DNA from: Prosthecobacter fusiformis
GTDB taxonomy: Bacteria; Verrucomicrobiota; Verrucomicrobiia; Verrucomicrobiales; Verrucomicrobiaceae
Length of the DNA stretch: 64,000 nt
Assembly (NCBI RefSeq): GCF_004364345.1
Contig: NZ_SOCA01000005.1
Coordinates: 124,001-188,000 of the forward strand
Direction of reading: 5' to 3'
Positions within the stretch are counted from its first letter, which is position 1. Each line of letters begins with the position of its first letter. The position numbers and the translations under genes were made by a program. This document shows positions 1-64,000 of the stretch, one piece after another. The notes beneath the pieces were generated by a model. It did not search any database. It was given only the letters and a program-made list of their open reading frames with translations, and was not told the origin of the DNA.

Positions 1-3000
1 AAGTCACGCAGGTGCAAAACCGCCTGCAGCACATGCTCTCGTTGCTGCCGGCTGGAGTCTATGCCTGCGACGAGAAAGGGCGGATCACCTTTTTTAATCC
101 ACTGGCGGCCAAGTTGTGGGGGCGTGCCCCGGATCCTGATGATCCTGAAATACGCTACTGTGGATTCCACCAAGTGCTGCTTCCAGATGGCCGCCTGCTT
201 ACTCAAGAGGAAACTCCGGTGGCGCAGGCCGTGAAGAATGGAAAATCTTTTCGCAACGTCGAAGCTGAAGTGGTCCGGGCTGACGGGACGAAATTCAACA
301 TTAGCATCAGCATTGATCCGCTGAGGGATGACCAGGGCCACATCACGGGTGCCATCAACATTTTCCAGGACATTACAGAATCCAAAGCCAATGCCCTGGC
401 TCTGAAGAAGGAGTTAGAGGAGCGCCGCCGCACGGAGGAACACGCCACTTTCTTGAGCATGCTCAGCCAGAAACTGAGCCTGATGCACGAGCCCGCGGAA
501 ATTCTGGAAGCTGCCTCCGCCATGGTGGGCATGCATCTAAAAACCGACCGCTGCGGATTCATTGAAGTGGATGATGCCGCCAGGATGCTCACGGTGCGTC
601 ATGACTGGGCACGGGACGATATCCCCCGTCAGGACAGCCAGCATCACTTTGAGGATTTTGGCCCTATCGAATTTTGGAAAGGCATCGCGCAAAAGGGGTT
701 TTCGATAGCCGATACCTCTCTTCATGCACCGTCCCAGAACTTCATTCAGAACTTTGACAAGCAATGGGTGCGCGCCTTTGCCGTTGCTCCATTTACCCAA
801 GGGGGTCGGCTGCGGACATTGCTTGCCGTGACGACTGCACAGCCGCGCTGCTGGCGGGAGGATGAACAAAACCTCTTGGAAAATGTGGTGAGCCGTGTCC
901 AGCCCCTGGTGGTGCAAGCGCGTGCGGCTCAGGATTTGCAAATTCGCGGCGAGCGCATGCAGCTCCTCACGGAGACGCTGGCCCAGCTACTCAGTGCGCG
1001 CAATCCTGAGACGGTGGTGCGCAATCTTTTCGCCAAAGTCGCCTGGCATTTGCGTGCGGATACCTATTTTAATTTCATGGTCACTCCAGCTGGAGATGCG
1101 CTGGAAATGCATTCATGTGCAGGCATCACGGAAGAGCAGGCATCCAACATTCGGCGTCTGGAGTTTGGGCAGTCCATTTGCGGAACCGTCGCAGAGACAT
1201 GCCAGGGCATCGTCGCCAACGACATTCAACACAGTGGCTACGACAAAGCGGATTTGGTGCGCAGCTTTGGCATTCAGACTTATGCTTGTCATCCGCTCAT
1301 CGCTGGCGGTCATCTGTTAGGCACTCTTTCATTCGCCAGCCGCACACGTCCACAGTTTGACGAAGATGAATTGAAGTTCATCCGCATCGTCACTCATTCG
1401 GCCGCACTGGTTCTGGAGCAGCTTAATGCCGCAGCGGCAAGGCTTCACCTGGCCACCATTGTCACTTCTTCCGATGATGCGATTCTGAGCAAAGATCTGG
1501 ATGGAAAGATCGCTAGTTGGAATCTCGGAGCTGAAAGAATGTTCGGTTACAAAGCCGCTGAAATTATCGGTAAACCAGTGACCATCTTGATTCCGGAGGA
1601 CCGCCAGGAGGAAGAACCTCTCATCATGGATCGCATCCGCGCAGGAGAGTCGATCGAGCACTATGAGACCGTAAGACAGCGCAAAGATGGCAGCTTACTG
1701 GACATCTCCCTCACCATTTCCCCCATCCGCGATTCCGAAGGAAACGTCACCGGGATTTCTAAAATCGGTCGTGACATTACCGACCGGAAGAAGAATGAGC
1801 TGGAATTGCTGCGCCGTGAACAGCTTTACCGCAGCATCGGAGAATCCATCAATTACGGCATCTGGGTCTGCGATGCTCAAGGACGCAACATTTACTCCAG
1901 TGATTCCTTCCTTAAACTAGTAGGGCTGACCCAGGAGGAATGTTCCGGGATGGGATGGGCCAGTGTTTTGCATCCTGACGCAGCGGCAGCTACCATTGAA
2001 GAGTGGAACCAGTTGTCCAATGACTCTGTTCTCTGGGAGAAAGAATACCTTTTCAAAGGAGCGGACGGACGTTGGCATCCCACCCTGGCACGCGGTATTC
2101 CCATACGGGATGAAAAGGGAGAGATCATCCGATGGGCAGGCATCAACCTGGACATCTCCACCTTTAAAAAGACGGAAGAAGCGCTGCGCCAGCAGTCCGA
2201 AATCCTGGCGGTTCTCAACCAAGTGAGCAGCACGCTGGTCGCCGAGAGGAATCTGGAGAAAATCGTCCAGAGCGTCACGGATGCCAGCCGTGATATTGCA
2301 GGGGCGGAGTTTGCTGCCTTCTTTTACAGTGCCCCCAATGACAACGGAGAATCCTTTACCTTGTGTACTCTTTCCGGGGTTTCTCAAGACTCATATGCCG
2401 AGTTTTCGGTCTCTGAAGATCTTAGTTTATTGGGGCCCGCCTTCCTGGGGGAAGGGGTGGTGCGGCTTGATGATGTGACGAATGAGATCAGCCAAAATTC
2501 GTCAGGGATTCCCAAGCTATTGCCTGAAGGATTCAAGGACGTGAGGAGCTATCTGGCTGTGCCTGTGGTATCCAATTCTGGAAAGGTGATTGGTGGCCTG
2601 TTTCTCGGTCACACCCAGCCGGGAGTGTTCAAAGAGGCTGTAGAAGGTATCCTCATGGGCATGGTGGCCCAGGCAGCCATCGGTATGGACAATGCCAGCC
2701 TCTACAGCAGCTTACAGCGAGAGTTGGACCAGGTGAAAAGGGTGCAGGCCGCATTGCGCGCCAGCGAAAGCCGTTGGCGTGATCTGGCGGAGGCCATGCC
2801 CCACCTAGTCTGGACCTGCGGCCCGGATGGCGCTTGGGACTTTGTCAGCCCACAATGGTGTGAATATACAGGTCTTCAGGAGGCGGATCAGCGTGGTTTT
2901 GGCTGGTCCAATGCGATTCATCCCGAAGATCTGCCGGTGTTTGAAAGTGCCTGGAATGCGGCGGCCCATAACCACAGTGCGCTGGATCTGGAGGTACGCA

Positions 3001-5117
3001 TCCGGCGTGCGGATGGTCTTTACCGGTGGTTTAAGACACGCGCCGTACCTGTAAAGGACAGTGCAGGGAATATCCTCAAATGGTATGGCTCCAATACTGA
3101 CATTGAGGACATCAAACTGACGGACAGCATCCTCAGGGAGCGAGAGGCCCACCTCTCCGCTATCTTTACACAGGCAGGCTCTGGCATCGCCCAGACAGAT
3201 CTGGCGGGGCGCATTGTCATGGTCAATGACGCGTATTGTGAGATCGTCGGCCGCAGCCGTGCTGAGCTGCTGGAAATGAACATTCACGTCATCACACATC
3301 CAGATGACCAGGCCCAAAACATCGCCGTGTTCGATGCCATGATGAACGGTGGATCATCCTTCATTATTGAAAAACGGGATGTGAGGCCGAATGGAGAAAT
3401 TGTCTGGGTCCGCAATAGTGTGGTGGGCATCCGTAATGACGCGGGGGAGGTCATAGCAGGACTCATCATCACACAAGACATCACGGACAGCCGTGAAGCC
3501 GAAGACGCCTTGCGTGCTAGCGAAGAACAACTACGCCTGGTCACGGACCATGCGCCGGTATTGCTCGCCCAACTCGATCAGCGGCACATTTATAAATTTG
3601 TAAACAAACCCTATGCTGAGCGCTACGGTTTTGAGCCGCAGGAGGTGCTGGGAAAACATGTCAGCGATGTGGCTGGCTCCAGTGCCTACCTCAGTGCCCT
3701 GCCCATGCTTGAAAAAGCCTTCGCTGGTCAACAGGTGGAATTTGAAATGGCCATTCCATACGACAATATCGGCCAACGTTGGGGACATGTGATTTTTGTT
3801 CCCGAGCATAATGCTGAAGGCGATGTCGTTGGTGTGGTCACCATGCTGACGGACATCACCATACGCAAACAGGCGGAGCTGGATCTGGAGCAGGCGCGTG
3901 ACAGTGCGCTGGAAGCCGTACGTGCCAAGGATGATTTCCTGGCCCGGCTTTCCCATGAACTGAGAACCCCGCTCAGCCCGGTCCTGCTCCTCGCTAGTGA
4001 AGGTAGCACCAACCAGGACATCCCTGAAAACGTGCGGGCTGAGTTTGAAATCATCCGCAAAAATGTGGACCTCGAAGCGCGCCTCATTGATGACCTCCTG
4101 GACATTACCCGCATCACCCGTGGCAAGTTGATCCTGGATCTGCAGCCAGTGGACATGCATGCCATCATCCAGGATGCCATCGCCACGATTCGAGGCGAAG
4201 CCGATGCCCGGCGTGTCTCCGTTACCCTCAGTCATACTCCAGGCAACCACCTAGTGATGGGAGATGCTGTCCGCTTGCAGCAAGTTTTGTGGAATCTTTT
4301 GAACAATGCCGTCAAGTTCACATCCTCAGGCGGCACCATCACCGTGGAAACCCACCCCGTCGCTGATGGAAAGTCCCTGTCCATCCAAGTGGTCGATAAT
4401 GGCATCGGCATGAGTGAGGACGAACTGGGCCGCATCTTTGATGCCTTTTCACAGGGGGATCATGCGGGCAAGGGCAGTGCGCAGCACTTTGGTGGCCTTG
4501 GCCTCGGCCTAGCCATCACACGCATGCTGGTGGAGCTTCACCAAGGCCAGATCTGTGCACACAGTGATGGGCGCGGTCATGGCTCGACCTTTGTGGTGCA
4601 CCTGCCATTGCTGAAGCTCTCCTCTGCCACCACTCCTGTGCCGGTTCGCAAACTGCCTGCCGCAGGTACATCCGTTCGGGCCGCCCAGGTCAGTCTTCGC
4701 ATTTTGTTGGTGGAGGATCATGAGCCTACCCGAGGAGTGGTTGCTGCACTTCTCAGGCGTCGGCGGCATGAAGTGAGCCTGGCTGGCTCTCTGGAAGAAG
4801 CTCGGCAACAGGTCGTCAATGGAACCTTCGATCTTCTGATTTCAGACCTGGGTTTGCCAGATGGAACGGGATATGAACTGATGGAAGAAATCGGGCATCA
4901 CTTCAGGCTCAAGGGCATCGCCGTCAGCGGCTTCGGCATGGAGCAAGACATTCATCGAAGCCGCGCCGCAGGATTTTTGGTGCATCTCATCAAGCCCGTT
5001 AGAATCGAAGCTCTGGAGAATGCCATCAATACAATCCAGTCACCTGGCGACCTTGCACACGGCAAGGTACCCGCCTTGCAAAATACCGTAGATTCCCCAC
5101 CACCCACAAATATTTAG
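1..5117 (+). CDS. multi-PAS/GAF hybrid sensor histidine kinase (5' end outside window)
   Basis: A very long signalling protein. The first in-window start is GTG at 12, but the frame is open to base 1 and the first PAS domain begins immediately, so the true start is probably upstream. Order, numbered from 12: PAS (1-125), GAF (145-300), GAF (320-475), PAS (480-600), PAS (605-730), GAF (745-905), PAS (920-1045), PAS (1046-1165), PAS (1170-1290), HisKA with the H-box His at 1315 (SHELRTP), HATPase_c with N, G1 and G2 boxes (about 1410-1535), and a C-terminal receiver with phospho-acceptor Asp1612 and a conserved Lys-Pro. No membrane segment is visible, so it is probably cytosolic in the part seen. 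A hybrid with a C-terminal receiver usually feeds a phosphorelay; no partner can be assigned here. The ligand is unknown. The kinase call is very secure. Confidence 0.93.
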   Translation, partial: VTQVQNRLQHMLSLLPAGVYACDEKGRITFFNPLAAKLWGRAPDPDDPEIRYCGFHQVLLPDGRLLTQEETPVAQAVKNGKSFRNVEAEVVRADGTKFNISISIDPLRDDQGHITGAINIFQDITESKANALALKKELEERRRTEEHATFLSMLSQKLSLMHEPAEILEAASAMVGMHLKTDRCGFIEVDDAARMLTVRHDWARDDIPRQDSQHHFEDFGPIEFWKGIAQKGFSIADTSLHAPSQNFIQNFDKQWVRAFAVAPFTQGGRLRTLLAVTTAQPRCWREDEQNLLENVVSRVQPLVVQARAAQDLQIRGERMQLLTETLAQLLSARNPETVVRNLFAKVAWHLRADTYFNFMVTPAGDALEMHSCAGITEEQASNIRRLEFGQSICGTVAETCQGIVANDIQHSGYDKADLVRSFGIQTYACHPLIAGGHLLGTLSFASRTRPQFDEDELKFIRIVTHSAALVLEQLNAAAARLHLATIVTSSDDAILSKDLDGKIASWNLGAERMFGYKAAEIIGKPVTILIPEDRQEEEPLIMDRIRAGESIEHYETVRQRKDGSLLDISLTISPIRDSEGNVTGISKIGRDITDRKKNELELLRREQLYRSIGESINYGIWVCDAQGRNIYSSDSFLKLVGLTQEECSGMGWASVLHPDAAAATIEEWNQLSNDSVLWEKEYLFKGADGRWHPTLARGIPIRDEKGEIIRWAGINLDISTFKKTEEALRQQSEILAVLNQVSSTLVAERNLEKIVQSVTDASRDIAGAEFAAFFYSAPNDNGESFTLCTLSGVSQDSYAEFSVSEDLSLLGPAFLGEGVVRLDDVTNEISQNSSGIPKLLPEGFKDVRSYLAVPVVSNSGKVIGGLFLGHTQPGVFKEAVEGILMGMVAQAAIGMDNASLYSSLQRELDQVKRVQAALRASESRWRDLAEAMPHLVWTCGPDGAWDFVSPQWCEYTGLQEADQRGFGWSNAIHPEDLPVFESAWNAAAHNHSALDLEVRIRRADGLYRWFKTRAVPVKDSAGNILKWYGSNTDIEDIKLTDSILREREAHLSAIFTQAGSGIAQTDLAGRIVMVNDAYCEIVGRSRAELLEMNIHVITHPDDQAQNIAVFDAMMNGGSSFIIEKRDVRPNGEIVWVRNSVVGIRNDAGEVIAGLIITQDITDSREAEDALRASEEQLRLVTDHAPVLLAQLDQRHIYKFVNKPYAERYGFEPQEVLGKHVSDVAGSSAYLSALPMLEKAFAGQQVEFEMAIPYDNIGQRWGHVIFVPEHNAEGDVVGVVTMLTDITIRKQAELDLEQARDSALEAVRAKDDFLARLSHELRTPLSPVLLLASEGSTNQDIPENVRAEFEIIRKNVDLEARLIDDLLDITRITRGKLILDLQPVDMHAIIQDAIATIRGEADARRVSVTLSHTPGNHLVMGDAVRLQQVLWNLLNNAVKFTSSGGTITVETHPVADGKSLSIQVVDNGIGMSEDELGRIFDAFSQGDHAGKGSAQHFGGLGLGLAITRMLVELHQGQICAHSDGRGHGSTFVVHLPLLKLSSATTPVPVRKLPAAGTSVRAAQVSLRILLVEDHEPTRGVVAALLRRRRHEVSLAGSLEEARQQVVNGTFDLLISDLGLPDGTGYELMEEIGHHFRLKGIAVSGFGMEQDIHRSRAAGFLVHLIKPVRIEALENAINTIQSPGDLAHGKVPALQNTVDSPPPTNI

Positions 5118-5119
5118 CC

Positions 5120-5139
5120 CCGTTTCCCTGGTGAAACGG
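5120..5139 (+). terminator. weak hairpin after the giant kinase
   Basis: Seven-base inverted repeat CCGTTTC / GAAACGG directly after the kinase stop codon. No T-tract follows, so it is at best a weak or rho-assisted terminator. Confidence 0.3.
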
Positions 5140-5152
5140 AGGCATTCATTCG

Positions 5153-5168
5153 TGGCACGCTTCACGCA
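5153..5168 (+). promoter_or_regulatory. candidate sigma-54 (-24/-12) promoter of csbD-like gene
   Basis: TGGCACGCTTCACGCA matches the -24 element TGGCACG exactly and has GC at the required 10-base spacing from GG. The TT before GC is AC, so the -12 element is imperfect. It ends 47 bases before the CsbD start codon, a reasonable leader length. Confidence 0.45.
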
Positions 5169-5215
5169 TAAGAATAGGGGAGGGCAATGACGCCCTCATC
5201 AACCACCATCTTATT

Positions 5216-5401
5216 ATGACAAAACTCGGCATGAAAGGCAGTTGGAACGAAACCAAGGGCAAGCTTAAACAGAAGTATGCCCAACTCACCGACGATGACC
5301 TTCTCTTCGAAGAGGGAAAAGAAGATGAGCTTTTGGGTCGCATCCAGAAACGCACCGGTGAGACAAAGGAAAAAATCCGCAGCTACATCGAAGAGGTGTA
5401 A
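5216..5401 (+). CDS. CsbD family stress-response protein
   Basis: A 61-residue, highly charged soluble protein of the CsbD/YjbJ family, usually induced by general stress; its molecular role is unknown. Family hallmarks are visible: a W-N-x-x-K-G-K-L-K block near residue 13, L-T-D-D-D at 26-30, and an E-G-K-x-D-x-L-x-G-x-I-Q block at 35-45 followed by a charged helix. Length is typical (about 60-70 residues). It is a single gene between a candidate sigma-54 promoter and a strong terminator. A second ATG at 5231 would remove five residues but leaves the domain intact. Confidence 0.88.
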   Translation: MTKLGMKGSWNETKGKLKQKYAQLTDDDLLFEEGKEDELLGRIQKRTGETKEKIRSYIEEV

Positions 5402-5463
5402 GTGCCGGAGGTTTCCCCTCTCACTCCGCACGGGATTAAATCCCGTTTAACCAACTTTACTCT

Positions 5464-5503
5464 GTCCCCGGCATTTGTTTCAAATGTCGGGGACATTTTT
5501 TTT
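5464..5503 (+). terminator. rho-independent terminator of csbD-like gene
   Basis: Perfect 14-bp stem apart from one mismatch (5464-5477 with 5481-5494), a three-base loop, then a run of T at 5496-5503. The T-run overlaps the stop codon of the convergent transglutaminase gene. There is no T-run in the minus direction, so it acts only on plus transcripts. Confidence 0.88.
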
Positions 5504-6410
5504 AGCGGCCTTCCTTGGCGGTCGAATGCAGAGATTCATTGCAATCGATCTGACGGATCGTGATCGCCACATCCAGCCCCTGATACGAACCGGGCGGGCC
5601 ATCATAAATACCGCTGACCGGCATCACACCACGTGGGTGAGCGCTGACTCCCAAAGGAACATGCTTGCGGGAAACCACATCTCCCACAGTCGGGTCAAAT
5701 CCACGCCAGCCGCTGTCCGGGAGATAGACTTCCACCCAGGCATGAGTGGAACCTCGCCCAGCCGCAGCCGCCATCGCATCCAAATATCCGCTGACAAAAC
5801 GTGCTGCTATTCCCAATGCCCGGCAAGCCTCCATGAGCAGGGTGGCCATATCCCGGCAGGAGCCAGTGCCAAGGGTAAGAGTACGCGCAGGGGACTGCAC
5901 TCCGCGTTCCTCCCTCCGCATGTATTTGATTTGAGCGTTAATACAACGGTTAAGGTGGGTCACCATGGACAGTGCCGTTGGTTCTGGCACCGTTTGTCTC
6001 TGTGCGTCCGCCCAGCTCGCCACGGCGGCAGCATCATCTTCATAGACTGGTGCAATGTAGCCGGATACCACGCCCAACTCCATCTGTGGATAGGTCACTG
6101 GCATCGTCACCTCAGATGCTCGGGAGCGCAATTGAGGCGCCTCATCTTCAGGCCCCTCCACACGGTCAATGATCACCACATTCACAATCTCCAGTTTGTC
6201 TGCCGGTTCAGCGATTTCCGCCAGGGCAATGCTATTGCCGAACAGATCCGTCAGCCAAAATAACTTGGCCTCAGGCTGCACGGTCAATTCGTGTTTGACC
6301 ACCGTGATGTCATGTCCTTCACGTGGCCGCAGCACCAAGCGATGCAGCCCGAAATTCACGGGTTCCGCGTAGCGGTACACCGTGCGGTGTTCGATGTAAT
6401 AACGTCTCAT
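5502..6410 (-). CDS. transglutaminase-like cysteine peptidase family protein (first of pair)
   Basis: A 302-residue protein with the bacterial transglutaminase N-terminal beta-domain (1-95) and a transglutaminase-like core. The catalytic triad is visible as Cys185 (GSCRD), His223 (THAWVEV) and Asp239 (FDPT). Members hydrolyse or transfer amide bonds; many sit beside circularly permuted ATP-grasp/alpha-E genes, but none is present here. No signal peptide, so cytosolic. It begins 42 bases after the stop of the upstream gene on the same strand, another transglutaminase-like gene, so the two are probably co-transcribed. Substrate unknown. Confidence 0.88.
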   Translation of the reverse strand: MRRYYIEHRTVYRYAEPVNFGLHRLVLRPREGHDITVVKHELTVQPEAKLFWLTDLFGNSIALAEIAEPADKLEIVNVVIIDRVEGPEDEAPQLRSRASEVTMPVTYPQMELGVVSGYIAPVYEDDAAAVASWADAQRQTVPEPTALSMVTHLNRCINAQIKYMRREERGVQSPARTLTLGTGSCRDMATLLMEACRALGIAARFVSGYLDAMAAAAGRGSTHAWVEVYLPDSGWRGFDPTVGDVVSRKHVPLGVSAHPRGVMPVSGIYDGPPGSYQGLDVAITIRQIDCNESLHSTAKEGR

Positions 6411-6452
6411 GGTGAAACGGAAGGCGGGCGTTTACCCTGTATCCAGGTTAGA

Positions 6453-7298
6453 TTACGAATGGGAGATGCAGACCTGCTGAAGCTCCTCTTCAGAAAGCTT
6501 GCGATAGTCCGGATCCAGCGCCTGGCAAATCACCGTCTGACGGTCCAGCTGCAAATATCCAAACGAGGTACAAACGGACACATCAGCCGCATCACGCCCG
6601 GTGCCAATGTGCACGACCGCATCTGGGGAAGAGAGCCCTGTGGCGTCCCACAGGAGCCAACGCCCCCCCACCCAGGTTTCAAAACAAGCATGAAAATCCG
6701 GAGGATTGAGCTCATGCGCGTACCCGGTAAAATATCGCGCTGGGATATTCAATGCCCGGCAGAGCGCGATGCCCAGATGGGCAAAATCACGGCAGACACC
6801 TTGCCTTTCCACTAGGGTATCCTCCGATGATGTGGTAGAAGTGGTGGAGCCGCTCACATAGTCAATGTGGGAGGATATCCATTTCACAATGGCCTGCACC
6901 TGTTTCAGCGGAGTTTCGAATTCCCCAAAAAGCTTTGCAGCCAGATTCCCCAAACGGTCAGATTGGCAATAGCGGCTTGGGTAAAGTAGCGCCAGCACAT
7001 CCAGCTCAAATTCGCCCAATGGCATATCGGGAATTTCACTCATGCTCAGCTTCAGAGCGGACGTTTCTACGATGACTTGATACCGGATGTGATATACCCC
7101 AGGCAACTGGGCCGTGATCTGATCAAACCGGTTGCCCGTGACAGGATCCGTATGCTGCACATGCGGCATTTGCGGCACGAGCGTGAATTTCTCATCCGTC
7201 AGCATCTGGTGAGAATTGATTTTTGGACGGATGTTCAGCAGGAATATGACAGGAGCGGTTGCCGTGTAATCCAGCTCACAGGTGATTTGAAATCTCAT
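6453..7298 (-). CDS. transglutaminase-like cysteine peptidase family protein (second of pair)
   Basis: A 281-residue protein when started at the ATG at 7298. The open frame continues to a GTG at 7376, but that stretch is low in homology signal and contains a candidate sigma-54 promoter, so the downstream ATG is preferred. The transglutaminase-like core shows Cys169 (GVCRDFAH), His203 (FHACFE) and Asp218 (WDATG). The N-terminal third is a beta-rich domain found in the same family. No signal peptide. It precedes the other transglutaminase gene by 42 bases and is divergent from rpoN. Substrate unknown; a proteolytic or peptide-ligating role is inferred from the triad only. Confidence 0.87.
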   Translation of the reverse strand: MRFQITCELDYTATAPVIFLLNIRPKINSHQMLTDEKFTLVPQMPHVQHTDPVTGNRFDQITAQLPGVYHIRYQVIVETSALKLSMSEIPDMPLGEFELDVLALLYPSRYCQSDRLGNLAAKLFGEFETPLKQVQAIVKWISSHIDYVSGSTTSTTSSEDTLVERQGVCRDFAHLGIALCRALNIPARYFTGYAHELNPPDFHACFETWVGGRWLLWDATGLSSPDAVVHIGTGRDAADVSVCTSFGYLQLDRQTVICQALDPDYRKLSEEELQQVCISHS

Positions 7299-7359
7299 GG
7301 GAAGGGCAGGGGGGAGGAGTGGGAGCGTTGAGGTTTTAAGAATGCGGAGAGTGGTGCAT

Positions 7360-7375
7360 TGCATGGTCTGTGCCA
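7360..7375 (-). promoter_or_regulatory. candidate sigma-54 promoter of the transglutaminase operon
   Basis: On the minus strand TGGCACAGACCATGCA has the full TGGCAC -24 element and GC exactly ten bases after GG; one base differs in the -12 element (ATGC for TTGC). It lies about 60 bases before the ATG at 7298. Transcription would start inside the upstream part of the frame, which supports that ATG. Confidence 0.55.
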
Positions 7376-7506
7376 CGCGAGTGTGCGAGAGCTTTATCTA
7401 GAAAAAACCACAGGCTGATTGCGTATTGCAATGACGGAGCCTTGCAAGTTGCCGGGTTACTTTTGAATAGTTGCATACTTTCCCGCACTGATAGCCATTT
7501 GCGGCG

Positions 7507-7522
7507 TGGCACGGGTCTTGCA
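7507..7522 (+). promoter_or_regulatory. sigma-54 (-24/-12) promoter in front of rpoN
   Basis: TGGCACGGGTCTTGCA matches the sigma-54 consensus TGGCACG-N4-TTGCA at every defined position, with GG at 7508-7509 and GC at 7520-7521. The predicted start of transcription is near 7533, about 48 bases before the rpoN GTG codon. It implies that sigma-54 drives its own gene, with help from an NtrC-type activator. Confidence 0.8.
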
Positions 7523-7580
7523 ATGTGGAGTTTCTAATAATGGTTGTTTGCCTGATCTCCCAATTTTATTCTAAATAGCC

Positions 7581-8984
7581 GTGATACAGCCCGCTTTAGT
7601 CCAAGCACCCGAACTAAGCCAGCACTTGTCGCAGGAACTGCGAATCAAATTGACCGTGCTGCAAACCCCCACGCATGAACTGGACCTGCTCGTGAGACAG
7701 GAATTGCAGCAAAATCCAGTTCTGGAACTGGAAAATGGGCTTGAATCCACTTTTGAAACCAGCCTCGAAGATCCCGTGGAGGACTCCTGGGATACGGAAT
7801 TGAGCAATATGGCTCGTATGGATGATGAATGGCGTCCGACCCCGCTCAAGCCCGCCGTTTCAGCAGAAACTGAGGAGCGACGCCAGTTCATGATGGAGTC
7901 TCTGACCAAGCCGGTCACCCTGGCAGAGCATGTCGAAAGTCAGTTGTTAGGCATGCGCTTCGATGAAGAGGAACGGGGTGATATTATCTTGTTGTTAGGC
8001 CACCTCAATGACAACGGCTGGCTGAAGAAGTCTCTGACCGAAATAGCTGAAGAGGAAAGCCGTCCGGTGGAAGACCTGGCCTTCGCCCAGGAAATGTTAC
8101 TCACCTTGGACCCTCCTGGGCTAGGTGCTTCTGATCTTCGGCATTGCCTGATGACTCAGCTATCCAGACTGGGACGGAGCAAATCCCTCGAATACCACAT
8201 TCTCGACGAATGTTTTGGCTTGCTGTCCCGACGTAAACTCGAAGACATCGCCTCCCATTTCGAAGTTGAAATCGAGGACGTGCAAGCCGCTGCAGAGCGC
8301 ATCACCACCCTCAATCCTCGCCCCGCCAAAGAGCTTGAAGAAGCCCCCGTGAGTGGATTTCACGTGCAGCCCGAGATGACCATCGAAAAGCAGGATGGTA
8401 GATGGGTCGTCGTGCTGCACAAAGATGTCACCCCCTCCCTGAAGATAAGCCATTTTTACAAAAACATGATGGCCGAGGCAGAAGGGAAAAAGGATGTCCG
8501 CGAATTCATCCGCGATCACATCAAACGCGGCCGGTTTTTCATTGATATGCTGCGTCAGCGCCACCAGACCATTCAAAAAGTGGCTGAGCACATCGTGGCC
8601 AGGCAGGAGGATTTTTTTGAAACAGGTCCCGCCCATCTTAAGCCCATGACCATGGCTGAAATCGCCACAGAAGTTGGCGTGCACGAAAGCACCGTTAGCC
8701 GCACGGTGGCAGGTAAATACGCCATCACCCCTCATGGCATGTTTGAACTCCGCTCCTTCTTCACCTCTGGCATGGCCACCTACGCTGGAGAGGCTGTCAG
8801 CGCACGCGCGGTAGAAGCAGCATTAAAGGACATCGTTGCGGATGAAGACCGGCACCATCCGCTCAATGATAAAGAGATTGCAGAGCATCTGGCCCAGCGC
8901 GGTATTCGCATCTCACGCCGCACCGTGGTGAAGTACAGGGACAGGTTAGGCATCCTGCCCAGCGCATTGCGCCGGGGTCTCTGA
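7581..8984 (+). CDS. rpoN: RNA polymerase sigma-54 factor
   Basis: A 467-residue sigma-54, normal for the family. The Gln/Leu-rich activator-interacting region I is at 1-50 (L-Q-Q-N-P block near residue 45), an acidic linker follows, then the core-binding domain (about 115-300) and the DNA-binding domain with a helix-turn-helix near 370 and the RpoN box near 446-455 (RRTVVKYRD, canonical ARRTVAKYRE). It directs RNA polymerase to -24/-12 promoters and needs an AAA+ activator; two such activators lie in this window. The start is GTG at 7581; the protein begins with the usual short lead into region I. A consensus sigma-54 promoter stands directly upstream, suggesting autoregulation. It is convergent with an NtrC-type gene. 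Confidence 0.97.
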   Translation: MIQPALVQAPELSQHLSQELRIKLTVLQTPTHELDLLVRQELQQNPVLELENGLESTFETSLEDPVEDSWDTELSNMARMDDEWRPTPLKPAVSAETEERRQFMMESLTKPVTLAEHVESQLLGMRFDEEERGDIILLLGHLNDNGWLKKSLTEIAEEESRPVEDLAFAQEMLLTLDPPGLGASDLRHCLMTQLSRLGRSKSLEYHILDECFGLLSRRKLEDIASHFEVEIEDVQAAAERITTLNPRPAKELEEAPVSGFHVQPEMTIEKQDGRWVVVLHKDVTPSLKISHFYKNMMAEAEGKKDVREFIRDHIKRGRFFIDMLRQRHQTIQKVAEHIVARQEDFFETGPAHLKPMTMAEIATEVGVHESTVSRTVAGKYAITPHGMFELRSFFTSGMATYAGEAVSARAVEAALKDIVADEDRHHPLNDKEIAEHLAQRGIRISRRTVVKYRDRLGILPSALRRGL

Positions 8985-9018
8985 GCCAGGGGGGGTATGC
9001 CGTAAACTTGCCCTGCAT

Positions 9019-10428
9019 TCAGTCCTTATTCAGCCCCAGTTTCTTGCGCTTGCGATACAGCGTCGCCTGATCAATGCCCAGCATCTGAGCCGCTTCAGCT
9101 AGGCTGGGTGCATGCTCCAGTGTATGCCGGATTTGCAATTCCTCGACTTGCTCCAAGGTCATCCCCGCGAGGGCCTGGACCGAGAAAGAACCTACTGCAT
9201 TCCCCGTCACATTGGAGGCAGTGTTCAGTAAAGCCGGAGAAGAGTCCACCTGATCATGTACCTCCGATGGCAGATCCGTGGCCTCGAGTTGTTCAGCAGA
9301 AGACAAGATCACGGCCCGTTCGATGGCATTGCGCAGTTCCCTCAAATTTCCCGGCCAGGGATAGCTCATGATGCGCTGCCGCGCCGTCGCCGAAATTCCT
9401 CGCAGCTTCCGCCCCACTTGGTGGGCAAAATGGTCCGTATAATATTCGGCAAACCGCAGCAGGTCATCCTGCCGCTGACGCAGCGGTGGCATCTCCACAG
9501 AGATCACATTCAGGCGGAAGTAAAGATCTTCACGGAATGTTCGGTTACGCACACACTCCTTGAGGTCGCGATTCGTTGCAGCGATCACGCGCACATCAGC
9601 TTTACGAGTGACGGTTTCACCCACCCGCTCGTATTCACGCTCCTGGAGCAGGCGCAATAACTGCGGCTGGATCTCCAGTGGCAACTCGCCGATTTCATCC
9701 AGGAAAAGGGTTCCTCCCTCCGCCTGTTTGATCTTGCCCCAGGTATCCCTGACCGCACCGGTAAAAGAGCCCTTCACGTGACCGAAAAGATCACTCTGCA
9801 GCAACTCCTTGGAAAGTGAAGGACAGCTTACGGTAACAAAAGGTTTGTCATGGAGATGGCTCTGCTCATGGATCGCCCTGGCCACCACACTTTTGCCCGT
9901 ACCACTCTCTCCCAGGATCAGGATGGCCGCAGGTGCCTTGGCAGCCCGCATCAGCACATCCATCACAGATTTCATGGCAGGTGTTTCAAAGTCAAAACGC
10001 GGCTCAGGCCCGTTTTGCTGGCGCACTTCCTGCACCTCTTTTTCCAAAGTTTCGATCCGCTGGCTCATCTGCCGAAAGCGGTTTAAGCGGGCCAAAACCG
10101 CGCGGAATTCTTCGCGCGTAAAGGGCTTTTCCAGGAAGTCCAGCGCACCACGCCTCACAGCTTCCACTGCCGTTTTCACTGTGCCCTGCGCAGTAAACAT
10201 CACCACGGGGATCTGTGGGTACTGCTTCACCAGGATTTCCAGCACATCCAAGCCATTTTCCGCACCCAGTTTCAGGTCCAGCAAAATGGCGTCATACTTC
10301 TCTTCTTTCAGCCGTGTTAAAGCACTGGCGCTATTGACCACCGGCTCCGCGTAATGCCCCTCATCATCGATCAGCATGCAGGTCGCATCCCGGATGCTTC
10401 TCTCGTCATCAATTACTAAAAAGTCCAT
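9019..10428 (-). CDS. NtrC-family sigma-54-dependent response regulator
   Basis: A 469-residue bacterial enhancer-binding protein. Receiver at 1-115 with Asp51 as phospho-acceptor and Lys101-Pro; AAA+ domain about 145-380 with Walker A at 173-180 (GESGTGKS), the sigma-54-contacting loop GSFTGA at 220-225 (Ser for the usual Ala), Walker B (LFLDEIGE) and an arginine finger region; C-terminal Fis-type helix-turn-helix in the last 40 residues. When phosphorylated it should hydrolyse ATP to open sigma-54 promoters. It follows its likely cognate kinase by six bases and sits beside rpoN, so the trio is a local sigma-54 circuit. Natural targets are unknown; the -24/-12 sites nearby are candidates. 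Confidence 0.95.
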   Translation of the reverse strand: MDFLVIDDERSIRDATCMLIDDEGHYAEPVVNSASALTRLKEEKYDAILLDLKLGAENGLDVLEILVKQYPQIPVVMFTAQGTVKTAVEAVRRGALDFLEKPFTREEFRAVLARLNRFRQMSQRIETLEKEVQEVRQQNGPEPRFDFETPAMKSVMDVLMRAAKAPAAILILGESGTGKSVVARAIHEQSHLHDKPFVTVSCPSLSKELLQSDLFGHVKGSFTGAVRDTWGKIKQAEGGTLFLDEIGELPLEIQPQLLRLLQEREYERVGETVTRKADVRVIAATNRDLKECVRNRTFREDLYFRLNVISVEMPPLRQRQDDLLRFAEYYTDHFAHQVGRKLRGISATARQRIMSYPWPGNLRELRNAIERAVILSSAEQLEATDLPSEVHDQVDSSPALLNTASNVTGNAVGSFSVQALAGMTLEQVEELQIRHTLEHAPSLAEAAQMLGIDQATLYRKRKKLGLNKD

Positions 10429-10434
10429 GTGATA

Positions 10435-11598
10435 TCAGTTAGAATTCCCCATTTCATTATCGATTGAGGCTCGGCGGATTTTGGGCAGACGGACGATAAA
10501 AGTGGATCCTTTTCCAGGAGATGATTCCAGCAAAAGACGCCCATGCATGGCCTCCACCAATCTTTTGACAATGCTTAGCCCCAGTCCCGTGCTCGGCTCG
10601 CCAGCAGTCGGCCGTGCCGATAGCCGGGCATATCTGCGGAACATGTGAGCTTTGTCTTCATCGGTGAAACCAGGCCCTTCATCCGTGATCTTACACTCCA
10701 CAAAATCGCCCGTCATTGCCTTCACCGTCAGGCGGATGTTCTTCCCCACTGCAGAGAATTTGATAGCATTCGAGATGAGGTTATCGAGGATCTGTTTCAC
10801 GGCGATGGGATCCACAGAAACCAAGCTGCTGGCACTGCTGTCCATATCGCAAGTAAAGCTGATATCTTTCCGCTCCGCAGTAATCTGATACTGCCGCAGA
10901 GTCTGCGAGGCTGCCTGGGCCAGGTTCACTTGCTCGATCGAAAACTGCAGCGTTCTTTCCGCTGTGCTATTGGCAAGGAACTCCTTCACAAAAGCCAGCA
11001 TCTGAGCCGTATCCAAAAGGATATTGTCCACCAGTTGGGCGAACTTGGCGTCAGCAGGCTGGCGGCTCAGCCGGTCGTGGATCAACTGAGCGCTCATCTG
11101 CATGCCCCCCAGATGGTTTTTTAAATCATGCGTGAGGATGCCCAGCAGTTCATCCTTATCTTCGGCCAGTGTTTTTAACGAATCTCTGGCCGATTTGAGC
11201 GCCAGATGAGTGCGCACCCGTGTCAGCAGTTCCGCCCGGCTAAAAGGTTTGGTCACATAGTCCACCCCTCCGCTTTCCAGGGCTTGAACGATGAGATTTT
11301 TATCATCAGCGGCCGATAAAAAAATGATTGGAATATCCGCCAGCACAGGGTTTTCCTTGATCCGTTTGCATGTCTCCACGCCATCCAGCTCTGGCATCAT
11401 CACATCCAAAAGTACCAAGTCAGGAATCGTCTTGGCCAGCAGCGCCAGCGCCTGTTCTCCGCTGTGGGCTTCGATGACTTTATATCGCATGGCGATTGTC
11501 AGCAGCTCTCGGACAAGCTTCACATTTTGAGGCTGATCATCCACTACCATGATGGTAGGCTGATGATCGGAGAGGTCATCTTTTTCGACGGGAGGCAT
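10435..11598 (-). CDS. response regulator-histidine kinase hybrid (REC-HisKA-HATPase)
   Basis: A 387-residue cytosolic protein with a receiver in front of the kinase: REC 15-130 with Asp65 (LLDVMMP) and Lys117-Pro, a coiled-coil linker (135-150), HisKA with His157 (THDLKNHLGG), and HATPase_c (about 255-372) with N, G1 (DEGPGF) and G2 (GLGLSI) boxes. REC-HK proteins take a signal from another kinase and pass it on. It is the first gene of a pair with the NtrC-type regulator six bases downstream, its probable partner. No membrane segments or sensory domain are visible, so its input is likely another phospho-donor. Confidence 0.92.
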   Translation of the reverse strand: MPPVEKDDLSDHQPTIMVVDDQPQNVKLVRELLTIAMRYKVIEAHSGEQALALLAKTIPDLVLLDVMMPELDGVETCKRIKENPVLADIPIIFLSAADDKNLIVQALESGGVDYVTKPFSRAELLTRVRTHLALKSARDSLKTLAEDKDELLGILTHDLKNHLGGMQMSAQLIHDRLSRQPADAKFAQLVDNILLDTAQMLAFVKEFLANSTAERTLQFSIEQVNLAQAASQTLRQYQITAERKDISFTCDMDSSASSLVSVDPIAVKQILDNLISNAIKFSAVGKNIRLTVKAMTGDFVECKITDEGPGFTDEDKAHMFRRYARLSARPTAGEPSTGLGLSIVKRLVEAMHGRLLLESSPGKGSTFIVRLPKIRRASIDNEMGNSN

Positions 11599-11652
11599 GG
11601 TGGGAGAGGAAACTCAGGAGAGGGAATGGACAATGATTGATCATCCGTGGGC

Positions 11653-11667
11653 GCACGACGTATGCCA
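11653..11667 (-). promoter_or_regulatory. weak candidate sigma-54 promoter of the kinase/NtrC pair
   Basis: On the minus strand TGGCATACGTCGTGC keeps GG-N10-GC with TGGCA in the -24 element, but differs at two consensus positions. It lies about 55 bases before the kinase start. It could make the kinase/regulator pair part of the sigma-54 regulon; evidence is only spacing and partial consensus. Confidence 0.3.
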
Positions 11668-11897
11668 GTGACAACGGCATACCCTTGAATCAACGCTCCC
11701 AGGCGGGTTGCCAGTCGCACCGTTCTTCACAGTTCAATCCAAGACCGCCCTCAATCAATGCATTTCGCATTGTTGTAGATTGCATATTGCAAATAGAAGC
11801 ACAGCCGCTTCACGCATCTACAGGGGGCCAGGAAGCCGCTGAACTGCGAAGTTTTAAAGAACCTCTCTTGGACCTTTCCCCTTTAAAATTTCCCACC

Positions 11898-12881
11898 ATG
11901 TCCTTTCGAAATCCAGCGTTTTTAAAGCTCACCCCATTCGTTCTTTTACGGGCCACTTTAGAATCGTGGGTGGAGGACAAGGCGCTGCGGCTCAGCGCTG
12001 CCGTCGCCTACTACTCCATCTTTTCCATCGCCCCCCTCTTGATCCTTAGCATCAGCCTTGCTGGAGTGGTCTTCGGAGAAGAGGCCGTCAAAGGTCATTT
12101 GCAAAGCCAACTCATCAATTATGTCGGCGAACCCGCAGCGACAGCCGTGCAATCCATGGTGAAAAGCGCCGCCAGGGCCGAGCAAGGATTCATTGCCACT
12201 GTGCTCGGTTTTGTGACACTTCTGCTCGGGGCAACCGGTGTCTTTGGCCAGTTAAAAGACGCGCTTAATACCATCTGGGAAGTTCGCGTCAAACCAGGTA
12301 AAGCCTGGCTACAATGGCTGAGGGAGCGGGTCGTCAGTTTCGGAATGGTACTGGTGATTGGCTTTTTACTTCTCACCTCGCTGCTGCTGACCACAGCCAT
12401 GGCGGGTTTGCATGAATACCTGGAGACCGTGTATCCCGTGCCAGGCTTCTTTTGGACGGGTGTCTCACTCCTCACGTCCTTCGGGTTTGTCACAGTGCTC
12501 TTTGCTTTTATTTTCAAAGTCTTGCCGGATGCCATCATCGCCTGGAGAGATGTCTGGGCCGGTGCCATCTTTACCTCAGCGTTATTTGAGATTGGAAAAC
12601 TCGGGCTCAGCCTCTACCTGGGCCGCGAAAGCACCGTGTCCAGCTATGGTGCCGCAGGGGCTGTGGTACTACTTCTGCTCTGGGTTTACTACAATGCCTG
12701 CATCCTGTTTCTGGGAGCCGAGTTCACACAGATTTACACACTGCACACCGGTCGTCGCATCCGTCCCGCCCCCGGCGCTGAATTGATTGAGACCCAAGAC
12801 CGCCTCCAGCAAGGCCTCGCCCCCGCCACCCACCGTATTCTGGTGGAAGAAGATGGACTCCCCAAGCCACCTTCAAACTAA
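11898..12881 (+). CDS. YihY/BrkB family inner-membrane protein
   Basis: A 327-residue protein from the ATG at 11898. The frame is open 87 codons further upstream, but that part has no membrane or family signal. The BrkB/YihY core follows: the A-A-V-A-Y-Y-S-I-F-S-I-A-P block near residue 33, then about six membrane segments, the F-G-x-L-x-D-A-L-N-x-I-W block near 115, and S-S-Y-G-A-A-G near 255. The family was once called RNase BN by mistake; its role is unresolved, with transport suggested. A polar C-terminal tail of about 45 residues ends in a Glu/Pro-rich stretch. A decayed second copy of the coding end lies at 17961-18080. Confidence 0.92.
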   Translation: MSFRNPAFLKLTPFVLLRATLESWVEDKALRLSAAVAYYSIFSIAPLLILSISLAGVVFGEEAVKGHLQSQLINYVGEPAATAVQSMVKSAARAEQGFIATVLGFVTLLLGATGVFGQLKDALNTIWEVRVKPGKAWLQWLRERVVSFGMVLVIGFLLLTSLLLTTAMAGLHEYLETVYPVPGFFWTGVSLLTSFGFVTVLFAFIFKVLPDAIIAWRDVWAGAIFTSALFEIGKLGLSLYLGRESTVSSYGAAGAVVLLLLWVYYNACILFLGAEFTQIYTLHTGRRIRPAPGAELIETQDRLQQGLAPATHRILVEEDGLPKPPSN

Positions 12882-13479
12882 AATATATCATTTATATGCA
12901 AGTTAAAGCTATCGATATCTAATGCGCCATTTATGACTCAACCTGTAATAGAATTACATTGTCAGAAGCATTTATGCCGATCTAGGCTATGACTTTTAAA
13001 GGCTGACATTGTCTGCCTTGTTCTCTTGGTGCGCTGTTAGTGGGGATCAGATCCCTATATCCCTGGAAGTGGCCCGGATATAACCCGACAAATCTGGGTT
13101 TCAACAAACCAAAGAAATCCCTTTTGAAATTCTTTAACACAGCCTCTTGATGGTTCCGCCAAACGGCCCATTACCTAGAGTTCAGAGGATTGGCATAGAC
13201 AGCTTTAATCAAACCACCTCATCGTCTGTCACTGGCATAGTTTAATTGCCCATTTTAACTAGCCGAAAGATTGGGTTCAGTAAATTGCATACTATAAGGG
13301 TGCCAACACGTGACAATTAGATTCATGGAATTAAACCAACACGTCCAAAAAATGTTTGATAGCTAATATAAATACCATATTATTAGCCTTGATTGCTTTC
13401 CCCCCACTTTAACACGCAAGCTACCCTGTGCAGCCACGCTACACCATCAGGTGAGCTAAGCCCATGCCAGAAACCGGGC
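12882..13479 (+). other. gene-free AT-rich spacer
   Basis: About 600 bases between brkB and the redox/kinase module. It is clearly more AT-rich than its surroundings, with many short frames and no coding signal, no tRNA and no repeat that I can recognise. The A/T-rich stretch just before 13390 could hold the module's promoter, but no clear -35/-10 pair stands out. Confidence 0.6.
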
Positions 13480-13500
13480 ATGGGCGGCAACCGCGAAGGA

Positions 13501-14100
13501 ATGGATCTGGCCAAGCTTGGCAGATTGAGTTTTTTCGCGCTTTGGGCGGTCGCTGTAGTGAGTGGCACTTTGATAATGATGCGGCATTCCGAAGTCAATG
13601 GAGTGCCCGCCCAAGCACCATTGCGATGGCCACAAGAGAGCGTTGTCCCTGGTCCGGCGGGTCAGCCTGTCATGCTGATGTTTGTACATCCCAAATGCCC
13701 TTGTTCTAGCGCTAGCCTGGGTGAACTGGAGAGGTTGCTGGCGCAGGCTCCTGGCCGTTTTGACACGTGTTTACTTTTTGTTAGACCCAAAGGGACAGGT
13801 GTGGAATGGGCGAAAGACGAACTCTGGCAGAAGGCGGCGCTGATTCCAGGAATCACTGTAAAACTGGATGATGATGGCAGGGAGGCAGAACTCTTTCACG
13901 CCGCCACTTCGGGACAAACACTGCTTTATGATGGCGGCGCAAAACTTGTTTTCGAGGGCGGGATCACGGCGGCGCGGGGCCATGCCGGTGACAGTGCGGG
14001 CCAGCAGGCTGTGCTGACTCTGCTGGAAAAGAAACTCGCGGGTGTCATTGAGACGCCCGTGTTTGGTTGCGCCCTGTGTGAGCCTGAAAGTGCACCATGA
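13501..14100 (+). CDS. membrane-anchored thioredoxin-fold protein with CxC motif (RedB-like)
   Basis: A 199-residue protein from the ATG at 13501; an in-frame ATG at 13480 would add seven residues. One N-terminal membrane segment (about 7-27) is followed by a periplasmic thioredoxin-like domain. It carries Cys66-Pro-Cys68 (HPKCPCS) at the place of a thioredoxin active site and a second pair, Cys190-x-x-Cys193, at the end. Similar proteins are annotated RedB; the function is not established, and I recall that name only from annotations. A thiol, metal or redox role is inferred from the cysteines. Its stop codon overlaps the start of a membrane histidine kinase (ATGA), so the two are translationally coupled; it may be part of the sensor. 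Confidence 0.72.
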   Translation: MDLAKLGRLSFFALWAVAVVSGTLIMMRHSEVNGVPAQAPLRWPQESVVPGPAGQPVMLMFVHPKCPCSSASLGELERLLAQAPGRFDTCLLFVRPKGTGVEWAKDELWQKAALIPGITVKLDDDGREAELFHAATSGQTLLYDGGAKLVFEGGITAARGHAGDSAGQQAVLTLLEKKLAGVIETPVFGCALCEPESAP

Positions 14101-15635
14101 ATTCAATTTCAACTTTGTTTCCCACGTTTTCTAGCTACGCCAACCTGGGCCGGCTTTCTGACCGCGCTCAGGAGCTTTATACGAACTCCCGGGAACTGGT
14201 GTACCGGCGCACGGACCGGATGTTTGCCGTGCTGATGGCCATTCAATGGCTGGCAGGCATCGTTGCCGCCTTATGGATTTCTCCGATGACTTGGTCCGGC
14301 TCTTCCAGCCAGGTCCACATTCACGTCTGGGCCGCCGTCCTGCTTGGGGGTGTCATCAGCTCACTGCCCATTTTCCTGGCCTGGAAGCAGCCAGGAAAGC
14401 TGAGCACCCGGCTGACCATCGCTGTGGGTCAGCCGCTGACCTCGGCGCTGTTAATCCACCTGATGGGCGGACGAATCGAAACCCATTTTCATATTTTTGG
14501 CTCCCTGGCTTTTCTGGCCTTTTATCTGGACTGGCGGGTGTTGTTGACTGCCACCCTGGTCGTGGCTAGCGACCACCTGCTGCGGGGGCTGTTGTGGCCG
14601 CAGTCCGTTTTTGGTGTTTTGACCGCGAGTTCCTGGCGCTGGTTGGAGCATGCCGCCTGGGTGCTATTCGAGGACACTTTTCTTCTCATTTCCATTCGCA
14701 ACAGTCTGCGGGACCGCATGGATGTGGCCACCCGCCAGGCTGCCCTGGAGAGTCAAAAATCCGTGATCGAACATGAGGTCCAGGAGCGGACAGCGGAACT
14801 AAGGACGGTGCACAGCCAGTTGCTGGACGCATCGCGCCATGCGGGCATGGCGGAGGTGGCCACCAATGTTCTGCACAACGTGGGCAACGTGCTCAACAGT
14901 GTCAATGTCTCCGCCGAAACCGTGGCGGAAAAGGTGCAGAATTTTCGTCTTAACCGCCTCGTCGCCGTTGCAGAAATGCTGCGCGAGCACGGAGACGACC
15001 TGCCCAACTTCCTCACCCATGACCCGCGCGGTCGCGAGCTGCCAGCCTACATCATCAAAGTGTCAGAATCCCTGGCCGGGCCACAGAATGCTATCCTTGA
15101 AGAAGTCCGGTTGCTACGCAAAAACATTGACCACGTGAAGGAAGTGGTGGCGATGCAGCAGAGCAACGCGCGTGGCTCCACCGTGCTGGAGTCGGTGCCC
15201 CCTGTGGAGCTTGTGGAAGAGGCTATCCGCATCAACAGCGCGGCGCTCCAGCGTCATGAGATCAGCCTAGTGAGGGACTACGCGGACGTACCAGTGATCA
15301 CCACTGACCGGCACCAAGTCCTGCAAATTTTGGTGAATCTGCTAAGCAATGCCAAACAGGCGGTCGATGGTGATCACGACGACAAACACGTCCATGTGCG
15401 TATTTCGCAGGATGGCATGGACACGGTAAACATAGCCATCGCCGACAGCGGTGTAGGAATCCCGCCGGAGAACCTCACCCGCGTCTTTCAGCATGGCTTC
15501 ACCACCCGAGTAGATGGCCATGGCTTTGGCCTGCACAGCGGTGCCCTGGCCGCACGCGCCCTCGGCGGCACTCTCAAAGTCCACAGTGACGGCCTCGGGC
15601 GCGGCGCCACTTTTACCCTGGCGCTACCCCTGTAA
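14097..15635 (+). CDS. integral-membrane sensor histidine kinase
   Basis: A 512-residue kinase. The N-terminal half has about six membrane segments (43-205) and includes a histidine-bearing block (His130, His132, His160 in the [12 protein letters not shown]...DHLLRG region) seen in other multi-membrane sensors; metal or haem binding is only a guess. A coiled coil (205-245) leads to the phospho-acceptor His260 in the variant H-box [11 protein letters not shown], then HATPase_c with N box (about 417) and the GHGFGLHS G2-type box at the end. The start overlaps the stop of the CxC protein by four bases; a hybrid kinase follows after about 20 bases. The three genes look like one signalling unit reading a membrane redox or metal signal (inference). 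Confidence 0.92.
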
Positions 15636-15654
15636 GCCCGCCTGCTCCATACTC

Positions 15655-17835
15655 ATGACAGCTTTCTTCCCCGAACTCCATCAGCGCATTTTGGTCGTAG
15701 ACGACAACCGCGCCATCCATGATGACTTTCGGAAAATTCTAGGGCCGCCGTCGGCGGAAGAATCCGACCTTGAGGATATTGAAGCTCGCATTTTCGGGAA
15801 GCCGCAAAAGCTTTGGTATGAAATAGACTGCGCCTCGCAAGGAGCTGAAGCACTGCAAAAGGTGGAACAGGCGCTGGCGGAGGGGCGACCGTATTCGATG
15901 GCTTTCATTGATGTGCGCATGCCGCCTGGCTGGGACGGCATTGAAACCACCGGCCGTTTGTGGGAGGTTAGCCCCGGCCTTCAGGTGGTCATCTGCACCG
16001 CTTACTCCGACTGTTCATGGGAGGAGATGCAGGCCAGAATTCAGCCTCAAGACAGGTTGGTCATCCTGAAAAAACCTTTCGACCGCATTGAAGTCCAGCA
16101 ACTGGCTAATGCCCTGACTGCGAAGTGGCGTCTGGCAGAAAGTGCCACCCTCAAGATGGACGACCTTGACCGTCTGGTCCGGCAGCGAACCGCTGAGCTA
16201 GAAGAGTCACGCCAGGCCGCGTTGAGGATGATGGAGGAGGCGGTGAGCAGCCGGGAGAAAGAACAGCGCGCCCATGAGGAACTGAAGCGCGAGGTCGCCC
16301 AGCGCAGTCGGCTTGAAGAGCAGTTTCGCGAGCAGGCATCGCTCCTCGACAAAGCACGTGATGCCATCCTGGTGCGGGGCCTGGATAACCGTCTAACCTA
16401 TTGGAACAGGAGCGCCGAAAGCCTATACGGCTGGACATCAGAGGAGGCGCTGGGTCGCAACGTCGCAGAATTGTTGAAAGCAGACGCCGTCGTTGATGAA
16501 GAAGCCCTCCAGGCCGTGCTGGCCAGAGGTGAATGGGTGGGCGAGCTAAACCAGGCAAGCCAACACGGCACCAAGATCATTGTTGAAAGCCGCTGGACTC
16601 TTGTGAGGGATGGTGAGGGAGGTCCCAAAGCCATCCTTGTGATCAATTCAGACATCACCGAGAAGAAGAAAGTGGAGGACCACCTTCTCCGCGCGCAGCG
16701 GATGGACAGCATCGGCACCCTGGCTGGAGGCATCGCGCATGACCTGAATAATGTACTGCTGCCCATCATGATGTCCATTGACCTCTTGAAGCTTTCGATT
16801 CAGGAACCCGGCTTGGTGAGCATTCTCACGACGATTGAGGGCAGTGCCAAACGCGGTGCCGATATGGTGCAGCAGGTGCTCCTTTTCGCCCGGGGCGCTG
16901 ACGGCCAGCGGCTGCCCGTGGACCCGCGTGTGGTCATCGGGGAGATCCAAAAAATAGTGCAGGACACCTTCCCCAGGGACATCCTGCTGCGCACGGACCT
17001 GCCTCCTGTCCTTCCCTCATTCATGGGAGACGCAACGCAGGTCCACCAGGTGCTTTTGAATCTTTGTGTCAATGCGCGGGATGCCATGCCCTCCGGCGGC
17101 TGTCTGGACATCACAGCCGCAGTGGTCAACGTTGACGAGACCTATGGTGCGATGACTCCGGACATAAAGTGCGGCCCTTATGTGATGATCCGTGTGGCCG
17201 ACGAGGGAACCGGCATTCCTGATAACGTCCGGGCCAAGATTTTTGATCCGTTCTTTACGACTAAGGAAGTAGGCAAAGGCACTGGCTTGGGATTGTCTTC
17301 AGTGGCTGCCATCGTCAAAAGCCACGGCGGCTTCATCAATGTTTACAGCGAATTGGGCGGCGGCACTTCTTTCAAAGTTCACTTCCCCATGGCGGCTTCG
17401 TCCGGGTTTTCCAGACCGCCGATGGATCAAACGCATCCGCGGGGCCGGGGTGAACTGATTCTGGTGGTGGATGACGAGGAAGCGGTCCGTTCCATCACCA
17501 GCCAGACATTGGAGGCCTACGGTTATCGTGTGCTCACCGCCAAGGACGGCACCGAGGCGGTTGCCCTTTACGCACAGCACCGCAAGGCCGTCGAGGCGGT
17601 CTTGACGGACATGATGATGCCCGTCATGGACGGACCTTCCACCATTGAAGTATTGAAACGAATGAACCCGGACGTGCGCATTGTCGCCGCCAGCGGTCTC
17701 AACGCCCGCGGAGGCTCCGCCAAGGCTGCGGCCATGGGCATCCACCACTTTCTTGCCAAGCCTTATACAGCTGAAACAATATTGACCACCCTGAGGCAGG
17801 TGACCGATGGCAGCTCGGCTAGAGACTCGATGTGA
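15655..17835 (+). CDS. REC-PAS-histidine kinase-REC hybrid protein
   Basis: A 726-residue protein from the ATG at 15655; the frame extends 47 codons upstream into the preceding kinase gene, but the receiver starts right after this ATG. Order: REC (10-150) with Asp86 (FIDVRMPP), coiled coil (160-230), PAS (about 225-335), HisKA with His362 (GGIAHDLNNVL), HATPase_c (about 465-580), and a C-terminal REC with Asp652 (LTDMMMP). No membrane segments. The N-terminal receiver probably takes phosphate from the membrane kinase 20 bases upstream and the C-terminal receiver passes it on; no output protein is encoded next to it. Confidence 0.92.
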   Translation: MTAFFPELHQRILVVDDNRAIHDDFRKILGPPSAEESDLEDIEARIFGKPQKLWYEIDCASQGAEALQKVEQALAEGRPYSMAFIDVRMPPGWDGIETTGRLWEVSPGLQVVICTAYSDCSWEEMQARIQPQDRLVILKKPFDRIEVQQLANALTAKWRLAESATLKMDDLDRLVRQRTAELEESRQAALRMMEEAVSSREKEQRAHEELKREVAQRSRLEEQFREQASLLDKARDAILVRGLDNRLTYWNRSAESLYGWTSEEALGRNVAELLKADAVVDEEALQAVLARGEWVGELNQASQHGTKIIVESRWTLVRDGEGGPKAILVINSDITEKKKVEDHLLRAQRMDSIGTLAGGIAHDLNNVLLPIMMSIDLLKLSIQEPGLVSILTTIEGSAKRGADMVQQVLLFARGADGQRLPVDPRVVIGEIQKIVQDTFPRDILLRTDLPPVLPSFMGDATQVHQVLLNLCVNARDAMPSGGCLDITAAVVNVDETYGAMTPDIKCGPYVMIRVADEGTGIPDNVRAKIFDPFFTTKEVGKGTGLGLSSVAAIVKSHGGFINVYSELGGGTSFKVHFPMAASSGFSRPPMDQTHPRGRGELILVVDDEEAVRSITSQTLEAYGYRVLTAKDGTEAVALYAQHRKAVEAVLTDMMMPVMDGPSTIEVLKRMNPDVRIVAASGLNARGGSAKAAAMGIHHFLAKPYTAETILTTLRQVTDGSSARDSM

Positions 17836-17960
17836 GGTCAAATCAGAGCTAGCGGCATGCCACGCCAGCTTGGCATACATTCATTTGGTTAGGCCCACAG
17901 GTGAAGGGCCGGATGCAAACGTACCGGAGAACTTGCTGAGCAGGTATCGAGACGTAGAAA

Positions 17961-18080
17961 ATGCCTAACACGAATGCTGCTTTAATTGAGACCATTCATG
18001 CTTGGTGTGACCGGTGCCGCCCCGCCAGACACCGCATCCTAATAGAAGAGAACGGAATCTCCAAGCCATCTAAAAAATGA
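17961..18080 (+). pseudogene. decayed 3' end of a second YihY/BrkB gene
   Basis: In this frame about 35 codons align without a gap to the last 35 codons of the brkB gene ending at 12881. Shared peptides include LIET, P-A-x-H-R-I-L-[IV]-E-E and a K-P near the stop, and the nucleotide sequences match across the same stretch. The rest of the gene is missing, and a stop codon lies in frame just upstream at 17955. It is either the remnant of a tandem paralogue or the displaced 3' end left after the 13.4-17.8 kb module entered. Confidence 0.6.
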
Positions 18081-18097
18081 AAAGAATAAGGTTTTAG

Positions 18098-18126
18098 TTG
18101 ACCGATCAGTCACTCTTTAATATTTT
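18098..18126 (+). promoter_or_regulatory. tetR promoter with overlapping operator-like dyad
   Basis: TTGACC at 18098-18103 and TATTTT at 18121-18126 are 17 bases apart, a vegetative-type promoter just before the tetR start. The near-perfect dyad TGACCGATCAGTCA (18099-18112) overlaps the -35 box, the usual place for an autorepressor site. Confidence 0.6.
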
Positions 18127-18131
18127 AAATC

Positions 18132-18698
18132 ATGGCCCGCCCCAAGAGTAACGATAAGCGTAACGCGATTTTGGACGCGGCGATTCGTGTGATCGTCGCG
18201 CAAGGCTTGAGCGCGCCGACGGCCACCATCGCAAAGGAGGCTGGCATCTCTAATGGTTCTTTATTCACCTATTTCCCCACCAAAGCCGATTTATACAACC
18301 AGCTTTATCTTGAGTTGAAAACAGGGATGGTGGAGACAGCGATGAAAAAATTCCCGGCAAAGGCTGAGCTTCAAGAGCAGGCTTCCTACTTCTGGGCAGC
18401 TTGGATGAATTGGGCCACATCCTATCCGGGAAAGCGCCGTGCGATGGCACAGCTTGCCGTTTCCGATCTCATCACATCGGAAAGCCGCGCCGCTGGTAGC
18501 AAGATCATGGCTGACATAATCGATTTGATGGAGCGAATTAGAATTGGCGGCTCGCTACGCAACGTGCCCATGAGTTTTGTCGGAGCACTGATGAACTCCC
18601 TCGCTGAAGCGACAATGGATTTCATGATCAGTGATCCCGCCAACGCAAAAAAGCACTGCAAAGTCGGATTTGAAACCTTTTGGCGGGCGGTAAATTAA
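18132..18698 (+). CDS. TetR/AcrR family transcriptional regulator
   Basis: A 188-residue repressor-type protein. The N-terminal helix-turn-helix (about 8-55) shows the family pattern (I-L-D-A-A, then T-I-A-K-E-A-G-I-S-N-G-S-L-F-T-Y-F-P-T-K); the C-terminal two thirds is the ligand-binding helical domain, whose inducer cannot be told. It overlaps its own promoter dyad and precedes a short-chain dehydrogenase gene by 63 bases, with a 16-bp palindrome between them, so it probably represses itself and the dehydrogenase. Base composition and codon choice look less GC-rich than the neighbours, hinting at transfer. Confidence 0.92.
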   Translation: MARPKSNDKRNAILDAAIRVIVAQGLSAPTATIAKEAGISNGSLFTYFPTKADLYNQLYLELKTGMVETAMKKFPAKAELQEQASYFWAAWMNWATSYPGKRRAMAQLAVSDLITSESRAAGSKIMADIIDLMERIRIGGSLRNVPMSFVGALMNSLAEATMDFMISDPANAKKHCKVGFETFWRAVN

Positions 18699-18717
18699 TT
18701 TTTTATTAGCAATAATA

Positions 18718-18733
18718 GAGCGTCTAGACGCTC
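18718..18733 (+). promoter_or_regulatory. 16-bp perfect palindrome between tetR and SDR gene
   Basis: GAGCGTCTAGACGCTC reads the same on both strands and lies 28 bases before the SDR start codon. It may be an operator for the TetR protein, although its sequence differs from the dyad at the tetR promoter. Confidence 0.45.
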
Positions 18734-18761
18734 ATTAATATCAAGAATTGTAACCGAAATT

Positions 18762-19724
18762 ATGGCAAACACATCTAATCAAAACAGTAGCGAGGCGGTT
18801 GCCTTGTGGACTGCCGCCCAAATGCCTTCTCAAAAAGGACGGTCGGTCGTCATCACCGGCACAGGGGGGTTGGGATTTGAAAACGCATTGCAAATCGTAC
18901 GCGGTGGAGGTGAGGTTATCATCGCGGGACGCAATCCACAAAAAGGCGCGGATGCGGTGGCAAAAATTCGTGCTGAAGTTTCTTCGGCAAACGTCGTTTT
19001 TGAGCAAGTAGATCTGGCCAGTCTCCAGTCTGTGACGGATTTCGGTGCACGACTGCGCCGTCAGCGGGAAAGCCTTGATTTGCTTATCAATAACGCAGCG
19101 GTAATGACGCCTCCCAAACGACTGAAAACTTCGGATGGCTTCGAGTTGCAGTTCGGGGCCAACTATCTCGGTCATTTCGCACTTACTGCTGCGCTTCTGC
19201 CGTTGCTACGCAAAGGCTCGGAGGCGCGTGTGATTTCGCTATCGAGCATTGCTGCGCGGAACGGTGCAATCAACTTCGGCGATTTGCAGTCAGAACAGAG
19301 CTATGCGCCGATGCGCGCTTACAGCCAGTCAAAGCTCGCCTGTCTGATGTTCGCCTTCGAACTGCAACGGCGCAGTGATGCGGGTGGATGGGGACTCACC
19401 AGCATTGCCGCGCATCCTGGCATATCTCGCACAAATCTTCTGCACAATGCGCCAGGTCGCTGGAGCCTTGCGGGTATGGCACGAACATTTCTGTGGTTTC
19501 TGTTTCAACCTGCGTCGCAAGGAGCTCTCCCCACGCTATTTGCAGCGACATCGCCCGAAGCAAAACCAGGCGCTTATTACGGGCCTAATCAAATGGGCGA
19601 AATACGCGGCTATCCCGCATTATCTAAAATCCCTTCTCAGGCGAAGGATTCGATTGCCTGCGATCATCTCTGGCAGGTGTCCGAGCAACTGATAAAGGAT
19701 GCGCCAAAACGCAAACATTGTTAG
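18762..19724 (+). CDS. short-chain dehydrogenase/reductase (SDR), retinol-dehydrogenase-like
   Basis: A 320-residue NAD(P)-dependent oxidoreductase. Seen: the cofactor loop at 32-38, the N-N-A motif at 110-112, the catalytic Ser161/162, Tyr187 and Lys191 (YSQSK). The cofactor motif reads TGTGGLG, one residue shorter than the usual TGATGGLG/TGxxxGxG, which may alter binding; the rest of the Rossmann fold is intact. Arg57 after beta-2 (A-G-R-N) favours NADPH. The C-terminal part (about 200-320) resembles retinol dehydrogenase/oxidoreductase-type SDRs. It follows the TetR gene and is probably repressed by it. Substrate unknown. Confidence 0.88.
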   Translation: MANTSNQNSSEAVALWTAAQMPSQKGRSVVITGTGGLGFENALQIVRGGGEVIIAGRNPQKGADAVAKIRAEVSSANVVFEQVDLASLQSVTDFGARLRRQRESLDLLINNAAVMTPPKRLKTSDGFELQFGANYLGHFALTAALLPLLRKGSEARVISLSSIAARNGAINFGDLQSEQSYAPMRAYSQSKLACLMFAFELQRRSDAGGWGLTSIAAHPGISRTNLLHNAPGRWSLAGMARTFLWFLFQPASQGALPTLFAATSPEAKPGAYYGPNQMGEIRGYPALSKIPSQAKDSIACDHLWQVSEQLIKDAPKRKHC

Positions 19725-19863
19725 GCCTGATGCGAGGCAGCAAACAGTTCCCGGAAAGCGTCATTACTGAGAACAGCTGCAAGGTGCCTTTGAATAAGGC
19801 AATCAGAGGATGCTGCCATCTAAGTCAAGCCCGTCTAAGCAATTGAAGGCGCTTGGGGGACAG
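19725..19863 (+). other. spacer between SDR gene and tRNA-Ser
   Basis: About 140 bases with no gene or clear structure. No direct repeat of the tRNA 3' end was found here, so there is no visible attachment-site duplication. Confidence 0.5.
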
Positions 19864-19953
19864 TGGCGGTGAGAGAGGGATTCGAACCCTCGGTAGCGGT
19901 AAGGCTACGCATCTTTAGCAAAGATGTGCTTTCGACCACTCAGCCATCTCACC
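19864..19953 (-). tRNA. tRNA-Ser (GCU)
   Basis: On the minus strand a 90-base serine tRNA with a long variable arm. Acceptor stem GGTGAGA / TCTCACC, discriminator G73 and an encoded CCA end; the anticodon loop TTGCTAA gives anticodon GCU, reading AGC/AGU. The T-arm carries GGTTCGAATCC. Confidence 0.96.
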
Positions 19954-19985
19954 AAAACTGTCTGCCGCAGTGCGGGCAGGGGTGA

Positions 19986-20015
19986 CTATTAGCGCGACAG
20001 TGGGCACTCCGTCAA
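19986..20015 (-). promoter_or_regulatory. vegetative promoter of tRNA-Ser
   Basis: On the minus strand TTGACG (20015-20010) and TAATAG (19991-19986) are 18 bases apart, about 32 bases before the tRNA 5' end. Confidence 0.5.
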
Positions 20016-20086
20016 CGCAAAAGATGATCTTATGAAACAGAATCTCTACTTCCCCCCAGGCTTCTCCCGCGTACCCTCTTCTGTCT

Positions 20087-21496
20087 ATGAACGGGATCCC
20101 CCATGACCGCCCTGGAACGCTGGAAAAAGCGTTGAAGCTGAATCTCGCCCATCGTGTTTACGGCACCTTTGCCGAAATCGGCGCGGGGCAAGAGATCGCC
20201 AATTGGTTTTTCCGTGCGGGCGGGGCTTCCGGCACTGTGGCCAAGACCATGTCCGCCTATGACATGACCTTCAGTGATGAGATCTATGGCAAGAGCGCCC
20301 GTTACGTCTCCCGGCAGCGCATGCAGGCCATGCTGGACCATGAATACCAGATTGTTCATGAACGCCTCGCAGATAAGAGAGGGCAGGGGACCACCTTCTT
20401 TGCCCTGGCCAATACCGTCCGCGCCAAGGGTTTCCGTGATACCAAGGAAGAATGTCATGGCTGGATGGGGCTGCGGTTTCAAACGGATCCGCAAGGTCCC
20501 AGCAGCGATATTCAACTGCATGTGCGCCTGCTTGATGCCACCAATGCCCGCCAGGCGGAGGCTCTAGGCATCCTGGGCGTCAATCTCCTCTACGCGGCTT
20601 ACCATTTGCGGGACCACTTGCCTACTTTTCTTCACAGCCTCATGGATGAGCTCTCCCGCTGGCGGGTGGAGATTGACATGGTGGACTTCACCGGGCCAGC
20701 CTTTGATGCCCCTGTATATCAGGACCGTCTTGTCGCCCTGGAACTCGTCCGCAGTGACCTTGCCGATGCCGCCCTCTTTGGTGCCAATGGTGAGATCTGG
20801 CAGGCATCAGACATCCTTTATAAACGCCCTGTTTTGCTCAACCGAGGCAGTTTTGATCCCATCACCCGCGTCAATCTGGACATGCTCCAGCAGGGCGAGC
20901 GGGCTTTCACGGAGGACTTTGGACCTCTGGCACAAAACCATATCGAGATTCTCGAAATCACCATGCATAACCTCCTCTGCATGGAGGACTGCTCGGTTGA
21001 ATATGACAACTTCCTGGCTCGTGCGGACGTGTTGCAATCACTGGGTAAAAACGTGCTCATCTCCAAGTATGCGGAGTTTCACCGCCTCAGCGGCTTCCTC
21101 TCCCGGCACACCCACGAACCCATTGGCATCATCCTAGGATTACCGTTGTTTGAAGAGCTCTTCAATGAGCGTTGGTATACAGATCTGGAAGGCGGGTTGA
21201 TGGAGGCCTTTGGCCGCCTGTTCCGTAACCAAGTGCGTTTATACGTCTATCCAGCAGGGGATCCCATGACAGGAAAGGTGCGTGATGCACGCCATGCCAG
21301 GGTGACCCGGGACCAGCAGCATCTGCTCAATTATCTCCTTGATACAGGTTCCATCCACCCCATCCGCAATGGGCTTGAAGATAACATTTTCCAAACCAGC
21401 GCTGATGTCCGGCAGATGATCCTGCAGCGTGATGACCGCTGGCGCAGCCTCGTGCCGCCAATCGTCCTGGAAAGCGGTCCTTGGATGGCGATGTAG
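20087..21496 (+). CDS. conserved protein of unknown function (FAEIGAGQE family)
   Basis: A 469-residue cytosolic protein that I recognise only as a conserved family. The N-terminus has a hallmark block at about 25-70 (Y-G-T-F-A-E-I-G-A-G-Q-E, then F-F-R-A-G-G-A-S-G-T-V-A-K, then S-A-Y-D-M). Members are often mislabelled as TonB receptors or nicotinate mononucleotide adenylyltransferases; neither fits, since there is no signal peptide, beta-barrel pattern or HxGH motif. No membrane segment. It stands alone, divergent from tRNA-Ser and convergent with the discoidin gene. No function is proposed. Confidence 0.8.
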   Translation: MNGIPHDRPGTLEKALKLNLAHRVYGTFAEIGAGQEIANWFFRAGGASGTVAKTMSAYDMTFSDEIYGKSARYVSRQRMQAMLDHEYQIVHERLADKRGQGTTFFALANTVRAKGFRDTKEECHGWMGLRFQTDPQGPSSDIQLHVRLLDATNARQAEALGILGVNLLYAAYHLRDHLPTFLHSLMDELSRWRVEIDMVDFTGPAFDAPVYQDRLVALELVRSDLADAALFGANGEIWQASDILYKRPVLLNRGSFDPITRVNLDMLQQGERAFTEDFGPLAQNHIEILEITMHNLLCMEDCSVEYDNFLARADVLQSLGKNVLISKYAEFHRLSGFLSRHTHEPIGIILGLPLFEELFNERWYTDLEGGLMEAFGRLFRNQVRLYVYPAGDPMTGKVRDARHARVTRDQQHLLNYLLDTGSIHPIRNGLEDNIFQTSADVRQMILQRDDRWRSLVPPIVLESGPWMAM

Positions 21497-21521
21497 CTCT
21501 GACGCATAGCTCTTGGCTGGT

Positions 21522-21558
21522 AACGAAAAACCGCCGCAGGATTTCTCCGGCGGCGGTT
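21522..21558 (-). terminator. rho-independent terminator of the DoxX/oxidoreductase/discoidin operon
   Basis: On the minus strand a GC-rich 9-bp stem AACCGCCGC / GCGGCGGTT (21558-21550 and 21537-21529) is followed by TTTCGTT. It lies 25 bases after the stop codon of the discoidin-like gene. Confidence 0.8.
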
Positions 21559-21582
21559 AAGATTCAAATCAGATTTGTCGGC

Positions 21583-22245
21583 TTACTTGCCAGGAACGCC
21601 ATAAACGGCGACTTCGCAATAATGGTTCATCTCGTTGGAGGTGTTGCCATTGCTGTAAAGGCGGACGTACTGGGCCTTGGTGTTTTTGCCATCGATCACG
21701 CGACCGTGGTTGGTTTCAATGTAAGCAGGATCAGCACCGGCACCCATTTTCAGAGTGTCGTCATGATCGGAATTGAAGAGGGTGGTGACACCGGTCTTGA
21801 ACTCTTTGTCGTCGGAGACCTGAATGATCACGTCCACATAAGCCTGTGCCTGCTTGTGGTAGTGCCAGGTAGCGATTTTGTTGATCGTGGTAGAAGCACC
21901 CAGGTCGATCTGCACCCACTGAGGACCAGGAGCCAGTTCGACAAAGCAGCCATCGGAACCGTCGGCGTCGCCATCGGTCACCAGGGTCAGTTCGCCGATG
22001 ATTGGAGCTGGGTCACTGGAGGTGACTTCCTTTTCCAGGGCCAGATTCACCGTGCCTTTAGGGGCTTGGAAGGACTTGATGATTTTGGAAGGATCAGGCT
22101 GCTCCAGGTTTGGAAGCTTCGCTGGCACCGGAGTACCGATGAACATAGGCTTCGGGAACTCGATTTTGATTTCTTCCATTTCCTGAGCGGAAACCGAAGT
22201 GCTGAGAGCTGCGATGGCAGCGAGGGCAAGGGTCGTGTGTTTCAT
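21583..22245 (-). CDS. secreted discoidin/F5-8C-like domain protein
   Basis: A 220-residue exported protein. A signal peptide covers 1-20, with likely cleavage after S-V-S-A. A proline-rich linker (25-65) precedes a galactose-binding-like (discoidin) beta-sandwich at about 67-217, with the family's W-V-Q-I-D-L-G block near 109-115 and Y-V-R-L-Y-S near 197. Such domains bind carbohydrate or mediate protein contacts. It is the last gene of a minus-strand run with a DoxX-like gene and a Tat-exported oxidoreductase, 68 bases after the latter, and is followed by a strong terminator. It may hold the oxidoreductase or its substrate at the surface (inference). Confidence 0.82.
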   Translation of the reverse strand: MKHTTLALAAIAALSTSVSAQEMEEIKIEFPKPMFIGTPVPAKLPNLEQPDPSKIIKSFQAPKGTVNLALEKEVTSSDPAPIIGELTLVTDGDADGSDGCFVELAPGPQWVQIDLGASTTINKIATWHYHKQAQAYVDVIIQVSDDKEFKTGVTTLFNSDHDDTLKMGAGADPAYIETNHGRVIDGKNTKAQYVRLYSNGNTSNEMNHYCEVAVYGVPGK

Positions 22246-22313
22246 TTGGGGGAATCGTTGGTTGGTGAAGTGCCTGGAGCCAAGCGTGAGGCCTGGCTCC
22301 AGGATCAGACGGA

Positions 22314-23801
22314 TTAGACCGTAAAGTCTTCAGGGGTAAACATGTATTTCTGACCGGTCTTCAGGCATTCATAAGCCTTGAGAACAGTGACGCAGGACTT
22401 GAAGGCATCCATGACGTTGCAGGTCAGGTGAGCCGGATCTTTGCGCTGCACGGACTCAATGAAATTGGCCACGTGCGGTGTATGCGGATACACTTCAAGA
22501 ATGACCGGGATTTCCCAAGGATCGAGAGCTTTCGATTCACGGGCATCAGCCACAGCCTTGGCCACGCCGCTAACGGCATAGGACTTCGGTGCGGGCTTGG
22601 CCCAGGAGCGGTTATGCTCCCAGAACTTGTTTTTCACCGCATCCGGAGACTTCACCAGCAGCGGGTTATCACCCGTGGTCCACTGAGTCCAGTCCTGGCC
22701 GGGTTCGGCATACACTTGGTTATACGTTGGGCTTTCAGAGATAATGGCAGAGCCATTCACACCCATGTGCTTCTCATAATAGCCCTGGCTGCCGGTGGTG
22801 GTGAGCACCTGATAATAGGCGCGCATCGTGCCGGTAGGCAGTTTGTATTCATAGAGGCACATCACGTTGTCCGGCAGCTCAAACTTGGCCTTCGGTGCAC
22901 CATCAGGTCCGGCGGTGCCGTCATAATAGTCCACACCACCGGCTGCATAGAGAGAAACGGGAGTCGTTTCATACATCCAGTTGAACATGTCGATCTGGTG
23001 GGCACCAAGGTCCGAAATAGGGCCGCCACCGTATTTGGCGAACCAGCGCCAGTTACGGAATTCTTCCATGCTACCGAAGCCATACTTCGCCAGCATTTCG
23101 GTAGGGATAGTCTGGTTTTTTGGAATACCTAAAGGCTGGGAAGCAGCGACACCGCGGTTCCACTGACCATAACAATGAGTGACGCGGCCCAGGAGATCGT
23201 TTTTAACGATCTTGTCCCGAAGGTGCATGTAACGCGGATTGGAATGGCGCTGGTGGCCGATCTGGAAAATGCCGTTGTTATCGCGGCCGGCTTTCACCAT
23301 GTCCCGTGCACCTTCAATGGTGTTGGACATCATCTTCTCGCAATACACGGACTTGCCCTTTTCCAGGCACATGCGTGAAAACGGAGCATGAAGGTGGTCG
23401 GGAGTGGCGATGAAGACAGCCTCAATGTCAGGCTGCTTTTCCAGCATCTCTTCGATGGTCTCATACTGGGTCACGGGACCTTCCACCTGATGCTTGTTTT
23501 CGTACTCCATCCGGCGGGCGACCGGATTGCGGTTGTATTTCCAGATGTCACAGACGGCCACCCACTGGATGCCAGTCATGATCTTGGAGGCGGCCACACG
23601 CAGGCGGTCACCCTGGGCACCGCAGCCGACGAGGGCGCACTTCACGGTGCGGCCAGCTTCGCTGCCTTGGGCGATGGCGCCTTTGCTGGTGGCTAGGTAG
23701 AGACCTGCCCCGCTGACCGCGCTGGTGCGCAGGAACGAGCGGCGGTCCATGAACTTGGTAAGCCCGCTGGGCTTGGGGGATGAGGAAGGAGTCGTGCTCA
23801 T
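22314..23801 (-). CDS. Tat-exported Gfo/Idh/MocA family oxidoreductase
   Basis: A 495-residue NAD(P)-binding sugar-type dehydrogenase. The twin-arginine signal is at 19-24 (DRRSFLRT) with a hydrophobic stretch and an A-Q-G end near 45, so it folds before export. The Rossmann core starts about residue 52 with G-C-G-A-Q-G; the family EKP motif reads E-K-M here. The C-terminal alpha/beta domain (about 190-450) is complete. Family members oxidise sugars or inositols, or add/remove water from glycosides; the substrate is not visible. It lies between DoxX-like and discoidin-like genes on one strand. Multiple Tat-exported members are typical of Planctomycetota and Verrucomicrobiota. Confidence 0.92.
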   Translation of the reverse strand: MSTTPSSSPKPSGLTKFMDRRSFLRTSAVSGAGLYLATSKGAIAQGSEAGRTVKCALVGCGAQGDRLRVAASKIMTGIQWVAVCDIWKYNRNPVARRMEYENKHQVEGPVTQYETIEEMLEKQPDIEAVFIATPDHLHAPFSRMCLEKGKSVYCEKMMSNTIEGARDMVKAGRDNNGIFQIGHQRHSNPRYMHLRDKIVKNDLLGRVTHCYGQWNRGVAASQPLGIPKNQTIPTEMLAKYGFGSMEEFRNWRWFAKYGGGPISDLGAHQIDMFNWMYETTPVSLYAAGGVDYYDGTAGPDGAPKAKFELPDNVMCLYEYKLPTGTMRAYYQVLTTTGSQGYYEKHMGVNGSAIISESPTYNQVYAEPGQDWTQWTTGDNPLLVKSPDAVKNKFWEHNRSWAKPAPKSYAVSGVAKAVADARESKALDPWEIPVILEVYPHTPHVANFIESVQRKDPAHLTCNVMDAFKSCVTVLKAYECLKTGQKYMFTPEDFTV

Positions 23802-23832
23802 AGCTTCTCGTGTTTACGATGCGCAGCGGCGA

Positions 23833-24351
23833 TCAGCCTTCAGTGATGATAACCTTTTTCTTCGAGCGCATGCGGCCCAGCAGACCGTCCACGGACAGGT
23901 AGCCGCTGCGGTTGGTGTAAAGGGCGAAGGCGGTGAGAAGGATGCCGACGCCGATGTTGGCGGTCAGTTCCAGGTCATCTGGCAGGGCGGCAAGACCGAA
24001 ACCCAGGGAAAGGAAGGATAGGCCAGCAGCCAGCAGGGCGAATTCGCTGAGAAGACCAACGGCGACCCAAAGGCCAACGGCGAGGAGGATATAACCGATG
24101 CTATGTGCATACGCATCAATGGCGGAAGCTGGAAGGAAGGCAGGCAGCATGCTGTTTTCCGTCATGAGCTTGGCGATCAGGCCCGTCTTGGTTTCGTAGT
24201 TGACGGAGTTGAACGTAGCGGCAGCACCGTCACCTGAGCGGAACTTGTCCACACCGGCCATACCGAGGCGCAAGGCCACCCAGAGACGTGTGATCAGGTT
24301 GGCGAAAGCGAGGTCGAGGCGGCTGCAGCAGGATGAATTTGTATCGGACAT
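23833..24351 (-). CDS. DoxX-like small membrane protein
   Basis: A 172-residue protein with about four membrane segments (13-30, 75-95, 98-118, 125-145), a DoxX-like layout. An N-terminal Cys-Cys and a loop rich in Ala/Asn separate the first two. DoxX family members are linked to thiosulphate or quinone electron flow, but the assignment here is by topology and context only. It is the first gene of the run with the Gfo/Idh/MocA oxidoreductase 31 bases downstream, so it may be its membrane partner. An alternative is a generic 4-TM protein. Confidence 0.65.
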   Translation of the reverse strand: MSDTNSSCCSRLDLAFANLITRLWVALRLGMAGVDKFRSGDGAAATFNSVNYETKTGLIAKLMTENSMLPAFLPASAIDAYAHSIGYILLAVGLWVAVGLLSEFALLAAGLSFLSLGFGLAALPDDLELTANIGVGILLTAFALYTNRSGYLSVDGLLGRMRSKKKVIITEG

Positions 24352-24589
24352 GTTGGTTGGTCTTTGTTTGGCAGATGGTGTGGAGGGGCGATTTTGAACA
24401 GGTCACCTGGGAAATCCAGCAAAATTTAGAAGCTGGAGGCCAGAGAATAGCAGTCGCCACACCCATCATAAGTCAACGCCCGTCATTTCACATCCCTATC
24501 GGAGTTTGAGTGGCTGATTTCGTGCTTTCTTGTTCCATAGGCTTGCCATTCTTCTCAACTGCCCCTAAAAAATGAAATTCTCCTGAAAA

Positions 24590-25048
24590 ATGAGCGCTGA
24601 TTTCTCCACACCCCAACTTCCTCCTATCGGCATTCTCCTTCCACTGGGGGATGATGATCGTGACATCCTCAGCGGCTACGGTGAATTCCGGCCTGTGCAG
24701 CCTGGCCAGCATCTGATCGAAGAAGGCATGGTTCAGACCGGGCTGTATTATATCATCTCAGGCAAGCTCCACGCCACTGCTATGCGCAGCGGGCACAAGG
24801 TATTGCTGGGCAGTGTGCAGTCCGGTGAGACGGTGGGTGAGATCAACCTGCTGGATCCTTCGGCCGCCAGTGCGACGGTCACGGCGGTGGACTTCAGCCA
24901 GGTGTGGTACATTGATTCGAAGAGCCTGGAGTCCTACATCAATGAGTATCCACGGGCTGCGGCCTGGCTTCTCATCGGGGTGGGCAAGACCATCGCACGA
25001 CGCTTGCGCTCGGTGAATGAGAAGATCGCCAGCTTCTACGGAGGTTGA
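24590..25048 (+). CDS. cyclic nucleotide-binding domain protein
   Basis: A 152-residue protein made almost only of one CRP-type effector-binding beta-barrel (about 12-125), with the G-E-x-x-G-E-I-N-L-L-D phosphate-binding cassette near 83-92 where cNMP binders usually have an arginine a few residues on; here Ala-Ser-Ala follows, so ligand binding is uncertain. There is no DNA-binding helix-turn-helix, only a C-terminal helix (126-147). It may act as a small regulatory subunit. It stands alone and ends in a terminator. Confidence in the fold is high, in the ligand low. Confidence 0.85.
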   Translation: MSADFSTPQLPPIGILLPLGDDDRDILSGYGEFRPVQPGQHLIEEGMVQTGLYYIISGKLHATAMRSGHKVLLGSVQSGETVGEINLLDPSAASATVTAVDFSQVWYIDSKSLESYINEYPRAAAWLLIGVGKTIARRLRSVNEKIASFYGG

Positions 25049-25113
25049 ACCGAGCTGGAAGGCGGACCCGGGGTTACTCCTGGGTCATCGGGCGGTCTAA
25101 CAAAGAATATAAC

Positions 25114-25146
25114 AAGGCAGGGCCGAGTGGTCCTGCCTTTATTTTA
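25114..25146 (+). terminator. terminator after the cyclic nucleotide-binding gene
   Basis: Perfect 8-bp stem AAGGCAGG / CCTGCCTT (25114-25121 with 25132-25139), loop of ten bases, then a T-rich run. The minus strand has a poorer T-run, so it may also work weakly for the convergent regulator gene. Confidence 0.75.
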
Positions 25147-25167
25147 GGGCAAGGGGAAGGCCTTGGC

Positions 25168-26604
25168 CTAACCAACATTCTTGCTGGCGACCTTCTTAAC
25201 TGCGGGGGCGCCGAGATTGACCTGCAACTCGGAGGTGCTGATGCCGAGGAGCTTGGAGGCTTTGGCGGAATCTTCTTCGTAGTGGCGGAAGGCCATGCGG
25301 GAAAGCTCGCGTTCCACCCAAGGGAGCAGCTCGATGTCGGGGCTGCTTTGGGCGGTATTGAGCAACATGGTCAGGGCATCGCGCATGCGGGTCACGGTGC
25401 TGGCGGAATTGCCATGGCGGCTGCCGGTGCTGCCGAGGGGAATGTCTGAGGCGAGGAGGACGTCCGAATTGGACAGGGCGCAGGCGCGCTGGATGGTGTT
25501 TTCCAGCTCGCGGACGTTGCCGGGCCAGTCATAGGCCTCAAGCAGGGCCAGGGCATCTTCGGTGAAGCGCATGGTCAGGCCGCGACGGCGGGCGGACTGG
25601 CGGTGGAGGAAGAATTCGGCCAGCAGGCGCACATCCTCACGGCGTTCACGAAGCGGCGGGATGTGGATGCGGACGACGTTAAGGCGGTAAAAAAGGTCTT
25701 CGCGGAAGGTGCCCTTGGCCACTTCAGCTTCGAGGTCCTTGTTAGTGGCGGCGAGGACGCGAACATCACACTTGAGGACCTGATTGCTACCGACGCGGCA
25801 GAACTCGCCTTCTTGGAGCACGCGGAGCAGTTTGCTCTGCACAGCCAAGGGCATGTCGCCGATTTCATCCAGGAAAAGGGTGCCGCCATCGCACTGTTCA
25901 AAGCGGCCCACGCGCTGGGTCACGGCACCGGTGAAGCTGCCTTTTTCATGACCGAAGATCTCGCTCTCCATCAGGTTGTCCGGAATGGAGGTGATGTTGA
26001 TGCCGACAAATTCCTTGGTGGTGCGCGGGCTGAACTTATGGATGGCACGGGCCACCAATTCCTTACCGCAACCGCTTTCACCGGTGACCATGACAGGTGC
26101 GTCACTGCGGGAGACGCGTCCGATCATCTTGAAGACGTCCTGCATCGGGCCGGAGCGGCCGATGATGGTCTCCTGGATGGTTTCGGCAGGGACTTCTAAA
26201 GCATTGGCGCGGGTGACGCGGCGGGATTCATTGGCGCGCAGGGCGCTTTCCACCACGGTGCGCAGTTCATAGGGCAGCTTTTCCTTGCCCAGCACATCGT
26301 AGGCACCGAGACGCATGGCCTCAATGACGTTGCTGGTGCTGGCGATGCCGCTGAACAGAATCACCATCGCATTCGGATCGGTCTGGCGCAGTCTTTTGAG
26401 GAGTTCGATGCCAGAGGTGCCGGGCAGGCGCACTTCCGCCAGGACAAGATCGGCACGGCTTTTTTGATAATTGGCCAATGCTTCCTCCGCTCTTTCTGCG
26501 GTACTGACATCCACCCCGGGTGCTTTCAAATGACCAGCAGCCCAGACGAGGAAGTCGGGATCGGTGTCCACGATGAGAATTCTAGAGTCCGGGAGATCTT
26601 CCAT
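25168..26604 (-). CDS. sigma-54-dependent regulator with degenerate receiver
   Basis: A 478-residue NtrC-family protein from the ATG at 26604; an in-frame ATG at 26655 would add 17 residues. The receiver fold (about 5-120) lacks key residues: the phospho-acceptor Asp is Glu57 (A-E-V-R-L-P), the acidic pair is D-T, and the Lys-Pro is Lys-Glu. AAA+ domain 150-390 has Walker A (GESGCGKE), GSFTGA and Walker B (LFLDEIGD), so ATPase function looks intact. A Fis-type C-terminal helix-turn-helix is recognisable but diverged. It may be constitutively active or controlled without phosphorylation. No kinase gene is adjacent. Confidence 0.9.
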
Positions 26605-26761
26605 GTTTTGCGCTGAGATATCGTTCCTATCTTGATTCCGTGTTGGCGTCAACACGGGAATCCTGCATCCGAGGGGGACGGACCCTTCTAGCCCCTTAGT
26701 TTTGAGAAACTTGAGGCTAATTGGCTAGGATTTGGGGTTAAAGGGATGGAGACCTTGATCT

Positions 26762-28537
26762 TCAAGCGGCTACGACGACATTCGGGACGAGATGCTCGGC
26801 GGCCTTGGCGGCGGCTTCACGGGCATCAGGATTGGCGTTCCGTTGCTCGAATTCGCGGCACCAGCCTTTGATTTCGAGTTCATTAAAAATCTTGCCAATG
26901 ACGCGGCGGAGCAGACCTTTGAGGTTGGGCAGCTCGACTTCCTGAAGACTGCGGATGGCGGCCTCCTTGTAGGTTTCCAGCATGAGGGTGGTTTTGTCGT
27001 AGGCTCCGGATTCCTCGGCCCATTGGCGGATGGTCGGTTTATCCGGCAGGGTGGTGGCTTGGCCGCTCCAGAGGGCTTCCATGATCTCCTTCACCTCGCC
27101 TTTACCACGCTCGCGCAGGAGGGCCAGGATGATGCTGGGGCGGATGCTCACATCATTGTCTGCAGCGGAGTCGTCGCCGAGGTCATCCAGGTCATCGCGG
27201 ATCTGGTAGGCGATGCCGAGGTTTTCACTGTAGGAGTGGAGGGCATCGGCGGTTTCATCAAGCTGGCCGGCCATAGCGGCGCCGATTTTGAGGGCGACCT
27301 CAAAGGCGGGGGCGGTTTTGCTGCGGAAGATTTCCAGGACCTGGGTGTTGGAAAGGGCGACGGGGTGGTTGTTCCACAGGAGTTCGGCACCCTGGCCACG
27401 GCAGAGTTCGCGCTGGCCTTCGGCGGCGACTTTGAGAGTGGCGCTGCGGATGTGGCTGGCGCACTGCATTTCAGCCAGGAGGCGGTAACCTTCTCCAATG
27501 AGGAGATCGCCGACATTCAGGGCGACAGGGATGCCGTATTCAGAATGGAGGGTCGGCTCGCCATAACGTTCAGCGTCGTTGTCCTCGATGTCGTCATGGA
27601 TGAGGGAGGCTTTATGGAAGGCCTCCACGGAGATGGCGGCCAGTTTGAGGTCATCGGAGATGGGGGCTTCGGGATCTTCACGCAGGGCCTGGTAAGCGGC
27701 GATGGTGAGGAAGGGACGCCAGCGCTTGCCGGCACGGCCGAGCCAGTCCCGTGCGATCTGCTCCGTCTGGCAGGTGGGTTTGCCGAGGAGGGCGTCCAGG
27801 GATTCCGGGGTGAACCAGGTTTTGACCTCGTCATGCAGGTCATTGAGGTTGAGGCGGCGGGTCTTGTCCTCGCTGGTGAGGTGGATGTAGTCCCACACCC
27901 AGTCCACATCCACGGTGGTATCAATGCAGTCATCCTGAAGGAGAGGCACGGCCACGGCGGGGATGGCGGCGGCTTCCACATAAGGGAAGGTGCGCTCAAG
28001 AACGGCTAGGCAGGAAATGCCGACGATGGCCTCGATCTTGCCCGTTTGAATGAGGGACATGACGATGGCGCTGCCTTCGGCGACGAGGACAGCATAGCCG
28101 AGCTTTTCGGCTTCGTTCTGGAAGTCCTGGATGCTGCACAGGCCGCACTGTTTGCAAAGGAGGCCGAATTCATCAAAGGGGGCCGGGCATTTGCTTTCGA
28201 TGCGCAGGCACTTGGGCATCAGCAGGAGGCGCTTTTCAAAAGGGACGGTGGCCAGGGATTCGCGCCAGGTTTCATTGGCCAGGAGCACACCGGTATAGTC
28301 CCGGTAGATCTTCTCAATGCCATTGAGGGCCATGATCTTATCCGTATGGACCTGGAGCTCATCAATCGGCACGGGGGGGACGAGCTTGGTCTGCTCGGCG
28401 TATTCGCGCACGGCCTGGAGGACGAAGTCGCGGTCCTGCTTGGTCTGCGGGATATTTTTCTTCGGCTGCCGGAATCGCCTCACAAGTCCAGGGATGGCGG
28501 GGGGCAGGGCGGCAGAGCGGACGGCGACAGTGGACAT
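26762..28537 (-). CDS. DUF116-polyprenyl synthase fusion
   Basis: A 591-residue two-domain protein from the ATG at 28537; the frame opens 63 codons earlier without family signal. N-terminal DUF116-like domain (about 60-240) has five cysteines at 110, 117, 128, 131 and 134 (K-C-x6-C-P-x-P-F then C-x2-C-x2-C), a likely iron-sulphur or metal site. The C-terminal part (about 265-585) is a trans-polyprenyl diphosphate synthase: first aspartate-rich motif HDDIED at 314-319 and second DDLDD at 448-452. It should elongate allylic isoprenoid chains with IPP, for quinone or carotenoid side chains. The role of DUF116 is unknown. No neighbour helps. The only long single gene here and not broken. Confidence 0.88.
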   Translation of the reverse strand: MSTVAVRSAALPPAIPGLVRRFRQPKKNIPQTKQDRDFVLQAVREYAEQTKLVPPVPIDELQVHTDKIMALNGIEKIYRDYTGVLLANETWRESLATVPFEKRLLLMPKCLRIESKCPAPFDEFGLLCKQCGLCSIQDFQNEAEKLGYAVLVAEGSAIVMSLIQTGKIEAIVGISCLAVLERTFPYVEAAAIPAVAVPLLQDDCIDTTVDVDWVWDYIHLTSEDKTRRLNLNDLHDEVKTWFTPESLDALLGKPTCQTEQIARDWLGRAGKRWRPFLTIAAYQALREDPEAPISDDLKLAAISVEAFHKASLIHDDIEDNDAERYGEPTLHSEYGIPVALNVGDLLIGEGYRLLAEMQCASHIRSATLKVAAEGQRELCRGQGAELLWNNHPVALSNTQVLEIFRSKTAPAFEVALKIGAAMAGQLDETADALHSYSENLGIAYQIRDDLDDLGDDSAADNDVSIRPSIILALLRERGKGEVKEIMEALWSGQATTLPDKPTIRQWAEESGAYDKTTLMLETYKEAAIRSLQEVELPNLKGLLRRVIGKIFNELEIKGWCREFEQRNANPDAREAAAKAAEHLVPNVVVAA

Positions 28538-29720
28538 GGGGAGGAAACAGATTTCTAAAAGCGTATGCCGAGAGTGACATACGCATGGGGGAAAAGGAAA
28601 GACGAAAGCGTCAGCCATGTAACCGTGCCGCTTGCTGGCAGTCTTGCAAGGATTGCGCTGAAGTGTGCCGATTTTGCGATGAGCAGGGAAGGGGATGCCG
28701 ACTGAAACGCTGGTAATGGTACCCAACGGTTTAGCGAGTTGTGGTTGTTAATTGGTCTTTTATGGTTTTTATGAAATTAGGTTCGGATTATCGGGTTGTT
28801 GGAGGCATCAATGGGGATGGGGAACATTTGCATTTTATCCCCATTTGGGGATTTTCAGGGTTAGCGGGTTGATTTTGAAGGGTTTGTGCATGGGGATTTC
28901 ATGGGGAAACGCATCCCCATGGGGAATTCGATGGGGAACGGGGAAGGGGAGGGATGGCATGGAGCGGGACAGGGCAGGACTAATTTCGATAGGGGGCCTG
29001 GTTTTGGCAAGGGGGTCCACCCCGGACTTGGGCTAAGTGGGGAATTTTGGAGGGGTGGTGAGGGGACTGAGAGGCTGTGGAGTTGGTAGGCCGTCAGGAG
29101 GGAGTTTTGGTTTGGGGGTTTGGAAAAAGGTGGGGGAAAGGAGGGGTCGAAGGTTTGGATTTGGTTGGTTATGAGATGGTTATGTTTACTTTTAACATTT
29201 CTTAAATAATAATGTTTTGAGGGGCTTTTTTGGGGGTGCCTGGGCTTTTGATTGGGGTTAAGGAGGTGGTTTGGTATTTATACTCGCCGTTGGATTAAAT
29301 GGTTATCGCGATAACAATCGTTTATTTATGTGTAGATGATGAGTGATTTAAGGATTTATTGTCTGTGGTGATGTTGAGCTTGAAATTTAGAGCCGATGCT
29401 GAATGGGGGTGGGTGGTGATGGCTATGTAGATGATTGCAGAATGGGCGTTGGAAAGGGTTTGCTTGAATATTAATATATCTTTATTATTAATGTGTTATG
29501 AGGGGTTATTACGTTTTGAATGGGTTTCGTTGGATTTTGTATTTATATTGATCAACGTAGCTTTATTCATAGTCGGATTGACTTGTGTCACGGGTTTATC
29601 GATTTTTGCTTAGGATTTTAGGCGTGGACTGCCCGGTGGAGGCGCTGCGGCTCGGTGCATTCCTGAAACCTTCCACGTCCTGGCGGACGCAGCTACATGG
29701 GGGCTTCCTGGGGGCGTTGG
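28538..29720 (+). other. 1.2-kb gene-free region, G-rich on the plus strand
   Basis: No gene supported. From about 28740 to 29160 the plus strand is strikingly rich in G runs, with repeated ATGGGGA words at about 28890-28936 and the palindrome TCCCCATGGGGA (28914-28925). From 29160 to 29600 it becomes A/T-rich and holds the 14-bp palindrome GTTATCGCGATAAC (29302-29315). The last 100 bases return to GC-rich sequence similar in style to repeats at 32.6 kb. Small frames here are low-complexity and not credible genes. Confidence 0.6.
29302..29315 (+). repeat. 14-bp perfect palindrome in AT-rich intergenic DNA
   Basis: GTTATCGCGATAAC is self-complementary and stands alone in a long gene-free, AT-rich stretch. 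It could be a protein binding site; nothing else supports a role. Confidence 0.35.
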
Positions 29721-30332
29721 TTAGGACAGGAAGCTGAAGAAATTTGGGGGGTATTCTTGGGCTTGGCTGAGCTGGCGGCTGGTGGCGTTGACTTTTTGGA
29801 CGGAGTCGCGGGCGGGGAAGAGGCTGGTGCGGACGCGGGCGATGTGGGCCGTCACTTCTTTGGCCGGATTGGGGATCAGGTCGGGGTAGGTGGCGTATTC
29901 GGCCAGGTAGTGGTACACACGGTCCTCGAAGGTCTGGACCTCTTTTTCGAGGGTGAGGAGGTGGGTTTCGGCCTGGATCAGTTCGGGCAGGAGTGCGGTC
30001 TCTGGCTGGAGGGATACGAGCTCGAATTTGATGCGGGTAAGAGCTTCGCGATGGGAAACGACGGTGGGGATGGTGATTTCAGCACCGTCTTTTTTGAATT
30101 CGTCTTCCAGTTTGTTGAGGGCGGTGAGCAGGGTTTCCAAGGCGGAAATCTGGGTCCGGCTTTCCAGTCCGGACAGAGCCAGGAGTCCTTTGAGGCGGTG
30201 ATGGCGATCCACTCTCTGGGCATGACGCTGGGCGAGAAAGGCCAGCCAGGCTCCGAAAAAGGCGGCTCCTGCTGCGACGGCGAGGCCGAATGAAACAGTC
30301 AACAACTGGGCGAGTTCCACGTCAGTATTCAT
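29721..30332 (-). CDS. small membrane-anchored coiled-coil protein, unknown
   Basis: A 203-residue protein that I do not recognise. One N-terminal membrane segment at about 10-32 is followed by a long, mostly helical polar region with Leu/Glu/Lys heptad-like spacing (about 50-150), and a C-terminal polar tail. No catalytic motif. It lies at the edge of the gene-free region on the same strand as the DUF2726 gene behind it, separated by about 200 bases without a clear promoter. The start ATG gives a hydrophobic N-terminus with a charged residue soon after, consistent with an N-in anchor. Confidence 0.7.
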   Translation of the reverse strand: MNTDVELAQLLTVSFGLAVAAGAAFFGAWLAFLAQRHAQRVDRHHRLKGLLALSGLESRTQISALETLLTALNKLEDEFKKDGAEITIPTVVSHREALTRIKFELVSLQPETALLPELIQAETHLLTLEKEVQTFEDRVYHYLAEYATYPDLIPNPAKEVTAHIARVRTSLFPARDSVQKVNATSRQLSQAQEYPPNFFSFLS

Positions 30333-30539
30333 AACTAAAAGGCCCTGGAGGGAGTGATGGCCGAAGCGACGCTATCGGGGCCAGCGAGGCCGGGTGAGGG
30401 GAGAATATTCTAAAAGACGGCGTGCAGATAGCAATCCTGGGCGCTCCGATCAAGCGACAATGCGGGGTATTTATGCCCCTGAGCCGACAAAGGGTAGGGC
30501 GGCTCCGTCTTTGCGCTGGGGCTGTCTCCCGAAGGAAAT

Positions 30540-31073
30540 TCAGCGCTGGGAGAGGATGGAGGCGATTTTTTGGCGCAGTTCGGCCGGGCTGTAGGCTTTG
30601 CGGGCGGGCATTCTCAGCAGAGGTAGGCCCGCAGAGGCCAGGGCGGAATCCACCATCTGGTCCCGCTGGATGCGCTTTTCTCCTTGATGGCTGGCATCGT
30701 CCAGCTCGATGGCGAGGACGGGGGAGAGGTCATCGGCGCGGCAGATGAGGAAATCGATGTGCTTGGCGCTGATCCGGTTGAAAGCCTTTTGCCACTGGGA
30801 ACCCGACAGGCCTTTCTGCGGGGTGATGACATCGGCGATGCGGACTTTAAAAGTGATGAGATGCGCGGGGGAAAGGGCGGACTGAAGAACCCCGAAAAAG
30901 GAACGTTCCGCTGCGGTTAGAAGGGCATCGTGCAGCCGGTATTTGAAGGACTCGCCTCTGCCGCCCCGTTTGCGGGTGATCCATGGCAGCACCGCGCTCA
31001 GCACCATCAAGATGGCAGCGGCAGCCAGTAAGATGGGCAGCCACGGGGCGAGAAGGTCGAGGATTTTGGACAT
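30540..31073 (-). CDS. DUF2726 domain protein
   Basis: A 177-residue protein from the ATG at 31073; the 45 codons before it in frame show no signal. A membrane segment at about 9-32 precedes a DUF2726 domain (about 45-170): the L-T-x-A-E-R-S-F-F block, F-N-R-I-S-x-K-H-I-D-F and V-L-A-I-E-L-D-D-A-S-H, which resembles a PD-(D/E)xK nuclease-type core (E-L-D-D). DUF2726 proteins have no established function, though a nuclease-like fold has been proposed for the group; that is recollection, not proof. It sits in the repeat-rich, gene-poor zone. Confidence 0.85.
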   Translation of the reverse strand: MSKILDLLAPWLPILLAAAAILMVLSAVLPWITRKRGGRGESFKYRLHDALLTAAERSFFGVLQSALSPAHLITFKVRIADVITPQKGLSGSQWQKAFNRISAKHIDFLICRADDLSPVLAIELDDASHQGEKRIQRDQMVDSALASAGLPLLRMPARKAYSPAELRQKIASILSQR

Positions 31074-31498
31074 GGGGGACTGAGGCACCGATTCAGTGGG
31101 CTGGCGAATGGGTTTGGGGTGAATGATGGCTGCGAATGCGTGGCCTGTCTGGCTGGGGATTATCTGCGGCAAAGAGTCTGTCCTAGCTCTCAGCCTGAGG
31201 CCGGGCAACCGGGCGGGAAAGGAGGATTTCAGACGTGCTTATGCGTCTTTCCATTTTGAACCTTCGGTTGTGAAGGGGTCAGAAACGGTAGCAAGAGTTG
31301 GATTTCCTCTTTAAGCGGCCTAAGGGTCGAATCATGCCGACCAGGGCAGGGCACCCACTCAAAAGAGGGGCTGAATACGCGAAATCCCATTGGGCACGCG
31401 TCGCTGTGTTTCTGAACCCTTCATTGTTTTGCTGATAGCCGACTGGTAATCGGGGCGCTGGAAACGCCGAGCTAAATTGTGCAGAGTTCCAAAAAGTG
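31074..31498 (+). other. gene-free spacer with 15-bp inverted repeat
   Basis: About 425 bases without a credible gene; the short frames have no family signal. Its main content is the inverted repeat pair at 31272-31286 and 31408-31422, described separately. Confidence 0.55.
31272..31422 (+). repeat. MITE-like element with 15-bp inverted ends
   Basis: GAAGGGGTCAGAAAC at 31272-31286 is matched by its reverse complement, with one difference, at 31408-31422, enclosing 121 bases. No transposase is present. It may be a small non-autonomous element, or a long stem-loop in an RNA. Confidence 0.4.
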
Positions 31499-31972
31499 TC
31501 AATCAAAATTATAGATGTCTAGGTATGGAGTAAATTTTTTTCGCAGAGTGCCGATTTCACCTACCATGCTTTCAAAGATTTGATTCTCAAGTCCAATGGC
31601 CTCCAGCTTCCTAGGATCGCCTGCAGGTAAATCCGAGCCTTTGCCTGAATCAAAGGCAGTTTTTAGTGCATGCCCTCTTTTATCCAGGTCTTGCAGGTAG
31701 TCTTTAATTTCGGGACCGAAGAGAAATTCTGCATGAGAAACGGCTAAGTAAAATTGAAACAACGCTGATCCATCTATTTTGCCGCTCCCCAAAATCGAAT
31801 TCAAATATTCTCGAGTTGCAAAAAAAACTTGAAGGCGCTTGTCGAAAAGGTCCGCCTTCAATTTATGCCGAGCCAAACGAAATTGATGATAGGCGATTAT
31901 GCCTGTAGCAACACCAATTGATGTCGTCGCTAGCACTTGGATGAATTTCAGAAGCAAATCAGCACAGTTCAT
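31499..31972 (-). CDS. small membrane-anchored protein, unknown, AT-rich
   Basis: A 157-residue protein that I do not recognise. One membrane segment near 8-27, then a soluble helical part (35-150) with many Lys/Asp/Phe residues; similar in architecture to small host-range or stress-linked membrane proteins, but no motif identifies it. The gene is clearly more AT-rich than its neighbours, a sign of recent transfer. The start codon ATG directly follows a seven-T run that belongs to a strong minus-strand terminator (31973-32007), leaving no room for a ribosome binding site, so either translation depends on read-through or the start lies elsewhere. Confidence 0.6.
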   Translation of the reverse strand: MNCADLLLKFIQVLATTSIGVATGIIAYHQFRLARHKLKADLFDKRLQVFFATREYLNSILGSGKIDGSALFQFYLAVSHAEFLFGPEIKDYLQDLDKRGHALKTAFDSGKGSDLPAGDPRKLEAIGLENQIFESMVGEIGTLRKKFTPYLDIYNFD

Positions 31973-32007
31973 AAAAAAAGCGTCGGAGCCTAACGACTCC
32001 GACGCTT
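31973..32007 (-). terminator. strong intrinsic terminator abutting a start codon
   Basis: On the minus strand an 11-bp perfect stem AAGCGTCGGAG / CTCCGACGCTT with an eight-base loop is followed by seven T, and the next three bases are the ATG of the minus gene at 31972. It could be an attenuator for that gene or the end of a small upstream RNA. Confidence 0.8.
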
Positions 32008-32133
32008 AATGCCATCCTGTTACCAGCAGAATGACGAACTGAAAGGTTCAAAGAATCAGCAAGAGGAGTGTAATACTCCGTAATACACGCGCAAGCACAA
32101 TTCTCCCGGCTGTCAACCTTTTACATTTCACAT

Positions 32134-32150
32134 TACATACATTGTATGTA
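32134..32150 (+). promoter_or_regulatory. inverted repeat TACATAC-N3-GTATGTA
   Basis: Perfect 7-bp half-sites around three bases, in AT-rich DNA about 160 bases upstream of the minus gene that starts at 31972. It has the size of a dimer-binding operator. Function is a guess. Confidence 0.4.
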
Positions 32151-32577
32151 GTTATTGAATGAGGGGTTGAAGGTCGGATTTGGGGGCCTGGGTGGGGTTA
32201 TGAGGAGGTTGGCCTTTGGTGGGAGGGTTGCGCCTGGTCTGGTGGTTTCAAGGTGGCACGCGGGAGGATGGCCGTCGAAAGCAGAGCGGTTTTTTATGGG
32301 AGGCGGGATGCTGGGGGCTTCGGGGACGCTCTTGGTGAGGACGTGCGAAATTGGCGATTCGTGGGGCGATGTCTCGCCCTTGCAGGGCTTTGGGAGAGGA
32401 CTTGTGGGCGTGTATTCTCACCCAGGGCTGCGCTCGCTAAGGCTCGTTGGCCCTGGGCTTTGGTGTCGCGCCCCTTTGGGGCTGGGGGCGATGGGGATTT
32501 TTTGGTACAGCGTGGCGGGTGGGAATGGTGGAAGCACTTTGAATAGTGGCGGCTGCGCCGCTGGGGTTTTGGATGCG

Positions 32578-33004
32578 GACAGGAGTGTCCGCGCTCCGCT
32601 GTGAGGGCGAGACGCCCTCACTCCTTGTTTTCCGGCATGCCGCATGAATGCGGGACTACACAACGGATTGCGGACAGGGTGTGTGTGTGCTCTGCTGTGG
32701 GGGCGAGACGCCCTCACTCCTTGTTTTCCGGCATGCCGCATGGATGCGGGACTACACAACGAATTGTGGACGGGAATGTGTGTGCTCTGCTCGGCACGGA
32801 GATTGTTGCCTCACCTTCTGTGATATGAGGGCGAGACGCCCTCACTCCTTGGGATGCTTGCGGGGGCCTTTTGTGAGGTGAGGCCGTTTAGACGCGGGCG
32901 GGAGTGGTGGTAGTACTTTGAAGTGGCGGCTGTGCCGCGTATGGTTTGAATGCGGACGGGAGTGTGTGTGCTCCGCTATGAGGGCGAGACGCCCTCACTC
33001 CTTG
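32578..33004 (+). repeat. array of short GC-rich hairpin repeats
   Basis: Four copies of a 26-base core (tgagggcgagacgccctcac plus tccttg) at 32602-32627, 32698-32723 (one base changed), 32826-32851 and 32979-33004. The core holds the hairpin GAGGGCG-AGA-CGCCCTC. Copies 1 and 2 belong to a 96-base tandem unit that also includes a CGGCATGCCG palindrome and the flanking gcatgaatgc part. A related hairpin GCGGACA-GGAG-TGTCCGC precedes copy 1 at about 32577-32594. A degraded relative lies near 44519. Spacing and hairpins are unlike CRISPR. Confidence 0.75.
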
Positions 33005-33192
33005 GTGACTCTGCTCGGGCGGGTTAGCAAAGTGGGTTGGATCTTGATCGAGGTTTTGGCGAGCTAAAGCTCGGGAGTACTTTGGCGGGGCTGGGCGGGG
33101 CTTCGAAATCTGAGGGATTTACTAGATTTGATGTCTGGTACGGGGGAAGCGCAGGCGGATGGCTATGCCCAATGGCTGGGGGGAACGAAGGA

Positions 33193-33216
33193 GGGCAGGA
33201 GGTGGCCCCCCTGCCC
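33193..33216 (-). terminator. hairpin downstream of cimA
   Basis: Stem GGGCAGG / CCTGCCC about 40 bases after the cimA stop. There is no T-run on the minus strand, so it may only pause or stabilise the transcript end. Confidence 0.35.
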
Positions 33217-33254
33217 TGCTATTTTGAGTTTTTTGGACCGTGCTGGAGGGCGGT

Positions 33255-34817
33255 TTAGGGGCGCTTGAAGAGGTAGTATTCGAGGCTGTCCACGAGGGCC
33301 TGCCAGCTGGCATCAATGACGTTGGTGGAGACGCCGACGGTGCCCCAGGTGCGGGTGCCATCGCTGCTGACGACGAGGACGCGGGTCTTGGCGGCGGTGC
33401 CGCTGCCGCTATCGATGATGCGCACTTTGTAGTCTTCCAGGCGGACCTGGGCGATGTGGGGGAAATGCGGGAGGAGGGCTTTGCGGAGGGCTTTATCCAG
33501 GGCATTTACGGGGCCGTCGCCTTCGTCCACGGTGTATTCGGCGTTGCCATTGACCTGGATTTTGACGGTGGCCTCGGTGGTTTCACCTGTGCGACCGGGG
33601 TGGTGGCGGTGGGTGGTGTGGTATTCGATGAGGTCGAAAAGCTGGGTCTGCTGGCCGAGCTGCTTGCGGATGAGGAGCTCGAAGCTGGCCTCGGCGGCTT
33701 CGAATTCGAAGCCTTCGCTTTCGAGGTGCTTGACGGTGGCGAGGATTTTTTGGACTTCGGGGCTGCCTTTGGTGAGGGGGACGCCCATGCCTTCGGCCTT
33801 CATGAGGACGTTCGACTGGCCGGACATGTCTGAGATGGTGATGATGCGCTCATTGCCGACGAGGGAGGGATCCACGTGCTCGTAGGTGCGGGCGAGCTTT
33901 TGGACGGCGTGGACGTGGAGGCCGCCCTTATGAGTGAAGGCGGCGAGGCCGACGTATGGGGCGCGGATATCGTGAGGGACATTGGCAAGCTCATCCACGA
34001 AGAAGGCGAGCTCGCGGAGGCGGGTGAGGTCGATGCCGAGATCGTAGCCCATTTTGAGCTGAAGATTGGGCATGACGGTGATGAGGTTGCAATTGCCGAC
34101 GCGCTCGCCGTAGCCATTGATGGTGCCCTGGACCTGGCAGGCACCGGCGCGGACGGCGGCGAGTGCATTGGCGACGCCGACGCCACCGTCATTGTGGGTG
34201 TGGATGCCGACGGGGCAGCCGAGGTGGGCGATGACCTGGCGGGTGACTTCCTCTACCCATTCCGGGAGGGCACCGCCATTGGTCTCGCAAAGGACGACGA
34301 GGTCTGCGCCGGCGTCTTTGGCGGCTTTGACGGTCTTGAGGGAGTATTCGGGGTCTTCGCGGAAACTATCGAAGAAGTGTTCGGCATCGTAGAGGACTTC
34401 GCGGCCGTGCTTTTTAAGATAGGCGACGGTATCGGCGATCATGGCGAGGTTTTCATCCAGGCTGACCTGGAAGACTTCGGTGACGTGAAGGGGCCAGGTC
34501 TTGCCGACGATGGTGACGGCGGGGGTCTGGGCATCCAGGAGCATCTGGACCTGGGCGTCGTCCTCGACTTTGATTTTGCCACGGCGGGTCATGCCGAAGG
34601 CGGTGATTTTGGCGTTTTTCCAGGTGCGCTTGGCGGCCTCCTGAAAGAAGGCGGCGTCTTTGGGATTGGAGCCGGGCCAGCCGCCCTCGATGTAATGGAC
34701 GCCGAATTCATCCAGGCGCTCGGCGACGCGGATTTTATCGAGGGTGCTGAAGGAGATGCCGGTGCCCTGGGTGCCGTCACGCAGGGTGGTGTCATAGATG
34801 GTAACTGGAACTGACAT
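33255..34817 (-). CDS. cimA: (R)-citramalate synthase
   Basis: A 520-residue enzyme of the isopropylmalate/citramalate synthase family, from the ATG at 34817. The catalytic TIM barrel (1-290) begins with Y-D-T-T-L-R-D-G-x-Q, includes the H-T-H-N-D-x-G motif near 205 and the G-T-I-N-G-Y-G-E-R-x-G-N-C motif near 235. A linker and a C-terminal LeuA-dimer regulatory domain (about 390-515) follow. It condenses pyruvate and acetyl-CoA to citramalate, the first step of the pyruvate route to isoleucine. The CimA call over LeuA rests on the long form and the motif wording, which is typical of CimA; a LeuA role is not excluded. No leu genes are next to it. Confidence 0.88.
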   Translation of the reverse strand: MSVPVTIYDTTLRDGTQGTGISFSTLDKIRVAERLDEFGVHYIEGGWPGSNPKDAAFFQEAAKRTWKNAKITAFGMTRRGKIKVEDDAQVQMLLDAQTPAVTIVGKTWPLHVTEVFQVSLDENLAMIADTVAYLKKHGREVLYDAEHFFDSFREDPEYSLKTVKAAKDAGADLVVLCETNGGALPEWVEEVTRQVIAHLGCPVGIHTHNDGGVGVANALAAVRAGACQVQGTINGYGERVGNCNLITVMPNLQLKMGYDLGIDLTRLRELAFFVDELANVPHDIRAPYVGLAAFTHKGGLHVHAVQKLARTYEHVDPSLVGNERIITISDMSGQSNVLMKAEGMGVPLTKGSPEVQKILATVKHLESEGFEFEAAEASFELLIRKQLGQQTQLFDLIEYHTTHRHHPGRTGETTEATVKIQVNGNAEYTVDEGDGPVNALDKALRKALLPHFPHIAQVRLEDYKVRIIDSGSGTAAKTRVLVVSSDGTRTWGTVGVSTNVIDASWQALVDSLEYYLFKRP

Positions 34818-35144
34818 GGATGGGATTAAAAAGAGGTCAAGGGGGTCAAACAAATGTCAACGAGCGGAAGCAAAGGGACGAGGTTGACGGATCATCCCGG
34901 ATGAACGCGGGAGCGATGATGTGCCACAAAGAGCGCACTTTGGCGCGGGCGACAACAGGCCATGACGGACTCCTAGGGCTGCGTTAGGCGCAGAGGAGCC
35001 CGATGATAATTCGAATACCGAAGATGGCTGGTTGGCTGGCCATGGGAGCGTGCAAAATAACGCAAGGCCCAAGGCAGGCAAGAAGAGGTTTGGGGATTTT
35101 TTAAGGATCCCCTTTTGCCTGACGTGAAGGATGAGGCGTGGGGA
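34818..35144 (+). other. gene-free spacer between cimA and the Bax-inhibitor gene
   Basis: About 330 bases; no gene, clear promoter or terminator. It contains two or three imperfect GC-rich hairpins (for instance around 34967-35002) in the style of interspersed repeats. Confidence 0.5.
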
Positions 35145-35879
35145 TCAATCCCGGCGTGCGAGCTTGGAGAGCAGGCGGAGGATTTCGATGTACAGCCAGA
35201 CGAGGGTGACGAGGAGGCCGAAGGCGGCGTACCACTCCATGTACTTAGGGGCACCGTTGGCGCAGCCGTTTTCGATGAAGTCGAAATCCAGGACGAGATT
35301 CAGGGCGGCGATGACGACGACGAAGGCGCTGAAGCCGATGCCGATGAGGCCGCTTTCATGGATGTATGGGATCTGGATGCCGAAGAAGCCGAGGACGATG
35401 GTGGTGAGGTAAACGAGGGCGATGCCACCGGTGGCGGCGAAGATGCCGAGTTTGAAGTTTTCCGTGGCGCGGATGAGGCGCATGGAATAGGCGGCGAGCA
35501 GGGCGAGGCAGGTGCCGCCGGTGAGAAGGACGGCCTGGAGGGCGATGCCCTGGAACTGCTTTTCATACATGGCGGAGATGCCGCCGAGGAAGAGGCCTTC
35601 TGCCAGGGCATACATGCTGCCGGTGACGGGTGACCAGGCGGGCTTGAAGCTGGTGATGATGGCGAGGACGAATCCTGCGATGGCACCGCCGACGATCCAC
35701 GTCATGGCGGAGCCGGGGTTTTCCATGGCCATATTCCAGGTATAGACGGCCGTGAAGAAGGTCATCAACAGGAAGAGACCGGTCTTATTCACGGTGCCCT
35801 GCAGGGTCATCTGCTTTTCCCCAGGGACGACGACGGGTGCGAAGGTGGACTGGTTGAGCAGTGGATTTGAGGTGCGCAT
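35145..35879 (-). CDS. Bax inhibitor-1/YccA family membrane protein
   Basis: A 244-residue protein with seven membrane segments (about 33-50, 58-78, 84-103, 111-131, 140-162, 172-193, 213-235), the layout of the Bax inhibitor-1/YccA (UPF0005) family. The Y-A-L-A-E-G-L-F-L-G block near 90 and D-F-D-F-I-E-N-G near 197-204 are family-typical. Bacterial members are linked to membrane stress and ion balance; some bind FtsH. A short N-terminal Asn/Pro-rich lead is present. Single gene; no neighbour explains it. Confidence 0.9.
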   Translation of the reverse strand: MRTSNPLLNQSTFAPVVVPGEKQMTLQGTVNKTGLFLLMTFFTAVYTWNMAMENPGSAMTWIVGGAIAGFVLAIITSFKPAWSPVTGSMYALAEGLFLGGISAMYEKQFQGIALQAVLLTGGTCLALLAAYSMRLIRATENFKLGIFAATGGIALVYLTTIVLGFFGIQIPYIHESGLIGIGFSAFVVVIAALNLVLDFDFIENGCANGAPKYMEWYAAFGLLVTLVWLYIEILRLLSKLARRD

Positions 35880-36056
35880 GGTGGCGAGATATTACGCGTA
35901 AGATTTCCCCTGCCTAGCGATTTTTTAAATGGGCAGGTCGGGCGGCAGTGAAGGCGGATTTATGGAACCGGCGGTGGTTGGTATCGGATAGGTGGAGGTG
36001 GGAGGAAGCGAGGCTGGGAGATTGATCTGGGAATGGGGGCTGGCTAGGATGATGGT

Positions 36057-36509
36057 ATGCCTGACTCCCCTGCCCGCTTTATCCAGACTGACGATGCTGC
36101 CCGCGAGACGAATGCGTGGACGAGCAATGAATGGCTGTGCCGGCCGGATCTGGTGGAAGCGGATAAGCTGCTGATGGTGCGGGCCAACATGGCACCGATG
36201 CACTGCCACCCTTTTCACTGCCATCCGCACCGGGAGGAGATCATCTATGTGATCTATGGGCGGGCGGAGCAATGGGTGGGCGAGGAGTGCCGGATCCTGA
36301 AGGCGGGCGAGATGGCACACATCCCGCCGGGAGTGGTGCATGCGACGTATAATCCACATGCGGAGCCGCTGGTGTTTTTGGCTATCCTTTCCCCGGCGAA
36401 GCTGCCGGATGATCTGGCTGCAGTGCCTGATCCGCAGGATGTGTCCGGTGAGGAGCGGTGGGCGAAGCTGCGTGAGGGGCGGGTGGCGTGCCGGACGATG
36501 GAGGGCTGA
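36057..36509 (+). CDS. cupin domain protein
   Basis: A 150-residue single-domain cupin. The metal site is clear: H-C-H-P-x-R-E-E near 52-60 (first motif with His and Glu), then G-E-M-A-H-I-P-P-G near 90-98 and the second histidine in V-V-H-A-T near 100-104. The barrel is complete from about 40 to 125; N- and C-terminal tails are polar. Likely a metal-binding enzyme or sensor of small acids or sugars; the substrate cannot be told. It is convergent with the LolA-like gene. Confidence 0.85.
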   Translation: MPDSPARFIQTDDAARETNAWTSNEWLCRPDLVEADKLLMVRANMAPMHCHPFHCHPHREEIIYVIYGRAEQWVGEECRILKAGEMAHIPPGVVHATYNPHAEPLVFLAILSPAKLPDDLAAVPDPQDVSGEERWAKLREGRVACRTMEG

Positions 36510-36521
36510 GCGGGTCCTTTT

Positions 36522-37157
36522 TTACCTGGCCAGGAGCTGGGCCTTTTCGGCGATGGAGACGGATTGAGGCTCTGAAAAGGTCATGGTGAGCGTGGCTCCA
36601 TCTCCCTGGAGGACGCGCAACTGGAGCAGGCGGAAGGTTTTGGGGGAGATCTGGAGATCTAGCTGGCGGAGATGACGGCGGATGAAGGGGGCCTTTGGAC
36701 GGAGGGAGATGGCAGTGACGTCCGGTGTCTGCTCGACGGCATCGACGAGGAAGTGCTGCTGGAGTTCTTCGGGGGAAGCTTCCTGGCCGCTGAGGAAACG
36801 GGACCACATGCGGTAGCGGGCATCTTTTTCATCCAGGGGCTGCCAAGCGCCGTCTGCACCTTCCCGGACACGGAACTCTGACTGATCCCGAACGAGGATG
36901 GTGGCGGCGGGCTGGCCGAGCTCCCAGCGGAAGGCTCCGTCTTTGAAGCGCCAGAATTTACCGGAGGTGGTGAGTGGGGCCTTCAGCGCGGGGGTGGTGC
37001 GGGTCTGGCGGAAGGCGACGACCATGTCTGGCATGTCCTTTTGTGCCTCGGCCCACTGCATGAGCATGGGGGGAAGTGGCTTTTGAGCCTGGGCGTTTGC
37101 AGCCAAGGGAGAAACGGCCAGCAGCAGAAGCAGGCGAAAGGTGGATGAAAAGGACAT
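36522..37157 (-). CDS. LolA-like periplasmic lipoprotein carrier
   Basis: A 211-residue exported protein with a signal peptide (1-23, cleavage after A-N-A/Q) and a LolA-type single domain (about 25-210) that carries lipoproteins or other lipids across the periplasm. Sequence is diverged from LolA of Proteobacteria, so it is a family-level call. The run of short Arg-containing strands and the D-G-A-x-x-W-Q block near 115 fit the fold. It starts two bases after the stop of thiE on the same strand, so it is cotranscribed with it. Confidence 0.72.
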   Translation of the reverse strand: MSFSSTFRLLLLLAVSPLAANAQAQKPLPPMLMQWAEAQKDMPDMVVAFRQTRTTPALKAPLTTSGKFWRFKDGAFRWELGQPAATILVRDQSEFRVREGADGAWQPLDEKDARYRMWSRFLSGQEASPEELQQHFLVDAVEQTPDVTAISLRPKAPFIRRHLRQLDLQISPKTFRLLQLRVLQGDGATLTMTFSEPQSVSIAEKAQLLAR

Positions 37158-37159
37158 GG

Positions 37160-37795
37160 TCAGTGCAGTGAGGCTTTGATCTGACGTACATACGACTGCA
37201 CATCCGGTGCCAGCAGGAAAGCTGAGACAACGACGACACGCCGGGCCCCTGCGGAGAGGATTTCAGGGAGGCGGGCTTCATTGACACCGCCGATGCAAAA
37301 GATGGGCAACTGCACCTGCTGATGAACGGTGGTGATGTCCTGAAGGCCGATGGGGACATAGTCTGGCTTTGTGCCGGTGGCATAAAGCGGCCCGAAGCCG
37401 ATGTAATCCGCCTGCTCCTCCTGCGCGGCGATGGCCTGGGCGAGGCTGTGGGTGGATTTGCCCACAAAAACGCCGGGGCCGACGATGGACCGGGCCTTGG
37501 CCACGGCGTCATCATCCTGGCCGACGTGGACGCCCTCGCTGCCGATGCTAGCGGCGATTTCTAAATGGTCATTGATGATCAAAGGCACCCGATACTGCCG
37601 GGTGATGGGATGCATCAGCCGGGCGAGTTTTTCGATCTCCTGAAGAGGGAGCTTTTTGGCTCGCAACTGCAGCAGATCCACGCCCCCTTCACACAAGGAG
37701 GCAGTCATCGCCTCCACCTGCGCGGGGGCGCAGTAACCGAGATCCACGATGCCATAAAGGCGTGAGGATTGGAGGTCAGGGAAAGCGGATGACAT
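37160..37795 (-). CDS. thiE: thiamine phosphate synthase
   Basis: A 211-residue TIM-barrel enzyme that joins HMP-pyrophosphate and HET-phosphate to thiamine phosphate. Motifs: L-Q-L-R-A-K near 42-47, I-N-D-H near 73-76, G-V-H-V-G-Q-D-D near 90-98, and the pyrophosphate-binding G-K-S-T-H-S (about 122-127), followed by G-x-G-P-L-Y-A-T-G-T-K. Length is normal. It lies 29 bases after gyrA, with a LolA-like gene two bases after it, so it is in a run of minus-strand genes. No TPP riboswitch was seen upstream. Confidence 0.93.
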   Translation of the reverse strand: MSSAFPDLQSSRLYGIVDLGYCAPAQVEAMTASLCEGGVDLLQLRAKKLPLQEIEKLARLMHPITRQYRVPLIINDHLEIAASIGSEGVHVGQDDDAVAKARSIVGPGVFVGKSTHSLAQAIAAQEEQADYIGFGPLYATGTKPDYVPIGLQDITTVHQQVQLPIFCIGGVNEARLPEILSAGARRVVVVSAFLLAPDVQSYVRQIKASLH

Positions 37796-37824
37796 GCCAA
37801 GGGAACTCAGATGACGGGCGGTGA

Positions 37825-40494
37825 TCAGGACTCGGGGGTATCGGATTCAGAGGCTTCGGAAGGGGCGCTGTCTTCAGAAGGAGTCTCGGTGATTTCTGAC
37901 GTTTCACCTTCAACTGCGATGACTTCACCCTCTTCATTAGGGGCGGTCTCGTCCTCTTCATCGGCGATCACGGTGGCCACGTCCTGGATGGTTTCATCCT
38001 TCTTGAGGTCCATGAGTTTGACGCCTTGAGCGACACGTCCGGTTTCGCGGATGCCTTTGTCACCACCAACGCGGATGCGGACGTTCTGCCCTTTGCTGGT
38101 GATGAGCATCAGCTCGTCATCATTATGCACGGCGATGGCGGCGACGACCTTGCCGGTCTTCTCGGTGATGTTGATGGTCTTGACACCTTTGCCACCGCGA
38201 TTGATGAGGCGGTAGTCTTCAAACGGGGTGCGTTTGCCGAGGCCTTTTTCCGAGACAATGAGGAGCTGGGTATCGGGTTCGACGGCGGTGAGCGCGACGA
38301 GGTAGTCTCCTTCATCCAGACGAATACCGCGAACGCCGGCGGCTCCACGGCCCATGGCGCGGATGTCGGTTTCCACACAACGCAGGCACATGCCTTCACG
38401 GGTGGCGAAACAGATCTCGCTATTGCCGTTGGTGAGCACCACATCCACGAGGTCGTTCCCTTCCTCGATGTTGATGGCGATGATGCCGTCCTTGCGATAG
38501 TTCTTGAAAGCTTCGAGGGCGGTTTTTTTGACGGTGCCGTCCTTGGTCGCGAAGAGGACAAACTTGTCCGGGCTCCACATGGCATCATCTTCCACGCCTT
38601 GGGCTTCCAGGCGGAGAACGCTGTTGATCTTTTCTTCAGGGCGCAGGTTCAGCACGTTTTTGATGCTGCGGCCACGTCCGGTGCGAGGGGCCTCCGGGAG
38701 CTGGTAAACACGCTCTACATAGACGCGCCCGGTATTCGTGAAGAATAACAAAAAGTCATGCATGTTGGCGCTGAAGAGCGTCTCCACGAAGTCGTTCTTG
38801 TCCTCTTTGGTGGCGGCTTCGCGGGCCTCCATGCCTTTCAATCCCTTGCCACCGCGTGCCTGCAGGCGGTATTCGTTGGTGAGCGTGCGCTTCACATAAC
38901 CAAAGTGGGTGAGCGTGACGATGTTGGCGTCGTTCGGGATAAGATCAATGGTTTCGATCCCTCCGCCCATGGCATCAATGCGGGTGTAACGCGGGGTACC
39001 GTGCTTGGCTTTAATGGCCTGTAGTTCGTCCTTGATGATGGTCAGCACGCGATGCTCCTTGGCCAGGATGTCCATCAAGTCGGTGATGGTGGAGAGAAGC
39101 TCGTCGTAGTCGGCCTTGATCTTGTCCCGCTCCATGCCGGTGAGCTGGTAGAGGCGCAATTCCAGGATTTGATCCACCTGAGTATCGGTGAATACATAGC
39201 GATCACCCTGGATGCTGGGCTGGTTGCGGATGAGAATGCCGAGGCGCTCTGCCGTGGCGACACTGAACTGGTAAGCCTTCAGGCCGGCACGGGCTTCATC
39301 ACGATTGCGGCTGTCGCGGATGATTTTGATGAAGTCATCCAGGTGGCCGAGAGCCAGCAAGTAGGCTTCGAGTTTTTCAGCCTGCTGTTCCGCCTTGCGC
39401 AGGAGGAAGCGGGTGCGGCGGATGATGACCTCGCGGCGATGCTCGATGTAACAGGCGATCGCGTCCTTGATGCTGAGCACGCGCGGGCGGCCACCATCAA
39501 TGGCCAGCATGTGAATGCTGAAGCTGCTTTCAAGAGCGGTGAATTTATACAGGTTGTTCAGGACGACCTGAGGGCGGGCATCGCGCTTGAGGTCAACCAC
39601 CACGCGGGTGTTTTCATCGGACTCATCACGGACGGAAGTGATGTCCGCGATGATCTTTTCATTGGCCAGTTCAGCAATGCGCTTCACCAGTTCCGCACGG
39701 TTCACGTTGTACGGAATTTCCGTGATGATGATCTGCTCGCGGTTATTGTTTTCAACGATTTCAGCCTGACCGCGCACACGCACGCTGCCGTGGCCGGTTT
39801 CCATGTATTCGCGAATGCCGTCGAGGCCGTGAATCACACATCCAGTGGGGAAATCGGGGCCTTTGATGAACTGGGCGAGGCCGCTGTTGGTGATGCCCGG
39901 ATTGTCAATCTGAGCACAGACTCCATCCACAATTTCCCCGAGGTTATGGGGAGGCATGTTCGTGGCCATACCGACGGCGATGCCGGTGCCGCCGTTAACC
40001 AAAAGGTTAGGAAAGGCCGCCGGGAAGACGGTTGGTTCCGTCAGACGTTCATCATAGTTTGGAACGAAATCCACGGTGTCCTTCTCCATGTCGGACATCA
40101 GCGTGCCGCCCAGGGGCGTCATGCGGGCTTCCGTATAACGCATGGCTGCCGGAGGGTCACCTTCCACCGAGCCGAAGTTCCCCTGAGGATCGATCAGCGT
40201 CTCACGCATTGCCCACGGCTGGCCCATGTGGACGAGTGTGGGGTAAATGACCGCTTCACCGTGAGGGTGATAGTTACCCGAAGTATCGCCGCAGATCTTC
40301 GCGCACTTCATCTGCTTCTTCGGCGGATACAGACCCAGCTCATGCATCGCATACAAAATGCGGCGCTGGGAAGGCTTCAACCCATCCCGCACATCCGGCA
40401 GCGCACGGGAGATGATGACTGACATCGAGTAATCAAGAAAGGAGTTCTTGACCTCGTCAGCGACTGAGATGGGACGGGTGTTGGATTCTTGCAT
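37825..40494 (-). CDS. gyrA: DNA gyrase subunit A
   Basis: An 889-residue GyrA. The breakage-reunion domain has the active-site Tyr120 (R-Y-T-E-A-R); the six C-terminal beta-pinwheel blades follow (about 525-820), then an acidic, Glu/Ser-rich tail of about 45 residues. The quinolone-resistance loop reads [13 protein letters not shown], so the positions of E. coli Ser83 and Asp87 hold Ala81 and Pro85. The subunit makes the double-strand cut for negative supercoiling together with GyrB. It is on the minus strand with thiE after it and, upstream, a two-gene unit that separates it from gyrB. Confidence 0.97.
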
Positions 40495-40556
40495 GGGAAA
40501 GGGGAAAGCGGGAGTGGAAACAGTGTTCAGTAATCAGTATTCAGACATCGGCGAAG

Positions 40557-40943
40557 TCAGGCGCGATGCAGGGCGTTGGCAGAAACGAAGAGATTGCGGA
40601 CGCGAAATTCAGGAGGGCTTTCTTGCAACAGAATCATGCGCAAGCCGTGGGTTTTGGCGGCAAAAAAGGGATGGTCGAGAACACGCTTGGATTCTTGGGC
40701 CCAAAGAGGGGCAGCGAAGCCGTATTGATGAGACATCCAGGATGCAGCCGCGGCCAGGTACGCATCGGCGACGCCTTCGTCTTGAAGTTTTGATTCAAGC
40801 AAAGCAGGTTCATCAGCGAGCAGATCAGGCGAAGGAGCCTCGCGAAAGCGGTCCAGATAGTCACGCAGTGCATATCCAAATTCCTGTTTGGAGGAGACTT
40901 CGGAAAACTGGGCAGACAAAGTGGTCATGGACTGGCCTGTCAT
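40557..40943 (-). CDS. small unknown protein of the gyrB-gyrA insert
   Basis: A 128-residue soluble protein; a second in-frame ATG five codons in is possible. It is mostly helical with no membrane segment or known motif; a W-M-S-H-Q-Y-G-F block lies near 68-75. Its start overlaps the stop of the nucleotidyltransferase gene by four bases (ATGA), so the two are translationally coupled. It is 62 bases before gyrA. By analogy with nucleotidyltransferase toxin-antitoxin pairs it could be the partner of the upstream protein; this is an inference with no family evidence. Confidence 0.7.
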   Translation of the reverse strand: MTGQSMTTLSAQFSEVSSKQEFGYALRDYLDRFREAPSPDLLADEPALLESKLQDEGVADAYLAAAASWMSHQYGFAAPLWAQESKRVLDHPFFAAKTHGLRMILLQESPPEFRVRNLFVSANALHRA

Positions 40944-41497
40944 TGGACACCTCCTTCTTCCAGCATGATTTCTTCAACGAAATAGCGGGTTTTGGGGGAC
41001 AGCCTGGATTCGTCGTAATAGCGTGAAACGATTTCTAGCACCTGATTTGCGTCCTTGAGTCCAAGATGCCGGATCAAGGTTTGAACATCCGCCATGTCAC
41101 CGGAGGTATCGTAATCACCAGTTCGTGCCGCCAGGCATTTCATTGCCAGCAGATAATGGGCAGAGGGCCGAAGAACTCGAAGATGAGTGAATTGCGGCAT
41201 ACCATCAGCAACGAGATCTCCCGCACTGGATACCCAGCCTTTCACTCCATCATTCAACCATGCCTGGGGCAGATCCAACTCCTGAGCCACCTCTTCAACT
41301 GCGCCCGATACTACGGCTTTGGGAACAAAAATTCCATCCACATCACGTGTGCTCTGGCGGGCATCAAAGGCCAGGATCATGGCCGCGCCTCCAAAAATGC
41401 ACAGCTCTCCCGTCACCTCTTTGGCGGCAAGCTTCCCATTTAACGCCGTGAGGGCATCAATGATCTGCTCTTTGGAAAGCTGGAAATTGGAAATCAT
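40940..41497 (-). CDS. DUF6036-type nucleotidyltransferase
   Basis: A 185-residue protein of the polymerase-beta nucleotidyltransferase superfamily. Gly36-Gly37 (F-G-G-A-A-M) and Asp52/Asp54 (S-T-R-D-V-D) form the expected catalytic core; similar proteins are called DUF6036 or AbiEii-like. The C-terminal half is helical. Relatives in toxin-antitoxin systems transfer nucleotides to tRNA or proteins. It lies 45 bases after gyrB and is coupled to the small gene behind it. Both are thus likely co-expressed with gyrase. Confidence 0.82.
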   Translation of the reverse strand: MISNFQLSKEQIIDALTALNGKLAAKEVTGELCIFGGAAMILAFDARQSTRDVDGIFVPKAVVSGAVEEVAQELDLPQAWLNDGVKGWVSSAGDLVADGMPQFTHLRVLRPSAHYLLAMKCLAARTGDYDTSGDMADVQTLIRHLGLKDANQVLEIVSRYYDESRLSPKTRYFVEEIMLEEGGVQ

Positions 41498-41542
41498 GAA
41501 CAGTTCCTTGCCCTGGACAGGAGTGAAAGCCGGCCAGAAGGA

Positions 41543-44545
<3,003 letters not shown>

Positions 44546-46531
44546 CTACTGGGCCGCCTTCACCTGCCAGAACTCATCAAAGAAATCTGCTGCCACCACT
44601 TTTCCGGCGCTCTCGGCATTTGGAGGTTGGGTGATGTCCAGGATGGCCCAATCTGGCAGCTTCGGATTCTGCAGGGAATTGGTACGATCGTGTGCCTCGC
44701 GGAAAGTCAGACCTGAATTGAGGATGACGGTGCCACGAGGTTCCAGCGGATTGGGGCGGATCATCACGGGGACGTGCGTGCTGCCATCCATGGAGTGCGG
44801 ACCCAGAACGAGTTTCTCCTTTGTCCACGTGAGCAGCAGCTTGGCAGTGCTGCCAGCCAGCAGCACCTTGGCTACCAGGGGATTGGAAACAGCATCCCCC
44901 CAGAGGACGAGTGTGTAGCGCAGCATGTCATCGGAGGTGACGTCAGCGGCTTTTTTCACCTTCACATCTCCACGCATTAGGCTGCGCCAGCGGGTGAGGA
45001 AATGTCTGGATTCGGAATTGACCCAAGCGGTCACTTGTGGAGAGGCGCTGTCGCCTTCAGGCAGCACGACGAGGAAGGGGCGCTTTAGAGGTTCCTCAAT
45101 GGGGCCGCTCTGACCGGGCTGCTTTAGCCAGACCGAGTTTTCTTTGCTGTCTTTATTGGATTGCGTTCTCCACCCTCCCTGGGCATCCCGGCGAAAAGTC
45201 TGTCCACCTGTCAGCTTTTGCCCGTCAATTTCATAGCCCGCGACCTTCGAATTCGGATTGAGTGAAAAAGAAGCCACATTTTTTGTGGTGGCGCGCAGAA
45301 TCCCGTCGTCGGCCATTTCTGCTTCAATGCGTGTATCCTCCCACTGCTTTTCCTGCGCCAGAAGTCTCACCCAGAACATCTTGTTATACCCCAGCGTCTT
45401 TGTCTGCAAAATAACCTTCTTCGGCATCGAGTCCCTGCCCTTCTCAACAGCGGCTTCGATCTTGGCCTGCACATCCTTGATCACCTCAGGGTGATATTTG
45501 TGCCCCATGCCTGGGCCGATGAGATGAGGAATGGTGAGGCCTTCGTTTTTGAGGATGCCTTCCATGTAAGCCGCCGCATCGCGCTGGGTGTCATTTTCAC
45601 CGCTATAGACGATGAGGGGGACATTGAAAAAATTGCGCGCATAGTCCGGCACGTCATAAACACCCCATAATGTTTGTTCATACAAAGAGGGGTATTTATC
45701 GGGAGTGAGCTTCTGATAGCGCTTCACATCCGCAAAGCCAGCCCCGGGATGTACACAGGCCCATTGGTCCGCGAAGTGGGCCCCGATATGCCAGGCCCCT
45801 GCCCCGCCCATGCTGAAGCCGGCGAGGGCGATGCGATTTTCATCCACATTGAAGCGCGCTGTGGCATCGTCGCGAGCTTCGAACACATCCGTTTCCCCTG
45901 CGCTTTTCCAGCCGTTGCAGTAGCGGCCAAAGGGGTGAATCACAATGGTGCCCTTCGGCTGAAACTGGCCCGGTTTCTTCGCATTCAGCCGATTGTAAAC
46001 GAAGTGAAGATCCGTGGCCGTATCGCCACGCCCATGCAGCCACACCCACATCGGGATGGGCTTCTTGCCGGGGCTAAATTCCAGCCCCTCGGGCACTTCG
46101 ACGCCATAGGGTTGGGGGCTGCCATCAATCTGGGAATAGAAACCCAGCACCTTTTGCCCGCTGCCGTCCATCCATGGAGTTTTGTTTTCCTTGAGCGAAG
46201 TGATGCGGCGCTTCGCCTCGTCCAGCAATGCGGTGGCTTTTTTGATACCGTCTTCGGGCTTCTTGTCATACCACTCATCAAAATCGAGCGCATAGCGAAC
46301 GGCCTTTAAAAAGATGTCCGCATCCGCTGCACGGGGATGTTTTTTGACCGCCTGAAAGGACTGCGCGACGCTTGCCAGTTTTTTTTCCAAACTGGCCTCC
46401 TGCTCAACCGAAAGCGCCGCTACGGGCTTGGGTGGCAGGCTGCCCCGGAACGAAGCGGTGGCTCCATCAGGACGAAGTTGAGCAGAAGCCAGAGTGGCGA
46501 GGGAGAAGGCGAGGAGCAACGAGCGATGCAT
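44546..46531 (-). CDS. secreted alpha/beta-hydrolase (PHB-depolymerase/prolyl-oligopeptidase-like)
   Basis: A 661-residue exported protein from the ATG at 46531; signal peptide 1-17 (cleavage near A-S-A/Q). An alpha/beta-hydrolase core in the middle (about 130-380) carries the nucleophile elbow G-F-S-M-G-G near 251, an Asp in G-E-N-D and a His in G-M-G-H-K-Y near 360, a catalytic triad of the feruloyl-esterase/PHB-depolymerase or S9 type. N-terminal helical and C-terminal beta-rich regions are typical of Verrucomicrobiota secreted hydrolases. Substrate probably a plant or microbial polymer ester; not known. Confidence 0.85.
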   Translation of the reverse strand: MHRSLLLAFSLATLASAQLRPDGATASFRGSLPPKPVAALSVEQEASLEKKLASVAQSFQAVKKHPRAADADIFLKAVRYALDFDEWYDKKPEDGIKKATALLDEAKRRITSLKENKTPWMDGSGQKVLGFYSQIDGSPQPYGVEVPEGLEFSPGKKPIPMWVWLHGRGDTATDLHFVYNRLNAKKPGQFQPKGTIVIHPFGRYCNGWKSAGETDVFEARDDATARFNVDENRIALAGFSMGGAGAWHIGAHFADQWACVHPGAGFADVKRYQKLTPDKYPSLYEQTLWGVYDVPDYARNFFNVPLIVYSGENDTQRDAAAYMEGILKNEGLTIPHLIGPGMGHKYHPEVIKDVQAKIEAAVEKGRDSMPKKVILQTKTLGYNKMFWVRLLAQEKQWEDTRIEAEMADDGILRATTKNVASFSLNPNSKVAGYEIDGQKLTGGQTFRRDAQGGWRTQSNKDSKENSVWLKQPGQSGPIEEPLKRPFLVVLPEGDSASPQVTAWVNSESRHFLTRWRSLMRGDVKVKKAADVTSDDMLRYTLVLWGDAVSNPLVAKVLLAGSTAKLLLTWTKEKLVLGPHSMDGSTHVPVMIRPNPLEPRGTVILNSGLTFREAHDRTNSLQNPKLPDWAILDITQPPNAESAGKVVAADFFDEFWQVKAAQ

Positions 46532-46622
46532 GAACCTTGCATAACGAAGTGTGCGCTCTCGAACAATCAGGAAAATGCCCCCACTCAACAGCAGAATTCC
46601 CACTCACACTAGATCACGCCCC

Positions 46623-46904
46623 TCAAGGCTTGCGTTTGATTTGCCGCCCTCCTGAGGACGCATTCCAATAAGTCAGTCCTTGTTCAAAACAGGTACCGGT
46701 CAATTCTTCGACTTTCGAAGCCAGATATCCTTTCGCATCCTCGACTCCCTGATTGTAAGCGAACGGACCGATCTCTTTCAAGATATACTCCAAAAGATGT
46801 CCTGCCTGGATGTCGCCCAAGTCACAGTCGAGTTCTTTAGAAGTGTAGCGCTGGAGGGATGAAATGACTTCGGCTTTTTGTTCTTTGGTGAGATTGGCGA
46901 TCAT
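46623..46904 (-). CDS. DUF2164 family protein
   Basis: A 93-residue soluble protein with the DUF2164 pattern: L-x-K-E-Q-K-x-E-V-I-x-x-L-Q-R-Y near 5-20, E-L-D-x-D-L-G-D-I-Q-A-G-H-L-L near 24-38, and N-Q-G-V-E-D-A-K near 51-58. Function unknown. Upstream of it, 46905-47020 holds no gene; the hydrolase gene follows 92 bases downstream. Confidence 0.85.
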   Translation of the reverse strand: MIANLTKEQKAEVISSLQRYTSKELDCDLGDIQAGHLLEYILKEIGPFAYNQGVEDAKGYLASKVEELTGTCFEQGLTYWNASSGGRQIKRKP

Positions 46905-47020
46905 AAGGACTCAGGTTGTGCCTTGAACACAAGGTGCCACGCCGACTCTTCATTTTCAGTCCGCGCTTTTAGAAAATGCCACGACCAGATGTGAGTCGCG
47001 TTTGCGGCCTATTTCTAAAC

Positions 47021-47455
47021 TTACACATTCTTTGTTAAGATTCGAGTAGGCCAGTGTGCTATGGCAAATATAACCCCAAGGAATGCAGGAACACTGACAA
47101 CTCCATGGAGTCGGCTGTGGACGGTTTCAGTCTCACTATCAACGTAGGTTTCTGTCAGCCCGATGGTGCTCCCACAGATTAACAAGAGTAGTCCTCCCAC
47201 AATGATGATGACTGGCAGAGGGTGACTTTTTCGCCATGCCCTGCCAATTTGTGGAATCCTCAAAAGCAATCCCAAGAGAGCTATTGTGGCGACGGTAACG
47301 CCCGAAAAAACCGCACCCATGATTGGCTGTCCTATCCAGGTCAGAATACCATCGTAGTATTCAGCCAAAGACATGCACATGTAGAACAGCCAGGAGAAAG
47401 CAAATGCTCTCCAATAATGATGATCCCCGGGCAACGCGGATGAATTGTTGCTCAT
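47021..47455 (-). CDS. small four-helix membrane protein, unknown
   Basis: A 144-residue protein with about four membrane segments (17-35, 45-65, 80-98, 117-135) and no recognised family. It follows lipA by 26 bases on the same strand and may share its transcript. The start gives a short polar lead. No function is suggested. Confidence 0.65.
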   Translation of the reverse strand: MSNNSSALPGDHHYWRAFAFSWLFYMCMSLAEYYDGILTWIGQPIMGAVFSGVTVATIALLGLLLRIPQIGRAWRKSHPLPVIIIVGGLLLLICGSTIGLTETYVDSETETVHSRLHGVVSVPAFLGVIFAIAHWPTRILTKNV

Positions 47456-47481
47456 AGGAAAAGCAGCGGACTACTCTATCC

Positions 47482-48384
47482 TCATCCCACATCCAGCTCC
47501 GGCTTGAAGTCGGCGGCGTGGTAGGAACTGCGGACAAGGGGGGCGCTGGCGACGTGGCGGAAGCCTTTTTTACGGGCGATCTCTTTGTAGTTTTCGAAGG
47601 TATCCGGATGGACGTATTCGATGACGGGGAGATGCTGGGCGGATGGGCGCAGGTATTGGCCCAGGGTGAGGACGGTGACGTCGTGTTCCAGAAGGTCATC
47701 CATGGCCTGGAAGAGTTCGACCTCGGTTTCGCCGAGGCCGAGCATGAGGCCGCTCTTGGTGGCGCATTTGGTGCCGAGGTCCAGAGAGATCTGTTTGGCG
47801 CGTTTCAGCACCTTCAGGCTGCGATGATATTGGGCACGGCTGCGGACGAGGGGGGTGAGGCGCTCGACGGTTTCCAGGTTGTGATTAAAAATATGCGGGC
47901 GGGCCTTCATGACCACATCCAGAGAATCTTCCTTCTCGTTGAAGTCAGGAACCAGAATCTCGATGGTGATGTGAGGAACCGCCTCACGCACGGCTTCGAT
48001 GGTGCGGGCAAAGTGCTCGGCACCGCCGTCTTTGACGTCATCGCGGGCGACGGCGGTAATGACAACGTGGTTCAAACCGAGGCGCTTGGTGGCCTGGGCG
48101 ACACGTTGGGGTTCATCGGCCTCCAGGGCGAACGGTTTGGCGGTTTTGACCGCGCAGAATCCGCAGGCACGGGTACAGCGATCGCCAGCAATCATGAAGG
48201 TGGCTGTACCCTGGCTCCAGCATTCCCAGCGGTTCGGGCACTGGGCCTCTTCGCACACGGTGTGGAGTTTCAGGTCGGAAATCAGGGACTTTGTGCTCCA
48301 GAAAACAGGATCACGAGGCAGCTTCACACGAATCCAATCGGGCTTCTTTTCTGTGTGCAGAGCGGGGTCAATTTTACAGGCCAT
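47482..48384 (-). CDS. lipA: lipoyl synthase
   Basis: A 300-residue radical-SAM enzyme from the ATG at 48384; the frame runs 41 codons further upstream without family signal. The auxiliary iron-sulphur cluster cysteines are Cys44, Cys49 and Cys55 (C-x4-C-x5-C) and the SAM-cluster cysteines Cys70, Cys74 and Cys77 (C-x3-C-x2-C); the C-terminal R-S-S-Y-H-A motif supplies the serine ligand. It inserts two sulphur atoms into protein-bound octanoyl groups to make lipoyl cofactors. lipB is not in the window. A TrhO-RluA gene lies upstream. Confidence 0.96.
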   Translation of the reverse strand: MACKIDPALHTEKKPDWIRVKLPRDPVFWSTKSLISDLKLHTVCEEAQCPNRWECWSQGTATFMIAGDRCTRACGFCAVKTAKPFALEADEPQRVAQATKRLGLNHVVITAVARDDVKDGGAEHFARTIEAVREAVPHITIEILVPDFNEKEDSLDVVMKARPHIFNHNLETVERLTPLVRSRAQYHRSLKVLKRAKQISLDLGTKCATKSGLMLGLGETEVELFQAMDDLLEHDVTVLTLGQYLRPSAQHLPVIEYVHPDTFENYKEIARKKGFRHVASAPLVRSSYHAADFKPELDVG

Positions 48385-48469
48385 GTCTGTGATACGAATG
48401 GCCCGGATCGGGCGAATGGCAAATACTGAATGTAGGAGGCTGAGAGGAGCGTGGCATGGAACGACCGTT

Positions 48470-50326
48470 TTACAGGGGGCAACCCCAGGCAGGGACATCC
48501 GTCTCAAAAGAGACGCGCGTTTGAGTCAGAGGGTGGATGAAGGCCAGCTTCCAGGCATGCAAACACAAGGGGGCGGCGCTTAGATCCAGCGTCTGGGTAT
48601 CCCCCACAGAACCGCCAGGCAGGTAAACGGGGTCACCGACAATGGGAAAACCGAGCTGCCAAAGGTGAATGCGAATCTGATTAGTACGTCCTGTAAGGGG
48701 ACGTGCCTCGACGAGGGCTGTGCCGTCAGCATCCCGGCGGATGACACGGAATTCGGTGCGGGCCTCGCGACCGTTGTCTTCATCCACTTCACGGCTGCCC
48801 AGGGCACCGGGAACATCGCTGATGGGGGCGTCGGAGAAAAAGGAGTCTGTTGGGGGATGGCCTTGAACTTTGGCCAAATAGATTTTTTCCACCGCCCCAC
48901 TGGCGAATTGTTTCTGGACCAGCCCCGCGAAATGGCGGGTGCGGGCCACCACGACGAGGCCGGTGGTATTGGCATCCAACCGATGGCAGGCACGCGGTTT
49001 TTGCGGCTCATACACCTCATGCAGGATATACTGAAGCGTATTGCGATTGAACCGGCCGCCGGCATGCATCGGCAATGGGGCAGGTTTAACGAGCACGAGC
49101 ACGGCTTCGTCCTCATGCACGATCTGGATGTCTGCATTCACATCAGGCTCCACATTGGCGGGTATGAGGCGCAGATAGCGCTCCCCTGCCCTGACGATCA
49201 TGTCAGGAAGCACAGGCTGGCCGTCCTGGTTTAAAATCCGTTGGTCTTCAAAACGCATCAGCAGCTCTGTGCGAGGCACATGAGGCAGGATGGTGATGAG
49301 TGTGTCCAGCAGCGTCAGTCCATCACAAGCCCTGGGGACATTCAGAGGTTGCTGATGATCGTAGGGGGCGCTGCCAGGGAGTGGCGTGATCAGGCTGCGG
49401 ATGGTTTTGTGCCGGGCGGCGATGTTTTCCGCCATCTGCTGCTCCGTCGTTTTATAACAATAGGGACAGGAGACATGCTCCACAAAACGAGCGTCTTGCT
49501 GCTCCGCATCCGACAGCGGGGACTGGCACATAAAACATTGGGTGGACTCGGTCTCGCTCAGCGCCGGGTCCACGCCCACACGTTGATCAAAGACGAAACA
49601 TTCGCCATCATAATGAGCACCGCCGACTTCTTCGAAGTACTTGAGGATGCCACCTTCGAGCTGCCACACCTGCTCAAAGCCTTCACGCTCCATGAACGGG
49701 GCGGCTTTTTCACAACGAATGCCACCGGTGCAGAAGGTGACGATGGGCTGCTGCTTCAAGGCTTCTGGCAGACGACTTACGGCCTCAGGGAAATCCCTGA
49801 AACTGTTCACGCCAATGATGTGTGCGCCTTTGAAAGTGCCGAGCTTCACCTCATAATCATTGCGGGTATCCAGCAGGGTGATGGGGCGGCCTTCGTCCAG
49901 CCACTGCTTTAAAGTATGCGCTTCAATTCGTGGCGAAGTGTATTTGGCTGGCTCGATCCCCTCCACACCAAAGGCAATGATTTCCTTTTTGATGCGCACC
50001 AGCATTCGCCGGAATGGCTGCTCCGCGCTTTCACTGACCTTGGGGGTCAGCTTTTCCAGTCCGGGAATGGCTCGCAGTTCCGACACCAGCAGATCCACTT
50101 CATGCTGGCCTCCAGCGATGAAAAGATTAATCCCCTCGGTGCTCAGCAAAATGGTGCCTTTCAAATCCCAGCCCTTGCAAAGGGCGATGAGTTTTTCCCG
50201 CAATGACTTCAGGTCAGACAGGGTGGCAAATTGATAAGCGGCAATGTTGGTGATGGCCGCAGGGGCTGGAGCAGTCTCAGGCATGGATTGGAAAAACGGT
50301 ATCGGTTGGCATAGATCAGTATTCAT
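48470..50326 (-). CDS. TrhO-type rhodanese / RluA pseudouridine synthase fusion
   Basis: A 618-residue two-enzyme protein from the ATG at 50326 (a second ATG 14 codons in is also possible). Residues 25-250 match tRNA uridine hydroxylase TrhO (YceA): the rhodanese active-site Cys199 in C-T-G-G-I-R-C-E-K, with a zinc-type Cys cluster (C-x2-C ... C-x2-C) near 265-290. A linker leads to an S4-like region and an RluA-type pseudouridine synthase: H-R-L-D-A-N-T-T-G with catalytic Asp451, and R-T-N-Q-I-R-I-H-L. Both halves modify RNA uridines. The C-terminus ends in an overlap with the lipA upstream region only. Confidence 0.9.
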   Translation of the reverse strand: MNTDLCQPIPFFQSMPETAPAPAAITNIAAYQFATLSDLKSLREKLIALCKGWDLKGTILLSTEGINLFIAGGQHEVDLLVSELRAIPGLEKLTPKVSESAEQPFRRMLVRIKKEIIAFGVEGIEPAKYTSPRIEAHTLKQWLDEGRPITLLDTRNDYEVKLGTFKGAHIIGVNSFRDFPEAVSRLPEALKQQPIVTFCTGGIRCEKAAPFMEREGFEQVWQLEGGILKYFEEVGGAHYDGECFVFDQRVGVDPALSETESTQCFMCQSPLSDAEQQDARFVEHVSCPYCYKTTEQQMAENIAARHKTIRSLITPLPGSAPYDHQQPLNVPRACDGLTLLDTLITILPHVPRTELLMRFEDQRILNQDGQPVLPDMIVRAGERYLRLIPANVEPDVNADIQIVHEDEAVLVLVKPAPLPMHAGGRFNRNTLQYILHEVYEPQKPRACHRLDANTTGLVVVARTRHFAGLVQKQFASGAVEKIYLAKVQGHPPTDSFFSDAPISDVPGALGSREVDEDNGREARTEFRVIRRDADGTALVEARPLTGRTNQIRIHLWQLGFPIVGDPVYLPGGSVGDTQTLDLSAAPLCLHAWKLAFIHPLTQTRVSFETDVPAWGCPL

Positions 50327-50421
50327 TTTTTAGCCCGCTGCACATGGAATCGTGTGCGTGACTTTGCTCAAGATGAGCAGTCCTTGCTTGCTCTGGCGCA
50401 TCTCCAAGGGCACCATGAGAT

Positions 50422-51813
50422 ATGCCCCAGCGCATTGCCCTCTTTGGAGGCAGCTTCAATCCACCCGGCCAGCATCACTCTGTCATTGCACAGCGTCTTG
50501 CTAGCGAGTTTGACCAAGTGCGTGTCATCCCCTGTGGCCCACGACCGGACAAACCAGTCACAGATTCTATCCCCGCTGTTTACAGGGCGGCGCTTGCTGA
50601 CCTGACTTTTGGCAACCTGCCCGGCGTCACGGTGGATCTTTTTGATCTTGAGCAGGCCTCTTTTACACCCAACTGGGATCTGCAAAGCAAGTATGAAGGC
50701 CAGGGCGAAGTCTGGCACGTGGTGGGTGGAGACTTGATAACGGGAGGAGGCACAGGCCAATCACTCATCCAGCGCACCTGGAAAAATGGCCAGGAACTGT
50801 GGGAGTCAGCCCGTTTTGTGGTTCTCACCCGGCCGGGCTATGTCATAGAACCCAGCGACCTGCCTCCAAATTCCCTGGTTTTTGAAACCGATGTTCCAGG
50901 TTCCAGTACGCTGATACGTGAAAATCTCAGCAAAGGGCGCTCGGTGGAAGGTCTTCTCGCTCCACGTGCCCAGGCTTATATCGGCCGCTATGGTCTCTAC
51001 CGCGCACCCAATCCAGGCAACTGGGCACGCCAGAGCCTGAGTGACCAAACTTTCTCTATCCAGAGCGATCCACACAACGCCAAAGCGCAAGCCTGGCTGT
51101 CAGACATTGGTCCGGGTACAGATGAGCAGCCGGGTTTCATCACTGTGCTGGGAGGTGATGGGGCCATGTTACGATGCATCCGTGAGCGTTGGCGTGAAAG
51201 GCTGCCATTCTTTGGTATCAATGCCGGTCATCTGGGCTTTCTGATGAATGCGCCGGAACAGGTTCTCGGTTGTCCGTTCCCACCCTCGGATGTCATTTTG
51301 CGCCAGATGCCGCTGCTTTATATCGAAACAGAAGATCGCGAGGGAAGAATCCAGCAGGCTTACGGCTTCAATGATGCGTGGCTGGAGCGGAGCACGAGCC
51401 AGAGCGCCTGGCTACAGGTCATCGTGAACGGGGTAGAACGCATTCCTAAACTGGTGAGCGATGGCGCTCTCGTGGCCACCGCTGCCGGGTCAACGGCATA
51501 CGCCCGCAGCATGGGGGCCAGCCCACTACTGGCGGATACACCCGCCTGGCTCCTGGTAGGATCCAATGTGATGGAGCCAGCGCACTGGCGCAGCGCCCTT
51601 TTGTCCGTGGACAATACCGTGGAGATCCGCAGCCTGAGTCCTGAACACCGTCCGGTTCAAGCTTATGTGGACGGTTTGAGTATGGGGGAAGTGGTCAGTT
51701 TTCGTGCCCGCCTCAGCCGTGCAGCCAGTGCTGAATTAGCCTTTTGCGCAAGCCACGACATGGCAGACAAGATCGCAGCGATTCAGTTCCATCGTTCCAG
51801 CGAGGGACGCTAA
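50422..51813 (+). CDS. NadD-NadK fusion (nicotinate mononucleotide adenylyltransferase / NAD kinase)
   Basis: A 463-residue bifunctional protein. Residues 1-190 are NadD-like: G-G-S-F-N-P-P-G-x-H-H at 9-19, a variant of the GGxFxPPHxGH signature in which the first histidine is Gly, and S-S-T-L-I-R near 160. Residues 200-455 are NAD kinase: G-G-D-G-A-M-L at 244-250, G-I-N-A-G-H-L-G-F near 272, and D-G-A-L-V-A-T-A-A-G-S-T-A-Y near 347-360. Together they would make NaAD and phosphorylate NAD to NADP; NadE is needed between the steps and is not in the window. Divergent from the TrhO-RluA gene. Confidence 0.9.
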   Translation: MPQRIALFGGSFNPPGQHHSVIAQRLASEFDQVRVIPCGPRPDKPVTDSIPAVYRAALADLTFGNLPGVTVDLFDLEQASFTPNWDLQSKYEGQGEVWHVVGGDLITGGGTGQSLIQRTWKNGQELWESARFVVLTRPGYVIEPSDLPPNSLVFETDVPGSSTLIRENLSKGRSVEGLLAPRAQAYIGRYGLYRAPNPGNWARQSLSDQTFSIQSDPHNAKAQAWLSDIGPGTDEQPGFITVLGGDGAMLRCIRERWRERLPFFGINAGHLGFLMNAPEQVLGCPFPPSDVILRQMPLLYIETEDREGRIQQAYGFNDAWLERSTSQSAWLQVIVNGVERIPKLVSDGALVATAAGSTAYARSMGASPLLADTPAWLLVGSNVMEPAHWRSALLSVDNTVEIRSLSPEHRPVQAYVDGLSMGEVVSFRARLSRAASAELAFCASHDMADKIAAIQFHRSSEGR

Positions 51814-51834
51814 ATCCACACCACCGATAACACA

Positions 51835-51865
51835 ACGGGTGCGGCCTTTTGAATGCCACACCCGT
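51835..51865 (-). terminator. hairpin after pilT
   Basis: Eleven-base inverted repeat (51835-51845 with 51855-51865); on the minus strand the only mismatch is a G-T pair. It follows the pilT stop codon by about 30 bases. A T-run is lacking, so termination is uncertain. Confidence 0.5.
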
Positions 51866-51894
51866 CAAAATTAACAGTCAGTTCAAGGCTCCAG

Positions 51895-52998
51895 TTATTT
51901 CTTCGCCTCGCCGCCGCCAGCATTGGCGATGGCCTGATCCTCAGGCGGCAGGAAGGCTTTGAATCGGCCTTTATCGATGGCTTTCATATAGGCTTCCATC
52001 GGGCTGGCATAACCGTCGCGCAGCTTCTGCCAGATGGAATCGTCCATGAACTGCATGCCCTGGGCCTTGCCGCCGATGATGACGTCATAGAGCTTCTGCG
52101 TGGCACCTTCACGGATGATGGCACCTACAGCCGGAGTGGAAACCATGATCTCATTCACGGCCACACGGCCTTTGCCGTCCGCCTTTTTCATGAGCAACTG
52201 GGCCACCACGCCTTTGAGAGAAGCGGCGAGCATGGTGCGAACCTGGCTCTGCTGTTCGGCGGGGAAAACGTCGATGATACGGTCAACGGTTTTGCGGGCG
52301 TTATTCGTGTGCAATGTGCCGAAAACAAGGAGGCCGGTCTCTGCGGCTGTGAGGGCCAGCGAGATGGTTTCCAAGTCGCGCATTTCCCCCACAAGTACGA
52401 TGTCCGCATCCTGACGGAGGGCAGCGCGAAGACCGTCGGCAAAGGTAGGCGTCTGGATGGGCACCTCGCGCTGGGTGATGATGCTGCGCTTATTTTTGTG
52501 CACGAATTCGATGGGCTCCTCCACCGTGATAATGTGACGGCGGAAGTTGGTATTGATGTAATCCAACAGGGCGGCCAGTGTCGTGGACTTGCCGGAACCG
52601 GTAGGACCGGTGACCAAAACAAGGCCGCTGCGCATGTGGCCAAATTCCTTCACCACAGGAGGAATGCCGAGCTGCTCCAGGCTGGCGATCTTCGTGGGAA
52701 TGATACGGAAGACTGCGGCAAAGCCGTTTTGCTGCTTGAGGTAGTTGCAGCGAAAACGGTGCTCCTCATCCATCTCATAGGCGAAGTCGAGGTCCCCTTT
52801 TTCAAGGTAGCGCTCCCAAGCGCGAGCTTCGCAGATCTCACGCATCATGGTTTCCATGGTGCTGTGAGTCAGAATGTCAGGAGAAATGGCCTTGATGCTG
52901 CCGTGGACGCGCACTTTAGGCGGCTGCCCCTGGCTAAGATGAAGGTCGGAACCACCCAGTTCAATGAGTTGCTGGAAGTAGTTATCAATGATGGACAT
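51895..52998 (-). CDS. pilT: type IV pilus retraction ATPase PilT
   Basis: A 367-residue hexameric ATPase. N-terminal PAS-like domain 1-100, then the RecA-like core with Walker A at 131-139 (G-P-T-G-S-G-K-S-T), the Asp box (V-E-E-P-I-E-F), Walker B (V-G-E-M-R-D) and the His box (G-T-L-H-T-N); the A-I-R-E-type retraction motif region reads A-I-I-R-E-G, with the match shifted by one residue. It pulls pili back and powers twitching. A second PilT-like gene is 50 bases upstream on the same strand. No pilin genes are in the window. Confidence 0.95.
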   Translation of the reverse strand: MSIIDNYFQQLIELGGSDLHLSQGQPPKVRVHGSIKAISPDILTHSTMETMMREICEARAWERYLEKGDLDFAYEMDEEHRFRCNYLKQQNGFAAVFRIIPTKIASLEQLGIPPVVKEFGHMRSGLVLVTGPTGSGKSTTLAALLDYINTNFRRHIITVEEPIEFVHKNKRSIITQREVPIQTPTFADGLRAALRQDADIVLVGEMRDLETISLALTAAETGLLVFGTLHTNNARKTVDRIIDVFPAEQQSQVRTMLAASLKGVVAQLLMKKADGKGRVAVNEIMVSTPAVGAIIREGATQKLYDVIIGGKAQGMQFMDDSIWQKLRDGYASPMEAYMKAIDKGRFKAFLPPEDQAIANAGGGEAKK

Positions 52999-53048
52999 GA
53001 TGTATCGGAAAGCTGAAATTAATAAACGGTTAGGCCTAAAGCAGCAGG

Positions 53049-54149
53049 CTAGCTTTGGAAGAACAAGCGCATTTGTTGCTTATCCTCGGAGCGGGATTCA
53101 CACTCCTCACGGCTGATAAGGCCTTTGCTGTAAAGGTTTCGCAGGGAGTCATCCATCGTGATCATGCCGACGTTTTTTCCGGTCTGCATCACACCGTTGA
53201 GCATGTAGGTTTTACCATCGCGGATACATGCGGCCACAGCCGGGGTATTAACGAGAAGCTCCACCGCCATCGCTCGACCGTTGCCATCCGTTTTCGGGAC
53301 GAGCTGCTGGGAAATGATCCCGCGGAGAGACTCAGAGACCATGATGCGGATCTGGTCGCGTTGATCGGGTGGGAAAACGTCCAGCACACGGTCAAGTGTG
53401 CGAGCGCTGTTTCCTGTATGCAGGGTTCCCAACACCAAGTGACCCGTTTCAGCAGCTGTGATGGCCAGGGAAATAGTCTCCAAGTCACGCATTTCACCCA
53501 CCATGATGATGTCCGGATCTTCACGCAAAGCACCACGAAGAGCTGCCGCAAAGGAATCCGTATGGGTGCCGACTTCGCGCTGGTTTACATGGCAGCTTTT
53601 CGGGTTGATCACATACTCAATGGGATCTTCCAGGGTAATGATGTGATCCTGGCGCTCCTTGTTAATTTCATCCACCAGCGCAGCCAGAGTGGTCGATTTT
53701 CCGCAACCAACTGGGCCGGTGACGAGCACGAGCCCGTTGTGATAACGGATCAGCGTGCGAACGGTTTCAGGCAGGCCCAGTTCTTCCACAGAGCGGATGC
53801 TGGTACTGATGATGCGGAAAGTGATGTCAATGCCCAAGCGTTGCTGGATGACGGAGGCGCGGAAACGCCCGTAGTCAGGGGAGTAGGCGAAATCGACATC
53901 TCCTTTATTCTCCAACTGATGGATTTGAGCCTCGGTGAGGAAACTGTAGGCGAGTCGCCGGGTATCTTCTGGACTCAGTGCAACCGAATTTGTCCAGATC
54001 GGTGTCAGGTTGCCAAAACGTCTCCAGATAGGTTGGGCCGCAGTGGCGAGATGCAAATCGGATGCATCATACTGCATGCAAAAACGCAGATAATCATCCA
54101 CATGGCCCAGAACGGGCACGAGGTCTTGGGGGGCAGCTTGGTCGGACAT
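53049..54149 (-). CDS. PilT/PilU-like type IV pilus retraction ATPase
   Basis: A 366-residue ATPase from the ATG at 54149; an ATG at 54182 would overlap the upstream gene. Walker A reads G-P-V-G-C-G-K-S-T, with Asp box (L-E-D-P-I-E-Y), Walker B (V-G-E-M-R-D) and His box (G-T-L-H-T-G). It resembles PilT but has a longer N-terminal lead, as in PilU-like paralogues. It lies directly before pilT on the strand and is probably cotranscribed; it likely assists retraction. Assignment to PilU by sequence alone is not firm. Confidence 0.9.
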   Translation of the reverse strand: MSDQAAPQDLVPVLGHVDDYLRFCMQYDASDLHLATAAQPIWRRFGNLTPIWTNSVALSPEDTRRLAYSFLTEAQIHQLENKGDVDFAYSPDYGRFRASVIQQRLGIDITFRIISTSIRSVEELGLPETVRTLIRYHNGLVLVTGPVGCGKSTTLAALVDEINKERQDHIITLEDPIEYVINPKSCHVNQREVGTHTDSFAAALRGALREDPDIIMVGEMRDLETISLAITAAETGHLVLGTLHTGNSARTLDRVLDVFPPDQRDQIRIMVSESLRGIISQQLVPKTDGNGRAMAVELLVNTPAVAACIRDGKTYMLNGVMQTGKNVGMITMDDSLRNLYSKGLISREECESRSEDKQQMRLFFQS

Positions 54150-54162
54150 GAGAGGGGTAAAA

Positions 54163-54540
54163 TCACCCACGTGGGTGTTCACCCTCGTGGCGAGAGAAAT
54201 GTTGGGTCAGATAAGATTGGAGAAATTGGCTTCCATATTTCCACGCAGTCTGTCGCGCCATGGCTATCACAGGCGTCAGAATAAGTGCAATAAGGCCGCT
54301 CTTTGTAGCGGAAGCGGTCAAGTTGTCACGCTCAATCTTAGCGTGCTTCGGCGGCATTAAGAATCGCACGATCAAAAGCCCACCGGCAGCCGCAACGCCA
54401 ATCCAGACGAACGGATGCGAACGAACGGACCGGGTAAGAATAAACTTGGGGTTAAACTCCTCGCCCGCGAGCTGCAAGTGGGTGGACAACTGGATACGGG
54501 CATAGTCCAGATCCTTGAGGGCTTGCTGTTTAGGAGTCAT
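54163..54540 (-). CDS. small membrane protein of the YqjD/YqjE cluster, unknown
   Basis: A 125-residue protein with a membrane segment at about 43-62 and a second weaker one near 83-95, and charged ends. It has no family I can name with confidence (DUF3618-like proteins are comparable). It overlaps the stop of the phage-holin-like gene by four bases (ATGA), so the two are translated together. It may be part of an envelope-stress unit like the YqjD-YqjE-YqjK cluster. Confidence 0.7.
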   Translation of the reverse strand: MTPKQQALKDLDYARIQLSTHLQLAGEEFNPKFILTRSVRSHPFVWIGVAAAGGLLIVRFLMPPKHAKIERDNLTASATKSGLIALILTPVIAMARQTAWKYGSQFLQSYLTQHFSRHEGEHPRG

Positions 54541-54920
54541 TGGCGAGGCGGAAGATTGCCGATCGCATCACGATCACGCTGAAATTGATGAAAAGTCTCC
54601 TCAAAAACCCGCAACTTGCTCAGCCGGACTTTAAGAGAAATGAAAAAGACGATGGCTAAAAACAGGTGCAAGCCTGCACCCCACAGGGCGACATGCCACC
54701 ACGGCCATCCCAAAGAATTAGCCACTATCCAGACGAATGCAGGCAGGGCCAGCATCCAGCCGAACAGCAGACAGCCGCAGAGGACGGTGACGAGAATGAA
54801 TATCTCGCTAAATTTGGTGCCCGCCTCCTGCGCTTCGATCTGCAGCAGTCGCCCCCGGGCTTCTGCATAGAGGGCCAGGGTGCGCACCAATGACTTTACC
54901 CGGGAAACCTCAGTATCCAT
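54537..54920 (-). CDS. phage holin family / YqjE-like membrane protein
   Basis: A 127-residue protein with two membrane segments (about 42-67 and 73-98), an amphipathic N-terminal helix and a charged C-terminus. The layout and context match the Phage_holin_3_6/YqjE family of inner-membrane stress proteins rather than a phage holin proper; no phage genes are near. It sits between the YqjD-like and unknown small genes in one unit. Confidence 0.8.
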   Translation of the reverse strand: MDTEVSRVKSLVRTLALYAEARGRLLQIEAQEAGTKFSEIFILVTVLCGCLLFGWMLALPAFVWIVANSLGWPWWHVALWGAGLHLFLAIVFFISLKVRLSKLRVFEETFHQFQRDRDAIGNLPPRQ

Positions 54921-54949
54921 GATGGGTGAGAATTGTTCAGACAGAAGGT

Positions 54950-55357
54950 TTAGCGACGCAGGATCAGCCCCACGACGAGACCGACACCAAAGGCGGTCAG
55001 CAGTGCCTGCCGTGGTTTCACACGAGCGAGCTCTTCAGCGTCTGAAAGAAGATTTTCGCAGCGCTCACGGGCTTCACCTAGCGTTTCGCGTGCCTGGCCC
55101 ATGGCGTCGTCAGCATAATGGCGGAACTCACCAGCTTTTTCAGTCAGGTCAGATTTCAGTTCGGCAGCTCTTTGCTCAGCCGCGGTTTTGAACTGCTGAG
55201 CCTTTGTCTCTGCCGCAGTGCGCAGTTCGGAAGCTTTTTGAGTGGCAGCAGCACGCAGTTCTTCTGCGGCTTTCATGGCACTGGCCTTGGCCGCCTGGAA
55301 GGGGTCATTGCCGGTGGAACTACCGAAACCGATGTCAGGATTGGAGGATTCGTTCAT
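54950..55357 (-). CDS. YqjD/ElaB-like (DUF883-like) tail-anchored protein
   Basis: A 135-residue protein: long Ala/Glu/Lys-rich amphipathic helix with 11-residue-like periodicity (about 20-110) followed by a C-terminal membrane segment (117-133) ending in a G-L-x-L-R-R tail, the pattern of YqjD/ElaB ribosome-associated inner-membrane proteins. The call is by architecture. It is the first gene of the unit with the YqjE-like and unknown genes. Confidence 0.75.
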   Translation of the reverse strand: MNESSNPDIGFGSSTGNDPFQAAKASAMKAAEELRAAATQKASELRTAAETKAQQFKTAAEQRAAELKSDLTEKAGEFRHYADDAMGQARETLGEARERCENLLSDAEELARVKPRQALLTAFGVGLVVGLILRR

Positions 55358-55547
55358 ACTCAGTGAGGGGATGCAGATTCAGAATGGATTTAAGTCCTCT
55401 TCACGTTCATGGCGAACGAAAAAAGGCAACGATGGCAGGAGAAATACCCGCTAAAGGTATTACGTCGCCATGTATTCGCTTAACTGCGATGATTCGTCCC
55501 CCTCTGAATTGTGATTTTTGCTCCGTAAACACAATTTTCATACTGGC

Positions 55548-55562
55548 TGGCCATCTTTTTGC
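55548..55562 (+). promoter_or_regulatory. candidate sigma-54 promoter of the exbB operon
   Basis: TGGCCATCTTTTTGC keeps GG-N10-GC and the full TTGC -12 element; two positions of the -24 element differ (CA in place of AC). It ends 77 bases before the exbB start codon. Confidence 0.45.
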
Positions 55563-55639
55563 CTGTATGAGCGTCTGTTTGTTGTGGTACATGCCTCAAC
55601 TCTTGCATCCTTCACCCTCGCGCCTACAGTCGCACGCCC

Positions 55640-56470
55640 ATGCATCGCCCCAAATTCTTCGCCCTCACCCTCCTGGCCATCGTGATGACATGGCTGGCCC
55701 CTGCGGTTCAAGCCCAGACCGCAGCCCCCGCCACGGCTAGTCCGACGCCCATGGAAGCGGCGGCTGAACCTGCAACAGCAGAGAACAATCCCTTTGCCAA
55801 CGCTTTGACGCTGGAGGGATTTATCCAAAGCACAGGCGTCATGGCCTATCCATTGATCGTCCTATCGATGATCACCGCTTTTCTCATTGTACTCTTCACC
55901 TTCACCGTGCGGCAGGGCACGGTGGTGAGTGATGCCTTCATGAACTCTGCGGATGCGCTCATCCGCAAGCAGGACTACCTCGGTCTGCTGGCGGTCTGCA
56001 ACCGGCGCAATGAGTGCATCGCCCGCATCACGGCGAAGACCCTGGACTTTGCCACACGCAACCCAACGGCCAGTTTTGAAGAAGTGAAAGAAGTCACTGA
56101 GGCTGAGGGCAATCGCCAGTCCAGCTTACTGCTAGCGCGCATCGCCTATCTGGGGGATGTCGGTGCGGTGGCACCCATGTTAGGCCTTCTGGGGACGACG
56201 CTAGGAATGATCACCACTTTCCACGCAATCTCGGGTGCGGAATATGGAGGCTCCAACCAGTTGGGATTGGCGCAAGGTGTATCTGAAGCCCTTCTTTGTA
56301 CCGCTTCAGGCCTGGTCATCGGGATCCCGGCCCTGATTTTTTATGCCATTTTTCGTGGTAAGGTAAACCGCCTTATTTCGGAAATGGAAGCCGCCACCAC
56401 CCACCTCATGGCGCTCCTGGCCGTCCAATATAAACGCGCCGCGCGTGCCGTAGCCGGACGTGGGGAATGA
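55640..56470 (+). CDS. ExbB/TolQ-type proton channel protein with signal peptide
   Basis: A 276-residue protein. A signal peptide-like segment (1-25), an Ala/Thr/Pro-rich linker (26-55) and three membrane segments (about 68-90, 165-190, 205-230) follow the MotA/TolQ/ExbB plan. The conserved G-x-V-x-P-x-L-G-L-x-G-T-x-x-G-M block is at about 173-190, which forms the proton path with ExbD. Together they energise an outer-membrane receptor or Tol-like system. It is the first gene of an operon with ExbD and a TPR protein, starting from a candidate sigma-54 promoter. Confidence 0.92.
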   Translation: MHRPKFFALTLLAIVMTWLAPAVQAQTAAPATASPTPMEAAAEPATAENNPFANALTLEGFIQSTGVMAYPLIVLSMITAFLIVLFTFTVRQGTVVSDAFMNSADALIRKQDYLGLLAVCNRRNECIARITAKTLDFATRNPTASFEEVKEVTEAEGNRQSSLLLARIAYLGDVGAVAPMLGLLGTTLGMITTFHAISGAEYGGSNQLGLAQGVSEALLCTASGLVIGIPALIFYAIFRGKVNRLISEMEAATTHLMALLAVQYKRAARAVAGRGE

Positions 56471-56548
56471 GACTTCCCTGAATAAATCGACTCTTCACTA
56501 CCTCAAAAGATCCTTTCCCTCGCCGCAGCCTCCCCAAGCCGCTGACTC

Positions 56549-56983
56549 ATGAATTTCCGCAAACAGCATTCCATTGAGCCCACGCCCATGCAGCTAGCCC
56601 CGCTGGTGGATGTGCTGTTTCTCCTGGTCATCTTCTTTGCCGTCACCTCTCATTATGCTAAAAACGAGCAGGTCATGGACATCAGCGTGCCTGCGGCTGA
56701 TGAAGGGGAGGAAAAGGAATCTCGAAATGTGGGTGAAATCATCATCAACATCAAGTCAGCCGGTGAAATCATCGTCAACGGCCAGGAACTCACAGAAGAA
56801 GAACTGCTGGTGAAGCTGCGAAACATTGCTTCTATCTATAAAGACCAAGCCGTCATCCTCCGGGGTGACGAGGTGGCCGATTACAAGTATGTAATCAATG
56901 TCCTGAATACCTGCCAGAAGGCGGGCATCTGGAACATCGCCTTTGCCACCCGCAAGCCCGAAACAGAAGCCCCGAAGAACTGA
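56549..56983 (+). CDS. ExbD/TolR family protein
   Basis: A 144-residue protein with one membrane segment (about 17-36) that includes the conserved Asp25 (P-L-V-D-V-L-F-L-L), the proton-carrying residue of the ExbB-ExbD channel. The C-terminal periplasmic domain (45-140) has the ExbD fold with the typical V-x-L-R-G-D-E block. It is 78 bases after exbB and one base before the TPR gene. Confidence 0.93.
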   Translation: MNFRKQHSIEPTPMQLAPLVDVLFLLVIFFAVTSHYAKNEQVMDISVPAADEGEEKESRNVGEIIINIKSAGEIIVNGQELTEEELLVKLRNIASIYKDQAVILRGDEVADYKYVINVLNTCQKAGIWNIAFATRKPETEAPKN

Positions 56984-56984
56984 G

Positions 56985-59450
56985 ATGCGCCGTCACGAAC
57001 TGCCCCGCCTGTTGCTCCTCATCCCTCTGCTCAGTGCCACAGTGGTCCTCGGACAGGCCGTGCCCCGCGCCATCCCTGTGGAAGAGGAAGAGCAAAAACC
57101 GATCCCACGGGCTATCCCGGTGGACCCGACTACCCGCCCCGCCCAGCCAGCCGCCCCCCCGCAGCCGAAATCACCGGATCAGGATCTCTTCGACTATGCC
57201 AGCATGGTTTATGAGCGTGGAGAATTTGCCATCGCGGCTCAATCCTTTGGACAGTATCTGCAAAATTATCCCTCAGGTGCACAGGTTCCCCTGGCCATGT
57301 TTCGCATTGGCGAATGCTACATGAAGCAGAACCAGCTCAAGGTGGCTGAGACTTATTACATGGAGGTGGTGAGCCGTTACCCCAATTCCGAGGGTGCGCC
57401 TTCCGCCGCCTACCGTCTGGGAGCAATGCGCTTCAATGCCAAAGACTTTGAAGAATCCGCACGCCAGTTCGCTTTTTGCGAAACCAAAAGCACCCTGCCC
57501 CAGGTACGCCTAGCCGCCGCGTATAATCGCGCACGTGCATACCAAATGCTCAAAGACAGTAAGCGGCAAATTGCTGCCCTTCAGTCAGTCATCGCCACCA
57601 AGACTGACAATCCTTACCGGGAAGCCTCCCTGCTGATGCTCGGCACTGTTTACTTGGCCGAAGACAAAAAGGCTGAGGCACTGCCGCTCTTCCTGGATCT
57701 GCTCAAGGAAAGCAAGGATAACGCCGTACTTTCCGAGGCAAACGTGAAGGCCGCTGTACTTCAGGCTGAGATGGGGAAACCGGACGAGTCCATCCCGCTC
57801 TTTGAACGTGCGCTGACCATTCCTGAAACAACTCCCCTAAACCGGGGCATCGCCCTCGTCGGCATCGTGCAGGCATTGTTTGCCAAAGGCGATTACGACG
57901 GAGTTATCGAAAACTACAACCGGAACTCCGGCGTCCTTCCAGATGGCGAAATTCGTCCCAAAATGCTCCTGCTTGTGGGCAATGCCTACCGGATGAAAAA
58001 AGGCTATGCACGGGCGGTTGAGGTCTATCTCATGATCGAGCAAGGCTTTCCAGGCAGTGACCAGGCTTTTGAAGCAGGCTACTGGAAGCTGTATTGTTTT
58101 TACCTTCTCGATGACCGGGATCTGGGAGACTTTGCGACTGCATTCATCCAGCGTCACATTCAAGACCGCCCTCAGCATGAATTCATCAATCTGGCCCGGC
58201 TCATCCGGGCAGATTTCTATTTCAACCATGGTGACTACGCCAAAGCTGCGGATAGCTACAGTGATGTGCGGATCGACGTTTTGCCGCCAAAACTTCAGCC
58301 GGGCACTCTTTTCAACAAAGGCTGGGCTCTTGCAGAAGCCGCACGCCATCAAGATGCCATTGGGGCATTCACCCAGTTCTTGGCCGACTACCCGGCACAT
58401 GAATTCAAGCCCAAGGCACTCGCACGCCGGGGATTGGCCTATCGCGAATCCAAGGACTTGGCCAAAGCGGTCGGCGACTTCCAGCGCGTGATCAAAGAGT
58501 ACACCAATTCTGACGCGGCGGAAATTTCATACCTCCAGTTAGGCCTTATCGCCATGGAGCAGCGAGATGCCAAGGCCATGGTCGCCGCCTTTGAAATGCT
58601 GGTGACCAAGTATCCACGCAGCAAGGCTGCAGGTCAGGCCTGGTATGGCATTGGTCGGGGATACTTCGATCAAAAGAACTGGGAAAAAGCCATTCCCGCC
58701 CTGCAAAAAGCTATTGAAACTGACAAAGAGACAAATCTGGACCGCGCCTATCAGATGCTGTTGCTAGCCTACTATGCGCAGCAGGATTTTGAGGGGCTGA
58801 GCAAGGCCATTGACGAATATCGCAAGGCTAATTCCAATGCCAACATTCCCCCCAACGTCGTTTCCTGGCTGGGCCTGAAACTTTACGACCTGAAACTCTA
58901 TGCCCGTGCCACTAAGTATCTGAGCCTGGCCACGACACCAGATGCACCTGAGAATACAGATCCTCGCGTCTGGAATTACTTGGGCATGGCATTCCTGGAA
59001 ACCAAGGATTACGAAGGCAGCATCAAGGCGACCGATTATTTCCTGGCCGTCACCCCTGACAGCGCAGTCAAGGCACGCGGGCTGATGACCAAGGGCCGGG
59101 CCCTGCTTGGTCTTGGCAAGATTGATGAAGCGGAAAAAGTGGCTCAGGAAGGGCTGGGGTTCGCCAAAGATGGTAAACCGCAGGCACTCCTGCTCATCCT
59201 CGAGGGAGATGTGGCTATGGCAGCTGGGCAGAAGCTGGAGAGCGAGGGCTCCGCAAATGCTGCCCTAGAGAAATACAAAGCTGCCGCCGGCAAATTCATG
59301 TACCCAGCCCAACTCTTCGACGATGCTGAGCTGACCCCTGAAGCCATGGACAAAGCTTCTCGTGCCTTGGAAAAGGCCGGTCAGTCCGCCAAGGCTGCCG
59401 AGTTCCGCCAGTTGCTCAAGGACCAGTATCCCCAGTATCAAGCTGAATAG
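56985..59450 (+). CDS. large exported TPR-repeat protein of the exbBD operon
   Basis: An 821-residue protein from the ATG at 56985; the frame opens 14 codons earlier inside exbD. A signal peptide (1-23), then a Pro-rich segment with two copies of an R-A-I-P-V motif (27-45), and from about 65 to 815 a chain of about fifteen tetratricopeptide-like repeats, each with Y-x-x-G-x-x-x-x-A-type packing. It is probably periplasmic and organises an envelope complex driven by ExbB/ExbD, comparable in place to YbgF/CpoB of the Tol system. Start codon one base after the exbD stop, so translation is coupled. Confidence 0.85.
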   Translation: MRRHELPRLLLLIPLLSATVVLGQAVPRAIPVEEEEQKPIPRAIPVDPTTRPAQPAAPPQPKSPDQDLFDYASMVYERGEFAIAAQSFGQYLQNYPSGAQVPLAMFRIGECYMKQNQLKVAETYYMEVVSRYPNSEGAPSAAYRLGAMRFNAKDFEESARQFAFCETKSTLPQVRLAAAYNRARAYQMLKDSKRQIAALQSVIATKTDNPYREASLLMLGTVYLAEDKKAEALPLFLDLLKESKDNAVLSEANVKAAVLQAEMGKPDESIPLFERALTIPETTPLNRGIALVGIVQALFAKGDYDGVIENYNRNSGVLPDGEIRPKMLLLVGNAYRMKKGYARAVEVYLMIEQGFPGSDQAFEAGYWKLYCFYLLDDRDLGDFATAFIQRHIQDRPQHEFINLARLIRADFYFNHGDYAKAADSYSDVRIDVLPPKLQPGTLFNKGWALAEAARHQDAIGAFTQFLADYPAHEFKPKALARRGLAYRESKDLAKAVGDFQRVIKEYTNSDAAEISYLQLGLIAMEQRDAKAMVAAFEMLVTKYPRSKAAGQAWYGIGRGYFDQKNWEKAIPALQKAIETDKETNLDRAYQMLLLAYYAQQDFEGLSKAIDEYRKANSNANIPPNVVSWLGLKLYDLKLYARATKYLSLATTPDAPENTDPRVWNYLGMAFLETKDYEGSIKATDYFLAVTPDSAVKARGLMTKGRALLGLGKIDEAEKVAQEGLGFAKDGKPQALLLILEGDVAMAAGQKLESEGSANAALEKYKAAAGKFMYPAQLFDDAELTPEAMDKASRALEKAGQSAKAAEFRQLLKDQYPQYQAE

Positions 59451-59508
59451 AGTTTAGCAAGGTGGTTAGGAAGTAGAAAACAGGCCGCTGGAGATCTTTG
59501 ACTCGCCG

Positions 59509-60165
59509 TTACTTCTCTTCAGCCAAGACCTTCAGGCGCACATTTTTGATGGCGGCCATGGTGTTGTAGGTGGTGAGGGATAAAGGGGCGTAGGCTTCGA
59601 TGGGGCCTTCACGTAGGCTGACTTTTCGGTCCTTGATGTCCTGGTCCACGACTTGTTTGTCATCCACCCAGGCACTCAGGTTTTCAGCGGTCACGCGCAG
59701 CCGGATGCTGTACCATTTGTCATCATCGTAGCGCTGATAAGTTCCGGTGGCATTGTTTGCGGCATCCTGACCATCAATGCTGCTGATGCCGGTAACGCTT
59801 CCGCCCCAGCCGCCGCAGATGAAGGTGGCGCACTTTTTTACATCTCCGATGGGGAAGGTCAGGCCGCAAAAGAAGTCCACCCCTTGGAGGCGTTTCGCCT
59901 GAAGGGTGATTTCATAATTGATGAGCGGCAGCTCTTCGATCTTTTTATAAACGACCCCGCTCAGGTTTTCGCCCTGGTTGATGATGAGCTGCCCGCCTTC
60001 GACGGAGACCTCTCCACTGCCGCCCATGTCCACAGGCTCCCAGTCATTCAGGGATTTGCCATCAAAGAGAATCCACTCAGTTTTGGCGGTTTCCGGTTTG
60101 CCGGTTTCCTGGGCGAGGAGGGAGGAGGCAGCAAAAACAGTGAGGGCTGTGAGAAGGGTTTTCAT
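59509..60165 (-). CDS. secreted DUF1080 (3-keto-disaccharide hydrolase-type) protein
   Basis: A 218-residue exported protein. Signal peptide 1-18 (cleavage near L-A/Q), then a DUF1080 jelly-roll domain (about 30-212) with the W-x-L-F-D-G-K-S-L-x-x-W opening and G-G-W-G-G block near 118. Members are exported by Planctomycetota and Verrucomicrobiota and include glycoside-cleaving 3-keto-sugar hydrolases; the substrate here is not visible. Convergent with the TPR gene and divergent from the L,D-transpeptidase gene. Confidence 0.9.
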   Translation of the reverse strand: MKTLLTALTVFAASSLLAQETGKPETAKTEWILFDGKSLNDWEPVDMGGSGEVSVEGGQLIINQGENLSGVVYKKIEELPLINYEITLQAKRLQGVDFFCGLTFPIGDVKKCATFICGGWGGSVTGISSIDGQDAANNATGTYQRYDDDKWYSIRLRVTAENLSAWVDDKQVVDQDIKDRKVSLREGPIEAYAPLSLTTYNTMAAIKNVRLKVLAEEK

Positions 60166-60282
60166 GAAGCGGGCAGAAGATGACCCTATTAAACGCAGGC
60201 TTTCGCCAAGAATAACGACATTTTACAGACGATAAAAACGAGTGGAGAGGGGGCGGGGAGCGTGCTACCCATCATTCCCTGA

Positions 60283-60903
60283 ATGAAAGCTACTCTTACC
60301 CACCGCCTTTGCCAAACCCTCGCCCTTGTGACGGTCGCTGCTGCCATGAGCAGTTGTGTCACTAAAAAATCCGGCAATTACTCCACCAGCTTTGACCCAC
60401 CGGCCAAAGCGGTCACCAATCCTTCCGCAGTGAAGGTGAAACTGAGCACCGGTGCCCAGCGCGTCTATGTGATGCAGGGCAATGAGGTCTTGCTCGCCAC
60501 GCCTTGTTCCGTGGGCACGGCCAGCACGCCTACGCCGCACGGCACTTTCCGCATTTACAGCAAGCAGGCCAACCGTCGCCGCCAGAGCCAGCCCGGCGCC
60601 GGCTATCCGATGTCCTTTTGGATGGAGTTCAAGTCCGCCTACGGTATGCATTGGGGTTGGGTGAAGCCTTATCCATGCACTCATGGTTGCGTGCGTCTGC
60701 CGATCAAATCCGCTCAGAAAATCTTCTCCATGGTTCCTACCGGTGCGCCTCTGATCATCGCGACCAGCCATCCTGAAGATGCTACCATTGGCAAAACCCT
60801 GCCGGTTCTTGATGACTCCACCCTGGCTGACCCTCCGATGAATTACATGCTCAGCGCCCAGGTGTTTGAAGATGCCAAGAAAGGCAAAATCTACACCTAT
60901 TGA
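60283..60903 (+). CDS. L,D-transpeptidase (YkuD) lipoprotein
   Basis: A 206-residue lipoprotein: signal with a lipobox A-M-S-S-C ending at Cys25, then the YkuD catalytic domain (about 50-170) with the H-x14-17-x-H-G-C-V-R-L-P motif; catalytic Cys136. Such enzymes make 3-3 cross-links in peptidoglycan or attach proteins to it. The ispH gene follows after 49 bases, so the two may share a transcript. Confidence 0.93.
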   Translation: MKATLTHRLCQTLALVTVAAAMSSCVTKKSGNYSTSFDPPAKAVTNPSAVKVKLSTGAQRVYVMQGNEVLLATPCSVGTASTPTPHGTFRIYSKQANRRRQSQPGAGYPMSFWMEFKSAYGMHWGWVKPYPCTHGCVRLPIKSAQKIFSMVPTGAPLIIATSHPEDATIGKTLPVLDDSTLADPPMNYMLSAQVFEDAKKGKIYTY

Positions 60904-60952
60904 TCTCCGTCCAGTCGTAACCTCTTCCCCTGCCCTGCTTACACCTCCGCCA

Positions 60953-62203
60953 ATGTCTGCCGCTGCTCCAGTTCCAGTTTCCCGTCGTGTCAACGTCCGT
61001 ACTCCGGAAGTCATGGAGCGCGTGCAGCAGGAGGTGGAGACGCATTACCGCAGTGCTCTGGTGGAGGAGATTCGCAAGCAGGGCAGCGTGATCCAGATCG
61101 GCAATACGACGGTCCGTCTGGCGCGTGACTTTGGCTTCTGCTACGGTGTGGAACGGGCGATCGACCTGGCCTATGCGGCGCGTCGTGTCTTTGCAGACCG
61201 ACGCGTCTTTCTCCTGGGTGAAATCATTCATAACCCGGAGGTGAACCGTCAGCTTACTGAAATGGGCATCATCAGCATCCCTGTCAGTGAGCATGAAAGT
61301 GAGATCTCTAAGCTGAATAGCGAGGATGTGGTCATCGTCCCGGCCTTCGGTGCCGAAACGAAACTAATGAAGCTCATTGCTGAGCGCGGATGCATGGTGG
61401 TGGATACCACCTGTGGAGATGTGATGAGCGTCTGGAAACGGGTGCGTAACTACGCCAAAAACGGATTTACCTCCATCATTCACGGCAAAGCCAGCCATGA
61501 GGAAACCCGTGCTACCTCTTCCCGTGCCCTGGGTGACCAAGGTAACGGACACTATTTGGTCGTGCTGACACTGGCGGATGTGGACTATGTCTGTGACTAC
61601 ATTCGCAACGGCGGAAACAAGGCGGATTTCCTGGATCGTTTTAAAGGAGCGAGTGCGCTTTCTGAGGGTTTTGATCCGGACCTGCATCTCCGCCGCGTTG
61701 GCGTTGCCAACCAGACGACGATGCTGAAATCTGAGACGGAAGAGATCCAGCGGCGACTTCAAAAAGCCATTGAAGACCGAGATGGACCTGGGACAACTGA
61801 GCCAAATTTTCAAGTTTTTGATACCATCTGCGGTGCTACACAGGAACGCCAGGACTCGCTTTTCCTGCTTCTCAAACAACCGCTCGATGTCCTGCTGGTC
61901 GTCGGCGGATACAACAGTTCCAATACCACCCACCTGGTGGAAATCGGCGAGCAAGAACTGCCGACCTTCTTTATCCGCACGGCGGAATGCCTGACCTCCC
62001 TGGAGCAGATTGTCCATTTTGACCTCCATCTGAAGGCCGAGAAAACCAGTTACTCCAGCAAATTGGCCGAGGACGGGCCAGTCATTATCGGCATCACCGC
62101 CGGTGCCTCCTGCCCTAACAATCTGATTGAAGACACCCTGCTGCGTGTTTTCCAGTTGCGCGGGATCACCGAAGATCAGGTTCGTGAGGTCGTTGGAGTG
62201 TAA
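60953..62203 (+). CDS. ispH: 4-hydroxy-3-methylbut-2-enyl diphosphate reductase
   Basis: A 416-residue IspH (LytB) from the ATG at 60953; the frame opens 29 codons earlier within the preceding gene. The three iron-sulphur ligands are visible: Cys63 (G-F-C-Y-G-V), Cys154 (T-T-C-G-D-V) and Cys387 (A-S-C-P-N-N). It is longer than the E. coli enzyme (316) and, with its N-terminal extension and internal insert near 205-270, matches the long IspH type of cyanobacteria and plants. Last step of the MEP pathway, giving IPP and DMAPP that the polyprenyl synthase fusion could use. Confidence 0.95.
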   Translation: MSAAAPVPVSRRVNVRTPEVMERVQQEVETHYRSALVEEIRKQGSVIQIGNTTVRLARDFGFCYGVERAIDLAYAARRVFADRRVFLLGEIIHNPEVNRQLTEMGIISIPVSEHESEISKLNSEDVVIVPAFGAETKLMKLIAERGCMVVDTTCGDVMSVWKRVRNYAKNGFTSIIHGKASHEETRATSSRALGDQGNGHYLVVLTLADVDYVCDYIRNGGNKADFLDRFKGASALSEGFDPDLHLRRVGVANQTTMLKSETEEIQRRLQKAIEDRDGPGTTEPNFQVFDTICGATQERQDSLFLLLKQPLDVLLVVGGYNSSNTTHLVEIGEQELPTFFIRTAECLTSLEQIVHFDLHLKAEKTSYSSKLAEDGPVIIGITAGASCPNNLIEDTLLRVFQLRGITEDQVREVVGV

Positions 62204-62215
62204 CTCCTTGAAATT

Positions 62216-62234
62216 GGATGCTGAAAAAGCATCC
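62216..62234 (+). terminator. hairpin after ispH
   Basis: Stem GGATGCT / AGCATCC with a five-base loop, 13 bases after the ispH stop. No T-run follows, so it is a weak terminator or mRNA end signal. Confidence 0.35.
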
Positions 62235-62256
62235 TGCCAAGCGTTCCTCCACAGTC

Positions 62257-62694
62257 ATGACACGACTGTTCTTTTTTCTCAGCCTCGCTGCCCTGCTCAG
62301 CTCCTGCTCGCATTCCTTCAACAAGGAATGGAACGCTGCATTGAAAGCCGGGCCGCAACCCGGGATCGCTGGAGCCTGGGAAGGAACGTGGCAGAGTGAC
62401 ATTAACAAGCACCATGGCCGCCTTCGCAGCGTGGTCGGCCCCGCGAAGAATTCGGCAGGCGACCATCCTTTCCATTACCGTGCCACCTGGGCAGGCTTCC
62501 TGAGCGGTGGCTATCGCGTGGATCACCGGGTGACAGGATCCAAGAATACCTGGCAATTTAACGGCCAGCATCAAATGCCAGGCTGGGCAGGAGGACTTTA
62601 TACCTATGAAGGCACCGTGAAGGGCGATGAATTCAGCGCCACCTACAAATGCGAGCTGGACGAAGGCACCTTCCGTATGAAGCGGGTCAAATAA
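62257..62694 (+). CDS. small lipoprotein, unknown
   Basis: A 145-residue lipoprotein from the ATG at 62257: signal peptide with lipobox L-L-S-S-C ending at Cys17, then a beta-rich domain (about 35-145) with G-A-W-E-G-T-W and Y-R-A-T-W blocks. No named family; similar small beta-barrel lipoproteins recur in Verrucomicrobiota. It follows ispH and may share its transcript. Confidence 0.78.
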   Translation: MTRLFFFLSLAALLSSCSHSFNKEWNAALKAGPQPGIAGAWEGTWQSDINKHHGRLRSVVGPAKNSAGDHPFHYRATWAGFLSGGYRVDHRVTGSKNTWQFNGQHQMPGWAGGLYTYEGTVKGDEFSATYKCELDEGTFRMKRVK

Positions 62695-62758
62695 GCGTAT
62701 GCTGGGAATGCCAAACAGATCGTTGGCATTCACTCCATGCTGACTCGCTACTGTATTA

Positions 62759-63823
62759 TCAGGCCGAAAGATCCTTGTTGAAGAACACCTTGATGAACTT
62801 CATGCCTTTCCGGTCATCATAACCGCGTTCAAGCACAGGATCGTGCTCAGTGGAGAGAGTGGACTTCACATGGATTTCCACCCCTGTATCCAGTTTTAGC
62901 ACTGCATTGATGCGTTTTTTGGCCTTGGTGACATCCTTTTTGGAGATTTCGAAAGACGTTTCCAAAGGCTGTCCCTGCTCTTCCTCCAGGCGGGCGCGCT
63001 GCTCGTGAAATTTGGATTTCGCTTCTGGGGTCTTCAGGACTTCTTCTTCGAATTCCTCCAGGTCGAATTTTTCACGCTCTTCAAAGTATTCCAAGGCTCC
63101 ACGGGCTGCATTGCAGGTTTCCCAGGGCGGGGTGTCATCGGCAGGCTTGTCTTCTTCCAAAAACTCCACTGCCATTTTGGTATAGGCATTGGTGAGGAAG
63201 GCGGCATCTGGCACCGCTTCCACTCCTAGAAAGTCGCGCACCCAGAAGCGGGAATCGCTGCCACTGCGGTCAAAAGTCAGCACGTAATAGCCCTTCTTTG
63301 ACCAGTAATCCAGAATGAGGCAGCCCTTGTCAATTTTGTCCGGGTTGATCCCCTGCTCCGTGGAAATCTGGAGGTCGCCATCGCGGGTGGAGATGCTCAG
63401 GAATGGCACCACGCTCTCGGATTTCAAGATGCACAGCCCCTGGACAAACTCCCCCTCCACCTGGGCCTCCTTGATGTGGGCAATGCAGAGATCCCCGGCT
63501 TTGATATTGGGGTGATTGGACTTGGAATATAGCCGTTTAGCGATCTCGACTCCTCGTTCATAAAGTCCGTTTTTGGTTTCGAAGATGGCTTTCACGCAAG
63601 TATTCATCTCATGCTGATCCAGCGATGAATGGTGAGTGAACCGGTGGGCCATCAGATTCTTGAACGGCTTGAGGAAGATGCCCGTCAAGGTTGGCTGATC
63701 TTCCTCAGAGATGGGAAACACTTCTTTGGATGTTTGAAGGGGTTCGTCACGCTGTGGGTTGCCCACTTTAGCGAGGACGACGTGGGTGGCAGAAGCGGTA
63801 TTGAGGCGGATCTTAACTGACAT
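62759..63823 (-). CDS. nucleoid-associated protein (NdpA/YejK-like)
   Basis: A 354-residue protein of the NA37/YejK nucleoid-associated family. The N-terminal region (1-140) contains the Q-T-S-K-E-V-F and F-L-K-P-F-K-N-L-M blocks; an acidic middle section (about 225-285) and a Lys-rich C-terminal domain (285-350) follow. Family members bind DNA or spread with the nucleoid; the role is not well defined. It stands alone on the minus strand. Confidence 0.78.
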   Translation of the reverse strand: MSVKIRLNTASATHVVLAKVGNPQRDEPLQTSKEVFPISEEDQPTLTGIFLKPFKNLMAHRFTHHSSLDQHEMNTCVKAIFETKNGLYERGVEIAKRLYSKSNHPNIKAGDLCIAHIKEAQVEGEFVQGLCILKSESVVPFLSISTRDGDLQISTEQGINPDKIDKGCLILDYWSKKGYYVLTFDRSGSDSRFWVRDFLGVEAVPDAAFLTNAYTKMAVEFLEEDKPADDTPPWETCNAARGALEYFEEREKFDLEEFEEEVLKTPEAKSKFHEQRARLEEEQGQPLETSFEISKKDVTKAKKRINAVLKLDTGVEIHVKSTLSTEHDPVLERGYDDRKGMKFIKVFFNKDLSA

Positions 63824-64000
63824 GAAGGATGGGAGTGGGAATGAGGGAGGCTCTGCGATTGGAACCTTGAAAGGGATTGAAAAGAATCCGGCTGATTTGT
63901 TAAGACGGCATGTGGGGTGGGGATACCACCCGCTGCGATCCAGCCGGATAAGATACGGGAAGGGTGCCGAACGGCTTAGCGCGGGATCTTGAGCGTCTTT
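63824..64000 (+). other. terminal spacer with nested inverted repeats
   Basis: No gene in the last 177 bases. ATCCGGCTG at 63886-63894 is matched by CAGCCGGAT at 63941-63949, with a smaller GGTGG / CCACC repeat inside, giving a possible stem-loop. It may be a terminator-like or repeat element; the window ends 50 bases later. Confidence 0.4.

Follow-up and report, generated by a model that had tools for sequence, protein, structure and literature searches.

The window, a stretch of 64,000 nucleotides from the Prosthecobacter fusiformis genome, carries on its forward strand a gene whose single product joins a NadD-fold half to an NAD kinase half. The gene lies between two reverse-strand genes: it diverges from one for a TrhO/RluA-type fusion (48470-50326) and converges with one for a T2SSE-family ATPase (51895-52998). 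Its features are the following.

50422-51813, forward: NadD-NAD kinase fusion gene, 463 codons plus stop (ATG at 50422, stop ending at 51813)
50422-51006, forward: NadD-fold half, residues 1-195 (match to 3mla_B, model range 2-195)
50446-50478, forward: GGSFNPPGQHH, residues 9-19, in which GxHH replaces HxGH and the catalytic-type H19 is retained (alignments)
50542-50553, forward: RPDK, residues 41-44, with D43 for E. coli His45 and K44 for Arg46 (alignments, PMC1249556)
50725-50733, forward: GGD, residues 102-104, with D104 as the counterpart of E. coli Asp109 (alignments)
50902-50919, forward: SSTLIR, residues 161-166, the counterpart of E. coli SATIIR (alignments)
51037-51804, forward: NAD kinase half, residues 206-461 (match to 7qvs_A, model range 207-461)
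51151-51162, forward: GGDG of NAD kinase, residues 244-247, kept in all 51 distinct fusions
51370-51375, forward: ND, residues 317-318 (the N-E/D of NAD kinase), with N in 51/51 fusions, D in 48/51 and E in 3/51

Among the neighbors, the 618-aa product of 48470-50326 joins TrhO (UPF0176_N plus rhodanese) to an RluA-family pseudouridine synthase. Two T2SSE-family ATPase genes, presumably PilT-like, adjoin each other at 51895-52998 and 53049-54182, both on the reverse strand.

The preliminary description had placed NadD-like and NadK domains in one protein, and this is borne out by Pfam, NCBIfam, and solved-structure matches. The fusion protein passes the Pfam cut-offs for CTP_transf_like (PF01467; residues 7-167, 1e-8, 35.9 bits against 21) and NAD_kinase (PF01513; residues 219-277, 7.9e-8, 33.1 bits against 25.5). 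NAD_kinase_C (PF20143), at 18.2 bits, falls short of its 23.7-bit cut-off, but the structural match to NAD kinase still spans residues 207-461. Two of six scanned relatives of the fusion (L173 and L171) score below the Pfam cut-off for PF01467. Two AlphaFold2 models were used for structure comparison. In the first (15 fusions in the input; pLDDT 84.4, pTM 0.86), the NadD half matched 3mla_B with a Z of 20.4 (rmsd 2.3, 178 aligned), and in the second (41 fusions in the input; mean pLDDT 90.6, pTM 0.90), the kinase half matched Pseudomonas aeruginosa NADK, 7qvs_A, with a Z of 26.7 (rmsd 2.7, 252 aligned).

The closest known system for the N-terminal half is bacterial NadD: its top NCBIfam match is TIGR00482 (70.2 bits over residues 7-193, below the curated cut-off of 112.45). 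Shared with this family and with E. coli NadD are the fold, GGxF(D/N)P, the second His of the motif, the basic loop residue, GxD, the Trp at E. coli position 117, and the SxxxxR stretch. The fusion differs in its GxHH (HxGH in NadD), in Asp and Arg at the positions of His45 and Pro43, in a longer GxD-to-Trp stretch, in a score below the cut-off, and in the attached kinase. For the C-terminal half, NF003406/PRK04761 NAD kinase, which we take to be alphaproteobacterial, is the top model by far (145.7 bits over 230-457, against 61.7 bits for the next), but the score is below the curated cut-off of 211 and the kinase here forms the C-terminal half of a fusion. This half has TAAGSTAY where E. coli NadK has TPTGSTAY. 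NadD or NAD kinase domains are joined to a second part in PRK07152, presumably NadD with an HD domain, and in PRK14076, presumably an NADP phosphatase/NAD kinase; both are weak matches to the fusion, their partners are other ones, and, unlike the fusion, neither couples NadD with NAD kinase.

HxGH serves as the signature of the nucleotidyltransferase superfamily, and the fusion departs from it. With the numbering of E. coli NadD (MG1655), which equals that of the fusion up to residue 19, H16 is replaced by G and G18 by H, while H19 is unchanged. The glycine in place of the first histidine had already been pointed out in the preliminary description and proved to be a lineage trait, since G16 is present in 50 of 51 distinct fusions (GxHH), with SxHH in the remaining one; two more changes, Gly to His at 18 and His45 to Asp (residue 43), come in addition. 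H18, H19, D43 (the E. coli His45 counterpart), D104 (Asp109), W120, and R166 are each found in 51/51, and K44 (Arg46) in 49/51. The set of 51 was obtained from 108 full-length frames kept after those bearing stops or N were removed, followed by removal of identical or contained proteins; an earlier set of 31 distinct fusions, drawn from 40 with one stop-containing row removed and two trimmed at the start, gave the same residue pattern.

We further aligned 19 fusion halves with E. coli NadD and 37 canonical NadDs, of which 36 came from the phylum and one from a MAG titled Acidobacteria. Position 16 is G in 18/19 and S in 1/19 fusions versus H in 37/37 canonical NadDs, and position 18 is H in 19/19 versus G in 36/37 and A in 1/37. 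Position 19 is H in all 19 fusions and in all canonical NadDs aligned. The substrate loop changes as well, with D in 19/19 fusions versus H in 34/37 canonical NadDs at E. coli position 45, and K (17/19), Q (1/19), or I (1/19) versus K or R (37/37) at position 46. The Asn at position 13 is non-diagnostic, as 18 of the 37 canonical NadDs have it too. K44 is replaced by I in L173 (genome G544), which is also the SxHH protein, and by Q in L171 (G580). Neither the T/HxGH motif of NadD nor His45 of the substrate loop is found in the fusions, the latter position being Asp. Judged from these alignments, the motif rearrangement is no noise and lies far beyond chance.

Published mutants of E. coli NadD indicate which of these positions matter. 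H19A kept 0.62% of activity, D109A 0.038%, and R46A was hit hardest; T11A kept 2%, H45A 4%, N40A 23%, and S110A 80%, D13V was reduced, and His16 and Gly18 do not appear among the mutated positions of the mutagenesis section (PMC1249556). The same text describes His45 as stacking onto the pyridine ring of nicotinate mononucleotide (NaMN) and gives the superfamily motif as T/HxGH (PMC1249556). The counterparts of His19, Arg46 (or Lys), and Asp109 are present in the window protein as H19, K44, and D104. By the mutant activities reported there (PMC1249556) and the conservation found here, the fusions therefore preserve the equivalents of the three positions at which substitution was most harmful and differ at His45. 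CoaD of P. fusiformis has TxGH, that is, Thr at the first motif position; from this and the T/HxGH notation, the first His is dispensable across the superfamily, and replacement of Gly18 by His is the more unusual of the motif changes. The preliminary description had proposed that the fold tolerates the change by using the His at 18 or 19. Because H19, K44, and D104 are retained, the version that uses His19 fits best.

The fusion is the only candidate for either enzyme found in this organism. The assembly (G000; 5.83 Mb, 32 contigs, 99.91% complete) holds four PF01467 matches at E<=1, namely CoaD, an HldE-C-like/PurN fusion, the NadD-NAD kinase fusion, and RibF. No TIGR00482 match is better than the fusion, and the one further match (L013, E 0.36) is weak. 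The PF01513 matches are the fusion, two DAGK/YegS-type kinases, and three phosphofructokinases. Profile searches with PF01467, PF01513, and TIGR00482 thus found no second NadD or NAD kinase in the genome, and the search for another nadD that the preliminary description had proposed, made with PF01467 and TIGR00482, returned no separate gene. Canonical pathway members accompany it: NadA was found, and NadE (672 residues) combines a CN_hydrolase with an NAD_synthase part and scores 871 bits to NF002730 (cut-off 473). Two other PF02540 matches in the genome are presumably GuaA-like and MnmA-like. The HldE-C-like/PurN protein (L002, contig C2, 1414-2481) is itself a 355-aa fusion of an HldE-C-like heptose-1-phosphate adenylyltransferase with PurN, scoring 181.2 bits to TIGR02199 (cut-off 181.5) and 191.4 bits to TIGR00639 (cut-off 150.1). 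A fused, glutamine-using NadE of the type found here is described in PMC3376133.

The same arrangement extends across Verrucomicrobiaceae. At 1e-6, TIGR00482 matched 63 of 68 genomes of the family, the window's included, and none of the 68 exceeded the curated cut-off. The best match lay in a frame of at least 461 aa in 59 of the 63, and 57 of those frames also matched PF01513. Four genomes had shorter best frames (G439, G021, G435, and G436); the fusion frame of G439 reaches a contig edge, and the other half of that in G021 sits on a different contig. The only other TIGR00482 matches, in G005, G010, G435, and G446, are partial (profile positions 1-72, frames of 167-193 aa), and five examined partial matches from other places (L162-L166, profile positions 1-72) carry the CoaD-type GSFDPxTNGH. 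No separate NadD was found at 1e-6 with TIGR00482 across the 68 genomes. PF01513 matched 59/68 genomes at 1e-6, 57 of them in frames of at least 461 aa, and the remaining two are a separate kinase in G021 and a broken fusion frame in G455. Five of the 68 genomes (78-90% complete) had no NadD match at 1e-6, and in two of these five a fusion piece or a broken fusion frame is present. The fusion is the sole copy found of both enzymes in the Verrucomicrobiaceae genomes searched. Its relatives titled Prosthecobacter, Brevifollis, Phragmitibacter, and Verrucomicrobia(ceae) share 64-84% identity over the best segment, and two further relatives, one titled Acidobacteria, share 50% (best segment). The separate NAD kinase of G021 (L139, contig C393) clusters with those of alphaproteobacteria and possibly reflects contamination.

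Outside the family, the fusion is uncommon. The exact FNPPGxHH pattern occurs in 7 of 387 phylum genomes (six Verrucomicrobiaceae and one of another family), and NadD above the TIGR00482 cut-off occurs in 361 of 387. The fusion is also present in three further families. It is encoded as well in one more genome of the same order (G027, 83% complete), where the only further hit for NadD or kinase at 1e-4 was CoaD-like. In another order, searched with a distant fusion as query, it occurs in 6 of 147 genomes among the matches listed, three from one genus (G286, G499, and G485) and three from another (G580, G479, and G544). On other contigs, G544 and G479 encode a canonical NadD with HxGH and a canonical NAD kinase besides the fusion. 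G580 has a canonical NAD kinase besides it, with no separate NadD at 1e-5 among the matches listed, and G286 has a canonical NadD, with no other kinase at 1e-4; G499 and G485 have the fusion alone at 1e-5 among the matches listed. A MAG titled Acidobacteria (G459), whose binning is unchecked, contains the fusion, a canonical NadD, and a canonical NAD kinase. The canonical NadDs of G286, G544, and G479 form one group (SH-aLRT 90), which argues against stray contamination. In these genomes and in the MAG, which encode separate enzymes as well, the fusion is a surplus copy that perhaps acts on a different substrate. As for other NadD-kinase fusions in the phylum, four further frames of more than 400 aa among the matches listed, and a fifth of 349 aa, had no match to E. 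coli NadK. No viral relatives were confirmed, and none of 53 plasmid records covered 80% of the query; the ten plasmid matches listed concern the kinase half only and are NAD kinases of alphaproteobacteria.

In the trees of each half, the 19 fusions cluster together (SH-aLRT 100 and 99), indicating, within the limits of these quick trees, a single origin of the fusion. The NadD-half tree, which had no alphaproteobacterial NadD, joins the fusions to three canonical NadDs from the same order (SH-aLRT 95), though by a branch 2.16 changes per column in length. The kinase-half tree, which is unrooted, has three deep groups (fusion, alphaproteobacterial, and other), so descent of the kinase half from alphaproteobacteria is suggested by scores only. 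The gene states seen are an extra copy of both enzymes, a missing separate kinase, and the absence of both separate genes; from these, we infer a stepwise replacement of the separate enzymes by the fusion.

Purifying selection acts on both halves. Median dN/dS was 0.10 for the NadD half and 0.064 for the kinase half over 20 pairs (identity >85%, 0.15<dS<1), 0.211 and 0.139 over 59 pairs, and 0.233 and 0.213 over 423 pairs with 0.1<dS<1.6, where dS is near saturation. In the outside genus g227, where canonical copies exist, decay of the NadD half was considered: the PF01467 scores of its three fusions are 22.2 (L172), 19.7 (L173), and 18.6 bits (L171) against a cut-off of 21, and K44 is gone in two of them. 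Their mutual identities are 0.63-0.70 for the NadD halves and 0.69-0.71 for the kinase halves, and family pairs of like kinase identity have NadD-half medians of 0.64 (296 pairs) and 0.60 (413 pairs). Decay is thus unsupported and was rejected, as the NadD-half identities are not below those of comparable family pairs.

The reading that we favor, and regard as probable from the comparative data, is an active bifunctional enzyme, NaMN adenylyltransferase and NAD kinase, with NadE acting between the two steps and a rebuilt NadD active site. The N-terminal half would adenylate nicotinate mononucleotide with ATP to NaAD, the reaction being carried by H19 together with K44 as the basic residue of the loop and D104 as the aspartate of GxD, and the invariant His18 and Asp43, in place of Gly18 and His45, would make up for the lost residues. 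A separate glutamine-dependent NadE would then make NAD, which the C-terminal half would phosphorylate to NADP. Both activities, NaMN as the main substrate, and the compensation by His18 and Asp43 are what we infer. Direct hand-over of product would not be expected with NaMN as the substrate, because NadE acts between both steps. In favor of this reading, the fusion is the only NadD candidate and the only NAD kinase found in the genome, NadA and a NadE that has a nitrilase-type half provide canonical steps around it, K44 is nearly invariant and H19 and D104 fully so, both halves are under purifying selection, and CoaD indicates that a residue other than His is acceptable at the start of the motif. 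Against it stand the 4% activity of E. coli H45A (PMC1249556), with Asp at that position in the fusions, the TIGR00482 score of 70 bits against 112, the canonical NadD and NAD kinase beside the fusion in G544 and G479 and the NadD in G286, and the 5 of 68 family genomes without a NadD match at 1e-6. K44 is also I or Q in two of the three fusions of one outside genus, yet the NadD halves there are about as conserved as in Verrucomicrobiaceae.

A shift of the NadD half to NMN is an unlikely alternative, though one that would explain why the two domains are joined: the steps of the two halves would then be consecutive, from NMN to NAD to NADP, by-passing NadE. The residue described as stacking onto the NaMN ring in E. 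coli (PMC1249556) is Asp in 51/51 fusions, NMN-using NadM-type enzymes exist (PMC3376133), and a duplicate in G544 and G479, which have canonical NadD and NAD kinase, would want a different job. However, the fusion is the only candidate found in Verrucomicrobiaceae, where NadA and the two-domain NAD synthetase point to NaMN, and substrate choice is not fixed by residue identity alone. We hold similarly doubtful a broader version, a two-step NADP-forming enzyme shifted towards NMN, with a re-invented center in which His18 and Asp43 would jointly replace His16, Gly18, and His45, and NMN would pass through NAD to NADP on one polypeptide; it would have arisen once, spread as an extra gene, and displaced both parents in one family.

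Less credible still is a catalytically dead NadD half that senses NaMN, NaAD, or ATP and tunes the NAD kinase. The altered HxGH and His45 and the canonical NadD that accompanies the fusion in G286, G544, and G479 are in keeping with it, but H19 and D104 are invariant in 51 fusions, and the family would be left without a detectable NaMN adenylyltransferase, with no separate NadD in 68 genomes at 1e-6. The preliminary description had offered NaMN sensing as the other option; its domains, fusion, and altered motif stand, and the separate NadD that it named as a refutation was not found by the profile searches. Sensing is the part that became less likely in P. fusiformis, as the organism would then have no detectable NaMN adenylyltransferase. 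Where a canonical NadD (G286, G544, G479, and G459) or kinase (G544, G479, G580, and G459) lies beside the fusion, another role is possible. An assembly or frame artefact joining two genes is next to impossible: several relatives are fragmented assemblies and a few frames are broken or at a contig edge, but both halves lie in one long frame in 57 of 68 family genomes, including the single-contig G453 and G458, and the fusion recurs in three further families, which rules it out.

Searches of open-access full texts turned up no description of a NadD-NAD kinase fusion, and protein databases may list this arrangement with no publication attached. At least 51 distinct proteins make up a lineage that has retained just the second motif His and, linked to this, altered its substrate loop in an apparently essential enzyme; the lineage so offers a natural test of which motif residues catalysis requires. 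The fusion also brings two non-consecutive NAD(P) steps into one protein, and present-day lineages appear to preserve intermediates, in which it accompanies both separate genes, accompanies only a separate NadD, or stands alone. In Verrucomicrobiaceae, two essential steps of NAD and NADP synthesis appear to depend on a single fused protein.
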